A DNA stretch of 64,000 bases, from contig NZ_CP102381.1 of assembly GCF_029201445.1 (NCBI RefSeq), forward strand, positions 1,116,001-1,180,000, written 5' to 3'. Source of the stretch: Thiomicrorhabdus lithotrophica. Its GTDB lineage: Bacteria; Pseudomonadota; Gammaproteobacteria; Thiomicrospirales; Thiomicrospiraceae. Positions 1 through 64,000 of this stretch are shown here, one piece after another. The notes under the pieces were generated by a model. The model saw only the letters and a program-made list of their open reading frames with translations. It did no database searches and had not been told where the DNA came from. How positions within the stretch are numbered: the stretch's first letter is position 1; each line of letters starts with the position of its first letter. The translations under genes were made by a program, and so were the position numbers.

Positions 1-544
1 GCAGTTATCTCAAGCGATTGGTAAAAATGGTCAAAACATTCGACTTGCAAGTGAGCTAACAGGTTGGGAGCTTAATGTTATGGCTCAAACTGATATGGCT
101 GAAAAGCATGAAACAGAGTCTAAGGATCAAATTGGTGTTTTTGTTGATGCACTAGATATTGATGAAGATTTTGCTCAGGTACTTGTTTCAGAAGGCTTTA
201 CAACGATTGAAGAAGTTGCATATGTTCCAGCTGGTGAAATGTTAGAAATTGACGGTTTTGATGAAGATTTAGTTTCTGAATTGAAACAGCGTGCAAAAGA
301 TGCATTATTAACTCAAGCCATTGCTGCAGAAGAAAAAACAGCTTTAGCAGAACCAGCAGAAGATTTATTAAAGCTTGAAGGTATGACTGAAGATATGGCT
401 AAGCAATTGGCTGGTAACGGTATCGTTACACAAGAAGACTTAGCAGAACTCGGTACAGACGAGTTACTTGAGTATGTAGATATGGATGAAACCGCTGCAG
501 GAGAATTAATTCTGAAAGCACGTGCTCCATGGTTTGAAGAATAA
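1..544 (+). CDS. nusA: Transcription termination/antitermination factor NusA, C-terminal part (5' end outside window)
   Basis: The frame is open from base 2 and runs to TAA at 542-544, so only the last 180 residues are seen. The first residues ([18 protein letters not shown]) are the end of a KH domain with its GxxG-type RNA-binding turn. Two acidic helix-hairpin repeats follow, the C-terminal AR1/AR2 repeats found in gammaproteobacterial NusA, which contact the RNA polymerase alpha subunit. NusA modulates pausing, intrinsic termination and N- or rRNA-type antitermination. It lies 13 bp upstream of infB, the usual nusA-infB operon order. An ATG at 80 is internal, not the start. Confidence 0.95.
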
Positions 545-557
545 AAGGAAGAGTTAA

Positions 558-3032
558 ATGGCCGAAGTATCAATAAAACAATTTTCAGAGACGCTTAACC
601 TTTCTGTTGACAAACTAATCTCACAGCTTAATGAATCTGGTGTTAAAGGAAAAAAAGAGTCCGATTCTATATCAGAAGAGGAAAAACGCACCTTATTAAG
701 CTATTTAAAAGGTTTGCATGGTGAAACTTCTGAAGAATCACCAAAGAAAGTAACGTTACGTCGTAAGCAAACACTTAACCTTTCAGCGGGTTCTGGAAGT
801 GGTAAGCGTACTGTGAATGTTGAAGTTCGCAAAAAACGTACTTACGTTAAAAAAGCAGAAGTAGCGGAAGAAATCGTTGAGGAAGTCGCACCAGTTGTCG
901 AGACTCCTGTTGTTGAAGCACCAAAAGAAGAAGCACCAGTTGTCAAGGCGCCTGCTCCTCAGGCTCCTGTAGAAGAACCTATTATTCCAGAAGTTGTTGC
1001 TCCAGCACCGCTTAAAGAAGATCATTCTAAAGCCGCTAAAAAGGCTAAAGATCAGCAGCATCACGAAAGTCGTAAGAAAAACGATGGCGTTGATGGGCCT
1101 AAAGGTAAAGCGAACGCTCCGAAAGGCAAAGCGGCTCCAAAAGGCAAAGCAGCTCCAAAAGGTCGTAACTTTAACGATAACCGTCGCGGTGGAAAAGGGC
1201 GTAAAAATCATGTTGATAAGCGCGCTGTTGCTCAAGCAGATAATGAACATGGTTTCCAAAAGCCAACTGAGCCAGTTATTAAAGAAGTGAAAGTTCCTGA
1301 AAGTATTTCTCTTGCGGCTTTAGCGGAACAGATGTCTGTTAAAACCGGTGAAGTTATCAAGTTTATGATGATGGAACTAGGCACAATGGCGACTATCAAC
1401 CAAGTCCTAGATCAAGAAACAGCAATGTTGATTGTTGAAGAGATGGGGCATAAAGCGATTCCATTCACGGAAGTAACGGTAGAAGATGAAGTTGTAAACC
1501 AAGAGTATCATGGTGCAACAGTTACACGTTCTCCTGTAGTTACTATCATGGGTCACGTTGACCACGGTAAAACATCTTTACTAGATTATATTCGTAAGGC
1601 AAAGGTTGTTAGTGGTGAAGCAGGTGGTATTACACAGCATATCGGTGCTTACCACGTTGATACTGATAAAGGTGGGGTAACCTTTATCGATACTCCAGGT
1701 CACGCGGCATTTACTGCAATGCGTGCACGTGGTGCGGATATTACAGACGTTATTGTAATTGTAGTTGCTGCTGATGATGGTGTTATGCCGCAGACTAAAG
1801 AAGCGATTCAACATGCTAAAGCTTCTGGCGTTGGAATGGTTGTTGCAGTTAACAAAATGGATAAAGAAACTGCAAATATGGATCGTGTTATGCAGGAACT
1901 TGCAGCAGAAGAAGTTATTCCAGAATCTTGGGGTGGTGACGTACAGTTTGTGCCTGTTTCAGCTAAAACTGGTTTAGGTATTGACGATTTATTAGATGCA
2001 ATTTCTTTACAGTCAGAAATGTTAGAGCTTGAAGCACCTACTGAAGGCCACGCTAAAGGTGTCGTAGTAGAATCTCGTCTTGATAAAGGGCGTGGAACGG
2101 TTGCGACGGTACTTGTTCAATCGGGTACTTTGAAGAAAGGTGATATTGTTCTTTGTGGTATGGAATACGGTCGTGTTCGTGCCCTGATTAACGATGCTGG
2201 TCAAAATGTAACGGAAGCTGGTCCTTCTATTCCTGTTGAACTTCTAGGTTTATCAGGTGTGCCTGTTGCTGGTGATGAGATGATTACAGTTGAGAATGAG
2301 CGAAAAGCTCGTGAAGCAGCTGTATTCCGTCAAGGTAAGTTTAAAGAACTCAAAATTGCTCGCCAGCAAAAATCTAAGTTGGAAAACATGTTCAACAAGA
2401 TGGCTGAAGGTGAAATGCAGCACATTAATATTATTCTTAAAGCCGATGTACAAGGGTCAATTCAAGCTATTACGGATGCATTGGTTAAGCTTTCAAATGA
2501 AGAAATTCGCGTAAATGTAATCTCTTCTGGAGTGGGTGGAATTAATGAATCTGATGCAAACTTAGCGATTGCTTCTGAAGCTTTAATCTTTGGTTTTAAC
2601 GTTCGTGCAGACGTTGCCGCTAAACGTATTATTGACAGCGAAGGTATTGGTTTAAAATACTACAGCATCATCTATGAAATCGTAGATGAAGTTAAGCGTG
2701 CTGTTGAAGGTAAGTTGGCACCAGAAATTCAAGAGAATATCGTAGGTGTCGCGGATGTTCGTGAAGTCTTTAAGGCTCCGAAGATCGGTTTAATTGCAGG
2801 TTGTATGGTTACGGAAGGTACGGTTAAACGTAACAATCCAATTCGTGTACTTCGCGATAACGTGGTTATTTATGAAGGTCACCTTGAATCATTACGTCGA
2901 TTTAAAGATGATGCTAATGAAGTTAACAAAGGTATGGAATGTGGTATCGGTGTTAAAGACTATAACGACGTTAAAGTTGGTGACCAAATTGAGTGTTACG
3001 AACGTGTAGAAGTAAAACGTACCTTAGCTTAA
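558..3032 (+). CDS. infB: Translation initiation factor IF-2
   Basis: This 824-residue protein is the GTPase that brings fMet-tRNA to the 30S subunit. It has an IF2_N domain at about 1-50, then a long charged, low-complexity linker rich in Lys, Ala, Pro and Glu (about 60-230) with KGKAAPKG repeats. A second IF2_N motif follows, then the G domain with [10 protein letters not shown] (G1), DTPGHAAF (G3) and NKMD (G4), and finally the beta-barrel and C1/C2 domains. Length and order match gammaproteobacterial IF-2. AAGGAAGAG sits just upstream of the ATG. It follows nusA by 13 bp and is followed by a perfect 30-bp palindrome, then rbfA. Confidence 0.97.
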
Positions 3033-3054
3033 TTTAAGGTTCTAAGGTTTGAAA

Positions 3055-3084
3055 TAACAACCTACCAGGCCTGGTAGGTTGTTA
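3055..3084. repeat. Perfect 30-bp palindrome containing TACCAGGCCTGGTA, downstream of infB
   Basis: The 14-bp palindrome at 3063-3076 is extended by eight complementary bases on each side, giving 15 + 15 bp with no loop. As RNA it would fold into a long hairpin just after the infB stop. No U-run follows directly, so it is not a classic terminator. It is the longest member of the dispersed palindrome family in this window. Confidence 0.9.
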
Positions 3085-3103
3085 AATAGCCTTTATTCAA
3101 ACT

Positions 3104-3149
3104 GCCTCAGCACAATTATCAGGTTGATAATTGTAAGTTGGGGCTTTTT
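3104..3149 (+). terminator. Hairpin with U-run between infB and rbfA
   Basis: GCCTCAGC at 3104-3111 partly pairs with GTTGGGGC at the 3' side. Inside it is a perfect 9-bp stem, ACAATTATC/GATAATTGT, with a 5-nt loop. TTTTT follows. It looks like an intrinsic terminator or attenuator separating infB from rbfA, which are normally cotranscribed. Partial readthrough is likely. Confidence 0.6.
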
Positions 3150-3170
3150 GATTTTAAAAGAGTAAAAATT

Positions 3171-3533
3171 ATGAGTAATCAAGCAGTGAGTCGTCCAACA
3201 AGAGTGGCTCAAGAAATTAGAAGAACTATCGCTCAGCTTTTAGTGCAAGAAGTGAAAGATCCTCGTTTTCAAAAAATTAGTATTACCGATTGCAAAATCA
3301 GTAAAGATTTAAGCATTGCAAAGCTGCACTTCTCTATGATTGGATTTAATGAATCAGATCCAGAGGTGACTGAAACCCTAGCCGCTCTAGAAAAAGCTAA
3401 AGGGTTTTTTCGTTCAGAATTGGGTAGACGTTTACGCTTAAGAATTGTGCCAGACGTGCGCTTTTATTATGACAATATTCCAGAGCACGTGCAGCATATG
3501 GAAGACTTAATTAACAAAGCCCTAAATTCATAA
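3171..3533 (+). CDS. rbfA: Ribosome-binding factor A
   Basis: This is a 120-residue KH-fold protein that binds immature 30S subunits and helps 16S rRNA 5'-end maturation. The sequence shows the family features RVAQEIRRTIAQLL near the start, the VKDPRF motif, and RIVPDVRFYYD near the C terminus. I place the start at the ATG at 3171 (MSNQAVSRPTRVAQ), because the in-frame codon at 3138 lies inside the preceding terminator hairpin and adds 11 unconserved residues. The stop codon directly abuts the truB start, indicating translational coupling. Confidence 0.95.
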   Translation: MSNQAVSRPTRVAQEIRRTIAQLLVQEVKDPRFQKISITDCKISKDLSIAKLHFSMIGFNESDPEVTETLAALEKAKGFFRSELGRRLRLRIVPDVRFYYDNIPEHVQHMEDLINKALNS

Positions 3534-4445
3534 ATGAGTCAGTTTCGTCGACCACCTAAGCGAGTGGTAAATGGTATTGTGTTGTTAAATAAACCTGCTG
3601 GGGTTTCTTCTAACGGTATTTTGCAACAAGTGATTAGAGTGTTTAATGCCAAAAAAGGCGGGCATACAGGCGCTTTAGACCCGTTTGCGACAGGTCTTTT
3701 ACCTATTTGTTTAGGTGAGGCAACCAAGGTTTCCGGCTTGCTGTTAGATTCTGATAAACGGTATACAGCGACTTTAAAATTGGGTGAGCAATCAGACACG
3801 GGTGACACTGAAGGGGAGATTATTAAAACCCTCCCAGTACCTGAACTATCTGAAGAGCTGATAAATGAAGTGTTTACACAATTTATTGGCGAAATTGAAC
3901 AGGTTCCCCCTATGTATTCAGCGCTTAAGCACCAAGGTAAGCCACTCTATTTTTATGCGCGTCAAGGTATAGAGATTGAACGCCCAGCTCGTCCAATTCG
4001 AATTTTGTCATTATCTTTAATCTCTTTTACCGACAATCAAATTGTATTTGATGTGCATAGTTCTAAAGGCACTTATGTTCGTACCTTAGGAGAAGATATA
4101 GCCAAAGCGTTAGGCACAGTAGGACATTTAATTGCACTGCATCGAACTCAAACGGGTAGCTTGCAAGGTGATGATATGTTGAGTTTGGAAGAGATTGAAG
4201 TTCAACTAGATGATTGTATACATCCTTTAGATGAGGCAATTATGCACTTACAGCGTTACGATTTAACTAAAGATCAAGCTGATTTGATACGCCATGGCGG
4301 TAAGTTAGACTTTGCAAAACCTGAAACGGATTTAGTGCGTTTTTATGAGAATGATACCTGTATTGCAGTGGGTGAATGGCAAGAATCCAAACAACTTTTA
4401 AAGCCAAAGCGCGTGTTTAATTTACCTGAGAGTGAAGCGGGTTAA
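3534..4445 (+). CDS. truB: tRNA pseudouridine(55) synthase TruB
   Basis: This 303-residue enzyme makes pseudouridine 55 in the T-loop of tRNAs. The N-terminal region has GIVLLNKPAGVSSN. The catalytic motif GGHTGALDPFATGLLPICLGEATK at about residues 42-65 contains the catalytic Asp (in ALDP). KGTYVRTLGEDI appears near residue 180, with a PUA-like C-terminal extension. Its ATG follows the rbfA stop with no gap, and its TAA overlaps the next ATG (TAATG), so rbfA, truB and the methyltransferase gene are coupled. Confidence 0.96.
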   Translation: MSQFRRPPKRVVNGIVLLNKPAGVSSNGILQQVIRVFNAKKGGHTGALDPFATGLLPICLGEATKVSGLLLDSDKRYTATLKLGEQSDTGDTEGEIIKTLPVPELSEELINEVFTQFIGEIEQVPPMYSALKHQGKPLYFYARQGIEIERPARPIRILSLSLISFTDNQIVFDVHSSKGTYVRTLGEDIAKALGTVGHLIALHRTQTGSLQGDDMLSLEEIEVQLDDCIHPLDEAIMHLQRYDLTKDQADLIRHGGKLDFAKPETDLVRFYENDTCIAVGEWQESKQLLKPKRVFNLPESEAG

Positions 4446-5290
4446 TGGTATTTACAAAAGCCGATGGTATTCTCGATTTACGCTGTAAAGATGATTATAA
4501 ACAAGGGCATCTAAAAGACTCTACCTGGTTGAGCTGGGAAATATTACCCGAAAGCTTGAACGCCTTACCAGCAGCGCCTGCAAGTTTGTATCTCGTTGGT
4601 CAAAAAGATGAGATTGAGGCTGCGAGTCTCTTGCTTGACTCTAAGGGCTATGAGGTAAGCGGTTCTTTGGTTATTAATTCTTTACAGGCGATGCAAGACT
4701 GGGCTTTGCAGTTACCAGGCCTGGTAGAAACTGGAATGAGTTCTAAAGCGCTTTGGTCGCCAAGCTTCCTTGTCAAAGAGTTTGTTGAAATGCTTAATAC
4801 GCAATCAATAAGCTTTCCATCGGCAGAAAATCGTCCTGCTGTTTTAGATATTGGTTGTGGTGGAGGTCGTGATGCGATTTTTTTGACAAAGAATCGTATG
4901 AATGTCATTGCGATAGATCATGAAGCAAAAGTAATAAAACGCGCGAAATCGTTAGCCTCTTTATCCGGTGCCTCGGTTAAATTTAAATGTTGTGATATTA
5001 AAAAAGATAATTGCTTGCCCGAGCAGGAATTTGACCTTATTACCGTAGTACGCTTTTTAAATCGTGATATGTTCTCTTATATTAAAGAGTCAATTAAATC
5101 CGGTGGTTTTGTACTTTTTCAAACCTTTGTGGAAGGTGTTGAGAAGTTTGATTCACCCAAAAATCCCAACTTTATATTAGGTAAAAAAGAGCTCGCTGAA
5201 GTTTTTTCTGGCTTTAATATAATTGTTGATAGAATAGACGCATTAAACGACGGACGACCTGTCGCGTCTTTCATTGCACAAAAGCAATGA
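4445..5290 (+). CDS. Rhodanese-like domain fused to a SAM-dependent methyltransferase
   Basis: The protein is 281 residues. Residues 1-90 resemble a rhodanese domain (GILDLRCKDDYKQGHLKDSTWL) but show no obvious catalytic Cys loop. Residues 110-281 form a class I methyltransferase, with motif I VLDIGCGGGRDAIF near residue 134, an acidic residue after beta-2 (VIAIDHE), then a TehB-like fold. The target is unknown; tellurite-type thiol methylation is only one possibility. Its start overlaps the truB stop by one base. A copy of the 14-bp palindrome at 4713-4726 encodes PGLV in the linker between the two domains. Confidence 0.75.
   Translation: MVFTKADGILDLRCKDDYKQGHLKDSTWLSWEILPESLNALPAAPASLYLVGQKDEIEAASLLLDSKGYEVSGSLVINSLQAMQDWALQLPGLVETGMSSKALWSPSFLVKEFVEMLNTQSISFPSAENRPAVLDIGCGGGRDAIFLTKNRMNVIAIDHEAKVIKRAKSLASLSGASVKFKCCDIKKDNCLPEQEFDLITVVRFLNRDMFSYIKESIKSGGFVLFQTFVEGVEKFDSPKNPNFILGKKELAEVFSGFNIIVDRIDALNDGRPVASFIAQKQ
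4713..4726. repeat. TACCAGGCCTGGTA palindrome, exact, in coding sequence
   Basis: Exact 14-bp copy inside the rhodanese-methyltransferase gene, read as PGLV. It falls in the interdomain linker. Confidence 0.9.
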
Positions 5291-5347
5291 AGTATGTAAA
5301 CCGCCAGTATAATAATAAAATGACAATATCGTTTCGAGGAGATATTT

Positions 5348-5839
5348 ATGATTTCAATGTCAGCAAAAGAACTGTTTAAGTTCTTTCAGGAACACTCAAT
5401 TTGTGAGTCACTTACTATAGATGAAGTAGGTGAACTTATGAACTATTTGCAAGAAAAAGAGTACGCAGGTGGTGAAGTTATTTCTGATTCTGGTGAAGTT
5501 GGAGAAGCTTTAGGTTTTATCATAAACGGTAAAGTAGAATTTACGAGTTTTGATGGCCAAGATACCACCTCTGTTGGAAAGCAGGGTGTGGGTACACTGA
5601 TTGGGGAAATGTCGTTCTTTGATAGAAAACCACGTAACTTACGTATGCAGGCATGTAAAAAGGGAGTTAAATTCCTAGTTTTAACACGTCCTATGTATGA
5701 TCGTTTAAAAGTAGAACAACCATATATTGTTGTAAATATCTTAGAAAATGCGATTGTTAGTTTAGATAATTTAGTGCGTCATATGGGGGATGATATTTCA
5801 GCTCTAGGGCATTACATGCACGGATTCGGCAAACGCTAA
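5348..5839 (+). CDS. Cyclic nucleotide-binding-domain protein
   Basis: This 163-residue single-domain protein has the beta-roll of a cNMP-binding domain: GEVISDSGEVGEALGFIINGKVEF, a phosphate-binding-cassette-like stretch GTLIGEMSFFDRKPRNLRMQA, then a C-terminal helix. No DNA-binding helix-turn-helix follows, so it is not a full CRP-type regulator. It may be a sensor subunit or a degenerate effector. GAGGAG lies upstream of the ATG at 5348; a second ATG at 5357 is possible. It sits alone between the truB operon and rpsO. Confidence 0.75.
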   Translation: MISMSAKELFKFFQEHSICESLTIDEVGELMNYLQEKEYAGGEVISDSGEVGEALGFIINGKVEFTSFDGQDTTSVGKQGVGTLIGEMSFFDRKPRNLRMQACKKGVKFLVLTRPMYDRLKVEQPYIVVNILENAIVSLDNLVRHMGDDISALGHYMHGFGKR

Positions 5840-5850
5840 ATTTGTCGGTT

Positions 5851-5952
5851 AATTTGTCCCTAAATTACGCCATCTCTTCGTTTTTCGGTCGTCACCTACA
5901 ATTTGTAGGCTCCTTCCTCTTGCCTTGAGCTGACCCAATTTAGAAACAAATT
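5851..5952. repeat. Structured inverted-repeat element, copy A
   Basis: A 102-bp element bounded by AATTTGTCCCTAAATT (5851-5866) and AATTTAGAAACAAATT (5937-5952), inverted repeats matching at 14 of 16 positions. The centre holds the hairpin CCTACA-ATT-TGTAGG (5895-5909). The internal blocks TCTTCGTTT, CGGTCGT, CTCC, CTTG and CCTTGA recur in the same order in a second copy at 13701-13786, on the other strand. It could be a REP- or MITE-like element or a structured RNA. The family was not recognised. Confidence 0.7.
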
Positions 5953-6013
5953 AACTCGAAAATTGGGGTATTTAAAATTTAGCTTATTTTTAACTATAAA
6001 AACAGATAAACGC

Positions 6014-6041
6014 TTGTATTTAAATTAAAAATCAGTAAAAT
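6014..6041 (+). promoter_or_regulatory. Probable sigma-70 promoter of rpsO
   Basis: TTGTAT (6014-6019), a 16-bp spacer and TAAAAT (6036-6041) lie about 70 bp before rpsO. The leader that follows contains a possible stem ATCGGT (6061-6066)/ACCGAT (6090-6095) just before the GGAG ribosome site, where S15 might act on its own mRNA. Confidence 0.55.
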
Positions 6042-6112
6042 GCTCGGATTCGCCCCTATCATCGGTTGTGGAGGTGAATTTTTATTAAGACCGATCCAAT
6101 GGAGTAAACACT

Positions 6113-6379
6113 ATGTTTAACGCAGAAGTTAAAGCTAAAATCGTTGCAGAATACGCAACAAAAGAAGGTGATACTGGTTCACCAGAAGTTCAAGTTGCAC
6201 TTTTAACTGCACGTATCAAATACCTTACTGAGCACTTTAAAACACACAAACAAGATAACCATTCTCGTACTGGTCTATTACGTTTAGTTAGCCGTCGTCG
6301 TAAGCTTTTAGATTACGTTCACAAGAAAGACGGTGAAAGATATTTAGCTCTTATCAAGCGTCTAGGTCTACGTAAGTAA
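6113..6379 (+). CDS. rpsO: 30S ribosomal protein S15
   Basis: The 88-residue protein has the S15 signature: [17 protein letters not shown], then [24 protein letters not shown] and a C-terminal [12 protein letters not shown]. It binds 16S rRNA helices 20-22 and is an early 30S assembly protein. Length and sequence match bacterial S15 end to end. GGAG precedes the ATG. A strong terminator follows it, so pnp is reached either by readthrough or from its own promoter. Confidence 0.98.
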
Positions 6380-6411
6380 TTTACTATAATTACTTAAGTT
6401 AACCTTAAGCT

Positions 6412-6446
6412 CAAAAAAAACCCTGCCTCAGCAGGGTTTTTTTTTG
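6412..6446 (+). terminator. rpsO terminator
   Basis: CCCTGC-CTCA-GCAGGG at 6421-6437 is flanked by an A-run upstream and nine or more T downstream, a textbook intrinsic terminator that could work on both strands. Confidence 0.9.
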
Positions 6447-6561
6447 CCAATAATAAACAAATAAATACGCCAAAAATTTGTCTATTTGTTTTAAAAGATT
6501 AGTAATAAATAGTAGAATGGATAAACTTTGATTTAGCAAAATAATGGCTGTAACCGAATAG

Positions 6562-6613
6562 CCTGAATCCCTAAAAAAATAGTGTTCTATATTTGTTTTT
6601 TTAGGGATTCAGG
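6562..6613 (+). promoter_or_regulatory. Long perfect hairpin in the pnp leader (probable RNase III processing site)
   Basis: CCTGAATCCCTAAAAAAA (6562-6579) pairs perfectly with 6596-6613, giving 18 bp with a 16-nt loop. It lies about 60 nt before the pnp start. In E. coli the pnp leader is cut by RNase III in a long stem, which lets PNPase repress its own mRNA; the position and form here suggest the same role by analogy. There is no other gene in 6447-6674. Confidence 0.65.
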
Positions 6614-6674
6614 TTTCAGACCATGACATGCATTGTGAGTCAAATGAAACCATTGAAAAATAAAAGGACAGAAT

Positions 6675-8768
6675 ATGGCCAAGTTTACCAAAACGTTCCA
6701 ATATGGAAATCATCAAGTCACATTAGAAACTGGAGAGATTGCTCGACAAGCTGATGGTGCAGTAATGGTTGGAATGGGTGATACCCGTATATTAGTTACC
6801 GCTGTTGCATCTAAAACAGCGAAACCAGGACAAGACTTTTTTCCATTAACAGTAAACTATCAAGAGAAAGCGTATTCTGCAGGTCGAATTCCTGGTGGAT
6901 TTCTAAAACGTGAAGGCCGTCCTTCTGAAAAAGAGACATTAACGTCTCGTTTGATTGACCGTCCAATTCGTCCTTTATTTCCTAAAGGCTTCTTGAATGA
7001 AGTACAAATTATTGCAACCGTTGTAGCATTAGACCCAGAAATCGGTACGGAAGTGCCTGCTATGTTGGGTACATCTGCAGCATTAGCTATTTCAGGTATC
7101 CCTTTTGATGGCCCTATTGGTGCTGCCATTGTCGGTTACCGCGATGATGAGTACCTATTAAATCCAAGCCCAGAAAGCCTGCAAACATCAGACCTAGAAT
7201 TAAGTGTTGCTGGTACTAAAGATGCGGTATTAATGGTTGAATCCGAAGCGGCTGAATTACCTGAAGAGGTAATGTTAGGTGCAGTAATGTTTGGTCATGC
7301 TCAAATGCAAGTAGCGATTACAGCAATTGAAGAGATGGCTAAAGAAGTTGGCAAGCCTACTTGGGAATGGGAAGCAGCACCAGAAAATACTGAACTAAAA
7401 GATGCGGTTTTCGGGCTAATTCGTTCTGACGTTGAAGCAGCGTATAGCATTGCAGACAAGATGGAACGTTATAAAGCACTGGATGCTGCTAAAGATAAAG
7501 CGTTAACTGAGTTAGCCGCTTCTGAAGCAAACGAAACTGGTTTTGATGCTAAAGATATTGAAGGCATGTTCGGTAAATTGCAAAAGAACATCGTCCGTGG
7601 ACGAGTAATTGCTGGTGAGCCACGTATTGATGGTCGTGATACTAAAACGGTTCGTGGCATTCAGTGTAAAGTAGGCGTTTTACCTCAAGTTCATGGTTCG
7701 GCTTTGTTCACCCGTGGTGAAACACAGGCATTGGTTGTAACAACGTTAGGAACAGAAAGAGACGCTAAGATTGTTGATGATCTAACCGGTTCTTACCATG
7801 ACCGTTTCATGTTGCACTATAACTTCCCTCCGTTCTCGGTAGGTGAGTGTGGTCGTACTGGTAGTCCTGGTCGTCGTGAAATTGGTCACGGTATGTTAGC
7901 TCGTCGTGGTGTTGCTGCATTGCTACCAACGGCAGAAGAGTTCCCATACACCATTCGTGTTGTTTCAGAAATCACAGAATCTAACGGTTCGAGTTCAATG
8001 GCATCAGTTTGTGGTACTTCAATGTCATTAATGCATGCAGGTGTGCCAATTGCAGCGCCTATTGCTGGTATTGCTATGGGTCTTATTAAAGAAGAGGGTG
8101 GTTTTGCTGTTCTTTCAGATATCTTAGGTGATGAAGATCATCTGGGTGATATGGACTTTAAAGTAGCGGGTACCGATGAAGGTATTACGGCTCTACAGAT
8201 GGATATCAAAATTACGGGTATCACTGAAGAGATCATGCAAATGGCGCTTGAGCAAGCAAAAGCAGGTCGTTTATATATCTTAGATGAAATGTCAAAAGAG
8301 ATTAGTTCATCCAATGCAACGGTTGGTGCAACGGCTCCAAGATTCTTTACTGTTAAAGTAAAACCAGAAAAAGTACGTGAAATCATCGGTAAAGGTGGAG
8401 CAACTATCCGCTCTATCACCGAAGAAACAGGCTGTGTTATTGAGATAGACGATGACGGTAGTGTAAAAATCGCTGCTAAAAATGATGAGTCTGCAAATGC
8501 CGCTAAAGCACGTATTGCTGAAATTACGGTTGAGCCTGAAATTGGCAAAACTTACGATGCCGTCGTTAAGAAAATTGTAGATTTCGGTGCGTTTGTCGCT
8601 TATATGCCTGGTCGTGAAGGTCTAGTTCACGTTTCTCAAATCGCTGAAGAGCGAGTAGAAGATGTAGCTAAGTATCTAGCAGAAGGTCAAGAAATTCGTG
8701 TTAAATTAACCGATATTGACAAGCAAGGTCGTGTAAAACTTTCTATTAAAGCTGTAGATTCTGAATAG
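6675..8768 (+). CDS. pnp: Polyribonucleotide nucleotidyltransferase (PNPase)
   Basis: The 697-residue protein is the phosphorolytic 3'-5' exoribonuclease of the degradosome. It has two RNase PH domains, with [22 protein letters not shown] in the first and the active second core with [16 protein letters not shown] and the [19 protein letters not shown] loop. A KH domain ([20 protein letters not shown], near 555) and a C-terminal S1 domain ([21 protein letters not shown]) follow. Length and order are typical. AAAAGGACAGAAT precedes the ATG. Autoregulation through the hairpin just upstream is likely. Confidence 0.98.
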
Positions 8769-8795
8769 TCGTTAAATCTTAATACTATTCTCACT

Positions 8796-8824
8796 AAAGG
8801 TCGCCTTATGGCGGCCTTTTTTGT
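8796..8824 (+). terminator. pnp terminator
   Basis: AAAGGTCGCC-TTAT-GGCGGCCTTT with one G-U pair, then a T-run. Confidence 0.85.
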
Positions 8825-8924
8825 CTATAATTACCGAACTAAAAAATTATAACAACTCAATTTTTGTAAAGTATATGAACTCTTTTCATGATGAAAATAT
8901 CATTGTGAATATAACGGAATATCT

Positions 8925-11867
8925 ATGAGCCAAAACCAATCATTATCAAATAACACGACTCACTCTGCTTTTGAATTTAAAGGCGAGCATGAAATTGATT
9001 CACTTAATTTAACGATTCAGCATTACCAACATAAGGTAACCGGGGCAACGCATTATCACTTAGCTGCTGATGACCCGCAAAATGTGTTTTTGGTGGCTTT
9101 AAGAACTGTACCAATGGATTCAACAGGTGTCGCGCATATACTTGAACATACAACCTTATGTGGTAGTGAAAAATATCCCGTTCGTGATCCATTCTTTATG
9201 ATGATTCGTCGTTCGTTAAATACCTTTATGAATGCATTTACCTCTAGCGATTGGACGGCTTATCCTTTTGCAACCGAGAACCGTAAAGACTTTCAGAACC
9301 TATTACAGGTTTATATGGATGCGGTATTCTTTCCAAATTTAGACGCGTTAGATTTTGCACAGGAAGGGCACCGTTTTGAGTTTACGGATATGAAAGATTC
9401 AAATTCTGATTTAACCTATAAAGGTGTGGTATTTAACGAGATGAAAGGGGCGATGAGTTCGCCTGTTTCAACACTTTGGCAAGAGTTCTCAGCAGAGTTG
9501 TATCCAACAAGTACCTATCATTACAACAGTGGTGGTGAACCAGAAGATATTCCAAACTTAACGCATCAGCAGTTATTAGATTTTCACAAACTGCATTATC
9601 ACCCATCCAATTCTGTCTTTATGACTTATGGGGATATCCCTGCCATTGAGCATCAAACGCAGTTTGAAACGCTAGGTTTAGAGCGTTTTAAAGATACTGT
9701 TCCTGAAGTTCATGTCGGATTAGAGCCACGTTATGCTGAACCAAAAGTGGTTGAAAAGTCTTACGCACTAGATGAAGAAGATATCTCAGCTAAAACACAC
9801 ATTGTTTTAGGCTGGTTGTTAGGGCAAAACCAAGACCCATTGCAAGTATTACGTGGTCACTTACTATCGGCTGTTCTGCTCGATAACAGTGCATCGCCTT
9901 TGCGTAAAGTGTTAGAAGAGACTGAACTTGCGAATGCACCATCACCTTTATGCGGTTTTGAAGAATCGAATAAAGAGATGGCGTTTGTAGTAGGTGTACA
10001 AGGCTCTGAACCTGAGCATGCTCAGGCTGTAGAAGAGATGATACTAACCGAGCTGCAACGCATTGCAGACGAAGGTGTTGATCAATCTCAAGTAGAAGCG
10101 ATGCTGCATCAATTAGAGCTTTCTCAGCGTGAAGTAGGCGGTGATAGTTATCCATATGGTTTACAGCTCATTCTGCACTCGCTAGCAGGCGCTTTGCATG
10201 ATGGTGACCCAATTGCATTATTGGATACCGATGCCGCACTTAAGCAACTTGAAGGTGAAGTAAAGTCGCCTGATTTTATACCAGGCCTGGTAAAAGAACT
10301 ATTGTTAAACAATACGCATAGAGTGCGTTTAACGATGAAGCCAGATACTGAGTTATCAGCACAAAAAGAACAGGCTGAAAAAGACAAGTTAGCTGCAATT
10401 CAAGCTAAGTTAACAGAGGCAGAGAAACAAGCAATTATTGACCAAGCCGTAGCGCTAGAAGAGCGCCAATCTCAAGAAGATGATCCAAGTATTCTTCCTG
10501 AAGTGACTAAAGAGGATATTCCTGCAGAGATTAAACACTATGCGGCCAATACCTCAAAAATTGCCGATATGAAAGTGAGTAGCTATCAGTGTGGAACCAA
10601 TGGATTAACTTATGAACAGTTAATTATTGATTTACCAGAATTAACTGAGCAAGAGCAAGCTTTAATGCCGCTGTTCAATAGCTGTTTAACTGAGGTAGGC
10701 ACCCAGCAGCGTGATTATATTGAGATGCAATCTCACCAGGCAGAGGTCTCTGGAGGAATTGGTGCTCGTTCAAGCATACATTCTAAGATTGGTGATCCTC
10801 AAGGTTGCCATAGTCACTTTATGTTGTCTTCAAAAGCATTAAATTGTAACCAAAAGCCAATGGCTGAATTACTTAATGAAACTCTAAATGAAGCCCGTTT
10901 TGATGAAACAAATCGCCTTAAAGATTTAGTGTCTCAAATTCGCGCCTCAGTTGATCATGGTATTACCGGTAATGGTCATGGTTTAGCGATGATGGCGGCA
11001 ACGCAAAACTTTACTCCAGCGGCTCGTTGGAAGTTTGAACGTTCTGGTTTTGCAGGGATTCAATACATTAAAACATTGAATGAAGACTTAAAGTCAGATG
11101 AAGCTATGGCTAGTTTTTCAGAAGGTTTAAGCTCTATTCAGTCAAAGTTAAAAGCGTCTTCTAAGCAAGCGTTAGTGATTAGTGATGAACCAGGAATCGA
11201 TTCTGCATTAGAGTCAATGAACAGTGTTTGGAGCAAGGTTGAGCAATCATCTGGCAGTCAAAAAGGTTTTGAATTTGCAGCAAGCCAAAAACCAATTAAC
11301 CAGGCCTGGGTAACCAGTACTCAGGTTAACTTCTGTGCCTTAGCTTACCCAGCGGTAACATCAGATCATGAAGATGCGCCTAAGTTATCCGTACTGGGTG
11401 CTTGCTTACGAAATGGTTTCTTACATTCAGCCATTCGTGAGAAAGGTGGTGCCTATGGCGGCGGCGCGTCTTACAACCCAGAAGCCAGTGCATTTGTATT
11501 TTATTCTTATCGTGATCCACGTTTAATGGAAACGTATGATGACTTTAAACGTGCACAAGAGTGGTTAATGAGTTCAGAAGCGACTCAAGCCAAAGTGGAT
11601 GAAGCTATTTTAAATGTCATTAGTTCAATGGATAAACCGGGTTCACCAGCAGGTGAGATGAAAAAAGCCTTCTTCCAAGGCTTGTACGGACGTACTCATG
11701 ATATTCGTATGGCGTATCGTCTAGGCGTCATCTCTACCACGATAGAAGAGTTAAGAGTGTTGGCAGAAAAGTATTTAACAAACGAAAATACTTCTTCTGC
11801 GGTTTTAACAAATACAGGTGGTGCTGAGTTGTTAGCAGATTCTGAATTTGAGATTATTACACTTTAG
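8925..11867 (+). CDS. PreP-like M16C zinc metallopeptidase
   Basis: The 980-residue protein belongs to the presequence protease / M16C family, which degrades short unstructured peptides inside a closed clamshell chamber. The inverted zinc motif HxxEH is present near residue 70 as HILEHTTLCGS, and the distal Glu helix is KGVVFNEMKGAMSS. C-terminal halves with the Arg-Tyr type region (GGAYGGGASYNPEASAFVFYSYRDPR) follow. There is no signal peptide, so it is cytosolic. It contains one exact palindrome copy (PGLV) and one weak copy (QAW). It stands alone with its own upstream gap. Confidence 0.9.
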   Translation: MSQNQSLSNNTTHSAFEFKGEHEIDSLNLTIQHYQHKVTGATHYHLAADDPQNVFLVALRTVPMDSTGVAHILEHTTLCGSEKYPVRDPFFMMIRRSLNTFMNAFTSSDWTAYPFATENRKDFQNLLQVYMDAVFFPNLDALDFAQEGHRFEFTDMKDSNSDLTYKGVVFNEMKGAMSSPVSTLWQEFSAELYPTSTYHYNSGGEPEDIPNLTHQQLLDFHKLHYHPSNSVFMTYGDIPAIEHQTQFETLGLERFKDTVPEVHVGLEPRYAEPKVVEKSYALDEEDISAKTHIVLGWLLGQNQDPLQVLRGHLLSAVLLDNSASPLRKVLEETELANAPSPLCGFEESNKEMAFVVGVQGSEPEHAQAVEEMILTELQRIADEGVDQSQVEAMLHQLELSQREVGGDSYPYGLQLILHSLAGALHDGDPIALLDTDAALKQLEGEVKSPDFIPGLVKELLLNNTHRVRLTMKPDTELSAQKEQAEKDKLAAIQAKLTEAEKQAIIDQAVALEERQSQEDDPSILPEVTKEDIPAEIKHYAANTSKIADMKVSSYQCGTNGLTYEQLIIDLPELTEQEQALMPLFNSCLTEVGTQQRDYIEMQSHQAEVSGGIGARSSIHSKIGDPQGCHSHFMLSSKALNCNQKPMAELLNETLNEARFDETNRLKDLVSQIRASVDHGITGNGHGLAMMAATQNFTPAARWKFERSGFAGIQYIKTLNEDLKSDEAMASFSEGLSSIQSKLKASSKQALVISDEPGIDSALESMNSVWSKVEQSSGSQKGFEFAASQKPINQAWVTSTQVNFCALAYPAVTSDHEDAPKLSVLGACLRNGFLHSAIREKGGAYGGGASYNPEASAFVFYSYRDPRLMETYDDFKRAQEWLMSSEATQAKVDEAILNVISSMDKPGSPAGEMKKAFFQGLYGRTHDIRMAYRLGVISTTIEELRVLAEKYLTNENTSSAVLTNTGGAELLADSEFEIITL
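10279..10292. repeat. TACCAGGCCTGGTA palindrome, exact, in coding sequence
   Basis: Exact copy in the M16C peptidase gene, read as PGLV (FIPGLVKE). Confidence 0.9.
11298..11311. repeat. Weak palindrome copy in coding sequence
   Basis: AACCAGGCCTGGGT, three mismatches, in the M16C peptidase gene, read as NQAW. Confidence 0.5.
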
Positions 11868-11907
11868 TTATTCACTTTGTTAAAACACGAGATGATGATA
11901 ACTATTT

Positions 11908-12315
11908 ATGCCGCATATTGTTATTGAATACAGTCAAGATTCTTTTAAATCTAAAGATTTTAAAGGTTTACCCTCTGCTCACAAGGAATTGGGTCTGAAA
12001 CAGGGCATACCAGGCCTGGTAAATTCTGTCTTTGAAGCAGTGGCAAATACCGATATTGTTAATCCAGAGAATATCAAAGTCAGAGCTTATCAGGCTGAAT
12101 TTTATAAGCTTGGTTTAGCTAATACAGGCTTTATGCATGCAGTGTGTAAAACTCATCGCGGTAAAACCGAGTTTCAAAAGCAGAAATTATCTCAAGCGAT
12201 ATTAAATGCTCTAGAACAAATAGTTCTATTAACAGCTGAACATTCAATGATCATAACGGTTGAAGTGGTTGAGATGGATACAGCAAGTTATTCAAAGAGA
12301 CTGATAGAAAAGTAG
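11908..12315 (+). CDS. 5-carboxymethyl-2-hydroxymuconate isomerase-like protein
   Basis: The 135-residue protein begins PHIVIEYSQD, where the mature Pro would be the catalytic base of the tautomerase-type CHMI fold. It ends with an ITVEVVEMD strand typical of this family. In degraders of homoprotocatechuate this enzyme isomerises a muconate. No other genes of that pathway are near, so the physiological substrate is unknown. An exact palindrome copy at 12008-12021 is translated as PGLV. It lies 41 bp after the peptidase gene and may be cotranscribed with it. Confidence 0.75.
   Translation: MPHIVIEYSQDSFKSKDFKGLPSAHKELGLKQGIPGLVNSVFEAVANTDIVNPENIKVRAYQAEFYKLGLANTGFMHAVCKTHRGKTEFQKQKLSQAILNALEQIVLLTAEHSMIITVEVVEMDTASYSKRLIEK
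12008..12021. repeat. TACCAGGCCTGGTA palindrome, exact, in coding sequence
   Basis: Exact copy in the CHMI-like gene, read as PGLV (GIPGLVNS). Confidence 0.9.
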
Positions 12316-12347
12316 AGTGATAGTTTTGTAACATTAAAACTTAAAAT

Positions 12348-12377
12348 AAAAAAAGGGAATTATATTCCCTTTTTTTA
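12348..12377. terminator. Bidirectional terminator between converging genes
   Basis: AAAAAAAGGGAAT and ATTCCCTTTTTTT form a stem with T-runs on both strands. It lies between the CHMI-like gene (plus) and the oxygenase gene (minus). Confidence 0.85.
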
Positions 12378-12387
12378 TGTCTTTGAA

Positions 12388-13557
12388 TTACTCAATAAAT
12401 ACCAAGTATTGAAGTTTCCATAAATCAAACAGTAGTTTGATATTGCCTTCATGATCACCCGCAAGCATGATATCTTCTTGAGTTAAGAAGGATTGATTCG
12501 CTAACTTGGCAATAAACGTATTACTAGCGCCAAAGGTTTCCCAGATGGCACCGTTGATATAAAGGTGTGTGTTGCCATCAATTTGTGCATAAGCAAAACG
12601 ACACACAGCATCTTTTACCAGGCCTGGTTCAACTTGCAAGGCACCCATAAAGTCTTCTATATCAGGTGTTTCTTCTTCTGTTAATGGCTCTGGTAACTGT
12701 TGTGCGGCCACTTGATCTAACTGCGTGGCAAAACGTCCAAACCAAGTTTTCATTAGCGCTTTATTTTCTAAAACGCTTTTTAATAAGGTTTGTGCTTGTT
12801 CGCTAGCCACATCGGTAATTTCACCAGGGTTGAGGTTTTCTGGCCAAGCTGGGTCAATATACAAGTCTTTAAAGCTTCCCATCTCGGACAGATGATCACC
12901 AAAGCTATCCCATAGTTCTTGTCCACGGTAAGTACGGTAACCCACTGAATAAGTCATGCATTCATCATCTAAAGCGATACCATGATGTCCCCATTTTGGC
13001 GGGATATACAAAATATCGCCTTTCTCAAAAACGTAATCTTCTTCGACCTTAAAGGTTTCCATTAAACGTAAATCGACACCTTGAATGTAATTGTCTTCTG
13101 AGCAATCTTGTGAAGTTAGTGTCCACTGGCGTTTACCCGCCGCTTGAATTAGAAACACATCATAATGATCAAAGTGAGGGCCGACATTTCCACCCTTAGT
13201 GGCGTAACTAATCATAATGTCATCAATACGCCAGCGGGGTAAAAAGTCAAAGTCATTCAAAACATCTGTTACTTCAGGAACTAGTCTATCCATGCCTTGA
13301 ATCAATAAAGTCCAATTTTCATCAGGCAGTTCATGATACGTTTCTTCAGTAAATGGGCCTTTTTTAAGTTCGTAATCGGTTTCCGATTTTTGAATAACAA
13401 TACGGCTTTCCACCTCGTCTTCCAAAGACAGGCCTGCTAACTCTTCAGCAGAAACCGGTGTTTCGAAATCAGGCAGGGCGCCACGAAGTACCACAGGCTT
13501 TTTTTGCCAAAACTCATTTAAAAAGGTTTTTAAATCGATATCGTTAAATTGAATCAT
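12388..13557 (-). CDS. roxA: JmjC/cupin-type ribosomal protein oxygenase (YcfD/RoxA family)
   Basis: The 389-residue protein matches bacterial 2-oxoglutarate/Fe(II) oxygenases that hydroxylate ribosomal protein L16 on an arginine. The iron site HxD is seen in GPHFDHYDVFLIQ, with the distal His in PPKWGHHGIALDD. A winged-helix-like C-terminal part follows. The N-terminal motif WQKKPVVLRGAL is typical. The start is the ATG at 13557 (complement). A palindrome copy at 12616-12629 encodes EPGLVKD in the C-terminal region. It lies downstream of purB on the same strand with a terminator and a repeat element between. Confidence 0.85.
   Translation of the reverse strand: MIQFNDIDLKTFLNEFWQKKPVVLRGALPDFETPVSAEELAGLSLEDEVESRIVIQKSETDYELKKGPFTEETYHELPDENWTLLIQGMDRLVPEVTDVLNDFDFLPRWRIDDIMISYATKGGNVGPHFDHYDVFLIQAAGKRQWTLTSQDCSEDNYIQGVDLRLMETFKVEEDYVFEKGDILYIPPKWGHHGIALDDECMTYSVGYRTYRGQELWDSFGDHLSEMGSFKDLYIDPAWPENLNPGEITDVASEQAQTLLKSVLENKALMKTWFGRFATQLDQVAAQQLPEPLTEEETPDIEDFMGALQVEPGLVKDAVCRFAYAQIDGNTHLYINGAIWETFGASNTFIAKLANQSFLTQEDIMLAGDHEGNIKLLFDLWKLQYLVFIE
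12616..12629. repeat. TACCAGGCCTGGTT palindrome copy, one mismatch, in coding sequence
   Basis: Near-exact copy in the oxygenase gene, on the minus reading strand as PGLV. Confidence 0.85.
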
Positions 13558-13608
13558 GATGAAATCCTATGGATAAATTCAGTGTGTTTTACAATCGGTT
13601 TAGTATAC

Positions 13609-13650
13609 AAACAAAAAACCCACCAGGCCTGGTAAGCCAAAAGTGGGTTT
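13609..13650 (-). terminator. Terminator between purB and the oxygenase gene, with palindrome in its loop
   Basis: On the minus strand AAACCCAC (complement of 13643-13650) pairs with GTGGGTTT (complement of 13616-13623), and a T-run follows. The loop contains CACCAGGCCTGGTA at 13621-13634, one mismatch from the family palindrome. Confidence 0.75.
13621..13634. repeat. CACCAGGCCTGGTA palindrome copy, one mismatch, intergenic
   Basis: Intergenic copy sitting within the terminator hairpin downstream of purB. Confidence 0.85.
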
Positions 13651-13700
13651 AAAATACTAAACAATATTAATAACAAAAATAATAGAGATACAGGTTGCGA

Positions 13701-13786
13701 ATAAAATGTGCGAGGTTCAAGGCCAAGATAAGGGAGTGTACAAATGTACACGACCGTTCTTAAACGAAGAAACTCGTCATTTTAGG
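13701..13786. repeat. Structured inverted-repeat element, copy B (opposite orientation to copy A)
   Basis: The ends are TAAAATG (13702-13708) and CATTTTA (13778-13784), with further complementarity inward. The centre is the hairpin GTGTACA-AA-TGTACAC (13736-13751). Read on the minus strand it carries the same ordered blocks as copy A (TTCTTCGTTT, CGGTCGT, CTCC, CTTG, CCTTGA). The central stem differs in sequence from copy A but still pairs, so the hairpin itself seems to be conserved. It lies just downstream of the purB stop. Confidence 0.7.
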
Positions 13787-13802
13787 CGTGAGATGTACTC
13801 TA

Positions 13803-15206
<1,404 letters not shown>

Positions 15207-15384
15207 TTAAGTTCCTCTTAGCAATAAAGTGCAGTAAATTTAATGGCGGCTATTATAGCGTAAAACCAATATAAAAACCTTTACGCTTTTAGAGGAATTT
15301 GTAAGAGAAGAGAGCGGGCAATAAGGGCGCAGGTTTGTTAAGGTTAGATTGATTTAGAAGTAGATAAAAGTAACGGACGCATAA

Positions 15385-16350
15385 CTATAAATCTTCTAAA
15401 GGGCTAATTACGCCACGCCCGCCTTGATTAAGTACGTGAGTATAGATCATGGTAGTTTCAACATTTTTATGTCCCAACAACTCCTGTATCGTACGAATGT
15501 CATATCCTGACTCTAATAGATGCGTTGCAAAGCTATGACGTAGAGTGTGAGGTGTCACTTTTTTATTAATTCGTGCCTTTGCGGCCGCCTGCTTTATTGT
15601 TCTTTGTATGCTTTGTTCGTGCATATGGTGTCGGCGCTTAATGCCGGAGCGTGGATCGGTAACAATGCTTCTACTTGGAAATACAAATTGCCAAGCAAAT
15701 GTTTTATTTGCATTTGGATATTTACGCGACAACGCATTTGGAAGATGCACCTCACCATAACCATTTTCTAAATCCATGGTATGAATGCGTTGTGTTTCAT
15801 TAATCTGGTCTTTTAATAGCGTGAAAGTGCTTGCAGGTAGCATTACTCGACGGTCTTTATCACCTTTACCAGAACGAACAGTGATTGTGCTGTAGCCAAA
15901 ATTAATGTCTTGAACACGTAATCGAACGAGTTCCATTAGGCGTAAACCACAGCCATATAACAATTTAACGTGTAGTTGATAAGCAAGCGGGATATATTCA
16001 AATAAATGTTTAACCTCGCTTTTAGTTAAAACAACAGGTAGCCGAACTGGCTTTTTTGCACGGGTAACATTTTCAACCCAAGGCGGCTCAACTTGCAAAA
16101 CCTCTTTATACATAAACAATAAAGCGGCTAAAGCTTGGTTTTGAGTAGAGGCCGCAACATTTTTATCAACCGCCAAATGAGTTAAGAATTGTTCCATTTC
16201 AAGTTTACCCATCTCAGCCGGATGGCGTTTATTGTGAAAGAAAATAAATTTCTTAATCCAGCCTACGTAAGCCTCTTCAGTTCGTATAGAATAATGCTTA
16301 ACTCTAATGCACTCGCGCACCAAGTCTAAAAAACGTGGTTTATTAGCCAT
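15385..16350 (-). CDS. intI: Integron integrase (tyrosine recombinase)
   Basis: This 321-residue site-specific recombinase catalyses attI x attC and attC x attC recombination of single-stranded cassette DNA. It has an N-terminal SAM-like domain (VRECIRVKHYSIRTEEAYVGWIKKFI), then the catalytic domain with Arg in GCGLRLMELVRLR, HTLRHSFATHLLE (HxxR) near residue 277 and the Tyr nucleophile in TTMIYTHV. The extra integrase-only patch is clear: FAWQFVFPSRSIVTDPRSGIKRRHHMHE separates IntI from XerC/D. It is divergent from the cassettes. I saw no LexA-type box upstream. Confidence 0.95.
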   Translation of the reverse strand: MANKPRFLDLVRECIRVKHYSIRTEEAYVGWIKKFIFFHNKRHPAEMGKLEMEQFLTHLAVDKNVAASTQNQALAALLFMYKEVLQVEPPWVENVTRAKKPVRLPVVLTKSEVKHLFEYIPLAYQLHVKLLYGCGLRLMELVRLRVQDINFGYSTITVRSGKGDKDRRVMLPASTFTLLKDQINETQRIHTMDLENGYGEVHLPNALSRKYPNANKTFAWQFVFPSRSIVTDPRSGIKRRHHMHEQSIQRTIKQAAAKARINKKVTPHTLRHSFATHLLESGYDIRTIQELLGHKNVETTMIYTHVLNQGGRGVISPLEDL

Positions 16351-16461
16351 GTTTTATGCCTTCTAAATAAATTTGTTGAATTGATATTAATCAATAATAA
16401 CATTAACTTAATGGTTTTATAAGTACTAAATAAAACTGGAAAACGGCATTTTTATAGTAGG

Positions 16462-16491
16462 TTGACATACGTAATATAACTATATTAGGAT
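16462..16491 (+). promoter_or_regulatory. Candidate cassette promoter (Pc)
   Basis: TTGACA at 16462-16467, an 18-bp spacer and TAGGAT at 16486-16491, pointing into the first cassette from the intI-attI interval. The -35 is perfect and the -10 matches 4 of 6. The position fits a cassette promoter lying just before attI. Confidence 0.55.
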
Positions 16492-16502
16492 GTCTAATAA
16501 TA

Positions 16503-16509
16503 GTTAAGT
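16503..16509 (+). other. Candidate attI/cassette junction core
   Basis: GTTAAGT fits the GTTRRRY core where cassettes insert. It lies 153 bp from the intI start and 15 bp before the first cassette start codon. The exact attI limits cannot be set from sequence alone. Confidence 0.55.
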
Positions 16510-16524
16510 ACTCAGGGAGTAACG

Positions 16525-17625
16525 GTGAGTAGATTAGAGAAATGGAAAAACGAGCAACGTAGGCTCACGATTCTCACAGGTGAAAACCAAGAGTTGGCAG
16601 ATGCTATACATTCTCTACAACCTGAGGATGATGACCGCCCTACAATGAGCAATTTTGACTTAATAAATATTGCAAAAGAGCTTATTTATACGAATGAAGG
16701 TGGGAAGCGATCTATCCACATAATATGCTATTCGTTCAATATTGATCGTGGAGAAGTAGAAGTTTGCCACCTTTTAGATCAGATTCTAGAGGAAGATTAC
16801 GAAGAAGATATTCTAAGCACTTTAGCTATAGCAGCAGTGGCTGAAGTTCCTGTATATCCAAACACTCGAGATTGCGAAGAGGAACTAACAGAATTACATC
16901 GTAAGATGATTGAAAGCGGTTTCAAAATTCAAGGAAAGAGATATCAGCTAACATCTCGGCAGTCTGATGAGTTTGAGAGTGCAAAAAAGCTAATTTCAAG
17001 TATCGATCCTGAAAAACATTACTCTCCCTCTGATATTTCAATCATTCGAAAGACTATTAAGGAAGAGTTGTCAAACCTTGAAAGCGCTGATCGGCTGCTA
17101 CTGAGTTTACAACTAGCAATTGACGAATTTACAGTACTTCTCGAGTCAGAGAAGAGAAATGAGAATTCTATACAAGCGCACCTTACAAATAATCCAATAC
17201 TCTTTGGGTTCGAATATAAGCGTGTTATACCTAAGCACCGCTTAGGCGGCGAATACGAAACTGATTATGCGTTAGAAAAATATGATGGTTCATGTGATGT
17301 AGTGGAGCTAGAGTCTTCAAATCTTAAGCTGTACACAAAAAATGGCAACCCAACTAGTCATCTAGTACATGCGGAACAGCAAATATTAGACTGGCTAGAT
17401 TGGATTGATAAAAACAATTCATATGCAAGAACTTCGCTAAACGGCCTTTATTCACCATCAGGGTTTGTAGTAATTGGCAGACGAGATAGCTTGTCTGAGT
17501 TAGATTTAGAGCGATTACGTAGGCGGAATATATTCTTTAACGGTAAGATCAAGGTGTTAACCTACGAAGACCTGTTGGAGAGAGGGAGTGATATGCTTCG
17601 GAGGTTAAAAGGTGATCGTACTTAA
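16525..17625 (+). CDS. Shedu-like DUF4263 nuclease, first integron cassette (probable anti-phage defence)
   Basis: The 366-residue protein has a C-terminal half (about 205-366) that reads like DUF4263, the nuclease domain of Shedu (SduA). It has an HLTNNPILFGF helix, RLGGEYETDYALEKYDG, then DVVELESSN, HAEQQILDWLDW, SGFVVIGRRD and KVLTYEDLLERG. Putative PD-(D/E)xK residues are D247, E261 and E263. The usual catalytic Lys (E-x-K) is replaced by Glu, so activity is uncertain. The N-terminal half is unrecognised and may sense phage. Start GTG at 16525 with AGGGAG upstream. The stop codon lies inside the attC core, which is typical of a cassette. Confidence 0.75.
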   Translation: MSRLEKWKNEQRRLTILTGENQELADAIHSLQPEDDDRPTMSNFDLINIAKELIYTNEGGKRSIHIICYSFNIDRGEVEVCHLLDQILEEDYEEDILSTLAIAAVAEVPVYPNTRDCEEELTELHRKMIESGFKIQGKRYQLTSRQSDEFESAKKLISSIDPEKHYSPSDISIIRKTIKEELSNLESADRLLLSLQLAIDEFTVLLESEKRNENSIQAHLTNNPILFGFEYKRVIPKHRLGGEYETDYALEKYDGSCDVVELESSNLKLYTKNGNPTSHLVHAEQQILDWLDWIDKNNSYARTSLNGLYSPSGFVVIGRRDSLSELDLERLRRRNIFFNGKIKVLTYEDLLERGSDMLRRLKGDRT

Positions 17626-17691
17626 CAAAGCGCTGCTGTCGGACAAATTTTCCGCTGCGCTCCAAATTTGCCGCAGAGCGCGGCGTTATGC
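17620..17691 (+). repeat. attC site 1
   Basis: A 72-bp imperfect inverted repeat from ACTTAAC (17620) to GTTATGC (17691). The arms include GCGCTGC and CCGCAGAGCGC, plus an inner pair AAATTTTCC/CCAAATTTG. It ends the Shedu-like cassette. Confidence 0.85.
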
Positions 17692-17707
17692 ATAAAAAGG
17701 AAGAATC

Positions 17708-18031
17708 ATGAGTGAATCAATTATTATTGCTTTAATAGGTGTGGGTGGTGCAGTGATTGGTTCAGTTGCAACTCTTGCGGGTAATTTTTTCATTCATTGG
17801 CTAAAGAATATAGATGAAAAGAATAAAGAAAAGCCTGCAAGGGAATTACTTACGGAAATGTTAAATCACAAGGAACATAAGTGGCGTAATTTGGACATAT
17901 TAATGCATGTGATTGGTGCTAATGAAGAAACCACAAAACGGCTGCTTCTTGAGGTAGGTGCTAGAGCATCAGAGGACGGACAGTGTTTATGGGCATTAAA
18001 ATCACGTGCGCCATTAAATACTGGAAAATAA
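17708..18031 (+). CDS. Small membrane-anchored protein, second integron cassette
   Basis: The 107-residue protein has one N-terminal hydrophobic segment (IIIALIGVGGAVIGSVATLAGNFFI, about 5-29), a charged stretch (KNIDEKNKEKPARELL), and a C-terminal part (HKWRNLDILMHVIGANEETTKRLLLEVGARAS) that resembles a small helical or winged domain, ending with GQCLWALKSRAP. Function is unknown. AAAAAGGAAGAATC gives a good ribosome site. A single-pass protein with a cytosolic C-terminal domain is the simplest topology. It is one of five single-gene cassettes. Confidence 0.75.
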   Translation: MSESIIIALIGVGGAVIGSVATLAGNFFIHWLKNIDEKNKEKPARELLTEMLNHKEHKWRNLDILMHVIGANEETTKRLLLEVGARASEDGQCLWALKSRAPLNTGK

Positions 18032-18032
18032 T

Positions 18033-18093
18033 GCATAACAAAACACTCAAGCCGACTGCGCTAACGCGCAGCCGCTTAGCTTAATCGTTAGAC
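18033..18093 (+). repeat. attC site 2
   Basis: A 61-bp site from GCATAAC to GTTAGAC. The arms GCCGACTGCGC and GCGCAGCCGC surround TAAC. It is nearly identical to attC site 4. Confidence 0.88.
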
Positions 18094-18106
18094 ATCTGAG
18101 TCACGC

Positions 18107-19174
18107 ATGTTGAAAAAATGCCTCAATGAATTTGAACAAATAGCAATAATGCCATTCTCTAGGGTGCTTCTTGAGCACAACTTCGAGATTGACGAGTTTG
18201 CATTCTTTGAGCGAGGGGCTCTAGACCTTGAGTCGTTAAACCCAATAGAAAATGAAAGCTTTGAAGATCTCAGTGCTTATAAACTAAGCGGTGAAATTGA
18301 TCCTCAATACGGTAGTCAAATGCTCAGGCGGGCTACGACATCCCTCACGGAATTTGATCTGGATGTTTTAAAAAATCACCCAACAGTGGTTTTTCCAGTT
18401 TCCATTGATATGGAGAAGTTTTTAAATTTTCATCATCAGGAAGATGTTGATTTAATTAAAAAGCTGTCATTTATAGCAGAGAAAGCGATGGATATGATTC
18501 GTTTCGAGCTATGTCGTTTAGATCTGCCGGACACTCTTCCTGGTACGATTGGGTCTTGGGAAGGTTCAAGTGACTATCTGGGAGCTCTTATTTATGACAA
18601 ACGGATGAGTAAAAGCTTTTTGATTGCAGGCTCAGCTGTTGAGTCAACTCAGGTCGTAAAAGGTATTGGACTAGAAATTGACCGTTACACATACCATCCA
18701 ATACCCAAACCTGAATACGGAGAGCTTGCATCGTATGCCCATCAAGCGCTCATGTTGCTAACTGACGCCATGAGCTCACCAAATAGTACTGTAAAGTTCA
18801 TGCGAGTGATGGGCTTGTTGGAATTTCTGGCAAGCCCAAATGAATATCAAACTTGGAAAAAAATAAAATGTGATTTGGCCTGTCATATTGCCAAAGACAA
18901 AACTAAATACCATACGCTATTAGATAGGTTTCGTATGCTTACATCTATCAAAGATGACAATGATAATGAAATAGGCTATCGAACACTTGTTGTACACCAA
19001 GGTAAGTATCTACCTGATCTTGTTGGTTCTCACGAAGAAGTTTCGAACTTATTTAAAGAATTACAATATTATGCTTCGTGTGTTATTCGAGACATGATGG
19101 ACAACCCGTCTTGGTCGTGGGCAGAGTTTTCAAGCTATAGAAACACTTTGAAAATTAATCTCGGCGTAAAATAA
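18107..19174 (+). CDS. Unknown protein with HEPN-like RxxxxH motif, third integron cassette
   Basis: The 355-residue protein was not assigned to a named family. It is soluble and mostly helical in the C-terminal half. A stretch GYRTLVVHQGKYLPDL holds R292 and H297, the R-x4-H spacing of the catalytic motif of HEPN RNases, and sits in a helical context (DRFRMLTS before, LFKELQYYASCVI after) like ApeA/abortive-infection HEPN domains. The N-terminal half (about 1-200) is unrecognised. A defence role is inference from the motif and from its neighbour in the cassette array. No clear Shine-Dalgarno precedes the ATG at 18107. Confidence 0.65.
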   Translation: MLKKCLNEFEQIAIMPFSRVLLEHNFEIDEFAFFERGALDLESLNPIENESFEDLSAYKLSGEIDPQYGSQMLRRATTSLTEFDLDVLKNHPTVVFPVSIDMEKFLNFHHQEDVDLIKKLSFIAEKAMDMIRFELCRLDLPDTLPGTIGSWEGSSDYLGALIYDKRMSKSFLIAGSAVESTQVVKGIGLEIDRYTYHPIPKPEYGELASYAHQALMLLTDAMSSPNSTVKFMRVMGLLEFLASPNEYQTWKKIKCDLACHIAKDKTKYHTLLDRFRMLTSIKDDNDNEIGYRTLVVHQGKYLPDLVGSHEEVSNLFKELQYYASCVIRDMMDNPSWSWAEFSSYRNTLKINLGVK

Positions 19175-19176
19175 AT

Positions 19177-19287
19177 GCCTAACAAATCCAAGCAACGGAC
19201 ATTTTTTGCGCGGCTTCTTTTGTGTTTTAATGCTACGCTAACACAAAACAATCCACACAAAAAATGCCGCTGTTTCAGGCGTTATAT
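19177..19287 (+). repeat. attC site 3
   Basis: A 111-bp site from GCCTAAC (19177) to GTTATAT (19287). The long arms include a GCGGCTTCTTTTGTGTTTT stretch against AACACAAAACAATCC and ATTTTTTGCGC. It is the longest attC in this array. Confidence 0.78.
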
Positions 19288-19309
19288 GCAATTAAACGGA
19301 GAAAAAAAC

Positions 19310-19660
19310 ATGAAAATTCCAGCAATATTTCTTACCTTGTTAGTAATGTTATTCGCTTCTAGCGCATTTGCTCAACAAACATGCCGCACAGACTCCTTCG
19401 GAACAACTAGATGTAGTGATGGCTCAACATACCGTACAGACTCTTTCGGCACAACCAGAGACAATAAAGGGAACTCATGGAGAACAGATTCTTTCGGTAC
19501 TACTAGAGGCAGTGATGGCTCAACATACCGCACAGATTCTTTCGGCACGACCAGAGACAATAAAGGGAATTCTTGGAGAACAGATTCTTTCGGTACTACT
19601 AGAGGCAGTGATGGTACAAATTGTCGCACTGATTCTTTTGGCACAATGCGTTGTAACTAA
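19310..19660 (+). CDS. Secreted 16-residue tandem-repeat protein, fourth integron cassette
   Basis: The 116-residue protein starts with a Sec signal peptide (KIPAIFLTLLVMLFASSAFAQQ). Five tandem 16-residue units RTDSFGTTRxxxGxxY/W/C follow, then a partial RTDSFGTMRCN. Cys residues flank the repeat block at both ends, suggesting a disulfide-closed periplasmic or surface module. The ATG at 19310 was chosen because ACGGAG precedes it and the signal peptide starts there. An in-frame ATG at 19175 lies in the previous cassette's attC and would prefix 45 unrelated residues. Function is unknown. The DNA repeats (48 bp) run 19385-19624. Confidence 0.8.
   Translation: MKIPAIFLTLLVMLFASSAFAQQTCRTDSFGTTRCSDGSTYRTDSFGTTRDNKGNSWRTDSFGTTRGSDGSTYRTDSFGTTRDNKGNSWRTDSFGTTRGSDGTNCRTDSFGTMRCN
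19385..19657 (+). repeat. 48-bp coding tandem repeat, five units plus a partial
   Basis: In-frame repeats that encode RTDSFGTTR followed by seven variable residues. The variable parts alternate (SDGSTY, DNKGNSW), so a 96-bp higher-order period is visible. Confidence 0.9.
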
Positions 19661-19662
19661 GC

Positions 19663-19723
19663 ACATAACAAGGCACTCAAGCCGACTGCGCTAACGCGCA
19701 GCCGCTTAGTTAAATCGTTAGGT
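19663..19723 (+). repeat. attC site 4
   Basis: A 61-bp site from ACATAAC to GTTAGGT, about 90 percent identical to attC site 2, with the same GCCGACTGCGC/GCGCAGCCGC arms. Confidence 0.88.
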
Positions 19724-19775
19724 GAGCAAATCAAGGCTGTAAGCTAGTGATTTGTTAATAACAATATTAGGTAAT

Positions 19776-20387
19776 ATGAATCCATTTTTAGAAGAACTTT
19801 TTAATGTTATTGCTATTGATATTGAGTATCTAAATGGGTATTTAACATCAAGCGAAATGGATTATCTCAATACCACTTTTAAGTCTATCGAAGATTTGAA
19901 TAGTGATTTCTACACTGACGAGCAGGGTCTGAACCTAGAGGCTTTACTGTTTTTTCTATTCCGTCACTCAAAGGATATAACCTCAATCTGGGAAGACCGA
20001 AGTAAGAAAGAAGTTTTGGTAGCATTATACACATCAGTAACAATCTCTGGGAATTACGATTGCTTTCACTTTGACCTTTCCAAATTTGAACTCACATTTG
20101 AGCCGAGTGGTCAAGAATTGACTTTGTATCGGATCGGTCGTGTAAGTGAGGTGATTGAAAGTCTCGGAAATTCATGGGCTAAAGATGGCTCAGGACTTAG
20201 AATCTATGCTGAATCCTCATCTATAGATATAGGAACTCGTCCTATATTCGAGGTCAAGGTTAATGATTCAGAAGTATTGTGTCAGGGTAAGTCGCAAGAA
20301 AGTGAATTGATTTTAAAGAAAAATTTCAAGTGCAATGAGGTCAAGTTACTTAATGTGGAAGAACGTCATACGTTATTGATTAATTAG
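19776..20387 (+). CDS. Unknown protein, fifth integron cassette
   Basis: This is a 203-residue, acidic, probably cytosolic protein. No family was recognised. Aromatic-rich beta segments such as YDCFHFDLSKFELTFEP and GLRIYAESSSIDIGT, together with the size, are reminiscent of immunity-type proteins, but this is only impression. The start is placed at the ATG at 19776 (MNPFLEELF) with TTAGGT upstream. A TTG at 19752 would add eight residues. Confidence 0.7.
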   Translation: MNPFLEELFNVIAIDIEYLNGYLTSSEMDYLNTTFKSIEDLNSDFYTDEQGLNLEALLFFLFRHSKDITSIWEDRSKKEVLVALYTSVTISGNYDCFHFDLSKFELTFEPSGQELTLYRIGRVSEVIESLGNSWAKDGSGLRIYAESSSIDIGTRPIFEVKVNDSEVLCQGKSQESELILKKNFKCNEVKLLNVEERHTLLIN

Positions 20388-20403
20388 TGTCGAGCAATGC
20401 TTC

Positions 20404-20505
20404 ACCTAACAATAGCATTAAGGATGGACGTATAAAAGCTTGGCTGCGCTCATCCTTCGCTTAGTATAGCCAAGCTTTTATTCGCCACTTATGCGGGCGT
20501 TAGGG
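20404..20505 (+). repeat. attC site 5 (end of cassette array)
   Basis: A 102-bp site from ACCTAAC to GTTAGGG. The long arms AAGGATGGACGTATAAAAGCTTGGCTGCGC... and ...TAGCCAAGCTTTTAT form a good cruciform. No further cassette or GTTRRRY core was seen after it, so the array seems to end here. Confidence 0.83.
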
Positions 20506-20704
20506 CCAATATAAATTAGAAGTGCTCACACTGAATCTAATTAGTCTGCTTTAGGTTGTTGAATAATCTGTTAACGGTATTAATTCATAAGTTAACGAGT
20601 AGTTAAATTGCAAAAATATGACCATTATTGGCAATTATTTCAATATTGAACTAGAATTCACCATTATCTAAATAATCTCATTACACATAACAAAGAGTAT
20701 ATAC

Positions 20705-21055
20705 ATGGCCAAAGGCATTATTAAACGTTTTGACTTCCGAAAAGGTTTCGGGTTTATTGTTGACGATAAAACTGGTGAAGACCTGTTTTTTCACAAAACT
20801 GCATGGCAGGGCGATGGGCCTATTCGCCAGGGTTTAGCGGTTAAGTTTGTAAACAAAGATTCAGAAAAAGGCCCTCAGGCTGATTCTGTTATTCCTTTAG
20901 ACGGTGGCAAAACTCGTAAGAAAAAGCCTGCAGCAAAACCAGCTTCATTAGAAGAGCGTGTAGCGTCTTTAGAAAGCTCTGTCGTTACCTGGAAAACTTT
21001 AACCTTATTATCTCTTGTTGGGGTTATTACTCTAGCGGTTTTAACTGTTTTTTAA
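20705..21055 (+). CDS. Cold-shock-domain protein with C-terminal transmembrane segment
   Basis: The 116-residue protein has a CspA-type domain at residues 1-66 with RNP1-like KGFGFIVDD and RNP2-like DLFFHKTAW motifs, so it should bind single-stranded nucleic acid. A Lys/Pro-rich linker (KTRKKKPAAKPAS) and a short coiled-coil (LEERVASLESSV) lead into one hydrophobic helix (TLTLLSLVGVITLAVLTVF). A membrane-tethered RNA-binding protein is implied. It sits just after the integron. The unusual paired inverted repeats at 21095-21153 lie in its 3' region. Confidence 0.85.
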   Translation: MAKGIIKRFDFRKGFGFIVDDKTGEDLFFHKTAWQGDGPIRQGLAVKFVNKDSEKGPQADSVIPLDGGKTRKKKPAAKPASLEERVASLESSVVTWKTLTLLSLVGVITLAVLTVF

Positions 21056-21094
21056 ACTCTTATCTACCGAGATAACAAGTAGAAAAACGGGGTG

Positions 21095-21153
21095 AAATCC
21101 ATTAGTTTGGATACTTTATCGATAATGGATTTTGATTTAAATCGGTAAAGTAT
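21095..21153 (+). repeat. Two interleaved inverted repeats (pseudoknot topology)
   Basis: AAATCCATTA (21095-21104) pairs with TAATGGATTT (21123-21132). ATACTTTATCGAT (21111-21123) pairs with ATCGGTAAAGTAT (21141-21153), with one G-U. The order is stem 1, stem 2, stem 1', stem 2', so either an H-type pseudoknot or two mutually exclusive hairpins is possible. It lies 40 nt after the cold-shock gene. No other feature was seen in 21056-21307. Confidence 0.6.
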
Positions 21154-21307
21154 TGCTCCTTCAGGGAAGTTAGATACACTAGTTCTTTTCAAACGCTCAT
21201 TCTATTTTACACTTAGTCGTTTCTTATCGCCTTTTGCGGAGATCTGCTAAGCTTCCATTTCTAAAATTATTCAATTCGTAACTTAATTAAAGTAGCTTAA
21301 TTTAAAA

Positions 21308-22030
21308 ATGAAAAATTCTGATTCTATGAACATTCCTACACACAAACCACGTCCAATGATTGATCTGTTGGTGAGTATTGTCATTCCTTCGTTTATTTTG
21401 ATGAAGTTGAGTGGCGACAGTGATCTTGGTGCGACTAATGCATTGATTGTTGCGCTGGCTTTCCCTTTGGGTTGGGGGCTGTTTGAGCTAGTTAAATACC
21501 GAAAAGTTAACTTTATTGCTATTTTAGGTTTAGTGAGCGTTTTGTTAACTGGTGGGATTGGTTTGTTAGAACTAGACTTAAAATGGTTGGCCATTAAAGA
21601 GGCGGCTATTCCTGCGATTATCGGTTTGGTTGTTTTAGGCTCTACCTTTACACGTTACCCATTAATCAAAACCTTACTTTACAACCCAGTGGTTTTAAAC
21701 ATTGAAAAAATTGAGCAGAAGTTGATAGAAAGCGACAACATAGCTAAATTTGAGAAACGACTTTCAAATGCGACCTATTTTTTAGCGGGTACGTTTGGAT
21801 TTTCTGCGGTTATGAATTATCTTTTAGCCAAATGGGTGGTAACCAGTCCAACGGGGAGTGCTGCGTTTAATGAAGAACTTGGCCAAATGACGTTATTGAG
21901 TTATCCAGTGATTGCGATTCCTTCGATGTTGATGATGATGGCTATTTTCTATTACTTATGGCGAACTATACATGGAATGACGGGATTACCTTTGGAAGAA
22001 ATAATGGTTTCATCTCAACAGAAAAAATGA
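21308..22030 (+). CDS. Conserved integral membrane protein (VC0807-like)
   Basis: The 240-residue protein has about six hydrophobic helices: MIDLLVSIVIPSFILM, ALIVALAFPLGWGLFELV, FIAILGLVSVLLTGGIGLL, AAIPAIIGLVVLGSTF, ATYFLAGTFGFSAVMNYLLA and YPVIAIPSMLMMMAIFYYLW. A loop with NPVVLNIEKIEQKL lies between them. It resembles the VC0807-type family of uncharacterised membrane proteins, from memory of the pattern. Nothing nearby suggests a substrate. Confidence 0.6.
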   Translation: MKNSDSMNIPTHKPRPMIDLLVSIVIPSFILMKLSGDSDLGATNALIVALAFPLGWGLFELVKYRKVNFIAILGLVSVLLTGGIGLLELDLKWLAIKEAAIPAIIGLVVLGSTFTRYPLIKTLLYNPVVLNIEKIEQKLIESDNIAKFEKRLSNATYFLAGTFGFSAVMNYLLAKWVVTSPTGSAAFNEELGQMTLLSYPVIAIPSMLMMMAIFYYLWRTIHGMTGLPLEEIMVSSQQKK

Positions 22031-22040
22031 TTTTGAAGGA

Positions 22041-22064
22041 CATAGAAACTGAAAAGTTTCTATG
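22041..22064 (+). repeat. Perfect hairpin with GAAA tetraloop
   Basis: CATAGAAACT-GAAA-AGTTTCTATG, 10 bp with a GNRA-class loop, ten bases after the membrane-protein stop. A second small hairpin AGCC/GGCT follows. There is no T-run, so it may be an mRNA 3' stabiliser and not a terminator. Confidence 0.5.
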
Positions 22065-22155
22065 CAAAGCCAATAAAAAGGCTGAAATTTAATCGTCTAA
22101 AACGTCTAAAGATTATTCTCGAATTTGGAATAGAGTAAATCCAAATATAAAAAAC

Positions 22156-22200
22156 ACCATCACATCCCGCAAGAGGGTATAAAGGCGTGGTGGTTTTTTG
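22156..22200. terminator. Bidirectional terminator
   Basis: ACCATCAC (22156-22163) pairs with GTGGTGGT (22187-22194) with one G-U, with T-runs on both strands. It separates the membrane-protein gene from the convergent Nif11-like gene. Confidence 0.65.
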
Positions 22201-22228
22201 TCTTTACAATCAGATAATTAAAAATGAT

Positions 22229-22444
22229 TTAGTGGTATTCACCAGGCATTTCGTTTTTGTTAACCGTTACTTTACCCACTTTTTTGCCATTCATTCTTAA
22301 CAGCTCATCACCAGAAAATTCGTAACCAAGCTTTAGTGCTACTCGTGCTACATCATCGGCAGTCAGTGAATTTAACACTTCGTTTTTAAGTGCAGGATCA
22401 TCCTGCATTTTCTGTAAAAATGCTTCAAGTTGATCAAAAGCCAT
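22229..22444 (-). CDS. Nif11-type leader-like small protein
   Basis: The 71-residue protein begins AFDQLEAFLQKMQDDPALKNEVLNSLTADDVARVALKLGYEFSGDELL, which fits the Nif11 domain found as leader of some ribosomally made peptide natural products and as free-standing small proteins in diazotroph and sulfur bacteria. The tail is KKVGKVTVNKNEMPGEYH, with no Cys/Ser/Thr-rich core and no double-Gly cleavage site. No modifying enzyme or peptidase-transporter is in the window. It may be a stand-alone member and not a precursor peptide. Confidence 0.75.
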   Translation of the reverse strand: MAFDQLEAFLQKMQDDPALKNEVLNSLTADDVARVALKLGYEFSGDELLRMNGKKVGKVTVNKNEMPGEYH

Positions 22445-22799
22445 ATTTAAAATTCCTGTTCTCGATAGTTAGCCCTACATTAGACAGGAAAACCCGTAAA
22501 GGTTTCAAGGAAATTTAATTATTATTTAAATGTTTAGGTTGTGAATGGTGCTAAATAATGAATACAAAGCATTGCATAACAAATCGATTAAGCTGATTTT
22601 GATCTTAGCCAAGTCAAAAGAGCAACCTTATTCAATAATCTCGAACCAGCAAGGTTTTATAGAGGCCTGGTTATTTATAAATTTACTAACGTTTTTTTAA
22701 CAGGTGAAATGCGCTGAAATTCGCTATGTTTTGGTTTATGTGCTAACTTTCCTTAATTCTCAATAACACGTTGTTGTTTCATATTTCTCGAGGTTTTAC
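22445..22799. other. Intergenic region with little content
   Basis: This is the shared upstream region of the Nif11-like gene (minus) and the helicase gene (plus). It contains a half-palindrome AGGCCTGGTT near 22664 that matches only one arm and a half of the dispersed repeat. No further gene or structure was seen. Confidence 0.5.
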
Positions 22800-23969
22800 A
22801 TGTCATTTTCAAAGCTAGGATTATGTGATCCTATTTTAAAAGCCGTTGCTGATGTAGGTTATAAAAACCCTACAGAGATTCAAAAACAGGCGATTCCGAT
22901 TATTTTATCTGGCAGAGACCTTATGGCCGCGGCGCAGACGGGAACAGGTAAAACGGCTAGTTTTGTTTTACCTCTGTTAGAAAAGCTGAATACTGAAGAG
23001 AAATTACGCAGTCGCTCTATCAAAGCGCTTATTTTGGTTCCTACTCGTGAACTAGCTGTGCAGGTTGAGGCGAATATTGCCCAATATGCAAAGTATCTGA
23101 ATGTGAGTTCATTGGCCATTTATGGCGGGGTGGATTCCGAAGCTCAAAAAGATCGCTTATTGGAAGGTGTCGATATTTTGGTTGCCACGCCAGGTAGGTT
23201 GTTAGATATGGTGTACCAACGTGCTCTGTATTTTAATGATTTGGAATTTTTAGTATTAGATGAAGCCGATAGAATGCTGGATATGGGCTTTATTGACGAT
23301 ATTCATAAAATCATTGATCGTTTGCCAAGTGATCGTCAGAGCTTGCTGTTTTCAGCAACATTAACGGATGATGTGCGTTATTTGGCAGATACAGTTTACG
23401 ATGATGCCGCTGAAATATCGGTTTCTCCTAAAAAGAAGGCCGCTGCCAAAATTGACCAGTGGTTGATTACGGTGGATAAAGATAAAAAGTCCGCATTATT
23501 AAGTCACTTGATTAATGAACAGCAGTGGGATCAGGCATTGATTTTTGTAGAGAAAAAACACTCTGCGGCTAAACTGGTAAGTCAGCTGGAAAAGCGTGGC
23601 ATTACAGCAGATTCCATTCATAGTGGCAGAAGCCAGGCGATGCGTGAACAGATATTGGCTGATTTTGAAGCGGGTAAATTAAAGTTTTTAATTGCTACTG
23701 GTATTGCTGCTCGCGGTATTGATATAGACGATTTGAGTAGGGTAGTGAACTACGATTTACCTTACCCAAGTGAAGAGTATGTTCACCGAATTGGTCGAAC
23801 AGGTCGTGCTGGTGCTTCAGGTGAAGCAATCTCTTTGGTATCAAAAGATGATTTTAAAAACCTCTGTTCGATAGAAAGTCTATTGGGGCAGGTTATTAAA
23901 CGCAAAGAGATTGAAGGTTTTCCTGTAAAAAAAGTCGTACCTATCTCCATTTTGAATTACAAGCGTTAG
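22800..23969 (+). CDS. DEAD-box RNA helicase, RhlE-like
   Basis: The 389-residue protein has the full motif set: Q motif (FSKLGLCDPILKAVADVGYKNPTEIQKQAIP), motif I AQTGTGKTASF, Ia PTRELAVQ, II VLDEADRMLDMG, III FSATL, IV region ALIFVEKKHSA, V ATGIAARGIDIDDL and VI HRIGRTGRAG. The short C-terminal tail lacks the basic extension of RhlE or SrmB. It unwinds RNA in ribosome assembly or decay; the exact partner is unknown. TCGAGG precedes the ATG. Confidence 0.92.
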   Translation: MSFSKLGLCDPILKAVADVGYKNPTEIQKQAIPIILSGRDLMAAAQTGTGKTASFVLPLLEKLNTEEKLRSRSIKALILVPTRELAVQVEANIAQYAKYLNVSSLAIYGGVDSEAQKDRLLEGVDILVATPGRLLDMVYQRALYFNDLEFLVLDEADRMLDMGFIDDIHKIIDRLPSDRQSLLFSATLTDDVRYLADTVYDDAAEISVSPKKKAAAKIDQWLITVDKDKKSALLSHLINEQQWDQALIFVEKKHSAAKLVSQLEKRGITADSIHSGRSQAMREQILADFEAGKLKFLIATGIAARGIDIDDLSRVVNYDLPYPSEEYVHRIGRTGRAGASGEAISLVSKDDFKNLCSIESLLGQVIKRKEIEGFPVKKVVPISILNYKR

Positions 23970-24184
23970 AGAACAACTGAACTGGTCATAATATTCAATA
24001 AAAACAATGTGATGTTGTCTTTTCTGAAAAGTTCATAATGAATATTCGTTCTATCAAACATGCATAAGAGTTTTAATTGAGTACTATCTTGATTCCAATT
24101 AAGTTTAAAGGCTTTGATATTAGAAGAGCGTTCGATAAGTCTGTTAAACTGCTGTAAAAGACTGATTGGCAAACTAAAAAACAT
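23966..24184 (-). CDS. Possible small protein between the helicase and hydrogenase genes (doubtful)
   Basis: A 72-residue frame on the minus strand fills nearly all of the 255-bp gap. It overlaps the helicase stop by four bases. The predicted protein (MFFSLPISLLQQFNRLIERS...) is not low-complexity and GCGGGAAC sits before its ATG, but no family was recognised. It may be chance. Confidence 0.3.
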   Translation of the reverse strand: MFFSLPISLLQQFNRLIERSSNIKAFKLNWNQDSTQLKLLCMFDRTNIHYELFRKDNITLFLLNIMTSSVVL

Positions 24185-24224
24185 AGTTCCCGCACCACTT
24201 AATATTAAACGTTAGGAATAGAAA

Positions 24225-26297
24225 ATGATTAAGCTTACGGTTAATGGCAGATTTGTTGAAGTAGAAGATGGTGCGACCTTGCTTGACGCCACAAGAGAAG
24301 CAGGCGTTTACGTCCCAACTCTCTGTTATTACCCTCGTTTGCCATCACACGCCGTATGCCGAATGTGTCTGGTTGATGTAAAAGGTGAGAAAACGCCACA
24401 ACCCTCTTGTGTCACCAAGGCAAAAGATGGGGATATCATTGATACTGACTCTGAATCATTACAAGCATTTCGTAAAACCGATGCAGAATGGCTTTTAGCA
24501 CGTCATCCAAATGATTGCATGCAATGTGAAGTGAATGGTTCATGCAAATTTCAGAATCTGGTAAATGATTTTCAACTAGAGGATCATTGGGAAAAGATTC
24601 CAAGAGGTTCACAAGCACATCCAGAGCATAAATTAACGGATCATACCTCACCGAGTATTTGGCAAGACTTGTCCAAGTGTATTGAGTGCGGTTTGTGTGT
24701 TGAGGCATGTGGAGATTCCGGTCAACAGCAACATGTCATCGGATTTGCTGAGCGAGGCTCAGGTCGAATGCCCGTCACGGTTTTTGATAAACCGCTATCT
24801 GAAACGAATTGTATTTCTTGTGGTCAATGCACCCTTGTGTGCCCAGTAGGCGCGTTGATTGAGACGCCTCATTGGCATGATGTTTTACATACTTTAGATT
24901 CGCATAGGCGTATTTCTGCAGTACAAGTTGCACCTGCAACACGTATTGCTATTAGCGAAGAGTTTGGTATGAAGCCAGGTACGGTGAGCACGGGCAGAAT
25001 GATTAATGCCTTACGACAGATTGGTTTTGATTATGTGTTTGATACAAACTTTGCAGCTGATTTGACCATTATGGAAGAGGCTACAGAGTTTTTAACGCGT
25101 TTTAAAGAACAGAAAAATTTACCGCTTTTCACTTCTTGTTGCCCAGCCTGGGTGAATTGGCTAGAGATTAACCGGCCTGATCTATTAACACATTTGAGTA
25201 CCACAAAATCGCCACAACAGATGCACGGTGCATTAACTAAACGTGGCGCATTTGCACATTCATTGGGTGCTGAATTTACAGAGGGTAAAACAGAACCTTA
25301 TGTTGTGAGTATTATGCCTTGTACAGCTAAAAAGGATGAATCTGTCAGGCCTGGTGTTTCTGGTGATTTGGATCATGTTTTAACAACACGTGAACTGGCT
25401 AGAATGATTAAAGCACGTGGCATTCCATTTAGTGCGCTACCAGAAGATGGTAAATTTGATAATCCATTAGGTGAAAGCACGGGTGCAGGGCAAATTTTTG
25501 GTGCATCGGGTGGTGTAATGGAAGCGGTTGTTAGAACCGCCTCTCACTTTATAGGAAAGGAAGATTCGATGCCGTTAGATTGGCATCAATTACGCGGTGT
25601 TGTTAAGGACGTTAAGACAGCTGAGATTCCTGGTGTAGGTAAGGTTGCCATATGCAATGGAATTGCAGCAGCGCAACGTATGTTAAAGACAGAAGCATGG
25701 CGAGATGAGTTTGTAGCGATTGAAGTGATGTCTTGTGTTGGTGGCTGTCTAGGTGGTGGTGGTGAGCCTAAATCGATGGATCCTCTGATTCTTGAAAAAC
25801 GTATGCACTCTATTTATGAGATTGATAAAGGTTCTCCAAGAAGACGTTCCTACGAAAATCAGGATATTCAAAAGCTTTATGCCACTGAGTTAGACAAGCC
25901 TAATTCACCTCAGGCGCACGCGTTATTGCATACCCATTATGCCGCACGTCATTCAAAGCGTTTGCTGTTGATGCAGTTTTTAGACTGCGTTGACCGCAGA
26001 GATGGTGAAACGGCGGGCAAATTGTTTCATCCGCAAGGAGTGTGGTCAACAGCTTCTGTATTTGGAGATGTTCAAGGTGTTGAGAATGTTGCTGAATTGA
26101 TTAATAGCAAATTACCTCCGCGACAATATGGTCCGAGTTATCAGAGGCATAAAATGGCTAATGCTGCAGACATAGAAGACTTAACGGTAGTGACACCAAA
26201 TGGTGAACGCTGTCGGTTTACTATGGAACTTGAAACCTTGCAGGAGGGCAATACTTCTAAAGCATTCATTTTGTCGTTGGCAAGAGAAGTGTTGTAA
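24225..26297 (+). CDS. [FeFe]-hydrogenase with ferredoxin-type N-terminus and C-terminal SnoaL/NTF2-like domain
   Basis: The protein is 690 residues. A [2Fe-2S] domain (C34, C45, C48, C62) is followed by a His-Cys cluster (HPNDCMQCEVNGSC) and two [4Fe-4S] motifs (CIECGLCVEAC, CISCGQCTLVC). The H-cluster motifs are all intact: TSCCPAW (303-309), MPCTAKKDE (364-372) and MSCVGGCLGGGGEP (502-515). Residues from about 581 to 690 form an extra domain resembling SnoaL/NTF2 proteins (LLLMQFLDCVDRRDGETAGKLF). The reaction would be reversible H2 formation with ferredoxin or NAD-linked partners; no partner subunits or HydEFG maturases are in the window. A weak palindrome copy encodes VRPG. Confidence 0.88.
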   Translation: MIKLTVNGRFVEVEDGATLLDATREAGVYVPTLCYYPRLPSHAVCRMCLVDVKGEKTPQPSCVTKAKDGDIIDTDSESLQAFRKTDAEWLLARHPNDCMQCEVNGSCKFQNLVNDFQLEDHWEKIPRGSQAHPEHKLTDHTSPSIWQDLSKCIECGLCVEACGDSGQQQHVIGFAERGSGRMPVTVFDKPLSETNCISCGQCTLVCPVGALIETPHWHDVLHTLDSHRRISAVQVAPATRIAISEEFGMKPGTVSTGRMINALRQIGFDYVFDTNFAADLTIMEEATEFLTRFKEQKNLPLFTSCCPAWVNWLEINRPDLLTHLSTTKSPQQMHGALTKRGAFAHSLGAEFTEGKTEPYVVSIMPCTAKKDESVRPGVSGDLDHVLTTRELARMIKARGIPFSALPEDGKFDNPLGESTGAGQIFGASGGVMEAVVRTASHFIGKEDSMPLDWHQLRGVVKDVKTAEIPGVGKVAICNGIAAAQRMLKTEAWRDEFVAIEVMSCVGGCLGGGGEPKSMDPLILEKRMHSIYEIDKGSPRRRSYENQDIQKLYATELDKPNSPQAHALLHTHYAARHSKRLLLMQFLDCVDRRDGETAGKLFHPQGVWSTASVFGDVQGVENVAELINSKLPPRQYGPSYQRHKMANAADIEDLTVVTPNGERCRFTMELETLQEGNTSKAFILSLAREVL
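25343..25356. repeat. Weak palindrome copy in coding sequence
   Basis: TGTCAGGCCTGGTG, three mismatches, in the hydrogenase gene. It is the only copy read in the third frame, as VRPG. Confidence 0.5.
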
Positions 26298-26325
26298 AGA
26301 TGACTTCTAAAATAGCTTATAAACT

Positions 26326-26339
26326 TACCAGGCCTGTAT
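26326..26339. repeat. Degenerate palindrome copy, intergenic
   Basis: TACCAGGCCTGTAT, with the first eleven bases intact, 29 bp after the hydrogenase stop. Confidence 0.55.
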
Positions 26340-26541
26340 TCTCCCTTGTGGGGAGAGGTAGTTTTAAATTGATTAAGCCGTAGTTGCAATTTACATACTT
26401 TGAAAAGTCATCAGGTATTAAGTTTTTGGGGCTCCTGAAACCCGAATTAACTGTCTTTAATAAGAATTATTCATGATAATTTTTTTGTGCCAAAAGCCGT
26501 ATTCCTTTATACTTCTCTAAAAAAATAGATAAGGAATTTAA

Positions 26542-29340
26542 ATGAGTTTATATACAGAATACATGGATGAAATCGAGACTCGTAACAAAGAGCTTGGATT
26601 ACACCCTAAACCGATTGATAGCGCTGAATTACTTTCTGAGATTATTGCCCAAGTTAAAGATACTGGGAATAAGTATCGCGAAGACTCTCTGAAATTCTTT
26701 ATCTACAACACGCTACCAGGTACTACGCCAGCCGCAGTTGTGAAAGCACAATTCCTAAAAGAGATTATTTTAGGCGAAGAGAAAGTTGCTGAAATTACGC
26801 CAGATTTTGCTTTTGAGCTGTTATCACACATGAAAGGTGGACCTTCAATAAAAGTCCTTCTGGATTTAGCGCTTTCTAGTGACGAACAGGTTTCTAACCC
26901 AGCCGCTGAGGTTTTAAAGACTCAAGTTTTCCTATATGAAGCAGATACTGACCGTCTTGAAGCCGCATACAAAGATGGTAATAAAATCGCTAAAGATATT
27001 CTTGAGAGTTACGCTCGTGCAGATTTCTTTACCAAGCTTCCGCAGCTTCCTGAAGAAATTAAGGTTGTCACTTATGTTGCAGCGGAGGGGGATATCTCTA
27101 CTGATTTACTTTCTCCAGGTAATCAAGCGCACTCTCGCTCAGACCGTGAACTTCATGGACAATGTCTGATTACGCCTGAAGCTCAAGCTAAAATTAAAGA
27201 ATTACAAAAAGCCAACCCTGATGCAAAAGTGATGTTGGTTGCAGATAAAGGCACCATGGGTGTAGGTTCTTCTCGTATGTCTGGGGTGAATAACGTCGCT
27301 CTTTGGACAGGTGAGCCAATCAGCCCTTATGTTCCGTTTGTAAACAAAGCGCCAATTGTTGCAGGTACAAACGGTATTTCGCCTATCTTTCTAACTACGG
27401 TTGATGTAACAGGTGGTATTGGTCTTGATTTGAAAAACTGGGTTAAAAAGACTGGTGCGGATGGTAAGCCTGTTTTAGATGAAAATGGTGATGCGGTTCT
27501 GGAGCAAGCATATTCGGTTGATACTGGATCGGTTCTAACCATCAACACCAAAGAGAAAAAACTTTATAACGGTGATAAAGAGCTAGTTGATATTTCTGCT
27601 TCATTTACACCGCAAAAAATTGAATTTATGCGCGCAGGTGGTTCTTACGCGGTGGTTTTTGGTAAAAAACTACAAACTTTTGCAGCCGAAACATTAGGTG
27701 TAGAAACGCCACTCGTATTTGCTCCAGCTAAAGAGATTTCACATCCTGGTCAGGGACTAACCGCGGTTGAAAAAATATTCAACCGCAACGCGGTTGGTGT
27801 TAAGTCAAAAATGCCTCTGCACACTGGATCGGATATTCGTGTAAAAGTGAATATTGTTGGCTCACAAGATACAACAGGTTTAATGACAGCTCAAGAGCTT
27901 GAAGCAATGGCAGCAACGGTTATTTCTCCAACGGTAGATGGCGCTTATCAATCTGGTTGTCATACTGCTTCTGTTTGGGATTCTAAAGCACAGGTTAACA
28001 TTCCTAAGTTAATGAGCTTTATGCACAACTTCGGCATGATTACGGGTCGTGATCCTAAGGGTGTCTATCACCCGATGACAGATGTAATCCATAAAGTACT
28101 CAACGATATTACGGTTGATGAGAGAGATATCATTATTGGTGGTGACTCGCATACTCGTATGTCAAAAGGTGTCGCATTCGGAGCGGATTCAGGAACGGTT
28201 GCTTTAGCTTTGGCAACGGGTGAAGCGACTATGCCTATTCCAGATTCGGTAAAAGTGACTTTCAAAGGTCATATGAAAAGCCATATGGATTTCCGTGATG
28301 TGGTTCATGCTACGCAGGCTCAGATGTTGAAGCAGTTTGGTGAAAACGTCTTCCAAGGACGCATTATTGAAGTGCAAATCGGAACTTTGCTTGCTGACCA
28401 GGCCTTTACCTTTACGGACTGGACAGCTGAAATGAAGGCGAAGGCATCAATCAATATCTCTGAAGACGATACCTTAATCGAATCTTTAGAAATTGCCAAA
28501 AGCCGTATTCAAATCATGATCGATAAAGGCATGGATAATGACATTCATATGCTTCAAGGTTTGGTTGATAAAGCCAACAAACGTATTGCTGACATCAAGT
28601 CGGGAGAGCAGCCAGCGTTAAGACCGGATGAAAACGCGAAGTACTATGCTGAGTTAGTGGTCGATTTAGATCAAATTGATGAGCCAATGATTGCCGATCC
28701 AGATGTCAATAACCCTGATCCTTCAAAACGTTATACGCATGATTCGATTCGTGGGCTTTCTTCTTACGGTGGAACTAAGCAGGTGGACCTTGGTTTTGTT
28801 GGTTCGTGTATGGTTCACAAGGGCGATATGCAAATCATTGCACAGATGATGCGAAATTTAGAAGCTAAGAATGGTTCGGTTGAGTTTAAAGCGCCTCTGG
28901 TTATCGCGCCACCAACTTACAATATTGTTGACGAGCTGAAAGCCGAAGGTGACTGGGAAATTCTTCAGAAGTATGCTGGTTTTGAATTTGATGACAGTGC
29001 GCCTAAAGATGCGGCTCGTACCAAGTACGAAAACATCATGTATCTTGAGCGTCCAGGTTGTAACCTATGTATGGGTAACCAGGAAAAAGCTGAAAAAGGC
29101 GATACGGTTATGGCCACTTCAACACGTCTATTTGAAGGCCGTGTAGTAGAAGACTCTACTGAGAAGAAAGGTGAATCATTGCTAGCTTCAACACCCGTTG
29201 TTGTGCTTTCAACTATCCTGGGTCGTACACCAACTTTAGATGAGTATAAAGAAGCGGTAAAAGGTATTCATCTAACTGACTTTGCTCCTCCAGTTAAAGA
29301 GCTAAGCACAGCGCCTGCTACGATTGAATTCAATATTTAG
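26542..29340 (+). CDS. acnB: Aconitate hydratase B
   Basis: The 932-residue protein isomerises citrate to isocitrate in the TCA cycle. It has the AcnB order: an N-terminal HEAT-like domain (YTEYMDEIETRNKELGLHPKPIDSAELL), the swivel domain with KGTMGVGSSRMSGVNN, then the catalytic core with GGDSHTRMSKGVAFGADSG and the cluster Cys motif ERPGCNLCMGNQEKAE. It is somewhat longer than E. coli AcnB (865), with an insertion near DGKPVLDENGDAVLEQ. AAGGAATTT precedes the ATG. It is monocistronic. Confidence 0.96.
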   Translation: MSLYTEYMDEIETRNKELGLHPKPIDSAELLSEIIAQVKDTGNKYREDSLKFFIYNTLPGTTPAAVVKAQFLKEIILGEEKVAEITPDFAFELLSHMKGGPSIKVLLDLALSSDEQVSNPAAEVLKTQVFLYEADTDRLEAAYKDGNKIAKDILESYARADFFTKLPQLPEEIKVVTYVAAEGDISTDLLSPGNQAHSRSDRELHGQCLITPEAQAKIKELQKANPDAKVMLVADKGTMGVGSSRMSGVNNVALWTGEPISPYVPFVNKAPIVAGTNGISPIFLTTVDVTGGIGLDLKNWVKKTGADGKPVLDENGDAVLEQAYSVDTGSVLTINTKEKKLYNGDKELVDISASFTPQKIEFMRAGGSYAVVFGKKLQTFAAETLGVETPLVFAPAKEISHPGQGLTAVEKIFNRNAVGVKSKMPLHTGSDIRVKVNIVGSQDTTGLMTAQELEAMAATVISPTVDGAYQSGCHTASVWDSKAQVNIPKLMSFMHNFGMITGRDPKGVYHPMTDVIHKVLNDITVDERDIIIGGDSHTRMSKGVAFGADSGTVALALATGEATMPIPDSVKVTFKGHMKSHMDFRDVVHATQAQMLKQFGENVFQGRIIEVQIGTLLADQAFTFTDWTAEMKAKASINISEDDTLIESLEIAKSRIQIMIDKGMDNDIHMLQGLVDKANKRIADIKSGEQPALRPDENAKYYAELVVDLDQIDEPMIADPDVNNPDPSKRYTHDSIRGLSSYGGTKQVDLGFVGSCMVHKGDMQIIAQMMRNLEAKNGSVEFKAPLVIAPPTYNIVDELKAEGDWEILQKYAGFEFDDSAPKDAARTKYENIMYLERPGCNLCMGNQEKAEKGDTVMATSTRLFEGRVVEDSTEKKGESLLASTPVVVLSTILGRTPTLDEYKEAVKGIHLTDFAPPVKELSTAPATIEFNI

Positions 29341-29444
29341 TTAACAAACCTCTTGAAGTTTTATTTCTAGAGGAGTGTTGAACTGTCTAAAGGGTTGGTT
29401 TGTGAATTATTTATAAATTGAACTCCTTTCGGATAGCGCATTAT

Positions 29445-29483
29445 ACCCCCGGCTTTGGATCAAACCTGAAGTTGGGGTTTTTT
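29445..29483 (+). terminator. acnB terminator
   Basis: ACCCCCGGCTT pairs with AAGTTGGGGT around a 13-nt loop, followed by TTTTTT. Confidence 0.75.
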
Positions 29484-29544
29484 GTGTCTTGTAAAAACGT
29501 GTATAGGATGAGTTTATTGAATTTACCAAACGCTAACATTGCTT

Positions 29545-29558
29545 TACCAGGCCTGGTA
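29545..29558. repeat. TACCAGGCCTGGTA palindrome, exact, intergenic
   Basis: Exact copy extended by one pair (TTACCAGG/CCTGGTAA, 29544-29559), between acnB and the lipoprotein gene. Confidence 0.9.
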
Positions 29559-29712
29559 ACATTTAAATTATTCACGAATAATCATTGTTAACTAAGTAAT
29601 TAACATTTTGTTTCTAAGTAAAATGTATAGAATATTGCTAACTAAAACAATCAATTATTAATTTTATTTTCACTATAAACTTTAATTTTGGTTTAACTCT
29701 AAAAGGTAAAAA

Positions 29713-30417
29713 ATGAACTTGGTAAAACCTTCCATTATTTCATTGGCAGTGCTTATGTTATTAGGCTGTTCTTCGAACACAAAGACCTATTCATATACTC
29801 AAGCTGACATTGATTTATTAATAGAAAGAGCCAAGGTTGAAGAACGTCAAAGAATTAGCCGAGAATTAGACAGACAAGCTGAGCAAAGACGCGTATTTGA
29901 TAGTATTTTAGCAAGACAAAATGCTCAATATAAAACCGTTGATAAAGAGGTTGGTGGTCAATCACAAACAAAATCAGACAAATCCGATAGCCATAATATT
30001 AATGAATCAAAGCCAATAACCAAAATTATTCCGCAGTCATACAAGCCTGTTCTGTATAAAGAAATTGCAGGCATATCTTATATGCGTTGTGCTGAACTTT
30101 CATTAGTTCCGATTCCGACTGATGCTAAAGGTTGGAGTTATAAAACTGGACAAAAAGAGTTGACTGCAACGCTTTGTAAGGGAAGTAGAGATAAATCGAT
30201 CATGCTGGCTTTACAGCAGAAATTGTATGACATGAAGTTGTTATCTTCGGATGTTTTAACTAAAGAACAGCTCGTAGATGGTGTATGGAACGAGAGTACA
30301 TTAACAGCGGTTAAAGCGTATCAGGCAGGAAATGGTCTGTTATACGGGTCACTTACTATTGAAGTGTTGGAGCATTTGGGTGTTTTTGAGCCTGATGAAG
30401 AACGAGTGGTTAGATAA
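29713..30417 (+). CDS. Lipoprotein with coiled coil and peptidoglycan-binding-like C-terminus
   Basis: The 234-residue protein has a lipobox (LAVLMLLGC, Cys20). A charged helix rich in Glu and Arg follows (ADIDLLIERAKVEERQRISRELDRQAEQRR), likely a coiled coil, then a Ser/Lys-rich linker. The C-terminal region (ALQQKLYDMKLLSSDV...DGVWNESTLTAVKAYQAGNGLLYGSLTIEVLEHLGV) resembles PG_binding_1 folds, which bind cell-wall peptide stems. It is probably an outer-membrane lipoprotein touching peptidoglycan. AAAAGGTAAAAA precedes the ATG. Confidence 0.72.
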   Translation: MNLVKPSIISLAVLMLLGCSSNTKTYSYTQADIDLLIERAKVEERQRISRELDRQAEQRRVFDSILARQNAQYKTVDKEVGGQSQTKSDKSDSHNINESKPITKIIPQSYKPVLYKEIAGISYMRCAELSLVPIPTDAKGWSYKTGQKELTATLCKGSRDKSIMLALQQKLYDMKLLSSDVLTKEQLVDGVWNESTLTAVKAYQAGNGLLYGSLTIEVLEHLGVFEPDEERVVR

Positions 30418-30480
30418 CTTAGAAGCGTTTGAAAGCATAGAGCAGTTTGTTGATTAAATATTCTTTTGAATTAGTGCATA

Positions 30481-30521
30481 AAAAAGCCCCCAAAACTTCA
30501 TTGAGTCTTGGGGGCTTTTTT
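30481..30521. terminator. Bidirectional terminator
   Basis: AAAAAGCCCCCAA and TTGGGGGCTTTTTT form a strong stem between the convergent lipoprotein and sppA genes. Confidence 0.92.
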
Positions 30522-30527
30522 ATGAGT

Positions 30528-30541
30528 TAGCAGGCCTGGTA
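30528..30541. repeat. TAGCAGGCCTGGTA palindrome copy, one mismatch, intergenic
   Basis: One-mismatch copy just after the bidirectional terminator and just downstream of sppA. Confidence 0.8.
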
Positions 30542-30560
30542 ACTTAGCTTAAACCGTGAA

Positions 30561-31514
30561 TTAGTTCATGGTTGATAAAAGCAGCGATAGCTTACTGGCT
30601 GTTTGTGTACCAATATCACCCATAAGCTCTTCTAGCATAGACTTTTCACCTTCATAATAACGAACATGCTCTATACCAATAATGTCTCTAGCAACCAGCC
30701 CTAAATCACCTAGACCATCAATTAAGCCTATTTCAGTCGCCTCATCACCTAGCCAAACTAAACCGGTGTAGGTTTCTGATGTTTCTTTAATTCTATCACC
30801 ACGACCATCTCTAACCGCTTTAATAAACTGTTGGTGAGTACGTTCTAGTACATGCTCTTGGAAAAATTTACGTCCAGCTTCATCTTTTTCGCTAAAGGGA
30901 TCAATAAAGGTTTTATGCTCGCCAGCGTGCATTGAACGATTTTCAATTCCCATTTTCTCCATGAGGCTTGTTACGCCAAAGGTATCCATTCTGACACCAA
31001 TTGAACCAATCATTGAACCTTCGTTGGCATAGATTTTATCTGCGGCTACGGCAATGTAATAACAACCCGATGCACATAAGTCTTCTACCACGACATAGGC
31101 AGGTTTTTCATATTTCTTTTTAAGGCGCTCAATTTCATCATTAATTAATGCTGACTGAACAGGGCTTCCACCGGGGGAGTTGGCCAAAATAATGACTGCT
31201 TTACTCGCTTTATTTTTAAAAGCTTCATTAAGAAGTGGATTAATGGTGGCTGCACTGGTTTTAGACTCAGGCATAATGGCACCGGTTAGCTTCACGACAG
31301 CAACATGAGATTTACCATTGGTTAACTTTTCAAATTCATCACCTGAAGTGATATTTTGGCTGGCAATATAGATAAAAAAGATAATGTATCCTGCGACAGC
31401 AAGCTTAAGTAGGTTGGCAAAACGTCTGCTCCAACGCTCTTGTTTAACAAGTGATTCAACCGCAATTGCTAAACGACTAAAGCCTTGTTGTGAGTTTTGA
31501 GGCTCTTGTTCCAT
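30561..31514 (-). CDS. sppA: Signal peptide peptidase SppA-like (S49) membrane protease
   Basis: The 317-residue single-domain protease has one N-terminal transmembrane segment (LLKLAVAGYIIFFIYIASQNI) and an S49 Clp-like fold. The oxyanion/substrate segment NSPGGSPVQSALI and the catalytic Ser in CASGCYYIAVAADKIYANEGS are visible. The catalytic Lys is probably in GEHKTFIDPFSEKDE. It degrades remnant signal peptides in the inner membrane. It resembles short SppA36K/SohB forms and not the double-length E. coli SppA. The gene is divergent from uvrC, with about 57 bp between starts. Confidence 0.88.
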   Translation of the reverse strand: MEQEPQNSQQGFSRLAIAVESLVKQERWSRRFANLLKLAVAGYIIFFIYIASQNITSGDEFEKLTNGKSHVAVVKLTGAIMPESKTSAATINPLLNEAFKNKASKAVIILANSPGGSPVQSALINDEIERLKKKYEKPAYVVVEDLCASGCYYIAVAADKIYANEGSMIGSIGVRMDTFGVTSLMEKMGIENRSMHAGEHKTFIDPFSEKDEAGRKFFQEHVLERTHQQFIKAVRDGRGDRIKETSETYTGLVWLGDEATEIGLIDGLGDLGLVARDIIGIEHVRYYEGEKSMLEELMGDIGTQTASKLSLLLSTMN

Positions 31515-31571
31515 TTTTTATCCTTTATAATGCGTAAACTATAAGCAACCAATTTTACCTGTTTCTAGTAT

Positions 31572-33461
31572 ATGACCCAAGATAATATCCAAACAAATTC
31601 AAAAAAAGAGAGTGATTCTGTCATTGAAGAGTCATTAAAGAATCAATTTGATATTGATGCATTTCTAAAACAGTTAACAGAGCGGCCCGGGGTTTATCGA
31701 ATGATAAACGCGAAAGGCGTGATTATTTATGTGGGTAAAGCAAAGAATTTAAAACGCCGAGTTTCTAGCTACTTTAAGAAGCAACATGATGAGATTAAAA
31801 CCGCCAAGATGGTGACTCAGATTGAGCGTGTAGAAGTGACTGTAACCGATACGGATAGTGAAGCTTTTATTCTAGAAAATACTCTAATTAAACGACATAA
31901 GCCTAAGTATAATATACTTTTTAGAGATGATAAGTCTTATCCCTATATCTTTATTTCTACTGGAAAAGAATACCCCGCTTTAAGTTATCATCGTGGTGCA
32001 AAAAGACGCGTGGGTGAGTATTTTGGTCCATTCCCAAATGCTTCTGCGGTTCATCAAACTTTACAATCTTTGCAGAAAATCTTTCCTGTAAGGCAGTGTG
32101 CGGAAAGTGTTTTTAACCATCGTTCACGTCCTTGTTTGCAGTATCAAATTAAACGTTGTTCAGGTCCCTGTGTTGATGGGTTAATCTCAAAAGAGGATTA
32201 CCAACAAGATGTTCGTCATACCTTAGGTTTTTTGCAGGGAAAAAGCTTTGAGGTGATTGAAGAGCTTGGTTCTAAAATGGAACAGGCTTCAGCCACGTTG
32301 GAATTCGAAAAGGCTGGACGTTACCGAGATCAAATCTCTGCATTACGAGCTATTCAAAGTCAACACCTGATTAATCAGCCAGGTTCAAAAGATATGGATG
32401 TGATTGCGATGGCTGAAGAGTCGTCTCAAGTGTGTGTGTGTTTGATGATGTATCGAGGTGGTAATTTATGGGGTAGTGAGCACTACTATCCAAAACTATC
32501 TGAAAGTGTAGAAAGACAAGATGTCATCTCTGCTTTTATTACCCAGCACTATTTAGAGCATCCCGTTCCTGCTGAACTTGTTTTGGATTGTGAATTAGAA
32601 GATAAAAAAATACTCCAGGCCTGGTTAAAAGAACAAAGACAATCTGCAGTTTCTATCAAAACTGCGCATACTCAGTTAAACAAAGGGTTGATTCAGTTAG
32701 CCGTTACAAACGCCTTAACAGGTTTAAAACAGCATATGACACAACGCGCCACCCAAGTTCAGCGTGTACAAGCACTGCAAGAAGCTTTAGCTTTGGCTAA
32801 CCCGCCTAATTACATGGAATGTTTTGATATAAGTCATACTCAAGGACAAATGACCATAGCAAGCTGTGTTGTCTTTAATGACGGTATACCGAATACTCAG
32901 GCTTATCGTAAGTTTAATATCGAAGGGATTCAGCCTGGTGATGATTATGCGGCCATGCACCAAGCCATGCAGAGACGTTACGCACGCTTAAAGAAAGAGA
33001 ATGCCGTATTGCCAGACTTAATTGTCGTTGATGGTGGAAAAGGCCAGTTATCTCAGGCGATAGATGTACTGAAAACACTTGAATTAGAGCATATACCTTT
33101 GGTTTCTGTTGCAAAGGGAGAAGGGCGCAAGGCTGGTCTGGAAGTGTTGTTTACTCCGCATAACTCAGAAGGTATTGACTTAGAGTCAGATGATATCGCC
33201 TTACACTTAATTAACTATATTCGTGATGAAGCGCATCGTTTTGCCATTACTTCGCATCGTGCAAAACGAACTAAAGCCCAAACGCAATCTAGTTTAGAGT
33301 CGATTGAAGGAATTGGACCTAAAACCCGTAAACAATTGTTGGTTCATTTTGGTGGGCTGGGAGAGGTAAAGGCGGCATCTGTATCAGAATTGCAAAAAGT
33401 GAAAGGAATAAGTATAGATAAAGCGCAAAAAATCTATGATTTCTTTCACGGAAGCTTTTAA
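31572..33461 (+). CDS. uvrC: Excinuclease ABC subunit C
   Basis: The 629-residue protein makes both incisions in nucleotide excision repair. It has an N-terminal GIY-YIG domain (GVYRMINAKGVIIYVGKAKNLKRRVSSYF), a Cys-rich region (FPVRQCAESVFNHRSRPCLQYQIKRCSGPC), a UVR motif (EFEKAGRYRDQISAL), the RNase-H-like endonuclease with DLIVVDGGKGQLSQA, and tandem helix-hairpin-helix motifs at the end (LESIEGIGPKTRKQLL, VKGISIDKAQKIY). The N-terminus has about 25 extra Ser/Gln/Glu-rich residues. A weak palindrome encodes LQAW. pgsA follows, as in E. coli. Confidence 0.97.
   Translation: MTQDNIQTNSKKESDSVIEESLKNQFDIDAFLKQLTERPGVYRMINAKGVIIYVGKAKNLKRRVSSYFKKQHDEIKTAKMVTQIERVEVTVTDTDSEAFILENTLIKRHKPKYNILFRDDKSYPYIFISTGKEYPALSYHRGAKRRVGEYFGPFPNASAVHQTLQSLQKIFPVRQCAESVFNHRSRPCLQYQIKRCSGPCVDGLISKEDYQQDVRHTLGFLQGKSFEVIEELGSKMEQASATLEFEKAGRYRDQISALRAIQSQHLINQPGSKDMDVIAMAEESSQVCVCLMMYRGGNLWGSEHYYPKLSESVERQDVISAFITQHYLEHPVPAELVLDCELEDKKILQAWLKEQRQSAVSIKTAHTQLNKGLIQLAVTNALTGLKQHMTQRATQVQRVQALQEALALANPPNYMECFDISHTQGQMTIASCVVFNDGIPNTQAYRKFNIEGIQPGDDYAAMHQAMQRRYARLKKENAVLPDLIVVDGGKGQLSQAIDVLKTLELEHIPLVSVAKGEGRKAGLEVLFTPHNSEGIDLESDDIALHLINYIRDEAHRFAITSHRAKRTKAQTQSSLESIEGIGPKTRKQLLVHFGGLGEVKAASVSELQKVKGISIDKAQKIYDFFHGSF
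32613..32626. repeat. Weak palindrome copy in coding sequence
   Basis: CTCCAGGCCTGGTT, three mismatches, in uvrC, read as LQAW. Confidence 0.5.
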
Positions 33462-33539
33462 AGCTAATTTCAATCAACAAGCCTATTGTTAGGTATGTTA
33501 GTATTCAATAATTAAATTTATATCAAAGATAAAAGCGAA

Positions 33540-34115
33540 ATGATGTCCATAAAATCTATACCCATGATGATGACTTGGAGCCGAGTTGTTCTGATTCCAG
33601 TTTTCTTAATTTGCTACTATGCGCCAATAGAGGATGCACGATTTTGGGCGGGTCTAGCCTTTATGATTGCGGCTATAACGGACTGGTTTGATGGTTATCT
33701 AGCTAGAAAAATGGGCACAGATAGTAAACTCGGTGCATTTTTAGATCCTGTTGCGGATAAGCTTATCGTGGCAGCGGCATTGATTGTTGTCGCAGCAGAA
33801 TATCATGACAATATCTACGTTATTATTTCAGCTGTGTTGATTATGATGCGAGAAATCGGTATTTCAGCACTGCGTGAATGGATGGCTGAGAATAATGCCC
33901 GAGAGGTGGTGGCTGTTTCGAATTTAGGTAAGATAAAAACGGCATCTCAGTTGGCTGCATTAACCTGGTTAATTTATGGTGGAACGCTATGGGGTGTTAA
34001 TTGGGGTGAGCTTGGTTTCCCAATGCTTTATTTTGCAGCGTTTTTAACAGTGGTAACTTGGATTCAATACACTAAAGCGGCACTGCCTGAAATTATTCGT
34101 TCAACAGAATCATAG
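33540..34115 (+). CDS. pgsA: CDP-diacylglycerol-glycerol-3-phosphate 3-phosphatidyltransferase
   Basis: This 191-residue inner-membrane enzyme makes phosphatidylglycerol phosphate. The CDP-alcohol phosphotransferase signature DG-x2-AR-x8-G-x3-D-x3-D is complete in DGYLARKMGTDSKLGAFLDPVAD near residues 49-71, with four or more membrane helices around it. The start is ATG 33540 or 33543. It is 78 bp after uvrC, the same gene order as in many gammaproteobacteria. Confidence 0.95.
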   Translation: MMSIKSIPMMMTWSRVVLIPVFLICYYAPIEDARFWAGLAFMIAAITDWFDGYLARKMGTDSKLGAFLDPVADKLIVAAALIVVAAEYHDNIYVIISAVLIMMREIGISALREWMAENNAREVVAVSNLGKIKTASQLAALTWLIYGGTLWGVNWGELGFPMLYFAAFLTVVTWIQYTKAALPEIIRSTES

Positions 34116-34184
34116 ACTTAGTGAATAAGCCTTTTACATTAAAATAAAATTGAAATTCTTTTTATGTTTTTTAATAAAAACTGC

Positions 34185-34212
34185 TTGACCTTTATGGGCT
34201 AAGCCCTATAAT
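34185..34212 (+). promoter_or_regulatory. tRNA operon promoter
   Basis: TTGACC (34185-34190), a 16-bp spacer and a perfect TATAAT (34207-34212). A GC-rich discriminator (ACGCACCC) follows, as in stringently controlled stable-RNA promoters. It lies 14 bp upstream of tRNA-Gly. Confidence 0.85.
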
Positions 34213-34225
34213 ACGCACCCATCAA

Positions 34226-34300
34226 GCGGGAATAGCTCAGCGGTAGAGCACAACCTTGCCAAGGTTGGGGTCGCGAGTTCGATCCTCGTTTCCCGCTCCA
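34226..34300 (+). tRNA. tRNA-Gly (GCC)
   Basis: Full cloverleaf with acceptor GCGGGAA/TTCCCGC, anticodon loop CTTGCCAA giving GCC, TTCGA in the T loop and encoded CCA. Confidence 0.96.
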
Positions 34301-34306
34301 GATATA

Positions 34307-34380
34307 GGCGGAATGGCAGAGTGGCTATGCAGCGGATTGCAAATCCGTGGACCTCGGTTCGACTCCGGGTTCCGCCTCCA
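34307..34380 (+). tRNA. tRNA-Cys (GCA)
   Basis: Acceptor GGCGGAA/TTCCGCC, anticodon stem GGATT-loop-AATCC with GCA, T loop TTCGACT and encoded CCA. It lies six bases after tRNA-Gly, the E. coli glyW-cysT-leuZ order. Confidence 0.96.
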
Positions 34381-34434
34381 TATTTTTCATCTTGAACACA
34401 AGATGATATACTCAGTGAAATTCACTGGACACCT

Positions 34435-34521
34435 GCCCAGGTGGCGAAATTGGTAGACGCAGGGGACTTAAAATCCCCCGGTAGAAATACTGTGCCGGTT
34501 CGACTCCGGCCCTGGGCACCA
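34435..34521 (+). tRNA. tRNA-Leu (TAA)
   Basis: Class II tRNA with acceptor GCCCAGG/CCTGGGC, a long variable arm (CGGTAGAAATACTGTG), anticodon TAA in GACTTAAAATC, T loop TTCGACT and encoded CCA. Confidence 0.96.
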
Positions 34522-34527
34522 TATTCT

Positions 34528-34566
34528 AAAAGCCCGTTAGGTTATTTAATCTAACGGGCTTTTTTT
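34528..34566 (+). terminator. tRNA operon terminator
   Basis: AAAGCCCGTTAG pairs with CTAACGGGCTTT, followed by a T-run. Confidence 0.93.
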
Positions 34567-34657
34567 ATTTCTCAAATTCAGTGCTTTCTTTTTTTATATT
34601 GCCAATCATAATTTTATTTTCTAACTTATTAAAGCACTCGATTTTTTAAGTTAATCT

Positions 34658-34674
34658 TTGCACCAAAATGGTTA
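34658..34674 (+). promoter_or_regulatory. NtrC-like site upstream of nasT1
   Basis: TTGCACCAAAATGGTTA resembles the NtrC palindrome TGCACC-N5-GGTGCA: the left half is perfect and the right half partial. The TGCACCAAA core is also found upstream of the nirB unit (40758) and cysG (49409). Confidence 0.4.
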
Positions 34675-34758
34675 GAATGTTTGTTTTGTAATGGTTTGTT
34701 ATTCGTTTTTTTAAGCTCCTCCCTATATAAGCTTTTGTTTATGAATAGTAATAAAATC

Positions 34759-34776
34759 TTGGCATTATTTTCGTTA
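34759..34776 (+). promoter_or_regulatory. Candidate sigma-54 promoter of nasT1
   Basis: TTGGCATTATTTTCGTTA: GG and the -12 G have the right 10-bp spacing (GG-N10-GT), and the -24 half TTGGCA is good. The -12 C is replaced by T, so it is weak. Confidence 0.4.
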
Positions 34777-34811
34777 TGGAGTCTCTAATGTAACTTTAAA
34801 GGTGAGAATTG

Positions 34812-35402
34812 ATGCAGCCCGCATTTTCAGTATTGTTGATTAGTGATGATTTGGCAGGTACCGGCTCTATACAAGAGGGCTTGGTTGATTCTGGTGCTTC
34901 ACAGGTTTATAAGTGTTCTTCAGATGATAATTTCTTGCAGCAGCTTGATTCGGTGCATGTTGATTTAATCGTACTGGATATTGATAAGCCGACGGTTGAG
35001 TTGTTCGAGCAGTTCTCGTTAGTTAGGGATTTTTGTCCTAAGCCTGTTGTTTGTTTTAGCAATGATTCTGATTCTAAGCTTATCGAGAAGTCTGTTCAAG
35101 CTGGTGTTGCTGCTTATATTGTGGATGGTAAAGCGGTTGAGCGAGTTAAGCCTATTATTGAAGTGGCTATTATGCGTTTTAATGAATGCCAAGCCGTTCG
35201 TAAAGAGTTGGCTTCGGTTAAGGATAAGCTTTCTGAACGTGCGGTGATTGAAAAAGCTAAGGGGCTTTTGATTGAACATAAAAATATGACTGAAGATGGT
35301 GCTTATAAAACATTAAGAAAAATGGCGATGGATCAAGGTAAGAAGATTTCGGTTGTTGCTCATGAAGTGTGTGGTGTGTTGGTTGGGCTGGAAGGTAGTT
35401 AA
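34812..35402 (+). CDS. nasT: NasT-type ANTAR antiterminator with degenerate receiver, copy 1
   Basis: The 196-residue protein has a pseudo-receiver domain at about 1-120 and an ANTAR RNA-binding domain at the end (ERAVIEKAKGLLIEHKNMTEDGAYKTLRKMAMDQ). ANTAR proteins bind a hairpin in leader RNA and stop terminator formation. The receiver keeps an Asp (LIVLDIDK) but the conserved Lys region reads AYIVDGK, so phosphorylation is unlikely, as for NasT, which is held inactive by NasS. The start is the ATG at 34812 with AAAGGTGAG upstream. A second ANTAR gene follows 23 bp later. Confidence 0.88.
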   Translation: MQPAFSVLLISDDLAGTGSIQEGLVDSGASQVYKCSSDDNFLQQLDSVHVDLIVLDIDKPTVELFEQFSLVRDFCPKPVVCFSNDSDSKLIEKSVQAGVAAYIVDGKAVERVKPIIEVAIMRFNECQAVRKELASVKDKLSERAVIEKAKGLLIEHKNMTEDGAYKTLRKMAMDQGKKISVVAHEVCGVLVGLEGS

Positions 35403-35425
35403 CTGATGTTTTTTGGTGGATGTTT

Positions 35426-35998
35426 ATGACGTTAAAGGTAATGCTGGTTGATAATGAAACTGTTCGTTCAGCTATGCTTTCTCAGGCGCTGACGGATGGT
35501 GGTTATGATGTAATCGCTAGAGTCAAGCCAGGGCCTGATCTTTTAGCGAGAGTTGCTCAGTATATGCCAGATATGGTTGTTGTCGATACCGATTCTCCTG
35601 ATCGCGATATTCTTGAAAGTATGCATTTACTTAATGAGCATAATCCATTGCCGGTAGTTATGTTTGCTGATGAGGATAATGAGGTAATTATCCAGGAAGC
35701 TATACGTTCAGGGGTAAGCGGTTATATTGTGAAGGGTGTGGATATGGATAGAGTTAACTCTATTATGAATGTTTCTATAGCTCGCTTTAGAGAATATCAG
35801 GCGGTAAGAGATGAGTTGAGAGAGACTAGAACAGCTCTTAATGACAATAAATTGATGGATAAAGCTAAGAGACTTTTGATTGAGAATAAAGGTGTGACAG
35901 AAGAAGAGGCTTATGAGGCTATGCGAAAATTATCAATGGATTCTAATCAAAAGATGTCTGAGGTCGCACAAAGCATTGTTAGTGTTTATGAGTTGTAA
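35426..35998 (+). CDS. nasT: NasT-type ANTAR antiterminator, copy 2
   Basis: The 190-residue paralog of the preceding gene has receiver motifs VMLVDN, VVVDTDSPD and GYIVKGVDMD (Lys kept), and the ANTAR domain NKLMDKAKRLLIENKGVTEEEAYEAMRKLSMDSNQKMSEVAQ. It looks closer to typical NasT than copy 1. The two may act on different leaders or form a heterodimer with one NasS. I prefer ATG 35426 because GGTGG is well spaced; ATG 35420 is also in frame. nasS follows 8 bp later, so the three are one unit. Confidence 0.9.
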   Translation: MTLKVMLVDNETVRSAMLSQALTDGGYDVIARVKPGPDLLARVAQYMPDMVVVDTDSPDRDILESMHLLNEHNPLPVVMFADEDNEVIIQEAIRSGVSGYIVKGVDMDRVNSIMNVSIARFREYQAVRDELRETRTALNDNKLMDKAKRLLIENKGVTEEEAYEAMRKLSMDSNQKMSEVAQSIVSVYEL

Positions 35999-36006
35999 GG
36001 AATATT

Positions 36007-37158
36007 ATGAAAGATAGTTTGAAGATAGGTTTTATTCCTTTAACAGATTCGGCTCCTTTGGTTGTTGCAAAAGAGGTGGGCTTTTTTGATCAATATGATT
36101 TGGATGTGGAGTTAGTTAAAGAAGCATCTTGGTCAAATATTCGAGATAAATTGATTTTTGGAGAGTTTGATGCAGCTCATATTTTAGCGCCATTGTTGAT
36201 TTCTTCATCTTTAGGGTTAGGGAGTGTGAAGAAGTCTTTGGTTACGGCTTATTCATTCGGATTAAATGGAAATGCAGTAAGCGTTTCTAATGAATTGTAT
36301 GCTGATATGGCAGCTATAGAGTCGGAGATTGTGCTTAAGGTGGATAGAAGCGCTGCTGTTTTGAAAGAAGTGATAGATTCTAGAAAGGCTCAAGGAAAAA
36401 GTGTTTTGCGTTTTGCTGTGGTTTTTCCGTATTCAATGCATAACTATCTGTTGGCTCATTGGTTTGCAACAGTTGGAATAGAAGTAGGTAGGGATGTAGA
36501 AATTGTTGTGGTTCCTCCGTCAAGTGTTGTCAAGGCTTTAGATGAGGGTTTGATTGATGGATACTGTGTTGGAGAGCCTTGGAATACTCATGCGGTAAAG
36601 AAACAGGTTGGTGTAACTATCATTACTGGATACGAAATCTGGAATAATGCGCCTGAGAAAGTTTTGGGTGTGAGAGCTTCTTGGGCAAAGGATAATGTGA
36701 GTGTTCATAAGCGGTTGATTAAAGCTTTGTATCTAGCGAGTCAATGGATTGATGATGCCTCAAATTATGATGATTTGGTTAGGCTTTTATCTATGTCGAA
36801 ATATGTAGGTGCGCCTGAGGATTCAATACGTAATGCTTTTAAGGGTGAGGTATGTAATCCTGCTTGTTCTACTTGTAGAAAAGTACCTAATTTTAGTTTG
36901 CCTTATCAGTATCAAGCTAACTTCCCATGGCAGTCTCATGCGCAATGGATTGTTGAGCAAATGCAAGTTCTTGGTCAGTTGTCGAAAGAGTTTGATGCTT
37001 CAGAGATAGCTCAATCGGTTTATCTAACTGATTTATATAGGGATGTTGTCTCCTCTATGGGTTATGTTGTACCCGCTGTTAATGTAAAGATTGAGGGAGA
37101 GCATGATGATGTTTGGTTTATGGATGGTGTAGAGTTAGGGGCGGACGCACTCTTATAG
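36007..37158 (+). CDS. nasS: NasS-like cytosolic nitrate/nitrite sensor
   Basis: The 383-residue protein belongs to the NrtA/CmpA nitrate-binding family ([63 protein letters not shown]) but has no signal peptide, so it stays in the cytosol. In known NasS-NasT systems it binds NasT without nitrate and releases it when nitrate or nitrite binds. Compare the NrtA gene just downstream, which has the same fold plus a Tat signal. A TAAGGAAT ribosome site lies 8 bp after nasT copy 2. Confidence 0.9.
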   Translation: MKDSLKIGFIPLTDSAPLVVAKEVGFFDQYDLDVELVKEASWSNIRDKLIFGEFDAAHILAPLLISSSLGLGSVKKSLVTAYSFGLNGNAVSVSNELYADMAAIESEIVLKVDRSAAVLKEVIDSRKAQGKSVLRFAVVFPYSMHNYLLAHWFATVGIEVGRDVEIVVVPPSSVVKALDEGLIDGYCVGEPWNTHAVKKQVGVTIITGYEIWNNAPEKVLGVRASWAKDNVSVHKRLIKALYLASQWIDDASNYDDLVRLLSMSKYVGAPEDSIRNAFKGEVCNPACSTCRKVPNFSLPYQYQANFPWQSHAQWIVEQMQVLGQLSKEFDASEIAQSVYLTDLYRDVVSSMGYVVPAVNVKIEGEHDDVWFMDGVELGADALL

Positions 37159-37257
37159 TGCTTTATTTTTATTTTAATGTGCAATTAATGGTCAATAAAT
37201 TCTTATAAAAGAGAGGTTTTTTATTTAACCTACTGTTTTAAAACAACTAATTTGTTA

Positions 37258-37274
37258 TGGCTTGACGTGTGCTT
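37258..37274 (+). promoter_or_regulatory. Candidate sigma-54 promoter of nrtABC
   Basis: TGGCTTGACGTGTGCTT has the invariant GG (37259-37260) and GC (37271-37272) ten bases apart. It is the best of the four nitrogen-unit candidates in the window and lies 24 bp before the leader hairpins. Confidence 0.55.
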
Positions 37275-37297
37275 TATTCTAGTTAGGTTTAATAATT

Positions 37298-37352
37298 GAG
37301 TGTAGACGCTCACAGAACTTTCGTATGGAAGAATCTGTGGGCGTTTTTTTTT
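37298..37352 (+). promoter_or_regulatory. nrtA leader: competing antiterminator hairpin and intrinsic terminator
   Basis: Hairpin 1: GAGTG (37298-37302)-TAGA-CGCTC (37307-37311). Terminator: CGCTCACAG (37307-37315) pairs with CTGTGGGCG (37335-37343), followed by nine T. The 3' arm of hairpin 1 is the 5' arm of the terminator, so they exclude each other. This is the arrangement controlled by ANTAR proteins such as NasT, encoded just upstream. If the first hairpin is drawn with a six-base loop (GTAGAC), position 4 is G as in the ANTAR consensus, but position 1 is not A. Confidence 0.72.
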
Positions 37353-37397
37353 GATTTTTTTTTATGTTTTGTATTTATCTCCTAAAGGAATTTAATT

Positions 37398-38783
37398 ATG
37401 TCTATCAATACTGGAAGAAGAACGTTTTTAAAAACAACAGCTCTAGCGGTTTCTGTTGCAATGGGGTCGCTTGCTTATGCTGCTGGAGCCTATGCGTTAG
37501 GTGATCCTGAAAAAGAGGATTTAAAGTTTGGTTTTATCAAATTAACAGATATGGCACCGTTAGCCATTGCTTATGAGAATGGTTACTTTGAAGACGAAGG
37601 GCTTTATGTTCAGTTAGAAGCTCAGGCGAACTGGAAAGTCTTATTAGACCGCGTAATTGATGGTCAGTTAGATGGTGCGCACATGTTAGCGGGTCAGCCA
37701 ATTGCCGCCACCATTGGTTATGGTACTAAGGCACCTGTAATTACACCTATTTCTATGGACTTAAACGGTAACGCCATCACTGTTTCAAATAAAACTTGGA
37801 AAGCGATGAAGCCAAATGTTGAGATGGAAGGGGGTAAACCGAAGCACCCAATTAGTGCTGCTGCCCTTAAGCCTGTTGTTGAGTCTTATAAAGATGAAGG
37901 TAAAGCATTTAAAATGGGGATGGTATTCCCAGTATCAACTCATAACTATGAACTGCGTTATTGGTTAGCGGCAGGTGGATTAAACCCAGGTTATTATGCA
38001 CCACATAAAGGCGATAGCTCAGGAACGTTAGATGCAGATGTTTTACTTTCTGTCACACCTCCACCACAAATGCCAGCAACGATGGAAGCGGGTACGATTG
38101 AAGGTTACTGTGTTGGTGAACCTTGGAACCAACAAGCTGTATTTAAAGGTATTGGTGTCCCAGTTATTTCAGACAACTCAATCCAAAAAAACAATCCTGA
38201 AAAAGTGTTTGGTCTTCGTGAAGACTTTTATGAAAAGTATCCAAATACAACAATTCGTGTTGTAAAAGCGATGATTCGTGCAGCACATTGGTTAGATGCT
38301 GAAAACAACAAAAACCGTCCTGCAGCAGTGAAAATTCTTTCAAAACCAAACTATGTTGGTGCGGATTACAAAGTTATTGCTAACTCAATGACAGGAACAT
38401 TTGAATATGAGAAGGGTGATAAACGATCTGAGCCAGATTTCAACGTGTTCTTCCGTTATAACGCAACTTATCCTTACTACTCAGATGCTATTTGGTACAT
38501 GACTCAAATGCGCCGTTGGGGACAGATCTCTGAACAGAAGTCAGATGACTGGTATAAAGATATGGCTAAAAAGGTATATCGTCCAGATATCTACAAGCAG
38601 GCAGTTGATGAGTTAGTCGCAGACGGAACATTCAAAAAATCTGACTTTGCAGCAGTCTATGATACTGACGGGTTCCGTGGTGTACAAGATGACTTTATGG
38701 ATGGTATCCCGTATGACGGTTCAAAACCAAACGACTATATCGATAGCATGAAAATTGGTTTGAAGGCTGACAAACAGCTGTAA
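37398..38783 (+). CDS. nrtA: Nitrate ABC transporter, substrate-binding protein (Tat-exported)
   Basis: The 461-residue periplasmic binding protein has a twin-arginine signal ([28 protein letters not shown]). Family motifs [55 protein letters not shown] and GYCVGEPWN match NrtA/NasF. It captures nitrate (or nitrite) for NrtBC. AAAGGAATTT precedes the ATG. It is the first gene after the antitermination leader, so nitrate should induce it. Confidence 0.94.
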
Positions 38784-38853
38784 TTAACCCTTTTAATATC
38801 TGCCCTATTTACAGGGCAGATTATCGATTTTCTTAACTCTCAAAGGTAATTGT

Positions 38854-39852
38854 ATGAATCCTTTAAAATGGGGCTTAATTGAGCCCTTTTATAAATTAGC
38901 GATTGGTGAAGATCGTCAAGGTCAAGTGAACACCATCATTAAGATGGTCGGTTTACCACTAGTCGGAATCTTCTTTTTCTTAATGTTGTGGCAAGCCGCA
39001 GCTGTCAATATCAACACATCGCTAGGTCAGTTTCCTGGTCCAGTTCAAACTTATGAACAGTTCGTTTCATTGCAAGAAGAAGCGCAAGCGGAAGCGGTTA
39101 AAGAGCATAAGTTCTATGAGCGTCAAGAAGAGCGTAATGCTCGCAAGCTGGAGAAAAATCCAGAAGCTGAAATTAAGGTACGTGAATACACCGGTCCACC
39201 TACGTTCTTTGAGCAAATTTGGCGTAGTTTGGTGACTGTCATGAGTGGTTTTATACTCGCTTCAATCATTGCAATTCCAATTGGGATTGTGATTGGCTTG
39301 AGTTCTAATGCCTATTCTGCTGTTAATCCGTTGATTCAGATTTTTAAACCGGTTTCTCCTCTTGCGTGGTTACCGTTAGTAACAATGGTGGTGTCTGCCG
39401 TCTATGTTACTGATGATCCAACTTTTGATAAGGCGTTCCTAAACTCAATGTTTACGGTTCTGTTGTGTTGTTTGTGGCCAACGATTATTAATACCGCTGC
39501 TGGTGTAGCAACGGTTACTCAAGACCTTAAGAATGTAAGCCAGGTGTTAAGCCTTAACTGGTGGACACACGTTCGTAAAATTGTACTTCCATGTTCAATT
39601 CCAATGATGTTTACAGGTCTTCGTATCTCTTTAGGTATCGCTTGGATGGTATTGATTGCAGCTGAAATGTTGGCGCAAAACCCTGGTTTAGGGAAATTTG
39701 TTTGGGACGAGTTCCAAAACGGAAGTTCAGACTCTTTAGGTCGAATCATGGTCGCAGTTATTGTGATTGGTATTGTTGGATTCTTCTTGGATCGCGGAAT
39801 GCTAATTCTACAAAAAGCGGTTTCTTGGGATAAATCATCAGACATTCGCTAA
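38854..39852 (+). CDS. nrtB: Nitrate ABC transporter permease
   Basis: The 332-residue inner-membrane protein has a first helix (MVGLPLVGIFFFLMLWQAAAV), then a long charged insert (about 65-112, rich in Glu, Lys and Arg), then five to six helices with the ABC permease EAA-like loop (VTQDLKNVSQVLSLNWWTHVRKIVLP). It is longer than cyanobacterial NrtB (about 275) because of the insert. It lies between the binding protein and the ATPase. Confidence 0.93.
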   Translation: MNPLKWGLIEPFYKLAIGEDRQGQVNTIIKMVGLPLVGIFFFLMLWQAAAVNINTSLGQFPGPVQTYEQFVSLQEEAQAEAVKEHKFYERQEERNARKLEKNPEAEIKVREYTGPPTFFEQIWRSLVTVMSGFILASIIAIPIGIVIGLSSNAYSAVNPLIQIFKPVSPLAWLPLVTMVVSAVYVTDDPTFDKAFLNSMFTVLLCCLWPTIINTAAGVATVTQDLKNVSQVLSLNWWTHVRKIVLPCSIPMMFTGLRISLGIAWMVLIAAEMLAQNPGLGKFVWDEFQNGSSDSLGRIMVAVIVIGIVGFFLDRGMLILQKAVSWDKSSDIR

Positions 39853-39874
39853 TCGTAGGCTAAGGAGATAAATT

Positions 39875-40669
39875 ATGTCAGAAGTACATTTAGAGTTAAC
39901 CAACGTTGGTATTGAATTTCCGACGCCTAAAGGCCCTTTTAGAGCGTTAAGAGAAATTGATTTAAAGATCGATCAGGGTGAATTTATTTCGCTGATCGGA
40001 CACTCAGGTTGTGGTAAATCTACCGTGTTAAATATCGTGGCTGGTCTTTATGGCGCGACTGAAGGTGGTGTTTTATTGGACGGTAAGGAAGTTAATGCTC
40101 CAGGGCCAGAAAGAGCGGTGGTGTTTCAGAACCACTCTTTGCTGCCTTGGCTAACGGCTTATGAAAATGTTGAATTAGCGGTTGATCAAGTCTTTAAAAA
40201 GACAAAAACAGCACAGGAAAAGAAAGAGTGGATTGAATACAACTTGAAGCTTGTTCATATGGACCATGCTATGCATAAACGTCCAGATGAAATTTCGGGA
40301 GGTATGAAACAGCGTGTCGGTATTGCCCGAGCGTTAGCAATGCAACCGGAAGTTATGTTAATGGATGAGCCTTTTGGCGCATTGGATGCCCTGACTAGAG
40401 CGCACCTGCAAGACTCATTGATGGAGATACAAAAAGAGCTAAATAACACGGTTATTATGATTACGCACGATGTGGATGAAGCTGTATTATTATCCGATAG
40501 AATTGTCATGATGACTAATGGGCCAGCGGCGACCATTGGTGAAATTCTTAAGGTTGATCTTCCTCATCCACGAGACAGATTAGCCCTAGCGGATGATCCC
40601 ACTTACAATCATTATCGCTCTGAAGTGTTACGCTTTCTTTATGAAAAACAAAGAAAAGTCGAACAATAA
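39875..40669 (+). CDS. nrtC: Nitrate ABC transporter ATPase
   Basis: The 264-residue ATPase has Walker A GHSGCGKST, Q-loop FQNHSLLPW, signature SGGMKQRVGIARALAM and Walker B VMLMDEPFGALDALT, then the H-loop ITHDVDEAVLLSDRI. It lacks the extra NrtA-like C-terminal regulatory domain of cyanobacterial NrtC, so it resembles NrtD/NasD/SsuB in size. AAGGAG lies upstream. It is the last gene of the nrtABC unit. Confidence 0.94.
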   Translation: MSEVHLELTNVGIEFPTPKGPFRALREIDLKIDQGEFISLIGHSGCGKSTVLNIVAGLYGATEGGVLLDGKEVNAPGPERAVVFQNHSLLPWLTAYENVELAVDQVFKKTKTAQEKKEWIEYNLKLVHMDHAMHKRPDEISGGMKQRVGIARALAMQPEVMLMDEPFGALDALTRAHLQDSLMEIQKELNNTVIMITHDVDEAVLLSDRIVMMTNGPAATIGEILKVDLPHPRDRLALADDPTYNHYRSEVLRFLYEKQRKVEQ

Positions 40670-40680
40670 TAAAAGTTTTT

Positions 40681-40703
40681 AAGCACTGTATAGGTGCTTT
40701 TCA
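40681..40703 (+). terminator. Small terminator after nrtC (or NtrC-type palindrome)
   Basis: AAGCAC-TGTATAG-GTGCTT then TTTC. The stem and T-run suggest a weak terminator, but GCAC-N7-GTGC is also the spacing of an NtrC operator, so both readings are open. Confidence 0.45.
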
Positions 40704-40757
40704 ATTTAAGAAATACTTATTTAAATAGCGATGCTTGCACTATGTACAGCAAGGCTA

Positions 40758-40771
40758 TGCACCAAAATGAG
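40758..40771 (+). promoter_or_regulatory. NtrC-like half-site upstream of the nirB unit
   Basis: TGCACCAAAATGAG shares twelve bases with the site upstream of nasT1 (34659), but only the left half-site is intact. Confidence 0.35.
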
Positions 40772-40878
40772 TTAAATTAAATTAACTAGCGCGCCATATA
40801 AGCATTAATGTTTATATGAAATTCTAGGTATTGATTTAACTTATTGAAATTAAACAGGAATAGTTTCAATTAAGATAG

Positions 40879-40896
40879 TTGGCACCAATCCTGTTA
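40879..40896 (+). promoter_or_regulatory. Candidate sigma-54 promoter of the nirB unit
   Basis: TTGGCACCAATCCTGTTA: a good -24 half (TTGGCAC) and GG-N10-GT, with T for C at -12. It aligns closely with the element upstream of nasT1. Confidence 0.4.
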
Positions 40897-40936
40897 TGAA
40901 CTAATAAAATTATTAAAATTGATCTGTTGTCGGATC

Positions 40937-40981
40937 GCACTGTTTTGTAAACTGTGCCCGGCAATTTTTCATTCCGGGCCT
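40937..40981 (+). promoter_or_regulatory. Two hairpins in the leader of the nirB unit
   Basis: GCAC-T-GTTT-TGT-AAAC-T-GTGC (40938-40958) is followed by GCCCGG-loop-CCGGGC (40956-40980). A GATC...GATC hairpin precedes them. No T-run follows, so any control would be on translation or through an ANTAR-type element; this is inference from the nrtA leader. Confidence 0.4.
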
Positions 40982-40997
40982 TGATAAAAGGATTGCC

Positions 40998-42236
40998 ATG
41001 AAGCTTAAGCTGATTGTCATTGGTTCTGGAATGGTAGGCGCACGTTTAATCGAACGTATTCTAGCCAAATCTCCCCATATCTATGATATTCGTGTATTCA
41101 ATAAAGAGCCTAATGGCGGCTATAACCGCATTATGCTTTCCCCTGTATTAGCTGGTGAAAAAACCATTCCTGAGATTATGACCCATAATCATGATTGGTT
41201 TAAACAACGTGATATCCATCTTCACGCCGGCACTGAAATTCGCGAAATAGACTCCATTAATAAAACCGTTAAAACGGATTTAGGCGCCACTTATCAATAT
41301 GACAAATTAGTCATAGCAACCGGCTCATCTCCATTTATTTTGCCAGTGCCTGGTAATGACTTACCAGGCCTGGTGACTTTTCGTGATATTCGTGATGTGA
41401 ATCAGATGATTCAGTACAGTAAGTACAAACAAAAGGCAGTCGTGATTGGTGGTGGATTATTAGGTTTAGAGGCTGCCAATGGCTTAATCAAATTAGGTAT
41501 GGAGGTTACGGTTGTTCACTCAAATAATGTTTTGATGAATATGCAGATGGATGCCGTTTCTGGTGAACTATTGAAAAAGAGTTTAACTGAAACGGGTATG
41601 CAATTTTGTATGAACTCAAAAACAGTTGAAATATTAGGTGATAGCCATGTTACTGGCGTAAAAATGGCTGACGGTCGTGTTATTTCTTGTGATTTAGTCG
41701 TACTGGCGGTAGGAATTAGACCGAATACCACGATTGCAAAAAAAATCGGCCTTGAGGTGAATCGTGGAATTATTGTCAATGATCAGTTACAGAGTAGCAA
41801 TCCTGATATTTATGCGTTAGGAGAGTGTGTAGAGCATCGAGGTATGGTTTATGGTTTGGTCGCACCACTCTATGAACAAGCACAGGTTTTAGCTGATACG
41901 TTATCGGGTCAGTCGGCGTCTTACCAAGGTAGTGCGATTTCAACAAAATTAAAGGTTACTGGAATTAACTTGTTTTCTGCAGGCGATTTTCATGATTCTA
42001 ATGATTCTGAATCTTTAGTTTATAAAGATATAAGTCAAAACATCTATCGAAAGATTGTTTTAAAAGATAACAAAATTAAAGGAGCCGTTATGTTTGGTGA
42101 TGTTACGGGTTCTAATTGGATATTTGAGAATTTAGTTCAGCAGAACGATATGTCTGCATATCGAGATACATTGGTTTTTGGTGAAGGCTTTCTACCTTTG
42201 GCAAACAAAGACTTAGAAAAGGAAAAAGTAGCATGA
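40998..42236 (+). CDS. NirB-like FAD/NAD(P)-dependent oxidoreductase (probable nitrate reductase electron-transfer subunit)
   Basis: The 412-residue flavoprotein looks like the N-terminal half of NirB: LIVIGSGMVGARLIERIL (FAD Rossmann), VVIGGGLLGLEAANGLIKLGMEVTVVH (NAD site) and NPDIYALGECVEH. It has no [2Fe-2S] BFD or siroheme domain. Its place before nirB and NasA suggests it feeds NADH electrons to NasA, like the NasB/NasC flavoproteins. Its last codons overlap the nirB start (ATGA). A palindrome copy encodes DLPGLVTF. Confidence 0.8.
   Translation: MKLKLIVIGSGMVGARLIERILAKSPHIYDIRVFNKEPNGGYNRIMLSPVLAGEKTIPEIMTHNHDWFKQRDIHLHAGTEIREIDSINKTVKTDLGATYQYDKLVIATGSSPFILPVPGNDLPGLVTFRDIRDVNQMIQYSKYKQKAVVIGGGLLGLEAANGLIKLGMEVTVVHSNNVLMNMQMDAVSGELLKKSLTETGMQFCMNSKTVEILGDSHVTGVKMADGRVISCDLVVLAVGIRPNTTIAKKIGLEVNRGIIVNDQLQSSNPDIYALGECVEHRGMVYGLVAPLYEQAQVLADTLSGQSASYQGSAISTKLKVTGINLFSAGDFHDSNDSESLVYKDISQNIYRKIVLKDNKIKGAVMFGDVTGSNWIFENLVQQNDMSAYRDTLVFGEGFLPLANKDLEKEKVA
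41362..41375. repeat. TACCAGGCCTGGTG palindrome copy, one mismatch, in coding sequence
   Basis: In the NirB-like flavoprotein gene, read as PGLV. Confidence 0.85.
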
Positions 42237-44776
42237 GTAAGCAAAAGATAGTGGTTATTGGGAATGGTATGGTTGGCCATAACTTTATAGAAAAATTAGT
42301 AGCCAGTGAAGGGTATGACAATTTTGAAGTACACACTTTTTGTGAAGAACCTCGTGTTGCTTATGATCGAGTCTATCTATCTTCGTATTTTTCGGGCAAG
42401 ACAGCTGAAGATTTGACCTTGGTAAAGCCTAAGTTTTACGAAAAGAATGGTGTCAATATTTACATTAATGATAAGGCTGTTGATATTGATCGTTCAGCCA
42501 AGACAGTAACATCGGAAGCGGGTATTACTATCTCTTACGATAAGTTGGTTATGGCGACGGGATCTTATCCTTTTGTTCCGCCAATAGAGGGGAACAATCG
42601 TGATGGCTGTTTAGTTTACCGCACCATTGAAGACTTAGACGCAATGAAAGAAGTGGCTGCTAGGGGTAAAGTAGGTGTAGTAGTGGGTGGTGGTTTGTTG
42701 GGTTTAGAAGCCGCCAAAGCATTAGTCGACTTAGGTTTAGATACGCACGTTGTTGAGTTTGCACCACGTTTAATGCCAGTTCAACTTGATGATGGTGGTG
42801 CGGCATTGCTTAAACGCAAAATAGAAAACCTTGGGGTAACCGTGCATACCTCTAAAGCGACGACCATGATTACCGATGGTCAACACTGCATGAATAAGAT
42901 GGTGTTTGCCGATGGAGAAGAGTTAGAGACCGATATGGTGCTATTTTCAGCCGGGATTCGTCCACGTGATGATTTAGGTGCCAAAGTGGGTTTAGAACTA
43001 GGTCCTCGTGGTGGAATATTAATTGATAATCAGTGCAGAACGAATGACCCTAATGTATTTGCAATTGGTGAGTGTGCTTTACACGACGGCATGATTTATG
43101 GCCTTGTTGCACCAGGGTATGCCATGGCGCAAGCGGTGGTTAATCAGTTAAATGCAGAACCTGGTAGTTTTGAGGGTGCGGATATGAGCACTAAGTTAAA
43201 ACTGATGGGAATTGACGTGGCTTCTATTGGTGATCCACATGGCAATGATGAAAATGCGCTTTCCTACGTTTATGAAAATGGGCCAGAAGAAATTTATAAA
43301 AAGATTGTTGTTACGCCGGATGGAAAAAAACTATTAGGCGCGGTATTAGTTGGCGATGCTGAAGACTTTGGAAACCTGCTACAAATTATGCTGAATGATA
43401 TGGATCTTCCTGATCATCCAGATATGTTGATTTTACCAAATCGTGATGGTGGAGGTTCTGAGTTGTTTGGACCTGATGCTTTGCCCGAAACAGCCCAACT
43501 TTGTTCGTGTTATGACGTTTCTAAAGGTGACATTGTTAACGCGATTGAAGGCGGATGTTGCACGATGGCGGATATTAAAGCAACCACAGAAGCGGGTACA
43601 GGGTGTGGAGGTTGTGTTCAGCTTGTTACCAATGTTTTGAACAGTGAATTAGAAAAACGCGGTGTCGAAGTCAATACAGATATCTGTGAGCACTTTGGCC
43701 ATACACGTCAAGAGCTGTATCACATTTGTCAGGTAGAAGAGATTAAAGACTTTGATACTTTATTATCAAAGCACGGTAAAGGTTGTGGTTGTGAAGTTTG
43801 TAAGCAAGCCGTTGGGAGTATTTTTGCTTCCCTTTGGAACTCCTATGCACTTGAAGAAGATAAGATTGCTTTACAAGATACCAATGATAACTATCTTGGC
43901 AATATGCAGAAAGATGGAACTTACTCCGTTATTCCTCGTGTTCCTGGTGGTGAGATTACCCCGCAAAAGCTAATCGTTTTAGGTGAAGTTGCAACCAAAT
44001 ATAAACTGTATACCAAGGTAAACGGTGGTCAACGTATTGTTTTGTTTGGTGCGCAAATGAATGATTTACCGGCGATTTGGAAAACATTAATTGAAGCTGG
44101 TTTTGAATCAGGTCAAGCTTATGCAAAATCGTTGCGTACGGTTAAATCCTGTGTGGGTTCCACCTGGTGTCGTTTTGGTTTAGATGACTCTGTCACCATG
44201 GCGATTGCATTGGAAAATCGTTATAAAGGTCTCCGCTCTCCTCATAAATTGAAAATGGGGGTGTCGGGTTGTACACGAGAGTGTGCTGAAGCGCAGGCTA
44301 AAGATATAGGCCTTATTTCAACAGAAAATGGTTGGAATCTATTTGTATGCGGAAATGGCGGAATGAAACCGCGTCATGCCGACCTATTTGCAACGGATTT
44401 AACCACAGAGCAAGTTTTCAAATATGTGGATCGCTTACTGATGTTTTACATCAAAACCGCTGATCGTATGCAACGCACCGCAACTTGGATGGATAACCTT
44501 GAAGGAGGTTTAGCCTACCTTCAAGACGTCGTTATCAATGATTCGTTGGGTATGGGTGAGGCATTAGAAGCCCAAATGGAAGCATTACACAACACGTATA
44601 AATGTGACTGGAAAACGGCTATTGAAAATCCTGAATTTACCAAACGTTTCCGCTCATTTGTAAACGTAGATACACCAGCAGAACAGTTGTTTGTTCAAGA
44701 GCGTGGTCAGATTCGACCAGCAACAGAAGCTGAAAAGTTAGCTGGGATTGCGGTAGAGATTAAGCAAATCGCTTAA
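42233..44776 (+). CDS. nirB: NAD(P)H nitrite reductase large subunit
   Basis: The 847-residue enzyme reduces nitrite to ammonium with six electrons. It has a FAD/NAD domain (KIVVIGNGMVGHNF; VVVGGGLLGLEAAKAL), a BFD-type [2Fe-2S] domain (CSCYDVSKGDIV...TGCGGC), a second Cys pair (GCGCEVCKQ), then ferredoxin-half and siroheme-[4Fe-4S] domains with SCVGSTWCRFG and the Cys pair SGCTRECAEAQ and VCGNGG. The start overlaps the preceding gene by four bases. nirD follows; siroheme should come from cysG at 49.5 kb. Confidence 0.96.
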   Translation: MSKQKIVVIGNGMVGHNFIEKLVASEGYDNFEVHTFCEEPRVAYDRVYLSSYFSGKTAEDLTLVKPKFYEKNGVNIYINDKAVDIDRSAKTVTSEAGITISYDKLVMATGSYPFVPPIEGNNRDGCLVYRTIEDLDAMKEVAARGKVGVVVGGGLLGLEAAKALVDLGLDTHVVEFAPRLMPVQLDDGGAALLKRKIENLGVTVHTSKATTMITDGQHCMNKMVFADGEELETDMVLFSAGIRPRDDLGAKVGLELGPRGGILIDNQCRTNDPNVFAIGECALHDGMIYGLVAPGYAMAQAVVNQLNAEPGSFEGADMSTKLKLMGIDVASIGDPHGNDENALSYVYENGPEEIYKKIVVTPDGKKLLGAVLVGDAEDFGNLLQIMLNDMDLPDHPDMLILPNRDGGGSELFGPDALPETAQLCSCYDVSKGDIVNAIEGGCCTMADIKATTEAGTGCGGCVQLVTNVLNSELEKRGVEVNTDICEHFGHTRQELYHICQVEEIKDFDTLLSKHGKGCGCEVCKQAVGSIFASLWNSYALEEDKIALQDTNDNYLGNMQKDGTYSVIPRVPGGEITPQKLIVLGEVATKYKLYTKVNGGQRIVLFGAQMNDLPAIWKTLIEAGFESGQAYAKSLRTVKSCVGSTWCRFGLDDSVTMAIALENRYKGLRSPHKLKMGVSGCTRECAEAQAKDIGLISTENGWNLFVCGNGGMKPRHADLFATDLTTEQVFKYVDRLLMFYIKTADRMQRTATWMDNLEGGLAYLQDVVINDSLGMGEALEAQMEALHNTYKCDWKTAIENPEFTKRFRSFVNVDTPAEQLFVQERGQIRPATEAEKLAGIAVEIKQIA

Positions 44777-44792
44777 TTTAATCTAGAAATAT

Positions 44793-44806
44793 AAGCAGGC
44801 CTGGTT
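44793..44806. repeat. Weak palindrome copy, intergenic
   Basis: AAGCAGGCCTGGTT, three mismatches, 11 bp before the exact copy at 44817. It is the only close pair of copies in the window. Confidence 0.55.
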
Positions 44807-44816
44807 ATATTGAAGT

Positions 44817-44830
44817 TACCAGGCCTGGTA
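44817..44830. repeat. TACCAGGCCTGGTA palindrome, exact, intergenic
   Basis: Exact copy in the 74-bp gap between nirB and nirD, just before the nirD ribosome site. Confidence 0.9.
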
Positions 44831-44850
44831 GAAAGACAAGGAATGTAAAT

Positions 44851-45171
44851 ATGAGTGAATTTATTCAAGTTTGTTCAACTAATGATTTGGTCAAAAACTC
44901 AGGTGTCGCCGCCTTAATTAATGGTACACAAGTGGCGCTGTTTTATATTAACGACGAAGTTTATGCTTTGAATAATTATGATCCAATCGGTAAAGCGAAT
45001 GTGATGTCTCGTGGAATGATAGGCGATTTAAAAGGTGAGTTAATGGTGGCGGCGCCATTGCAGAAGCAACACTATAGCTTGAAAACAGGGGTTTGTATGG
45101 ATGTTGAAGGTGTTTCTATTCCAAGCTACGAAGCTAAAATTGAAAACAATCAGGTATTTGTAAAGTTATAA
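44851..45171 (+). CDS. nirD: Nitrite reductase small subunit
   Basis: The 106-residue protein is Rieske-like in fold but lacks the Cys/His cluster ligands, as NirD does (YALNNYDPIGKANVMSRGMIGDLKGELMVAAPLQKQHYSLKTG). It partners NirB. ACAAGGAATGTAA precedes the ATG. The intergenic gap before it holds two palindrome copies. Confidence 0.93.
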   Translation: MSEFIQVCSTNDLVKNSGVAALINGTQVALFYINDEVYALNNYDPIGKANVMSRGMIGDLKGELMVAAPLQKQHYSLKTGVCMDVEGVSIPSYEAKIENNQVFVKL

Positions 45172-45233
45172 ACCTTATGTTTGATGTCTTGCTATTGACG
45201 TCACTCATTATGCAATCTTAAAGAAGAATATTT

Positions 45234-47939
45234 ATGTCAATGACAGAAACTTCAACAATCCAAACAACTTGCCCATATTGTGGAGTAGGTTGTGGAATGG
45301 ATATATCACCTAAACCAGAAAAAAATAGCCGTAGTAATAAGCTTGCAGGCTTTGAAGTAAAAGTGATTGGCTCTGAGTTTCACCCAGCAAACTTTGGTAA
45401 GTTGTGCGTTAAAGGTTCTTCTGCAGGCGAAACGGTGGATTTTGATGGGCGTATGCTTAATCCTCAAGTGAATGGGGAAGTCGTTTCTTGGGATTCTGCA
45501 TTGAGCACCGTTGCAGACAAGTTTCGTTCAGTGATAGATGAACATGGTTCTGATGCGGTTGCATTTTATGTTTCCGGTCAATTGTTGACCGAAGATTATT
45601 ATGTGGCTAATAAATTGATTAAGGGCTTTCTTGGGACTGCGAATATCGACACGAATTCACGTTTATGTATGGCTTCTGCTGTAGTAGGTTATAAAAGAGC
45701 CTTTGGTTCCGATACCGTACCGTGTTCTTACGAGGATTTAGAACAAGCAGAATTAATTGTATTTGTCGGTTCCAATGCTGCCTGGGCCCACCCAATAGTT
45801 TATCAACGTATTGCTGCAGAAAAACGTCGTCGTCCAGATATGAAAATTGTGGTGGTTGATCCACGCAAAACAGCAACCTGCGATATTGCTGATTTACACC
45901 TCAATCTTAAGCCTGGTACCGATGCCGTTTTATTTAATGGACTTTTGGCACAGTTGTCTAAATCACCAGCGTTGAATCAAGGATATATCAATGCTCACAC
46001 TGAAGGATTTGCTGATGCCATTGCTAAAGCGGTAGAGCGACAAGGTACTATTGAAAAAGTTGCAGAGCAATGTGAACTTTCCGTTGAGGATTTGAGTCAG
46101 TTTTATAATTGGGTCATTGAAAATGACAAAATGGTTAGCCTTTACTCGCAGGGAGTAAATCAGTCCTCTTCGGGTGTAGATAAATCGAATGCCATTATTA
46201 ACTGCCATTTGGCAACCGGCAGAATTGGTAAAGAAGGTATGGGGCCGTTTTCTATTACGGGCCAGCCAAACGCAATGGGCGGGCGTGAAGTAGGTGGTTT
46301 AGCGAATCAATTAGCAGCACACATGGATTTTAATAAGCCAGAGAGTATTGATAAGGTTGCTCGCTTTTGGAAAGCGGAGAATATGGCGCAAGAGAATGGC
46401 TTAAAAGCTATTGATATGTTCAATGCCGTGGCTGATAAAAAAATCAAAGCCATTTGGATTATGAATACCAACCCTGTAGTTTCTATGCCTGATGCAGATG
46501 CGGTTAAAAAAGCATTGCAAGACTGTGAGATGGTGGTGGTTTCAGACTGTATGCAAAATACCGATACCACACAGGTGGCAGATGTGCTTTTCCCCGCACT
46601 GACTTGGGGTGAAACTGATGGTTCAGTGACCAATTCTGACAGAACCATTTCTAGGCAACGTAAGTTTATGCAGGGCCCAGAAAATGCTAGAGCAGACTGG
46701 TGGATTATGACTCAAGTAGCTCATAAACTTGGGCTTGCAGATAAGTTTCAGTATGAATCTGCTGCTGATATATTCAGAGAGCATGCTGCGCTATCTGGTT
46801 TTGAAAATGATGGCTCGCGTGATTTTGATATCTCGCTACTAGAAAACATGACGGATGGAGAATATTCCTCCATGCAGCCTTTTCAGTGGCCATTAACGGC
46901 TGATAAACGGCATGGCACTAAAAGAATGTTTGAAGATAATTACTTCTTTACACCGAGCGGAAAAGCACAGTTTATTGCGATTACACCAAAAGCACCTGTT
47001 CACCCAACTACTAAAGAATACCCTTTTATACTAAACACAGGGCGTGTGCGTGATCAGTGGCATACCATGACTCGTACCGCTAAAACCGCTAAGTTAATGG
47101 CGCACACGGATGAACCTTATGTCATGGTGCATCCTGCAGATGCAACTGATAATAAGTTAATGGAAGGCGAGCTGGCCAAGGTTGAAAATGAATTAGGTTT
47201 AGTCATTGCGAGAGTTAGAATTGACCGAGGTCAAAGAAAGGGCAGTCTATTTGTTCCTATTCATTGGACAGCGCAGTATGCCAGTCATGGTCGTGTTGAC
47301 GTATTAGTTCAACCCGTTGGTGATCCACTTTCAGGCCAGCCAGAATCAAAACATAGCCCTGTGAAAATTGCACCTTATTATGCCAAGTGGCACGGTTTTA
47401 TTTTAAGTCGTGAGCCGATTAATACTGATGGGTTAGAGTACTGGGTAAAAGTGAAAGGTAAGCAATTTTATCGTTATGAGATTGCCGGAGAAAGCGCTAT
47501 TGAAAACTACCAGGCCTGGTCAAATTCATTTTTAGATAAAACTGGTGATATTTTGGATTATGAAGATGCGAGCCAAAAACGCTACCGTTCAGCACGTATA
47601 GAAAATGGCAAACTGCAAACCGTTGCATTTATTGCGCCTTCAACAGAACTGCCTCCAAGAAGTTGGTTAGGAAGTTTATTCGCTAATGAAATAATTGATT
47701 CTAAAACGCGTTTAAATCTTTTAGCTGGTCAGTTATCAGGGGCTAAAGATGAAGGTAAAATCATCTGTTCATGTTTTGGAGTTGGTATTAATACTATTGT
47801 TGAAGCGATTAAGAAAGATAAATTGACGACGGTTGAAGCGATTGGGCAGGCGCTAAAGGCAGGAACCAATTGTGGGTCTTGTATACCTGAGTTAACTGAA
47901 ATTTTGACAGTAGAACAGGCTAAAGAATTAACATCATAA
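45234..47939 (+). CDS. nasA: Assimilatory nitrate reductase catalytic subunit with C-terminal BFD domain
   Basis: This 901-residue molybdopterin (bis-MGD) enzyme reduces nitrate to nitrite in the cytosol. The N-terminal [4Fe-4S] motif is CPYCGVGCGMD...KLCVKGSS. Molybdopterin-oxidoreductase and dinucleotide-binding domains follow (PFILNTGRVRDQWHTMTRTAKT). Residues from about 845 are a BFD-like [2Fe-2S] domain (IICSCFGVGINTIVEAI...TNCGSCIPEL), the electron entry site in proteobacterial NasA. No Tat signal is present. A palindrome copy encodes YQAW in the linker region. Confidence 0.95.
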   Translation: MSMTETSTIQTTCPYCGVGCGMDISPKPEKNSRSNKLAGFEVKVIGSEFHPANFGKLCVKGSSAGETVDFDGRMLNPQVNGEVVSWDSALSTVADKFRSVIDEHGSDAVAFYVSGQLLTEDYYVANKLIKGFLGTANIDTNSRLCMASAVVGYKRAFGSDTVPCSYEDLEQAELIVFVGSNAAWAHPIVYQRIAAEKRRRPDMKIVVVDPRKTATCDIADLHLNLKPGTDAVLFNGLLAQLSKSPALNQGYINAHTEGFADAIAKAVERQGTIEKVAEQCELSVEDLSQFYNWVIENDKMVSLYSQGVNQSSSGVDKSNAIINCHLATGRIGKEGMGPFSITGQPNAMGGREVGGLANQLAAHMDFNKPESIDKVARFWKAENMAQENGLKAIDMFNAVADKKIKAIWIMNTNPVVSMPDADAVKKALQDCEMVVVSDCMQNTDTTQVADVLFPALTWGETDGSVTNSDRTISRQRKFMQGPENARADWWIMTQVAHKLGLADKFQYESAADIFREHAALSGFENDGSRDFDISLLENMTDGEYSSMQPFQWPLTADKRHGTKRMFEDNYFFTPSGKAQFIAITPKAPVHPTTKEYPFILNTGRVRDQWHTMTRTAKTAKLMAHTDEPYVMVHPADATDNKLMEGELAKVENELGLVIARVRIDRGQRKGSLFVPIHWTAQYASHGRVDVLVQPVGDPLSGQPESKHSPVKIAPYYAKWHGFILSREPINTDGLEYWVKVKGKQFYRYEIAGESAIENYQAWSNSFLDKTGDILDYEDASQKRYRSARIENGKLQTVAFIAPSTELPPRSWLGSLFANEIIDSKTRLNLLAGQLSGAKDEGKIICSCFGVGINTIVEAIKKDKLTTVEAIGQALKAGTNCGSCIPELTEILTVEQAKELTS
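47508..47521. repeat. TACCAGGCCTGGTC palindrome copy, one mismatch, in coding sequence
   Basis: In nasA, read as YQAW. Confidence 0.85.
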
Positions 47940-47943
47940 ATAG

Positions 47944-47982
47944 AAAAAGCCCTAGTACCAAGCCTGGTAACTAGGGCTTTTG
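47944..47982. terminator. nasA / soxZ bidirectional terminator built around a palindrome copy
   Basis: AAAAGCCCTAG and CTAGGGCTTTT flank TACCAAGCCTGGTA (47956-47969, one mismatch), giving one long hairpin with flanking A- and T-runs. The palindrome forms the top of the stem. Confidence 0.85.
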
Positions 47983-48001
47983 AGTTTTTGACGTTAAATA
48001 G

Positions 48002-48313
48002 TTACTTCAGTTTAATTGAAGAAGAACCTTTATCGCCTGTGTTATCCGTTAGGTTAACGCTGACTTCATCACCAGCGTTAGCTTTAACCTTAACAGCCAT
48101 ATATGGATTGGCCGAAACTGCACCAGACCATTGAGCATCTACGGCTTTAGTTCCGTTAACAGATACTTCTACCATATCAATGTATTTTGCTGGATACGGT
48201 TTTCCAGTTTTTTTGTTCATTCGCACACCAGATTCCATTGGGTGTTTAATTAAAGCCTTTACTTCAGCGATACCGCCTTTTGATTTTCCACGCATTCTAA
48301 TTTTAATAGTCAT
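48002..48313 (-). CDS. soxZ: Sulfur-carrier subunit SoxZ
   Basis: The 103-residue protein has the SoxZ immunoglobulin-like fold (IKIRMRGKSKGGIAEVKALIKHPMESGVRMNKKTGKPYPAKYIDMVEVSVNG). SoxYZ holds thiosulfate sulfur on the SoxY swinging-arm Cys during oxidation by the periplasmic Sox complex. It follows soxY by about 70 bp. No soxXABCD is in the window; scattered sox genes are usual in Thiomicrospira-type genomes. Confidence 0.95.
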   Translation of the reverse strand: MTIKIRMRGKSKGGIAEVKALIKHPMESGVRMNKKTGKPYPAKYIDMVEVSVNGTKAVDAQWSGAVSANPYMAVKVKANAGDEVSVNLTDNTGDKGSSSIKLK

Positions 48314-48381
48314 CTTGTTATCCTTTTGATGTCTTTAAATATATTCTTTCAATTTTGTTTCAGTAATTAGGTAAGGGGGAG

Positions 48382-48852
48382 TTAACCTCCACATCCACCA
48401 ATCGTTACTTTAACTTCTTGTTCAGCTTTCAGTAGTTTCCCACCAGCTTTAACAACGGCAATAACATTCATTGTTTGACCCATTTTGATACGTGTAGAAA
48501 CGTAACCAACTGCACCAGCACCAAATGTGTATTCACATGCTAGAGGCATAGGGTTTTTAGAAGCCAGGATAGCGATAGATTCAACACCATCGATACCTGA
48601 AGCATCAACAGTTACAGGCGTTACCGCACCATTTTCTGCAATAGCAGGGGCTTTAAGTTTGATGTCACCAGAATCAGCTGTGCTTGCAGAACCAAATACA
48701 CTAGATAGTGCGTCATCAGTCGTCTTGGCGCTGAATGCTTTTGAGTTCCAGTCAGCAGCTAATACTGTGCTAGGTGTTAGAAGACCAGCGTTAACAGCTA
48801 CAGCTGCAGCGCCAGTGGCTAAAGTATTTTTTAGAAATGATCTACGTTTCAT
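48382..48852 (-). CDS. soxY: Sulfur-carrier subunit SoxY
   Basis: The 156-residue protein has a Tat signal (MKRRSFLKNTLATGAAAVAVNAGLLTPSTVLAA) and ends with the GGCGG arm that carries the substrate on its Cys. The start is the ATG at 48852 (complement): AGGAG lies ten bases upstream of it, and an in-frame GTG seven codons earlier would put that site inside the gene. With SoxZ it is exported as a folded pair. Divergent from cysG across a 680-bp gap. Confidence 0.95.
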   Translation of the reverse strand: MKRRSFLKNTLATGAAAVAVNAGLLTPSTVLAADWNSKAFSAKTTDDALSSVFGSASTADSGDIKLKAPAIAENGAVTPVTVDASGIDGVESIAILASKNPMPLACEYTFGAGAVGYVSTRIKMGQTMNVIAVVKAGGKLLKAEQEVKVTIGGCGG

Positions 48853-49172
48853 AACAATCGAACTCCTGTTCACAAATTAAAATCATGGAATGTTTAATCC
48901 CCTTCTGGTGATGTTGTTTGGATATTAGAGGGGGCTAATGTTTCCTTAACTACAGATTAATGATTTGAATCCATAACGCAAGTAGATTATTTGCACATGT
49001 CTGGAATTGATAAAAGTATTGAGAGAGGGGTTTTTAATAAAATAATTAATAATTTCAATATATTACCAATATTTTCTATATTTATTATATTCTGCAAAGT
49101 TTAATGTATCGTCACTATTTGTTAAGAATTTAAAATCGATGCTTAAGTAAAAAACGGTGGTATGAGGACAAT

Positions 49173-49186
49173 TACCAGGCCTGGTC
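49173..49186. repeat. TACCAGGCCTGGTC palindrome copy, one mismatch, intergenic
   Basis: Lies between soxY and cysG. Confidence 0.85.
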
Positions 49187-49407
49187 ATTACGTTTAATTC
49201 AGTTTTTCTAAATGACTTGAATACTTAGCTCTTAGGACTAATGTGTTTTAATTGTTGTCCTGGTTTTTCTTATTATCTAAGACCGTCTAATGAGCTCATA
49301 AACGGGTAAAGGCTTCTACGCTCAAATAGGCACTTACATTTATTTTTCTTTGGTCCGTGACTAAGTGTGCAAAGGTCACTATTTTAATCGTTCTATTGTG
49401 GACGTGA

Positions 49408-49424
49408 TTGCACCAAAGAAGTAT
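49408..49424 (+). promoter_or_regulatory. TTGCACCAAA motif upstream of cysG
   Basis: Shares the TTGCACCAAA core with the sites upstream of nasT1 and, less completely, the nirB unit. Possible NtrC half-site. The right half is not conserved. Confidence 0.3.
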
Positions 49425-49552
49425 GTTCTTTCAGTTGTTTTTAAGGTGTTTTACAAGCAATTAGATTTAAATTCATGATTTAATGGTGTAATTATTTTAT
49501 GGATAATTAATTGTTTTGTTTCATGTATTAATCTAATTAGGAATGAGTCAAA

Positions 49553-50950
49553 GTGGACTATTTACCGATATTCGTCAATATTAAAAATCAGCACTGTTTA
49601 ATCATTGGTGGTGGCGCTGTCGCAGCTAGAAAGGCAGATTTGTTTATAAAGTCTGGGGCAATTGTAACTGTGATTGCTCCTGAGCTTAAAACTGAGATGA
49701 AACACCATTTATCTCATGGCAAAATTGTTTGGCAGATGGATAGTTTTTCTGAAGCACTTCTTGAGAATATCTCTAAACCTAAATATGTCATTTCTGCAAC
49801 AGATGATGAAGAAATTAACCAAGCGGTGTATCACTATTGTCAGTCTAATAATATTCCAGTTAATGTAGCAGACCAAACAGAATACTGTGATTTCATTCTG
49901 CCAGCTATCGTTGATAGGTCACCGATGACCATTGCTGTTTCAACCGGGGGACGTTCTCCCGTTCTTGCTAGAGTTATGAAAGCGCGATTGGAAACGATGA
50001 TTCCTGCTGGTTTTGGACGTTTAACCGATTTGGTTGGGCGTTATCGTCAAAAGGTCAAAGATGCTATTGTCGATTTAGATGGACGTAAGGCTTTTTGGGA
50101 AAAGTTATTAGACAGTAGCTTTATTGATAAGACCGTTCAAGGTCGTATTGAAGAGGCGGAAAATTACATACAATCAGAAATTGACTATGTTGAAAAGTCT
50201 GGTCAAGAGATCCCAGTGGGTGAGGTTTATTTGATTGGAGCAGGTCCAGGCGACCCTGATTTAATGACTTTTAAAGGATTAAGGCTTTTACAGCAAGCGG
50301 ATGTGATTTTATATGACCGCTTAGTCGCACCAGAAATTATAGAGATGGCTAGACGTGAAGCAGAACGCATTTATGTCGGTAAAAAAGATAAATGGCATAA
50401 AGTCGAACAGCTGGATATTAGCCAGATGATGGTAGATTTAGCAAAGCAGGGTAAAAGGGTCGCGCGTTTAAAAGGTGGGGACCCTTACATATTTGGACGT
50501 GGCGCAGAAGAAGCGGAAATATTGGTACAAAACGACGTTCCATTTGAAGTTGTACCAGGTATCACAGCTGCTGCAGGCTGCTCTGCTTATGCTGGTTTTC
50601 CATTAACGCACAGAGAGTTTGCACAGTCGGTTTCATTAGTTACCGGTCATCAACAAGCTGGAGCAGAAGGCATTGATTATGCGCGTTTAGCGCAATCTGG
50701 CGACACGATGGTGTTTTATATGGGAATAAAAAACGCGCCTAAAATACAGGCAGGCCTGGTAGAACAAGGATTGAGTCCTCAAACGCCTGCAGCCATTATT
50801 GAAAAAGGCACGACGGCTGACCAGAAAGTAACGGTTACCACTTTAGATAAATTAGCGTTAACCATAGAAGAAAACCGAATTAAGCCACCTGCATTGTTAG
50901 TTGTGGGTGAGGTGATTAATGTTAGAAATAGATTAGTAAAGAACCTTTAA
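49553..50950 (+). CDS. cysG: Siroheme synthase CysG
   Basis: The 465-residue trifunctional enzyme has an N-terminal dehydrogenase/ferrochelatase (PIFVNIKNQHCLIIGGGAVAARKADLFIKSGA) and a C-terminal uroporphyrinogen methyltransferase (VYLIGAGPGDPDLMTFKGLRLLQQADVILYDRLV, GGDPYIFGRGAEEAE). It makes siroheme for NirB and sulfite reductase. Start GTG at 49553 with AGGAATGAG upstream. A weak palindrome at 50748 encodes AGLV. The next gene begins 2 bp after the stop. Confidence 0.96.
   Translation: MDYLPIFVNIKNQHCLIIGGGAVAARKADLFIKSGAIVTVIAPELKTEMKHHLSHGKIVWQMDSFSEALLENISKPKYVISATDDEEINQAVYHYCQSNNIPVNVADQTEYCDFILPAIVDRSPMTIAVSTGGRSPVLARVMKARLETMIPAGFGRLTDLVGRYRQKVKDAIVDLDGRKAFWEKLLDSSFIDKTVQGRIEEAENYIQSEIDYVEKSGQEIPVGEVYLIGAGPGDPDLMTFKGLRLLQQADVILYDRLVAPEIIEMARREAERIYVGKKDKWHKVEQLDISQMMVDLAKQGKRVARLKGGDPYIFGRGAEEAEILVQNDVPFEVVPGITAAAGCSAYAGFPLTHREFAQSVSLVTGHQQAGAEGIDYARLAQSGDTMVFYMGIKNAPKIQAGLVEQGLSPQTPAAIIEKGTTADQKVTVTTLDKLALTIEENRIKPPALLVVGEVINVRNRLVKNL
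50748..50761. repeat. Weak palindrome copy in coding sequence
   Basis: AGGCAGGCCTGGTA, three mismatches, all in the first arm, in cysG, read as AGLV. Confidence 0.55.
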
Positions 50951-50952
50951 AA

Positions 50953-51963
50953 ATGAATCAAGAAATGAATGAGACTAAACCTTTTCAGTTTTACATTCAA
51001 ACGATTGGCCGTGGTCAAAAACGTCGCAGAAGTTTAACTCAAACTGAAGCAAAAGATGCGATGCGTTTGATTTTATCGGGCAAAGTGACGGATATGCAGC
51101 TGGGTGCCTTTTTGATGTTGATTCGTGTACGTGAAGAAACTCCTGAAGAAGCTGCTGGCTTTCTTGAGGCAATACGTGAATCTATGCCCAAGGTAGAATG
51201 TGCAGTAGATATCGACTGGGGAAGTTATGCCGGTAAACGCCGTCAATTACCCTGGTTTTTGTTGGCATTAAACCTTTTAAAACAAAAGGGGTACAGTATC
51301 TTTTTACATGGTGTTGTGGGCAATGAAGAGACACGTTTATACACGCAACCTGTTGTAGAAAAGTTGGGTTGGCCTATTGCAAACTCGTTGCAGAATGCTG
51401 CTGAGATGATTAAAAAAGAGGGCGTATGTTACTTAGCGTTAGATCATTTTGCACCACAGATTAAAACACTGATGAATAGCCGTGATGAACTTGGGTTACG
51501 TTCTCCTATTCATTCACTTTCTAGAATGTTAAACCCATTTAACGCCAAGTTAAGTGTGCATGGTGTTTTTCATAAGGGTTATGACGATATTCATCAACAG
51601 ACAGCCAGTTTACTATCAGATAATATGACCATCGCATTTTGCGGAGATGGCGGTGAAGCCGAAGTAAGACCTGACAAGAAAACTGAGATCAAAGCTTTAG
51701 AAACCTGGCAAGAGGGTGAGATAACAAAGCACCAGGCCTGGTCATACTATTTACCTAAAACGTTTTTAAATTCAGATCCAACGGCTAAGTGTTTAGATGT
51801 TGATATTTTATTGGCCGTTTGGCAGGGAAAACAAGCTAATGATTATGGCGTTACAACCGTTTTGCAAACCACGGCTATGGCTTTGATGGCGTTAGAGAAT
51901 TTAACATTTGATGAGGCACTAGAGCAAGCTAATCTACTTTGGGATAAGCGTTTAACACCTTAA
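50953..51963 (+). CDS. TrpD2/YbiB-like glycosyltransferase-family protein
   Basis: The 336-residue protein resembles anthranilate phosphoribosyltransferase (TrpD) but belongs to the TrpD2/YbiB branch: EAKDAMRLILSGKVTDMQLGAFLMLIRVREETPEEAAGFLEAIRE, FLHGVVGNEETRLYTQPVVEKLGW, SRMLNPFNAKLSVHGVFHKGYD. YbiB is known as a nucleic-acid-binding protein without the TrpD reaction. It starts 2 bp after cysG, so it is cotranscribed. A palindrome copy encodes HQAW. Confidence 0.82.
   Translation: MNQEMNETKPFQFYIQTIGRGQKRRRSLTQTEAKDAMRLILSGKVTDMQLGAFLMLIRVREETPEEAAGFLEAIRESMPKVECAVDIDWGSYAGKRRQLPWFLLALNLLKQKGYSIFLHGVVGNEETRLYTQPVVEKLGWPIANSLQNAAEMIKKEGVCYLALDHFAPQIKTLMNSRDELGLRSPIHSLSRMLNPFNAKLSVHGVFHKGYDDIHQQTASLLSDNMTIAFCGDGGEAEVRPDKKTEIKALETWQEGEITKHQAWSYYLPKTFLNSDPTAKCLDVDILLAVWQGKQANDYGVTTVLQTTAMALMALENLTFDEALEQANLLWDKRLTP
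51730..51743. repeat. CACCAGGCCTGGTC palindrome copy, two mismatches, in coding sequence
   Basis: In the TrpD2-like gene, read as HQAW. Confidence 0.75.
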
Positions 51964-52000
51964 TACTGAAAGCTTTAAGGTGTTAAATTTGGAGTGGATT

Positions 52001-52522
52001 TTACTGGCTTTTGTATTCGTCAGACCAAGTAAAATCAAATTCTACTTGGTTTAATTCAAGGTTTCTTTCGGTCATCTTGTCTTCGAGTTCTTTCTTTTCT
52101 GCCACTACGTCAATGAGAGCTTGGTTGTTGTCTTCTAAACGGTGCATCTGCTCTAAACCTAAATGATAAAAGCGCAAAATTTTCATTGCTTGCTCATCGC
52201 CATTCTCAACCGCTTCTTTTACATTATTTAAAACGTTAGAGATATACATTAAATTACGCTTTAATCGCCAAGCGTAAATGCCTTCTTTCATCCACTCTTT
52301 GTCGGCAAAAAATAGCTTAACAATGGTTCCGGTAATGAGTAAACCAACGAAAGCACCTATAAAATTTAATACTAGGTGGTTGCTAGAGTATTCACCAAAT
52401 AAATCAACGGCAAGTGTTGCTGTACCAAATCCAATAACAATAAAAATCGCCATAACGATTAAAGTCGCTTTGCGTGTTTGTTTGCGATAACAAACAGGAT
52501 CAATTTCTTCAATTTTAAACAT
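52001..52522 (-). CDS. DUF3087-type membrane protein
   Basis: The 173-residue protein begins FKIEEIDPVCYRKQTRKAT, followed by two transmembrane helices (LIVMAIFIVIGFGTATLAV and LNFIGAFVGLLITGTIVKLF) and a long cytosolic helical tail with a coiled-coil (IDVVAEKKELEDKMTERNLELNQ). It matches the DUF3087 pattern of uncharacterised gammaproteobacterial proteins, from memory. Function is unknown. Convergent with the TrpD2-like gene. Confidence 0.7.
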   Translation of the reverse strand: MFKIEEIDPVCYRKQTRKATLIVMAIFIVIGFGTATLAVDLFGEYSSNHLVLNFIGAFVGLLITGTIVKLFFADKEWMKEGIYAWRLKRNLMYISNVLNNVKEAVENGDEQAMKILRFYHLGLEQMHRLEDNNQALIDVVAEKKELEDKMTERNLELNQVEFDFTWSDEYKSQ

Positions 52523-52710
52523 CTTTAAATCCGTGTGTTGTGTTAATTCTGCGTCTGAATTCTACTGTTCTAAAGTGTTTTTGTCATTACTTTAATGGTT
52601 TTGTACTTAGAAAAATAGGTTAATTGATAAAAGCGTTTGTTTAAAACGCTGCGTGTGAGCATTTATAAGAAATATTTTTATTATTTGTTTTAAATACTTT
52701 ATACTGCAAA

Positions 52711-52803
52711 CTGATTATATGTCGGAGTGCCTTTAGGCTGAGATCGCGAAAGCGGGATCCGTAGAACCTGATCTGGATAATGCCAGCGAAGGGAACAATC
52801 AGA
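52711..52803 (+). promoter_or_regulatory. TPP (THI-box) riboswitch
   Basis: The conserved parts are present in order: GGAGTGCC, GGCTGAGA, a GATCGCGAAAGCGGGATC hairpin, GAACCTGATCTGGATAATGCCAGCGAAGGGAA. The closing helix P1 is CTGATT (52711-52716)/AATCAG (52797-52802). Thiamine pyrophosphate binding should lower expression of the thi genes downstream. Confidence 0.97.
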
Positions 52804-52880
52804 TTAACGCAACGATTTGCGTAAATAGAATAGAGAGTTGAACTGCTTTTATACCCCCGAGGTATTAAAGTATTTAATCC

Positions 52881-52894
52881 TACCAGGCCTGGTA
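52881..52894. repeat. TACCAGGCCTGGTA palindrome, exact, in thiC leader
   Basis: Exact copy, extended to an 18-bp perfect palindrome (52879-52896), between the riboswitch and the thiC start. Confidence 0.9.
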
Positions 52895-52997
52895 GGTTAA
52901 TCGAAACTTATCATTTGAATATTCCATTTAATCCTTAATCTGAATCTACATGTCTAAACAGCTTCGCCTTTTATTTACTATTTTTAAATAAGGCTAA

Positions 52998-54944
<1,947 letters not shown>

Positions 54945-54947
54945 ACC

Positions 54948-56087
54948 ATGGTTTCAAGTAAGCCTAAAATCGCTGTTTTAGGTGCGGGGCTATTAGGCAG
55001 AATGCTAACGGTTTCTCTAATGAATCATTTTGATGTCACTGTTTTTGACAAAGATGATGGTGATGCCAAGCAAAGCGCAGGCTACTTAGCAGCCGCTATG
55101 CTTGCACCCTTGGCAGAATCAGCTGATTGTAGTGCTGAAATTATGCAGTTGGGTGAAAAAGCCTTGGCTTTATGGCCTAAGTTTTTGGCTAAGCTGGATA
55201 CGCCAGTTTACTTCCAGCAAGCAGGCAGTTTAATTGTGGCCTTTGAGCAAGATGCTGCGGCATTAGAGCAGTTTCAATCACGCTTGAAAGGTGGCGGTTT
55301 TCAAACCGTTAACGCATCACAAGTTAGTCAGTTAGAGCCAGAGTTAAAGCAACGTTTTAAAAAAGGCTTATATCTAGCTGACGAGGGTCAGTTGGATAAT
55401 CGTCAGTTATTAAAAGCAATGGCAGTGCAAATGCGTAAACATGATATTGCTTGGCATAAAAATTCATCGGTTGAGGTGACCGAAGATGCGGTAACGGTTA
55501 ACGGTAAAGTCTTAACTGGATTTGATTGGGTTATTGATTGCCGAGGGATGGGGTTACAAGCGGATGAGTATTCAGATAAATCATCTTTAAGAGGGGTTAG
55601 AGGTGAAGTAGTGCGTGTACATGCGCCTGATGTCACTCTTAAGCGTCCTGTTAGGTTAATGCATCCTAGATACCCAATCTATATCGCGCCAAAAGAAAAC
55701 CATCATTTTGTCATAGGAGCAACGCAGTTAGAATCGGAGGATTCTCGTAAGCCAACGGTGCGCTCGGCTTTAGAGTTACTGTCGGCTTGTTTTAGTGTTC
55801 ATAGTGGGTTCGCAGAAGCCGAGATAATCAGTATGGATGCGGGACTCAGACCTGCCTATCTAGATAATCATCCTAAGATTGTGCAGACAGGTAATCGCAT
55901 CGTGGTAAATGGATTGTTTAGGCATGGCTACTTGTTAGCCCCGGTTGTTGTTGAAGCGTGTATGAGTTTAATTCATTCACAAAACAGTGCATCACCATCG
56001 CAACCTGATAATGCATTTTGGGATTTGTTACCAGGCCTGGTAGTTTCGCAAACGACTCATACTTCACAAACAGTAAATCTGCCTTAA
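54948..56087 (+). CDS. thiO: Glycine oxidase ThiO
   Basis: This 379-residue FAD enzyme makes the imine glycine donor for the thiazole in thiamine synthesis. FAD site KIAVLGAGLLGRMLTVSLMN, D-amino-acid-oxidase fold with RGVRGEVVRVHAPD and HPRYPIYIAPKENHHFVIGATQ, then GLRPAYLDNHPKIVQ and NGLFRHGYLLAPVV. It starts 3 bp after thiC. A palindrome at 56029-56042 encodes LLPGLVVS near the end. Confidence 0.92.
   Translation: MVSSKPKIAVLGAGLLGRMLTVSLMNHFDVTVFDKDDGDAKQSAGYLAAAMLAPLAESADCSAEIMQLGEKALALWPKFLAKLDTPVYFQQAGSLIVAFEQDAAALEQFQSRLKGGGFQTVNASQVSQLEPELKQRFKKGLYLADEGQLDNRQLLKAMAVQMRKHDIAWHKNSSVEVTEDAVTVNGKVLTGFDWVIDCRGMGLQADEYSDKSSLRGVRGEVVRVHAPDVTLKRPVRLMHPRYPIYIAPKENHHFVIGATQLESEDSRKPTVRSALELLSACFSVHSGFAEAEIISMDAGLRPAYLDNHPKIVQTGNRIVVNGLFRHGYLLAPVVVEACMSLIHSQNSASPSQPDNAFWDLLPGLVVSQTTHTSQTVNLP
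56029..56042. repeat. TACCAGGCCTGGTA palindrome, exact, in coding sequence
   Basis: Exact copy in the 3' end of thiO, read as PGLV. Confidence 0.9.
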
Positions 56088-56097
56088 AGGATAAAAA

Positions 56098-56295
56098 GTG
56101 AATATCTATATAAATGAACAAAAATTTACTTTTGATAGAGACGTTAAGTTGCTTGAAGCATTAGTAAGTTTTGAAGCGTCAAAACCCTTTGCCATTTTAT
56201 TAAATGATGAGTTTTTACCACAATCGGATCATCAATTTACATGGTTGAAAGACAATGACAAAGTTGTTGTGGTTGGCGCGATTCAAGGAGGTTAA
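56098..56295 (+). CDS. thiS: Sulfur-carrier protein ThiS
   Basis: The 65-residue ubiquitin-fold protein carries sulfur as a C-terminal thiocarboxylate; it ends VVGAIQGG with the required Gly-Gly. Start GTG at 56098, preceded by TTAAAGGATAAAAA. It lies between thiO and thiG. Confidence 0.95.
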
Positions 56296-56297
56296 TA

Positions 56298-57089
56298 GTG
56301 AAAGATACAGTTTCTATTTACGGTACGGAGTTAAATAGCCGTCTTTTGATTGGCAGTGCGTTGTATCCGTCTCCACAAATTATGCAAGATGCAATTATAG
56401 CCTCAGGTGCAGAGATTGTGACCTTGTCGATTAGTCGTCAAAACCCTCAGGATAATGGTGGGCAACACTTTTGGAATATTATTCAATCATTAGGCGTGCA
56501 CATATTACCAAATACGGCGGGTTGTCATTCAGTAAAAGATGCGGTCAATATGGCAAAAATGAGCCGTGAAATTTTTCAAACGGATTGGGTAAAGCTAGAA
56601 TTAGTGGGGGATGATTATAATTTACAGCCGGATCCTATTGATTTAGTCCAAGCCACTGAAATTCTGTTAAATGACGGGTTTAAGGTTTTACCTTACTGCA
56701 CAGATGATTTAGTGATAGCTAGGCATTTGGTTGAACTCGGTTGTGAAGTGTTAATGCCATGGGGTTCTCCCATTGGCACAGGAAAAGGTTTGTTAAATCC
56801 TTATGCATTACAAGCCATTAGAGATCGCTATCCCGACATTACCTTAATTGTTGATTCAGGTATAGGTCTCCCATCACACGCTGTACAGGCAATGGAAATG
56901 GGAGTAGATGCGATTTTGCTAAATACGGCTATTGCACATGCTAATAAGCCACAACAGATGGCTGAAGCTTTTAAAAAGTCTATAGAAGCAGGACGTAGTG
57001 CTTATCTAGCCGGCCCAATGACCGAGCAAAAGTCGGCCCAGCCCAGTACACCAAAGATTGATTCACCCTTTTGGCATCATTCTGCGTAG
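56298..57089 (+). CDS. thiG: Thiazole synthase ThiG
   Basis: The 263-residue TIM-barrel enzyme assembles the thiazole phosphate from DXP, the ThiO imine and ThiS sulfur. Key segments are [65 protein letters not shown] (substrate loop) and [15 protein letters not shown]. Start GTG at 56298 with a strong AGGAGG. No thiE or thiD follows here. Confidence 0.96.
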
Positions 57090-57144
57090 TTAAATTTTGC
57101 TAGTTAGCAATTATTATTAGGGCGTTAATGATTAAGGCTTAACT

Positions 57145-57158
57145 TACCAGGCCTGGTA
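57145..57158. repeat. TACCAGGCCTGGTA palindrome, exact, intergenic
   Basis: Exact copy downstream of thiG, extended to TTACCAGG/CCTGGTAA. Confidence 0.9.
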
Positions 57159-57205
57159 ATATGATTTTTTAGAATCGTTTATTGATTTAAATTAAGATTT
57201 ACGAT

Positions 57206-57235
57206 AAATATCACCATTAAGGGTGATATTTTTAT
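57206..57235 (+). terminator. thi operon terminator
   Basis: AAATATCACC-ATTAAG-GGTGATATTT followed by TTTA. Confidence 0.75.
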
Positions 57236-57309
57236 TATTACATTTGCATATACTAAATGTAAGTAATTTACATTTAATTGGTTAACCTATTTATTCAAGG
57301 GAGAATAAT

Positions 57310-57672
57310 ATGAAATTAGCAAACGTAATGAAAACAGGTATTGTAAGTTTAGCGTTACTCTTTACTGCAGCAACAGCAGCTTATGCAGCAGATGCTGTAA
57401 ACCTGCAAACTAATCAGAACACGCAGCTACAAACACAACAAAGAATGGGGCCTGCTGTTCCACAAGGTGCTGGTTCACAAAAGCAATTGCAGCATAAAAA
57501 AATGCATCAGCACCAAAATAAGTTTGAAAAGCAGTTACAGAAAGCTGAAAACGGTAATCGTGGGACGGCAATGGGTTCTGGAGCGAATTCTGAACAACGT
57601 GTAGGTAATCGTTCAGGAACACAGGGTTCTTCAGGAAGCATGAATCGTTCTGGAGGTGGTGGTAAACGTTAA
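57310..57672 (+). CDS. Small secreted Gln-rich protein
   Basis: The 120-residue protein has a Sec signal (MKLANVMKTGIVSLALLFTAATAAYAADA). The mature part is low-complexity: Gln/His/Lys-rich in the middle (KQLQHKKMHQHQNKFEKQLQKAENG) and Gly/Ser-rich at the end (NRSGGGGKR). Family is not recognised and function unknown. A GGGAGAATAAT ribosome site is present. Confidence 0.72.
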   Translation: MKLANVMKTGIVSLALLFTAATAAYAADAVNLQTNQNTQLQTQQRMGPAVPQGAGSQKQLQHKKMHQHQNKFEKQLQKAENGNRGTAMGSGANSEQRVGNRSGTQGSSGSMNRSGGGGKR

Positions 57673-57728
57673 ATAACGTTTATATATAAACTAAGTAGGT
57701 CTTCAAGCCTACTCAAACTTACTCTAAT

Positions 57729-57766
57729 AAAAGAGCTGGTTTATCGTTTGATAAACTGGCTCTTTT
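57729..57766. terminator. Bidirectional terminator
   Basis: AAAAGAGCTGGTTTATC and GATAAACTGGCTCTTTT pair with two G-U positions, between the small secreted protein gene and the convergent LuxR gene. Confidence 0.75.
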
Positions 57767-57822
57767 GCTATGTGGGCAAAAAAATAATAAGTTCATAACT
57801 ATTAAAAAATAGTATTAAAAAA

Positions 57823-58602
57823 CTAAGAGGGTGATCCAGCGTTAACTTTATTTGCTAACTCTAATTTTGAGTTGACCTCATACTTTGCATAGATATGCTT
57901 GATATGTGTTTTTACGGTGTTTACACTGATATTTAGTTCATCAGCAATTTCAGCATAAGATTTAGCGGCTAAGAGTTTTTTGAGTATGTGTTTCTCTTTA
58001 GAGGTTAATAAGGGAACGTCATTCACTATTTGTATGCATTTGCCTTGAAAAGTACGCTTTTCATCATCGTGAAAAGGGCGAACGATGGTTTCCATCATGG
58101 TTCTGATTTTAGATAATTTTGTGATATCAGGTTTTTTATTCTCTAGAAAACAGAAAAATATACAGCCAATTAGCTGGTTTTGAAATGAGTAAATAGGAAA
58201 GGTGATCATGTCGGTAAATACATGAGATTCTTCAAAAAATTTAATTTTATTTTTTGATAATGAGTCGGTTAGTAGGATTTCTAATGAATTGGATCTTACA
58301 TACTCCTCACCAGCAAGAAAGGCTTTAGTATGCTGTTTTTTCATTGAATCTAAAACTAAGGTATGACTTTGCAAATGATAACGCTTCAAAAGCTTATGAA
58401 ATATGTCGCGTTTTTCTAATATGAACTCTAGTTGCATACTGTCTTTTTGAAGAAGGCATAATCCCCCCATGTCGGCATCCGATTCGTCAAAAATATAGTG
58501 CGATCCATTTCGAAATATTGCTTCGATAGAGTGACCTGCTATTAAACAAGATTGAATGCTAATGGTCTGTTGAAGCATATCAATATCAGTAATATTTTGC
58601 AT
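57823..58602 (-). CDS. LuxR-family transcriptional regulator
   Basis: The 259-residue protein has a C-terminal LuxR helix-turn-helix (LTSKEKHILKKLLAAKSYAEIADELNISVNTVKTHIKHIYAKYEV). The N-terminal 180 residues may form a GAF/PAS-like sensor (SIEAIFRNGSHYIFDE...MITFPIYSFQNQLIGCIFFCF); the signal is unknown. It is divergent from the surface-protein gene 226 bp away, so it may control it. Confidence 0.82.
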   Translation of the reverse strand: MQNITDIDMLQQTISIQSCLIAGHSIEAIFRNGSHYIFDESDADMGGLCLLQKDSMQLEFILEKRDIFHKLLKRYHLQSHTLVLDSMKKQHTKAFLAGEEYVRSNSLEILLTDSLSKNKIKFFEESHVFTDMITFPIYSFQNQLIGCIFFCFLENKKPDITKLSKIRTMMETIVRPFHDDEKRTFQGKCIQIVNDVPLLTSKEKHILKKLLAAKSYAEIADELNISVNTVKTHIKHIYAKYEVNSKLELANKVNAGSPS

Positions 58603-58828
58603 AACCTTCCTATGGTATTTACGTTCTTGATGATTAGCTTAAGAGGAAGATAGCATATTAAAGTTGTTTTAGATCAAGTTATTGTTATCAGAAGCTAAAA
58701 AACCTCTTTAATTCACCAGTTCGGGTGATGATTAGATTTGCGTATCAAGTTATAGTGATACTTGAGAATTAATCAGTTTAATAACGGATGTGATTTAGTA
58801 AAAATCATATTCATGAGGAGAGATATTT

Positions 58829-60481
58829 ATGAAAATGAAAAATGGCTTTAAGCTAAGTATGATTACGGCAGCCTTTATGACTGCCACATCAGGTGTTCAA
58901 GCGGCTAATATTGTGGGTATTACGGGAGATAATTCTGCAGTAAAAACACAAGGTAGTGCTACAACAACTTTTTATCCAACGGCTACTTTTCCACTAGAAC
59001 AGTTTGGTTACGGTGGTTTGAACTTGGATAATATTGACGTACAGATTGTTGATGCAGAAACTGGTGATGAACTTGCCAAAACTTTTGACTCGACGGCTGT
59101 TACAGGTGGAAGCTACACGGAAATGGAAGCAGGTGACTCTTTTGCGAGCTTTATTAATGATGGTGTAAATGTAGCTTTGGATGATGCTACAGGAAAGCTC
59201 ATTGGTAAGGATTGGCCTGTAGGTGAGCCTTCTGGTATAAAAGTAGTGACAAATAATGATGCTAGTACTGTTTATGACTCAAATGGTAAACCGACTAGTT
59301 GTATTATGAGTACCTCATTTCATACATTTGATGAGCTTAGGGATGTTGCAGATATGCCTGCTGGAGCAACGATAACAGATGGTTTATTGGATTCTAATTA
59401 TATTAATCCGACGATGTGTGATAGTTCTTTCCAAACTCATAAACGCTTTAAAGTAAGTGCCTTACCAGGTTCACTTGTGGATGATGGTTCAGGTAATCCA
59501 AAAGCAATCGATATGGTATTTAATATTGATGCTGCAGATAATACAACATCTCGTCGCTATATGATTTTGCAAAAACTAAATAACTATACGGGTAAACATC
59601 TTGAAGGTTATAAGCTACAAGTTGGTTTTGGTGTAGGGACAAGTTTTACACCTGACACGACGGGGGCTGTTGAATTGTCTGATGGGGTTGGAGAAATGGC
59701 CGATCCGGACGGTACTTTAACTGTTCCAACTGCTGATATCATTGATCCAGTTGATATGGCGGTCTTCTCAGCTGGTTTGTTTGGTGCAGCAGAACCTCCA
59801 AAACATCCGAACAACGGTTTTTTTGATGCGACTGCACGTGCTGGTTTTTTTGCTGCAGAAGCTGGAGCTATGCCAAAAAATACCATCACTTCAACAGGTT
59901 CTATGACAACTACTTATAAAGATATTTTCGGCAGTCATTGGTTACCGAGTATTTATGAGCCTAAAGGAATTTTTTGGGATGATGACAATGATACAGCTAC
60001 TGATGATCGACTAGTCGCTTTTTGGAGTGATTATAATCAAACACCAGGGGATTATATGTGGTTAAAAGGGGCTGCAGACAGTTTCGCTCCAGTAACGCAG
60101 GCTGAATTGCAAGCTTGGGCAAATAGCTCTGAACCATATTATGTTGGTGGTATTGAAGACGTGCTTAACCTAGGTATGACTTACATGGTTGATGTGAATA
60201 ACATGAGTGCGACTGGACCAACTAGCAGTGACCAAACTAGTTTCACACTTAGAATGATCCCTATTGAAGAGACAGACGCTGCGATAGCAGGTTCAACACC
60301 AGGTTGGATTGCGAACCCTGCACCAGCAGATTTAAGTGCTTATGAATCAGTTTCTGATGGCACAACAACATCATCGAGTGGTGGTTCTGCAAGTGTATTT
60401 GATTCGACTAGTTTAATTATCTCTTTACTTGTATTACTTGGTCTTGGTGGCTGGGTAGCACGTAAAAAATTAGCTAAATAA
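58829..60481 (+). CDS. Secreted surface protein with C-terminal sorting tail (choice-of-anchor F-like)
   Basis: The 550-residue protein has a Sec signal (FKLSMITAAFMTATSGVQA). A long, acidic, beta-rich, Cys-poor body follows. The C-terminus is a sorting tail: Ser/Gly-rich (SSSGGSASVFDS), one hydrophobic helix (SLIISLLVLLGLGGWVA) and basic end RKKLAK. This is the three-part form of exosortase/rhombosortase targets, and an exosortase gene follows directly. The body resembles the choice-of-anchor F family by impression. ATGAGGAGAG precedes the ATG. Confidence 0.8.
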   Translation: MKMKNGFKLSMITAAFMTATSGVQAANIVGITGDNSAVKTQGSATTTFYPTATFPLEQFGYGGLNLDNIDVQIVDAETGDELAKTFDSTAVTGGSYTEMEAGDSFASFINDGVNVALDDATGKLIGKDWPVGEPSGIKVVTNNDASTVYDSNGKPTSCIMSTSFHTFDELRDVADMPAGATITDGLLDSNYINPTMCDSSFQTHKRFKVSALPGSLVDDGSGNPKAIDMVFNIDAADNTTSRRYMILQKLNNYTGKHLEGYKLQVGFGVGTSFTPDTTGAVELSDGVGEMADPDGTLTVPTADIIDPVDMAVFSAGLFGAAEPPKHPNNGFFDATARAGFFAAEAGAMPKNTITSTGSMTTTYKDIFGSHWLPSIYEPKGIFWDDDNDTATDDRLVAFWSDYNQTPGDYMWLKGAADSFAPVTQAELQAWANSSEPYYVGGIEDVLNLGMTYMVDVNNMSATGPTSSDQTSFTLRMIPIEETDAAIAGSTPGWIANPAPADLSAYESVSDGTTTSSSGGSASVFDSTSLIISLLVLLGLGGWVARKKLAK

Positions 60482-60500
60482 TCATTTATAGTTAACTATT

Positions 60501-60537
60501 AAACCCTCGCATGATATTCTCATGCGAGGGTTTTTTT
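60501..60537 (+). terminator. Terminator between surface protein and exosortase genes
   Basis: AAACCCTCGCATG (60501-60513) pairs perfectly with CATGCGAGGGTTT (60521-60533), then TTTT. An ATG of the exosortase frame at 60511 lies inside this stem. Confidence 0.92.
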
Positions 60538-60570
60538 ATATCTAAAAAAAGCAAGCGGGAGTTCCTAAAA

Positions 60571-61215
60571 GTGCTATGGTTTTTTGTACGCTATTTCTTA
60601 TGGCTGATACTACTCTTTGTACTGTTTTTTATTGAATCCTTTTCACCTCTGTACTTTGTACAAACCTTACAGACCGATTTAACGATATATTTAACCAAGC
60701 TTTGGATAGATGGGTTTGATATACCTGTCAAAATGGTTGGTAATACTATATTTCTGGACCATGGATTTAATATTTGGATATTGGATGACTGTAATGGTTT
60801 GGCTGCCTATTTATTGTTTGCTGTAGCCATCATTGCTTATCCAACGTCATGGCGTAGTCGTTTAATATGGCTGTTAGAAGGTTATTTATACTTGGTAGTT
60901 ATCAATTCAATCAGAATTGATTTCGTCATCTATCTGACCATGTTTGATGCGGACTATTTTGAATGTGTTCATGACTGTATTGGTCGAATCTGTATGGTGG
61001 CAACGACAATGTTATTGTTTATGCTTTTTACATTGCGTGTTCAAGTTACACGCGTCGTGAGAAGTCGTTATGATCGTCGTAAAGCCTTGCCTAATCGACG
61101 TCATGTTCATGCGCACGATTGGCGTGAAGAAAAAGAAGAGCATAGACATGGTATGTCTGATAGAAGGGTTCATAATGAGCGTAGAGAAAAACCAGCTAAA
61201 AGGCTACGCCTTTAA
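60571..61215 (+). CDS. Exosortase-family membrane cysteine transpeptidase
   Basis: The 214-residue membrane protein has the exosortase catalytic residues Cys (ILDDCNGLAAYLLFAVAI), Arg (VVINSIRIDFVIYL) and His (FECVHDCIGRICMV), and about five hydrophobic helices. The basic C-terminal tail (RSRYDRRKALPNRRHVHAHDWREEKEEHRHG) is unusual. I chose the GTG at 60571 because GGGAG lies eight to nine bases upstream; the ATG at 60511 is within the terminator. It probably processes the surface protein encoded just before it. Confidence 0.83.
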   Translation: MLWFFVRYFLWLILLFVLFFIESFSPLYFVQTLQTDLTIYLTKLWIDGFDIPVKMVGNTIFLDHGFNIWILDDCNGLAAYLLFAVAIIAYPTSWRSRLIWLLEGYLYLVVINSIRIDFVIYLTMFDADYFECVHDCIGRICMVATTMLLFMLFTLRVQVTRVVRSRYDRRKALPNRRHVHAHDWREEKEEHRHGMSDRRVHNERREKPAKRLRL

Positions 61216-61274
61216 TTATTAATTAATAATGATTTTCTTTTAAATGTATATTTCTTTAAAGGTCGGATTCTTGA

Positions 61275-61303
61275 TTGACAGCTTTTTGGCTCTCTTGTAG
61301 ACT
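61275..61303 (+). promoter_or_regulatory. Probable sigma-70 promoter of minC
   Basis: TTGACA (61275-61280), a 17-bp spacer and TAGACT (61298-61303), 29 bp before the minC ATG. Confidence 0.6.
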
Positions 61304-61331
61304 CGCGTAAATTATCGAACCTAGGTTAGTT

Positions 61332-62051
61332 ATGCCAAAAAGCATCCGTATTCAAAAAACAGACTTTTCCCTGCCTGTTATTCAACTTGTCGATTACGAT
61401 ATTTCTAAAATCAGTGATGAACTTAAACAGTTCATGCCTATTTCGGATAAGGAGTTTTTGTCTATTCCTTGTGTACTTTCGGTTGAAGGTGAAGAGCTTG
61501 AACCGACTTTTTTTGCTCAGTTGCTAGAAAGTTTACGCCAGTTTGGATTTTTACCGGTTGGGATTAAAACGGATAATACATCTTTCATAGAACAAGCTAA
61601 ATATGCGGGGTTGGCGGTATTTAATCAAAAAATGAATCAACTGGATTTGTTTGATATTGCTTTACAAAATAGAAAAAACCAAGAGCTTGAAGCTCTACAA
61701 GAAGCGCCTGAAACTCCAAAGTTTCTAACCCACCATCGAACGATCTGTTCTGGAGAACAAGTCTATGCTGAAGATTGTGATTTGATTGTTTTAGGGGATG
61801 TTGAGCAAGGAGCGGAGGTTATCGCCGACGGTAATATCTATATTGGTGGAAGCCTTTTAGGAAAAGCTTATGCTGGTAATTCTGGGCTTATGAATATAGA
61901 TGAAATTAGTGTGCGTGCCTATTCGTTTGAACCTGAACTGGTAAGCATTGCTGGTTTCTATCAGTTGCAGGAAGATATTCCACAAAAATATATAGGGCTT
62001 TCTGTCAAAGTAAGTTTTGAGGATCAAAAGCTTCAATATGCGTTAGAGTGA
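61332..62051 (+). CDS. minC: Septum site-determining protein MinC
   Basis: The 239-residue FtsZ-assembly inhibitor has an N-terminal domain (1-110) and a C-terminal beta-helix with the family core YAEDCDLIVLGDVEQGAEVIADGNIYIGGSLLGKAYAG that binds MinD. minD and minE are not in the window: a terminator follows minC, unlike the usual minCDE operon. Confidence 0.93.
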   Translation: MPKSIRIQKTDFSLPVIQLVDYDISKISDELKQFMPISDKEFLSIPCVLSVEGEELEPTFFAQLLESLRQFGFLPVGIKTDNTSFIEQAKYAGLAVFNQKMNQLDLFDIALQNRKNQELEALQEAPETPKFLTHHRTICSGEQVYAEDCDLIVLGDVEQGAEVIADGNIYIGGSLLGKAYAGNSGLMNIDEISVRAYSFEPELVSIAGFYQLQEDIPQKYIGLSVKVSFEDQKLQYALE

Positions 62052-62089
62052 TATATTTTTAAAGATGGATGCTGATGCTGCGACGATTA

Positions 62090-62129
62090 AAAAAGCCCGC
62101 TTGATTTAAGTATCAAGCGGGCTTTTTTA
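62090..62129. terminator. Bidirectional terminator
   Basis: AAAAAGCCCGCTTGAT and ATCAAGCGGGCTTTTT with a TTAAGT-type loop, between minC and the convergent CsiV-like gene. Confidence 0.95.
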
Positions 62130-62167
62130 TCTTTTTAAGAGCGTATTGAAGTGTGTGGATTATTTAG

Positions 62168-62815
62168 CTAATCTTCATATTTGTGTATTTTGATTAAAGC
62201 GCCAAAGAGTGGGTGGTCAATATAATGCAACTCGCCAGGTTTGATTTTACGGGACTCTTTTAAATTAAAACGCCAGTGAGTAGGTAGTTGATCAGAAGAG
62301 AGTTTTTGGTTTTGGGCAAAGGCTTCTAAAATTTTTTCTGGAATACGTCTTTCAAATTCTAAATCCACATCAACATGAGCAAAACGCGTTTTATAAAGAC
62401 GGACCGTACCCAACAAATTTGACCCTACTCCTAGATTGTTTTCGATTAATACTGTCGGAGAATTTTTATTTGCGTAAGCAGATTGTGACCAGGCCTGGTG
62501 AAATATCACTCGGTAGCCTTTTTTATTTAGTTGTTGTGCCGTACTTATTAATTCTCTATTACGTTTACTGATCCACAGAGGCTTTTGATTTCTAGTAAAT
62601 ACCGAAGTGCTTCCTTGAGTAACAGGTAACTCAATATCTTCTGGCCAGTATTCTTCAGTCCAACCTTTTAAATTAAGATTTTCAAAAACAATGACTTCTA
62701 TTTTATAGGAAGCAGCTTTTGCATTAGCTTGTCCACTAATTAAAAACAAACTTGCCAAAGCTAACAAGGTGTATGAATAGGGTTTGACTAAAAGTAAACG
62801 TTTTAAATTTTGCAT
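62168..62815 (-). CDS. CsiV-like periplasmic protein
   Basis: The 215-residue protein has an N-terminal signal or anchor (YSYTLLALASLFLISGQANA). It contains SYKIEVIVFENLNLKGWTEEYWPEDIELP, typical of the CsiV family of peptidoglycan-binding proteins, and LGTVRLYKTRFAHVDVDLEF and RKIKPGELHYIDHPLFGALIKI. Its gene lies next to mfd, as in Pseudomonas and Vibrio. A palindrome copy encodes FHQAWSQS. Confidence 0.8.
   Translation of the reverse strand: MQNLKRLLLVKPYSYTLLALASLFLISGQANAKAASYKIEVIVFENLNLKGWTEEYWPEDIELPVTQGSTSVFTRNQKPLWISKRNRELISTAQQLNKKGYRVIFHQAWSQSAYANKNSPTVLIENNLGVGSNLLGTVRLYKTRFAHVDVDLEFERRIPEKILEAFAQNQKLSSDQLPTHWRFNLKESRKIKPGELHYIDHPLFGALIKIHKYED
62487..62500. repeat. GACCAGGCCTGGTG palindrome copy, two mismatches, in coding sequence
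   Basis: In the CsiV-like gene, read on the minus strand as HQAW. Confidence 0.75.
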
Positions 62816-62888
62816 TTTGGACTCATAAATCTAAAGTGGTTAGGGTTTTACTTACGAAAATTAGTTATTAAATCAATAACTAATAGAG

Positions 62889-64000
62889 TTAATCTTGTGC
62901 TACTTCGTTTAATGCAATATTACGAATAACTAATTCAATTGCGGAGATTCTTTGTTCAATATTTGGCATTGTATCGAAAAAGGAGAGCTCAGTCTGACCT
63001 TTTAGTTGAAATTGCTTAGGCTGTGATTGAATCAGTTTAATTAGCTTCATAGGATCAATATTAGGTTCGGCGTTAAATTGTATCCGTAGCATAGACTCTC
63101 CTGCATCGAGTTTAATGATACCAATCGGTTCAATTAACAGTTTAACGTGCGTTACAGCAAACAGTTGTTTAACCGGTTCAGGCAGTAATCCAAAGCGGTC
63201 AATCATTTCTACTTCAAGCTCTCTTAAATCGGACTTGTTTGCAGCACTAGCAATTCGTTTATAAAACACTAAGCGAGTGTGAACATCCGGTAAATAGTCT
63301 TCTGGAATCAATGCTGTTACACCTAAATCTACTTCGCTACCACTGTGTAAAGAGGTGTTCAGTTCAGGTTGTTTACCCGATTTTAATGCTTTTACAGCCC
63401 GTTCTAACAGTTCGCTGTATAGACCAAAACCAATTTCTTGAATCTGACCAGATTGACCATCACCTAAAAGTTCACCTGCACCACGAATCTCTAAATCGTG
63501 ACTGGCTAGCATAAAGCCTGCACCTAAAGTATCGTGTTTAGCAATCGCTGTTAAGCGTTTTTCAGCATCTTTAGAGAGCATGGATTTACCCGCAGTAAAC
63601 ATATAGGCATAGGCTTTATGGTGGGAGCGTCCAACACGACCTCGTAATTGGTGAAGCTGAGCTAAACCAAATTTATCTGCACGGTTAATTAAGATGGTAT
63701 TGGCGGTAGGAATGTCTATTCCTGTTTCAATGATGGTGGTACAAACCAAAATGTTATAGCGACGATGATAGAAGTTTTCCATTACAGACTCAAGCTCACG
63801 TTCATGCATTTGACCATGCGCAAAGGTGACTTTTGCTTCTGGAATGAGCGCTTCAATGTGTTCAACCATCTTCTCTATTTGATCAACTTGGTTATAGAGA
63901 ATATAAACTTGACCGCCACGGCGAATCTCACGTAAGGAGGCTTCTCTTACGACATCATCATTCCATTCTTGCACAAAGGTTTGCACGGCTAGACGTTTAG
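62889..64000 (-). CDS. mfd: Transcription-repair coupling factor Mfd, C-terminal part (5' end outside window)
   Basis: The open frame continues to the window edge, so only about 370 C-terminal residues are seen. They cover the second RecA-like helicase domain (YILYNQVDQIEKMVEHIEALIPEAKVTFAHGQM, VCTTIIETGIDIPTANTI, HQLRGRVGRSHHKAYAYM) and the TRCF C-terminal domain. Mfd removes RNA polymerase stalled at lesions and recruits UvrA. Confidence 0.95.
   Translation of the reverse strand, partial: KRLAVQTFVQEWNDDVVREASLREIRRGGQVYILYNQVDQIEKMVEHIEALIPEAKVTFAHGQMHERELESVMENFYHRRYNILVCTTIIETGIDIPTANTILINRADKFGLAQLHQLRGRVGRSHHKAYAYMFTAGKSMLSKDAEKRLTAIAKHDTLGAGFMLASHDLEIRGAGELLGDGQSGQIQEIGFGLYSELLERAVKALKSGKQPELNTSLHSGSEVDLGVTALIPEDYLPDVHTRLVFYKRIASAANKSDLRELEVEMIDRFGLLPEPVKQLFAVTHVKLLIEPIGIIKLDAGESMLRIQFNAEPNIDPMKLIKLIQSQPKQFQLKGQTELSFFDTMPNIEQRISAIELVIRNIALNEVAQD

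Follow-up and report, generated by a model that had tools for sequence, protein, structure and literature searches.

A Shedu (SduA) protein with Glu at the nuclease Lys position, encoded in an integron cassette of Thiomicrorhabdus lithotrophica

The Shedu gene and its cassette

The window, by which we mean the whole stretch of 64,000 nucleotides analysed, carries a Shedu (SduA) coding sequence on its forward strand (16525-17625), which starts with GTG, encodes a product of 366 residues and ends with a TAA codon inside an attC site. Just upstream, on the opposite strand, lies an integron integrase gene (15385-16350, 321 residues; TIGR02249 integrase_gron, E = 9.7e-143; Phage_integrase, PF00589). 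With an integrase upstream and an attC directly 3', the Shedu gene occupies the position of first cassette, as the sequence-only reading had proposed. This attC (17620-17691, forward strand) reads ACTTAAC...GTTATGC over 72 nt, takes in the Shedu stop codon within its first bases, and joins both ends through 20 pairs when its bottom strand is folded. Using DNA parameters, it folds into an attC-typical hairpin of -16.6 kcal/mol; the z against shuffled sequence is -1.75, and 13 of 200 shuffles fold equally well. At the other end, the cassette boundary G^TTAAGT (16503-16509, forward strand) places the putative recombination point at 16503/16504, giving a cassette of 1182 bp (16504-17685, forward strand) up to the corresponding point inside the attC.

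Behind it come three more attC sites (18033-18093, 19663-19723 and 20404-20505), making four in a row behind the integrase. A scan over 17 kb, weak when taken alone, gave 8 matches on the forward and 9 on the reverse strand, including these four sites, where three shuffles scanned on one strand gave 3-5. Three of the other four forward matches lie wholly or mostly within coding sequence and were taken as probable chance hits, and the remaining one lies at 30254. Judged from its sequence, the stretch with the four retained sites (17620-20505) is a small chromosomal integron. The cassettes behind the first encode a protein of 107 residues (likely with a membrane helix, by eye), a pair of 355 and 161 residues, and one of 211 residues, respectively. 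None of these proteins has a Pfam match, and those of 107, 355 and 211 residues also lack a PADLOC match. A tandem array with a period of 48/96 bp (19378-19646) lies within an open reading frame at 19175-19660 and encodes repeated units of the RTDSFGTTR type.

The gene had also been described as the cassette nearest to the promoter Pc. Its first place in the array stands; a Pc as such does not emerge, as 16340-20750 contains 14 promoter-like sites, at the level of the shuffled sequence (13.0 +/- 3.5), and the best one ahead of the gene (TTGACA-18-TAGGAT, 16462-16491) is among them. That this cassette is the best expressed would thus follow from its position only.

Close copies of the protein are found in Halomonas faecis (L001, 92% identity) and Pseudoalteromonas gelatinilytica (L002, 90%). 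The three nucleotide sequences are alike from GTTAAGT onward and unlike upstream of it; this identical boundary in three genera indicates that the cassette has moved between them. The Halomonas copy has an attC behind the gene (7096-7167) that forms an equivalent long hairpin (z -1.34, -10.1 kcal/mol); its right end deviates from the consensus, and the scan missed it for that reason. At the same positions in Pseudoalteromonas the similarity stops roughly midway through the attC, its left half being kept, and there is no hairpin (z 0.98); no convincing attC was found in that 13-kb locus, and the cassette looks stranded outside an array. A protein of the HEPN_LA2681 type is encoded downstream of the Pseudoalteromonas Shedu gene (7469-9199). 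An attC directly upstream of the Shedu gene is seen also in Halomonas and in L030, a locus from the same phylum outside the class of the window (703-759). Defence genes including Shedu have already been reported in integron cassettes, according to a passage of PMC12444791, and the present gene adds a Shedu example that moved between genera with its boundary intact.

Family assignment, predicted fold and selection

The gene product is a member of the Shedu/SduA (DUF4263) family by its signature domain: Pfam PF14082 (SduA_C) matches residues 212-351 with 59.8 bits, over the curated cut-off of 27. The PADLOC SduA model PDLC00389 aligns end to end, with residues 1-364 on model positions 1-379 of 383 (E = 9.8e-128), and 13 more PADLOC SduA models match with E no higher than 3e-4, chiefly over the C-terminal portion. 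An NCBIfam scan of the 366-residue protein gave no match. The earlier assignment to a Shedu-like, DUF4263-containing protein is therefore borne out by both the Pfam and the PADLOC match.

The nuclease domain covers residues 190-362 (17092-17610, forward strand), as delineated by PF14082, by the model confidence and by structural similarity. In an AlphaFold model built from a 14-row alignment, pLDDT is 71-95 in the blocks that cover residues 191-360 and does not exceed 55 in those preceding them. When the model is ranked against the PDB with VIA-align, the first four entries are all SduA: 8ps4 (Z 16.9, rmsd 3.2 over 183 residues, 21% identity, within model residues 178-363), 8ps5 (Z 16.4), 8ti9 (Z 15.6) and 8ti8 (Z 14.2). 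The E. coli structures 8ps4 and 8ps5 are reportedly those of Loeff et al. 2025, and the B. cereus structures 8ti8 and 8ti9 are said to be those of Gu et al. 2025. A clear gap follows, the next entry being the nickase Nt.BspD6I with Z 9.4. The top Foldseek match is DNA-bound E. coli SduA (4e-9). A comparison of an AlphaFold model with the SduA structures had been suggested along with the claim of a PD-(D/E)xK fold; it yields a confidently predicted nuclease domain of this fold. Neither outcome named beforehand as refuting, a model lacking the fold or the absence of a DUF4263 match, was obtained. In the model, the acidic pair is located on the core strands, with D247 just ahead of strand 248-252 and E261 within strand 257-262.

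The nuclease domain is preceded by about 190 residues, a putative sensor or regulatory half (residues 1-189; 16525-17091, forward strand). Modelled alone, residues 1-212 reach a mean pLDDT of 42.6. This half has no domain match in Pfam or NCBIfam, and a PDB profile search with it gave no significant match; it had been called unrecognised and possibly new, and the first holds for Pfam and NCBIfam. PDLC00389 already spans this half, however, so that it is no novelty of the present gene. PADLOC DrmC matches residues 34-105 weakly (E = 0.00046), and two more distant relatives, L019 and L030, have no DrmC match at 1e-3. A degenerate phospholipase-D-like N-terminus was considered and set aside: profile comparison with a DrmC/PLD alignment, which kept some HxK-pattern rows that are plainly not PLD proteins, gave a non-significant P of 0.04 over 31 columns. 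A winged helix at the end of this N-terminal half was likewise set aside (AspA match, E = 0.021, not significant). Searching 398 genomes of a phylum sample with the N-terminal half retrieved two clear matches, in the window and in L030, both fused to this nuclease, and three weak ones (E 0.004-0.07). Two of the weak matches (L066 and L067) were rejected, as their reading frames resemble, by eye, unrelated housekeeping proteins. In type I Shedu proteins, diverse N-terminal regulatory domains precede the nuclease, as stated in section 15 of PMC12409362.

Comparison of the three close copies shows a gene under strong purifying selection. Synonymous change among them is high (dS 0.97-1.76, NG86), and the whole-gene dN/dS of the three pairs lies at 0.037-0.044 by NG86 and 0.038-0.062 by YN00; for the nuclease half it is 0.019-0.041 (NG86, three pairs). 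Full-length similarity extends to L030 (43% identity) and to L019 from Planococcus (40%), both of which also match PDLC00389, and the acidic residues are among the most constant positions across the relatives. The L019 record (1-1329) is a linear Planococcus 'plasmid' of 1329 bp made up almost entirely of the SduA gene, and may be an assembly fragment. Taken together, this pattern speaks against decay and suggests that the protein is kept for its function, which does not prove catalysis as such. Among 62 genomes of the window's order, a full-length profile search found a match in the window's own genome only; an ExK-type Shedu occurs in one other genome of its genus (L016).

Active-site residues of the ExE and ExK groups

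The translated sequence reads D247, E261, L262 and E263 (VVELESS), placing the three acidic residues exactly as the sequence-only reading had them. In a profile alignment to the solved SduA proteins, E263 falls on the Lys of EVK in 8ps4 and of EIK in 8ti8; the Lys of the ExK motif is hence absent here and its position is taken by Glu. The putative metal ligand D247 is encoded at 17263-17265, the ExE motif E261-L262-E263 at 17305-17313, and the segment HAEQQILDW, running from H282 to W290, at 17368-17394 (all forward strand). The latter corresponds to HAxxQxxxW, where many ExK rows have QxxxY, a motif comparable to that of RecB-type nucleases.

To place these letters in the family, SduA_C relatives were collected from the fetched loci, giving 47 rows, of which 45 were scored and two were fragments without a readable motif. 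ExE is found in 14 of the 45 and ExK in 31 (DxK in one of these); since many ExE rows were found by an ExE query, 14/45 is not a prevalence for the family. All 14 ExE rows have QxxxW and 12 have HAxxQ. QxxxY occurs in 13 ExK rows, and His is absent at the place of H282 from all 28 ExK rows with a letter there; a Trp in two ExK rows stems from an alignment insertion, another alignment giving Gln there. Removal of fragments below 115 residues left 39 rows (13 ExE, 26 ExK), and of three near copies 10 ExE and 26 ExK rows. In this reduced set D247, E261, E263, Q286 and W290 are present in 10/10 ExE rows, and H282 in 9/10; W290 and H282 each occur in 0/26 ExK rows. R319 is shared more evenly (9/10 ExE, 13/26 ExK). 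Over both groups, Asp is found in 36/36 rows, Glu in 35/36 (Asp once) and Q286 in 36/36.

The replacement of Lys by Glu is thus confirmed, while the notion of a change particular to this gene is not. As ExE is common to many relatives and comes with Trp and usually His, it represents the site of a subfamily rather than a single-gene change or decay. The ExE rows vary in N-terminal length, and at least two different PADLOC SduA models (378 and 389) score best among them. Having Glu at this position, the protein is filed outside the ExK group and under SduA/DUF4263, whose Pfam and PADLOC models match other ExE rows as well. As a Shedu member it is unremarkable; what sets it modestly apart is that it cleanly exemplifies a group whose active site is altered and co-varies. 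The use of another Lys had also been considered. A conserved lysine was sought across the 10 non-redundant ExE rows and none was found, which makes a substitute Lys unlikely; the candidates K237 and K272 are invariant in five full-length rows including the window, but vary in the wider ExE set.

Searches with the Pfam model only returned 18 places in a phylum sample and 20 in a class sample, two of them common to both. ExE is present at 6 of these 36 distinct places (the window, L030, L034 and the places of L005, L006 and L010), a fraction in which a single broken gene is counted as two pieces (L059, L063) and that the Pfam model may lower by leaning to ExK. The ExE Shedu gene of L006 (G174:C49) is in pieces, broken by an in-frame stop. 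On an E. coli plasmid typed IncHI1A/IncQ1 (L038), an ExE Shedu gene lies at 2489-3124 between two transposase genes; the E. coli/Salmonella plasmid matches listed are as identical to the query as L038 is, and plasmids of this kind may commonly carry genes like it. A DNA-level search of E. coli genomes gave no match, nor did a tblastn search of phages at E up to 0.01. Among the viral scans, two contained no relative and one a single distant ExE row (L037).

Phylogenetic trees offer a view on the origin of the motif. In the first tree, with 39 rows, the 13 ExE rows share one branch (support 93/92) with the ExK row L032 (G451:C4), which has QxxxY, otherwise ExE-like surroundings and a long branch, and is a possible intermediate or reversion. 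In the tree without the motif columns, the ExE/ExK label needs 4 changes, and the test of a single clade gives a p-AU of 0.106. A single ExE origin is thus neither established nor rejected by these sequence trees. The motif letter clusters in both trees (0/500 shuffles as low), a pattern that kinship of the rows alone can cause.

Among the titles and abstract openings listed, none describes an ExE Shedu or reports activity for this group; an earlier account is possible. In the wider PD-(D/E)xK superfamily some members have E, Q or N in place of the third-motif Lys, a tolerated variant according to passages of PMC1189080 and PMC4081073. Such documented replacements mean that E263 does not disqualify the protein from PD-(D/E)xK membership.

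Interpretation and comparison with known systems

Based on family assignment, predicted fold, conserved site residues, purifying selection and analogy to characterised relatives, the gene probably encodes an active, metal-dependent, single-protein Shedu anti-phage nuclease of the ExE type, carried by an integron. In this mechanism D247 and E261 would bind the catalytic divalent metal. E263, at the Lys position, may act as an acidic group that positions metal or water, and not as a positive charge, in the manner of BamHI. Q286 and W290, together with H282, would shape the pocket. BamHI itself is active with such a site, and the numbers of the residues concerned are defined in it. In Shedu, sensing of DNA ends relieves autoinhibition, and the E. 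coli SduA tetramer holds DNA ends with an N-terminal clamp and nicks DNA near its ends, as summarised in parts of a review (PMC12904381). By extension, the N-terminal half might hold the nuclease off until a phage-related cue arrives (a DNA end in E. coli SduA), whereupon the released protein would cut phage DNA. In V. cholerae VcSduA, a K557A change in the nuclease domain abolished defence (cited passage of PMC12137116), indicating that the Lys matters where it is present. This counts against the reading, under which ExE proteins would work without a Lys.

The first alternative concerns how the site works. The lost Lys could have been replaced by H282 of HAxxQ, so that ExE, His and Trp form a separate catalytic type, a reading that we regard as rather doubtful. 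The near-exclusive occurrence of H282 and W290 in the ExE rows of the non-redundant set agrees with it, as does the model, in which H282 is located in helix 278-296 one helical turn ahead of Q286, on the same helix. However, two ExE proteins have Leu in place of this His, namely that of the E. coli plasmid typed IncHI1A (L038) and a near copy of it from Serratia (L040), and the rows are related, such that the association of His with ExE is not independent evidence. A bolder version, to which we give an equally tentative standing, would treat ExE as a catalytically distinct type of Shedu: the change of Lys to Glu, the His four residues before Gln and the shift from QxxxY to QxxxW would have arisen as a set, with acids and His replacing Lys, possibly with another metal or substrate, and would have spread through integron cassettes and plasmids.

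Somewhat less likely again is a dead domain, in which catalysis is lost and the remaining role is DNA binding (or interference with the processing of phage DNA) or the sequestration of a partner. The protein indeed lacks the Lys on which VcSduA depends, according to the part of PMC12137116 cited above, and no conserved Lys replaces it. On the other hand, D247, E261 and E263 are invariant over deeply diverged ExE rows, where a dead domain would be expected to show some loss, and purifying selection on the gene is strong. An inactive protein, as considered in the sequence-only reading, thus fits poorly with a dN/dS of about 0.04 and with the invariance of these three residues together with Q286 and W290.

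PD-(D/E)xK folds act on several substrates. Activity on RNA or a nucleotide signal, with abortive infection instead of phage DNA cutting, could be read from the weak resemblance of the model to the CARF-linked nucleases Card1 (Z 8.4) and Can2 (Z 7.4; values under 8 in VIA-align may reflect merely a common arrangement), but it is improbable, given that these matches rank far below SduA (Z 16.9) and that E. coli SduA nicks DNA near its ends (PMC12904381, in part).

An active Shedu nuclease of the ExE type would have consequences for how the family is read. The solved Shedu chains compared here carry Lys, and the Lys-to-Ala variant of VcSduA served as a dead variant (passage of PMC12137116). If ExE proteins are active, Lys is no safe mark of activity for about one sixth of the sampled family places (6/36), and the ExE/ExK pair offers a natural experiment on the role of the Lys in the Shedu nuclease.

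Among known systems, the full-length match is to PADLOC PDLC00389, described just as 'DUF4263 domain', and no difference from it was found. With E. coli SduA (8ps4, 8ps5) the protein shares the SduA_C fold and the D, E and Q of the active site, whereas EVK and QxxxY there stand against ELE and QxxxW here. B. cereus SduA (8ti8, 8ti9) likewise has the SduA_C fold (Z 14.2 and 15.6, respectively); it differs in reading EIK in 8ti8, while the chain in 8ti9 reads IAIK, with Ala at the Glu. Both proteins also have another N-terminal half: up to E = 10, our query profile retrieves no SduA chain. V. cholerae VcSduA resembles the present protein in its C-terminal DUF4263 nuclease and in single-protein defence (predicted for the ExE protein), and differs in its GHKL ATPase N-terminus and in K557, which is needed for defence, as far as the cited part of PMC12137116 describes it. 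Any kinship of fold with BamHI is distant at best: BamHI cuts site-specifically as a type II restriction enzyme, shows no sequence relationship to the protein in this analysis, and is absent among the 50 PDB matches listed by VIA-align. What it shares with the ExE proteins is a PD-(D/E)xK site with Glu at the Lys position, as described in section 22 of PMC4081073 and in the background of PMC1189080.
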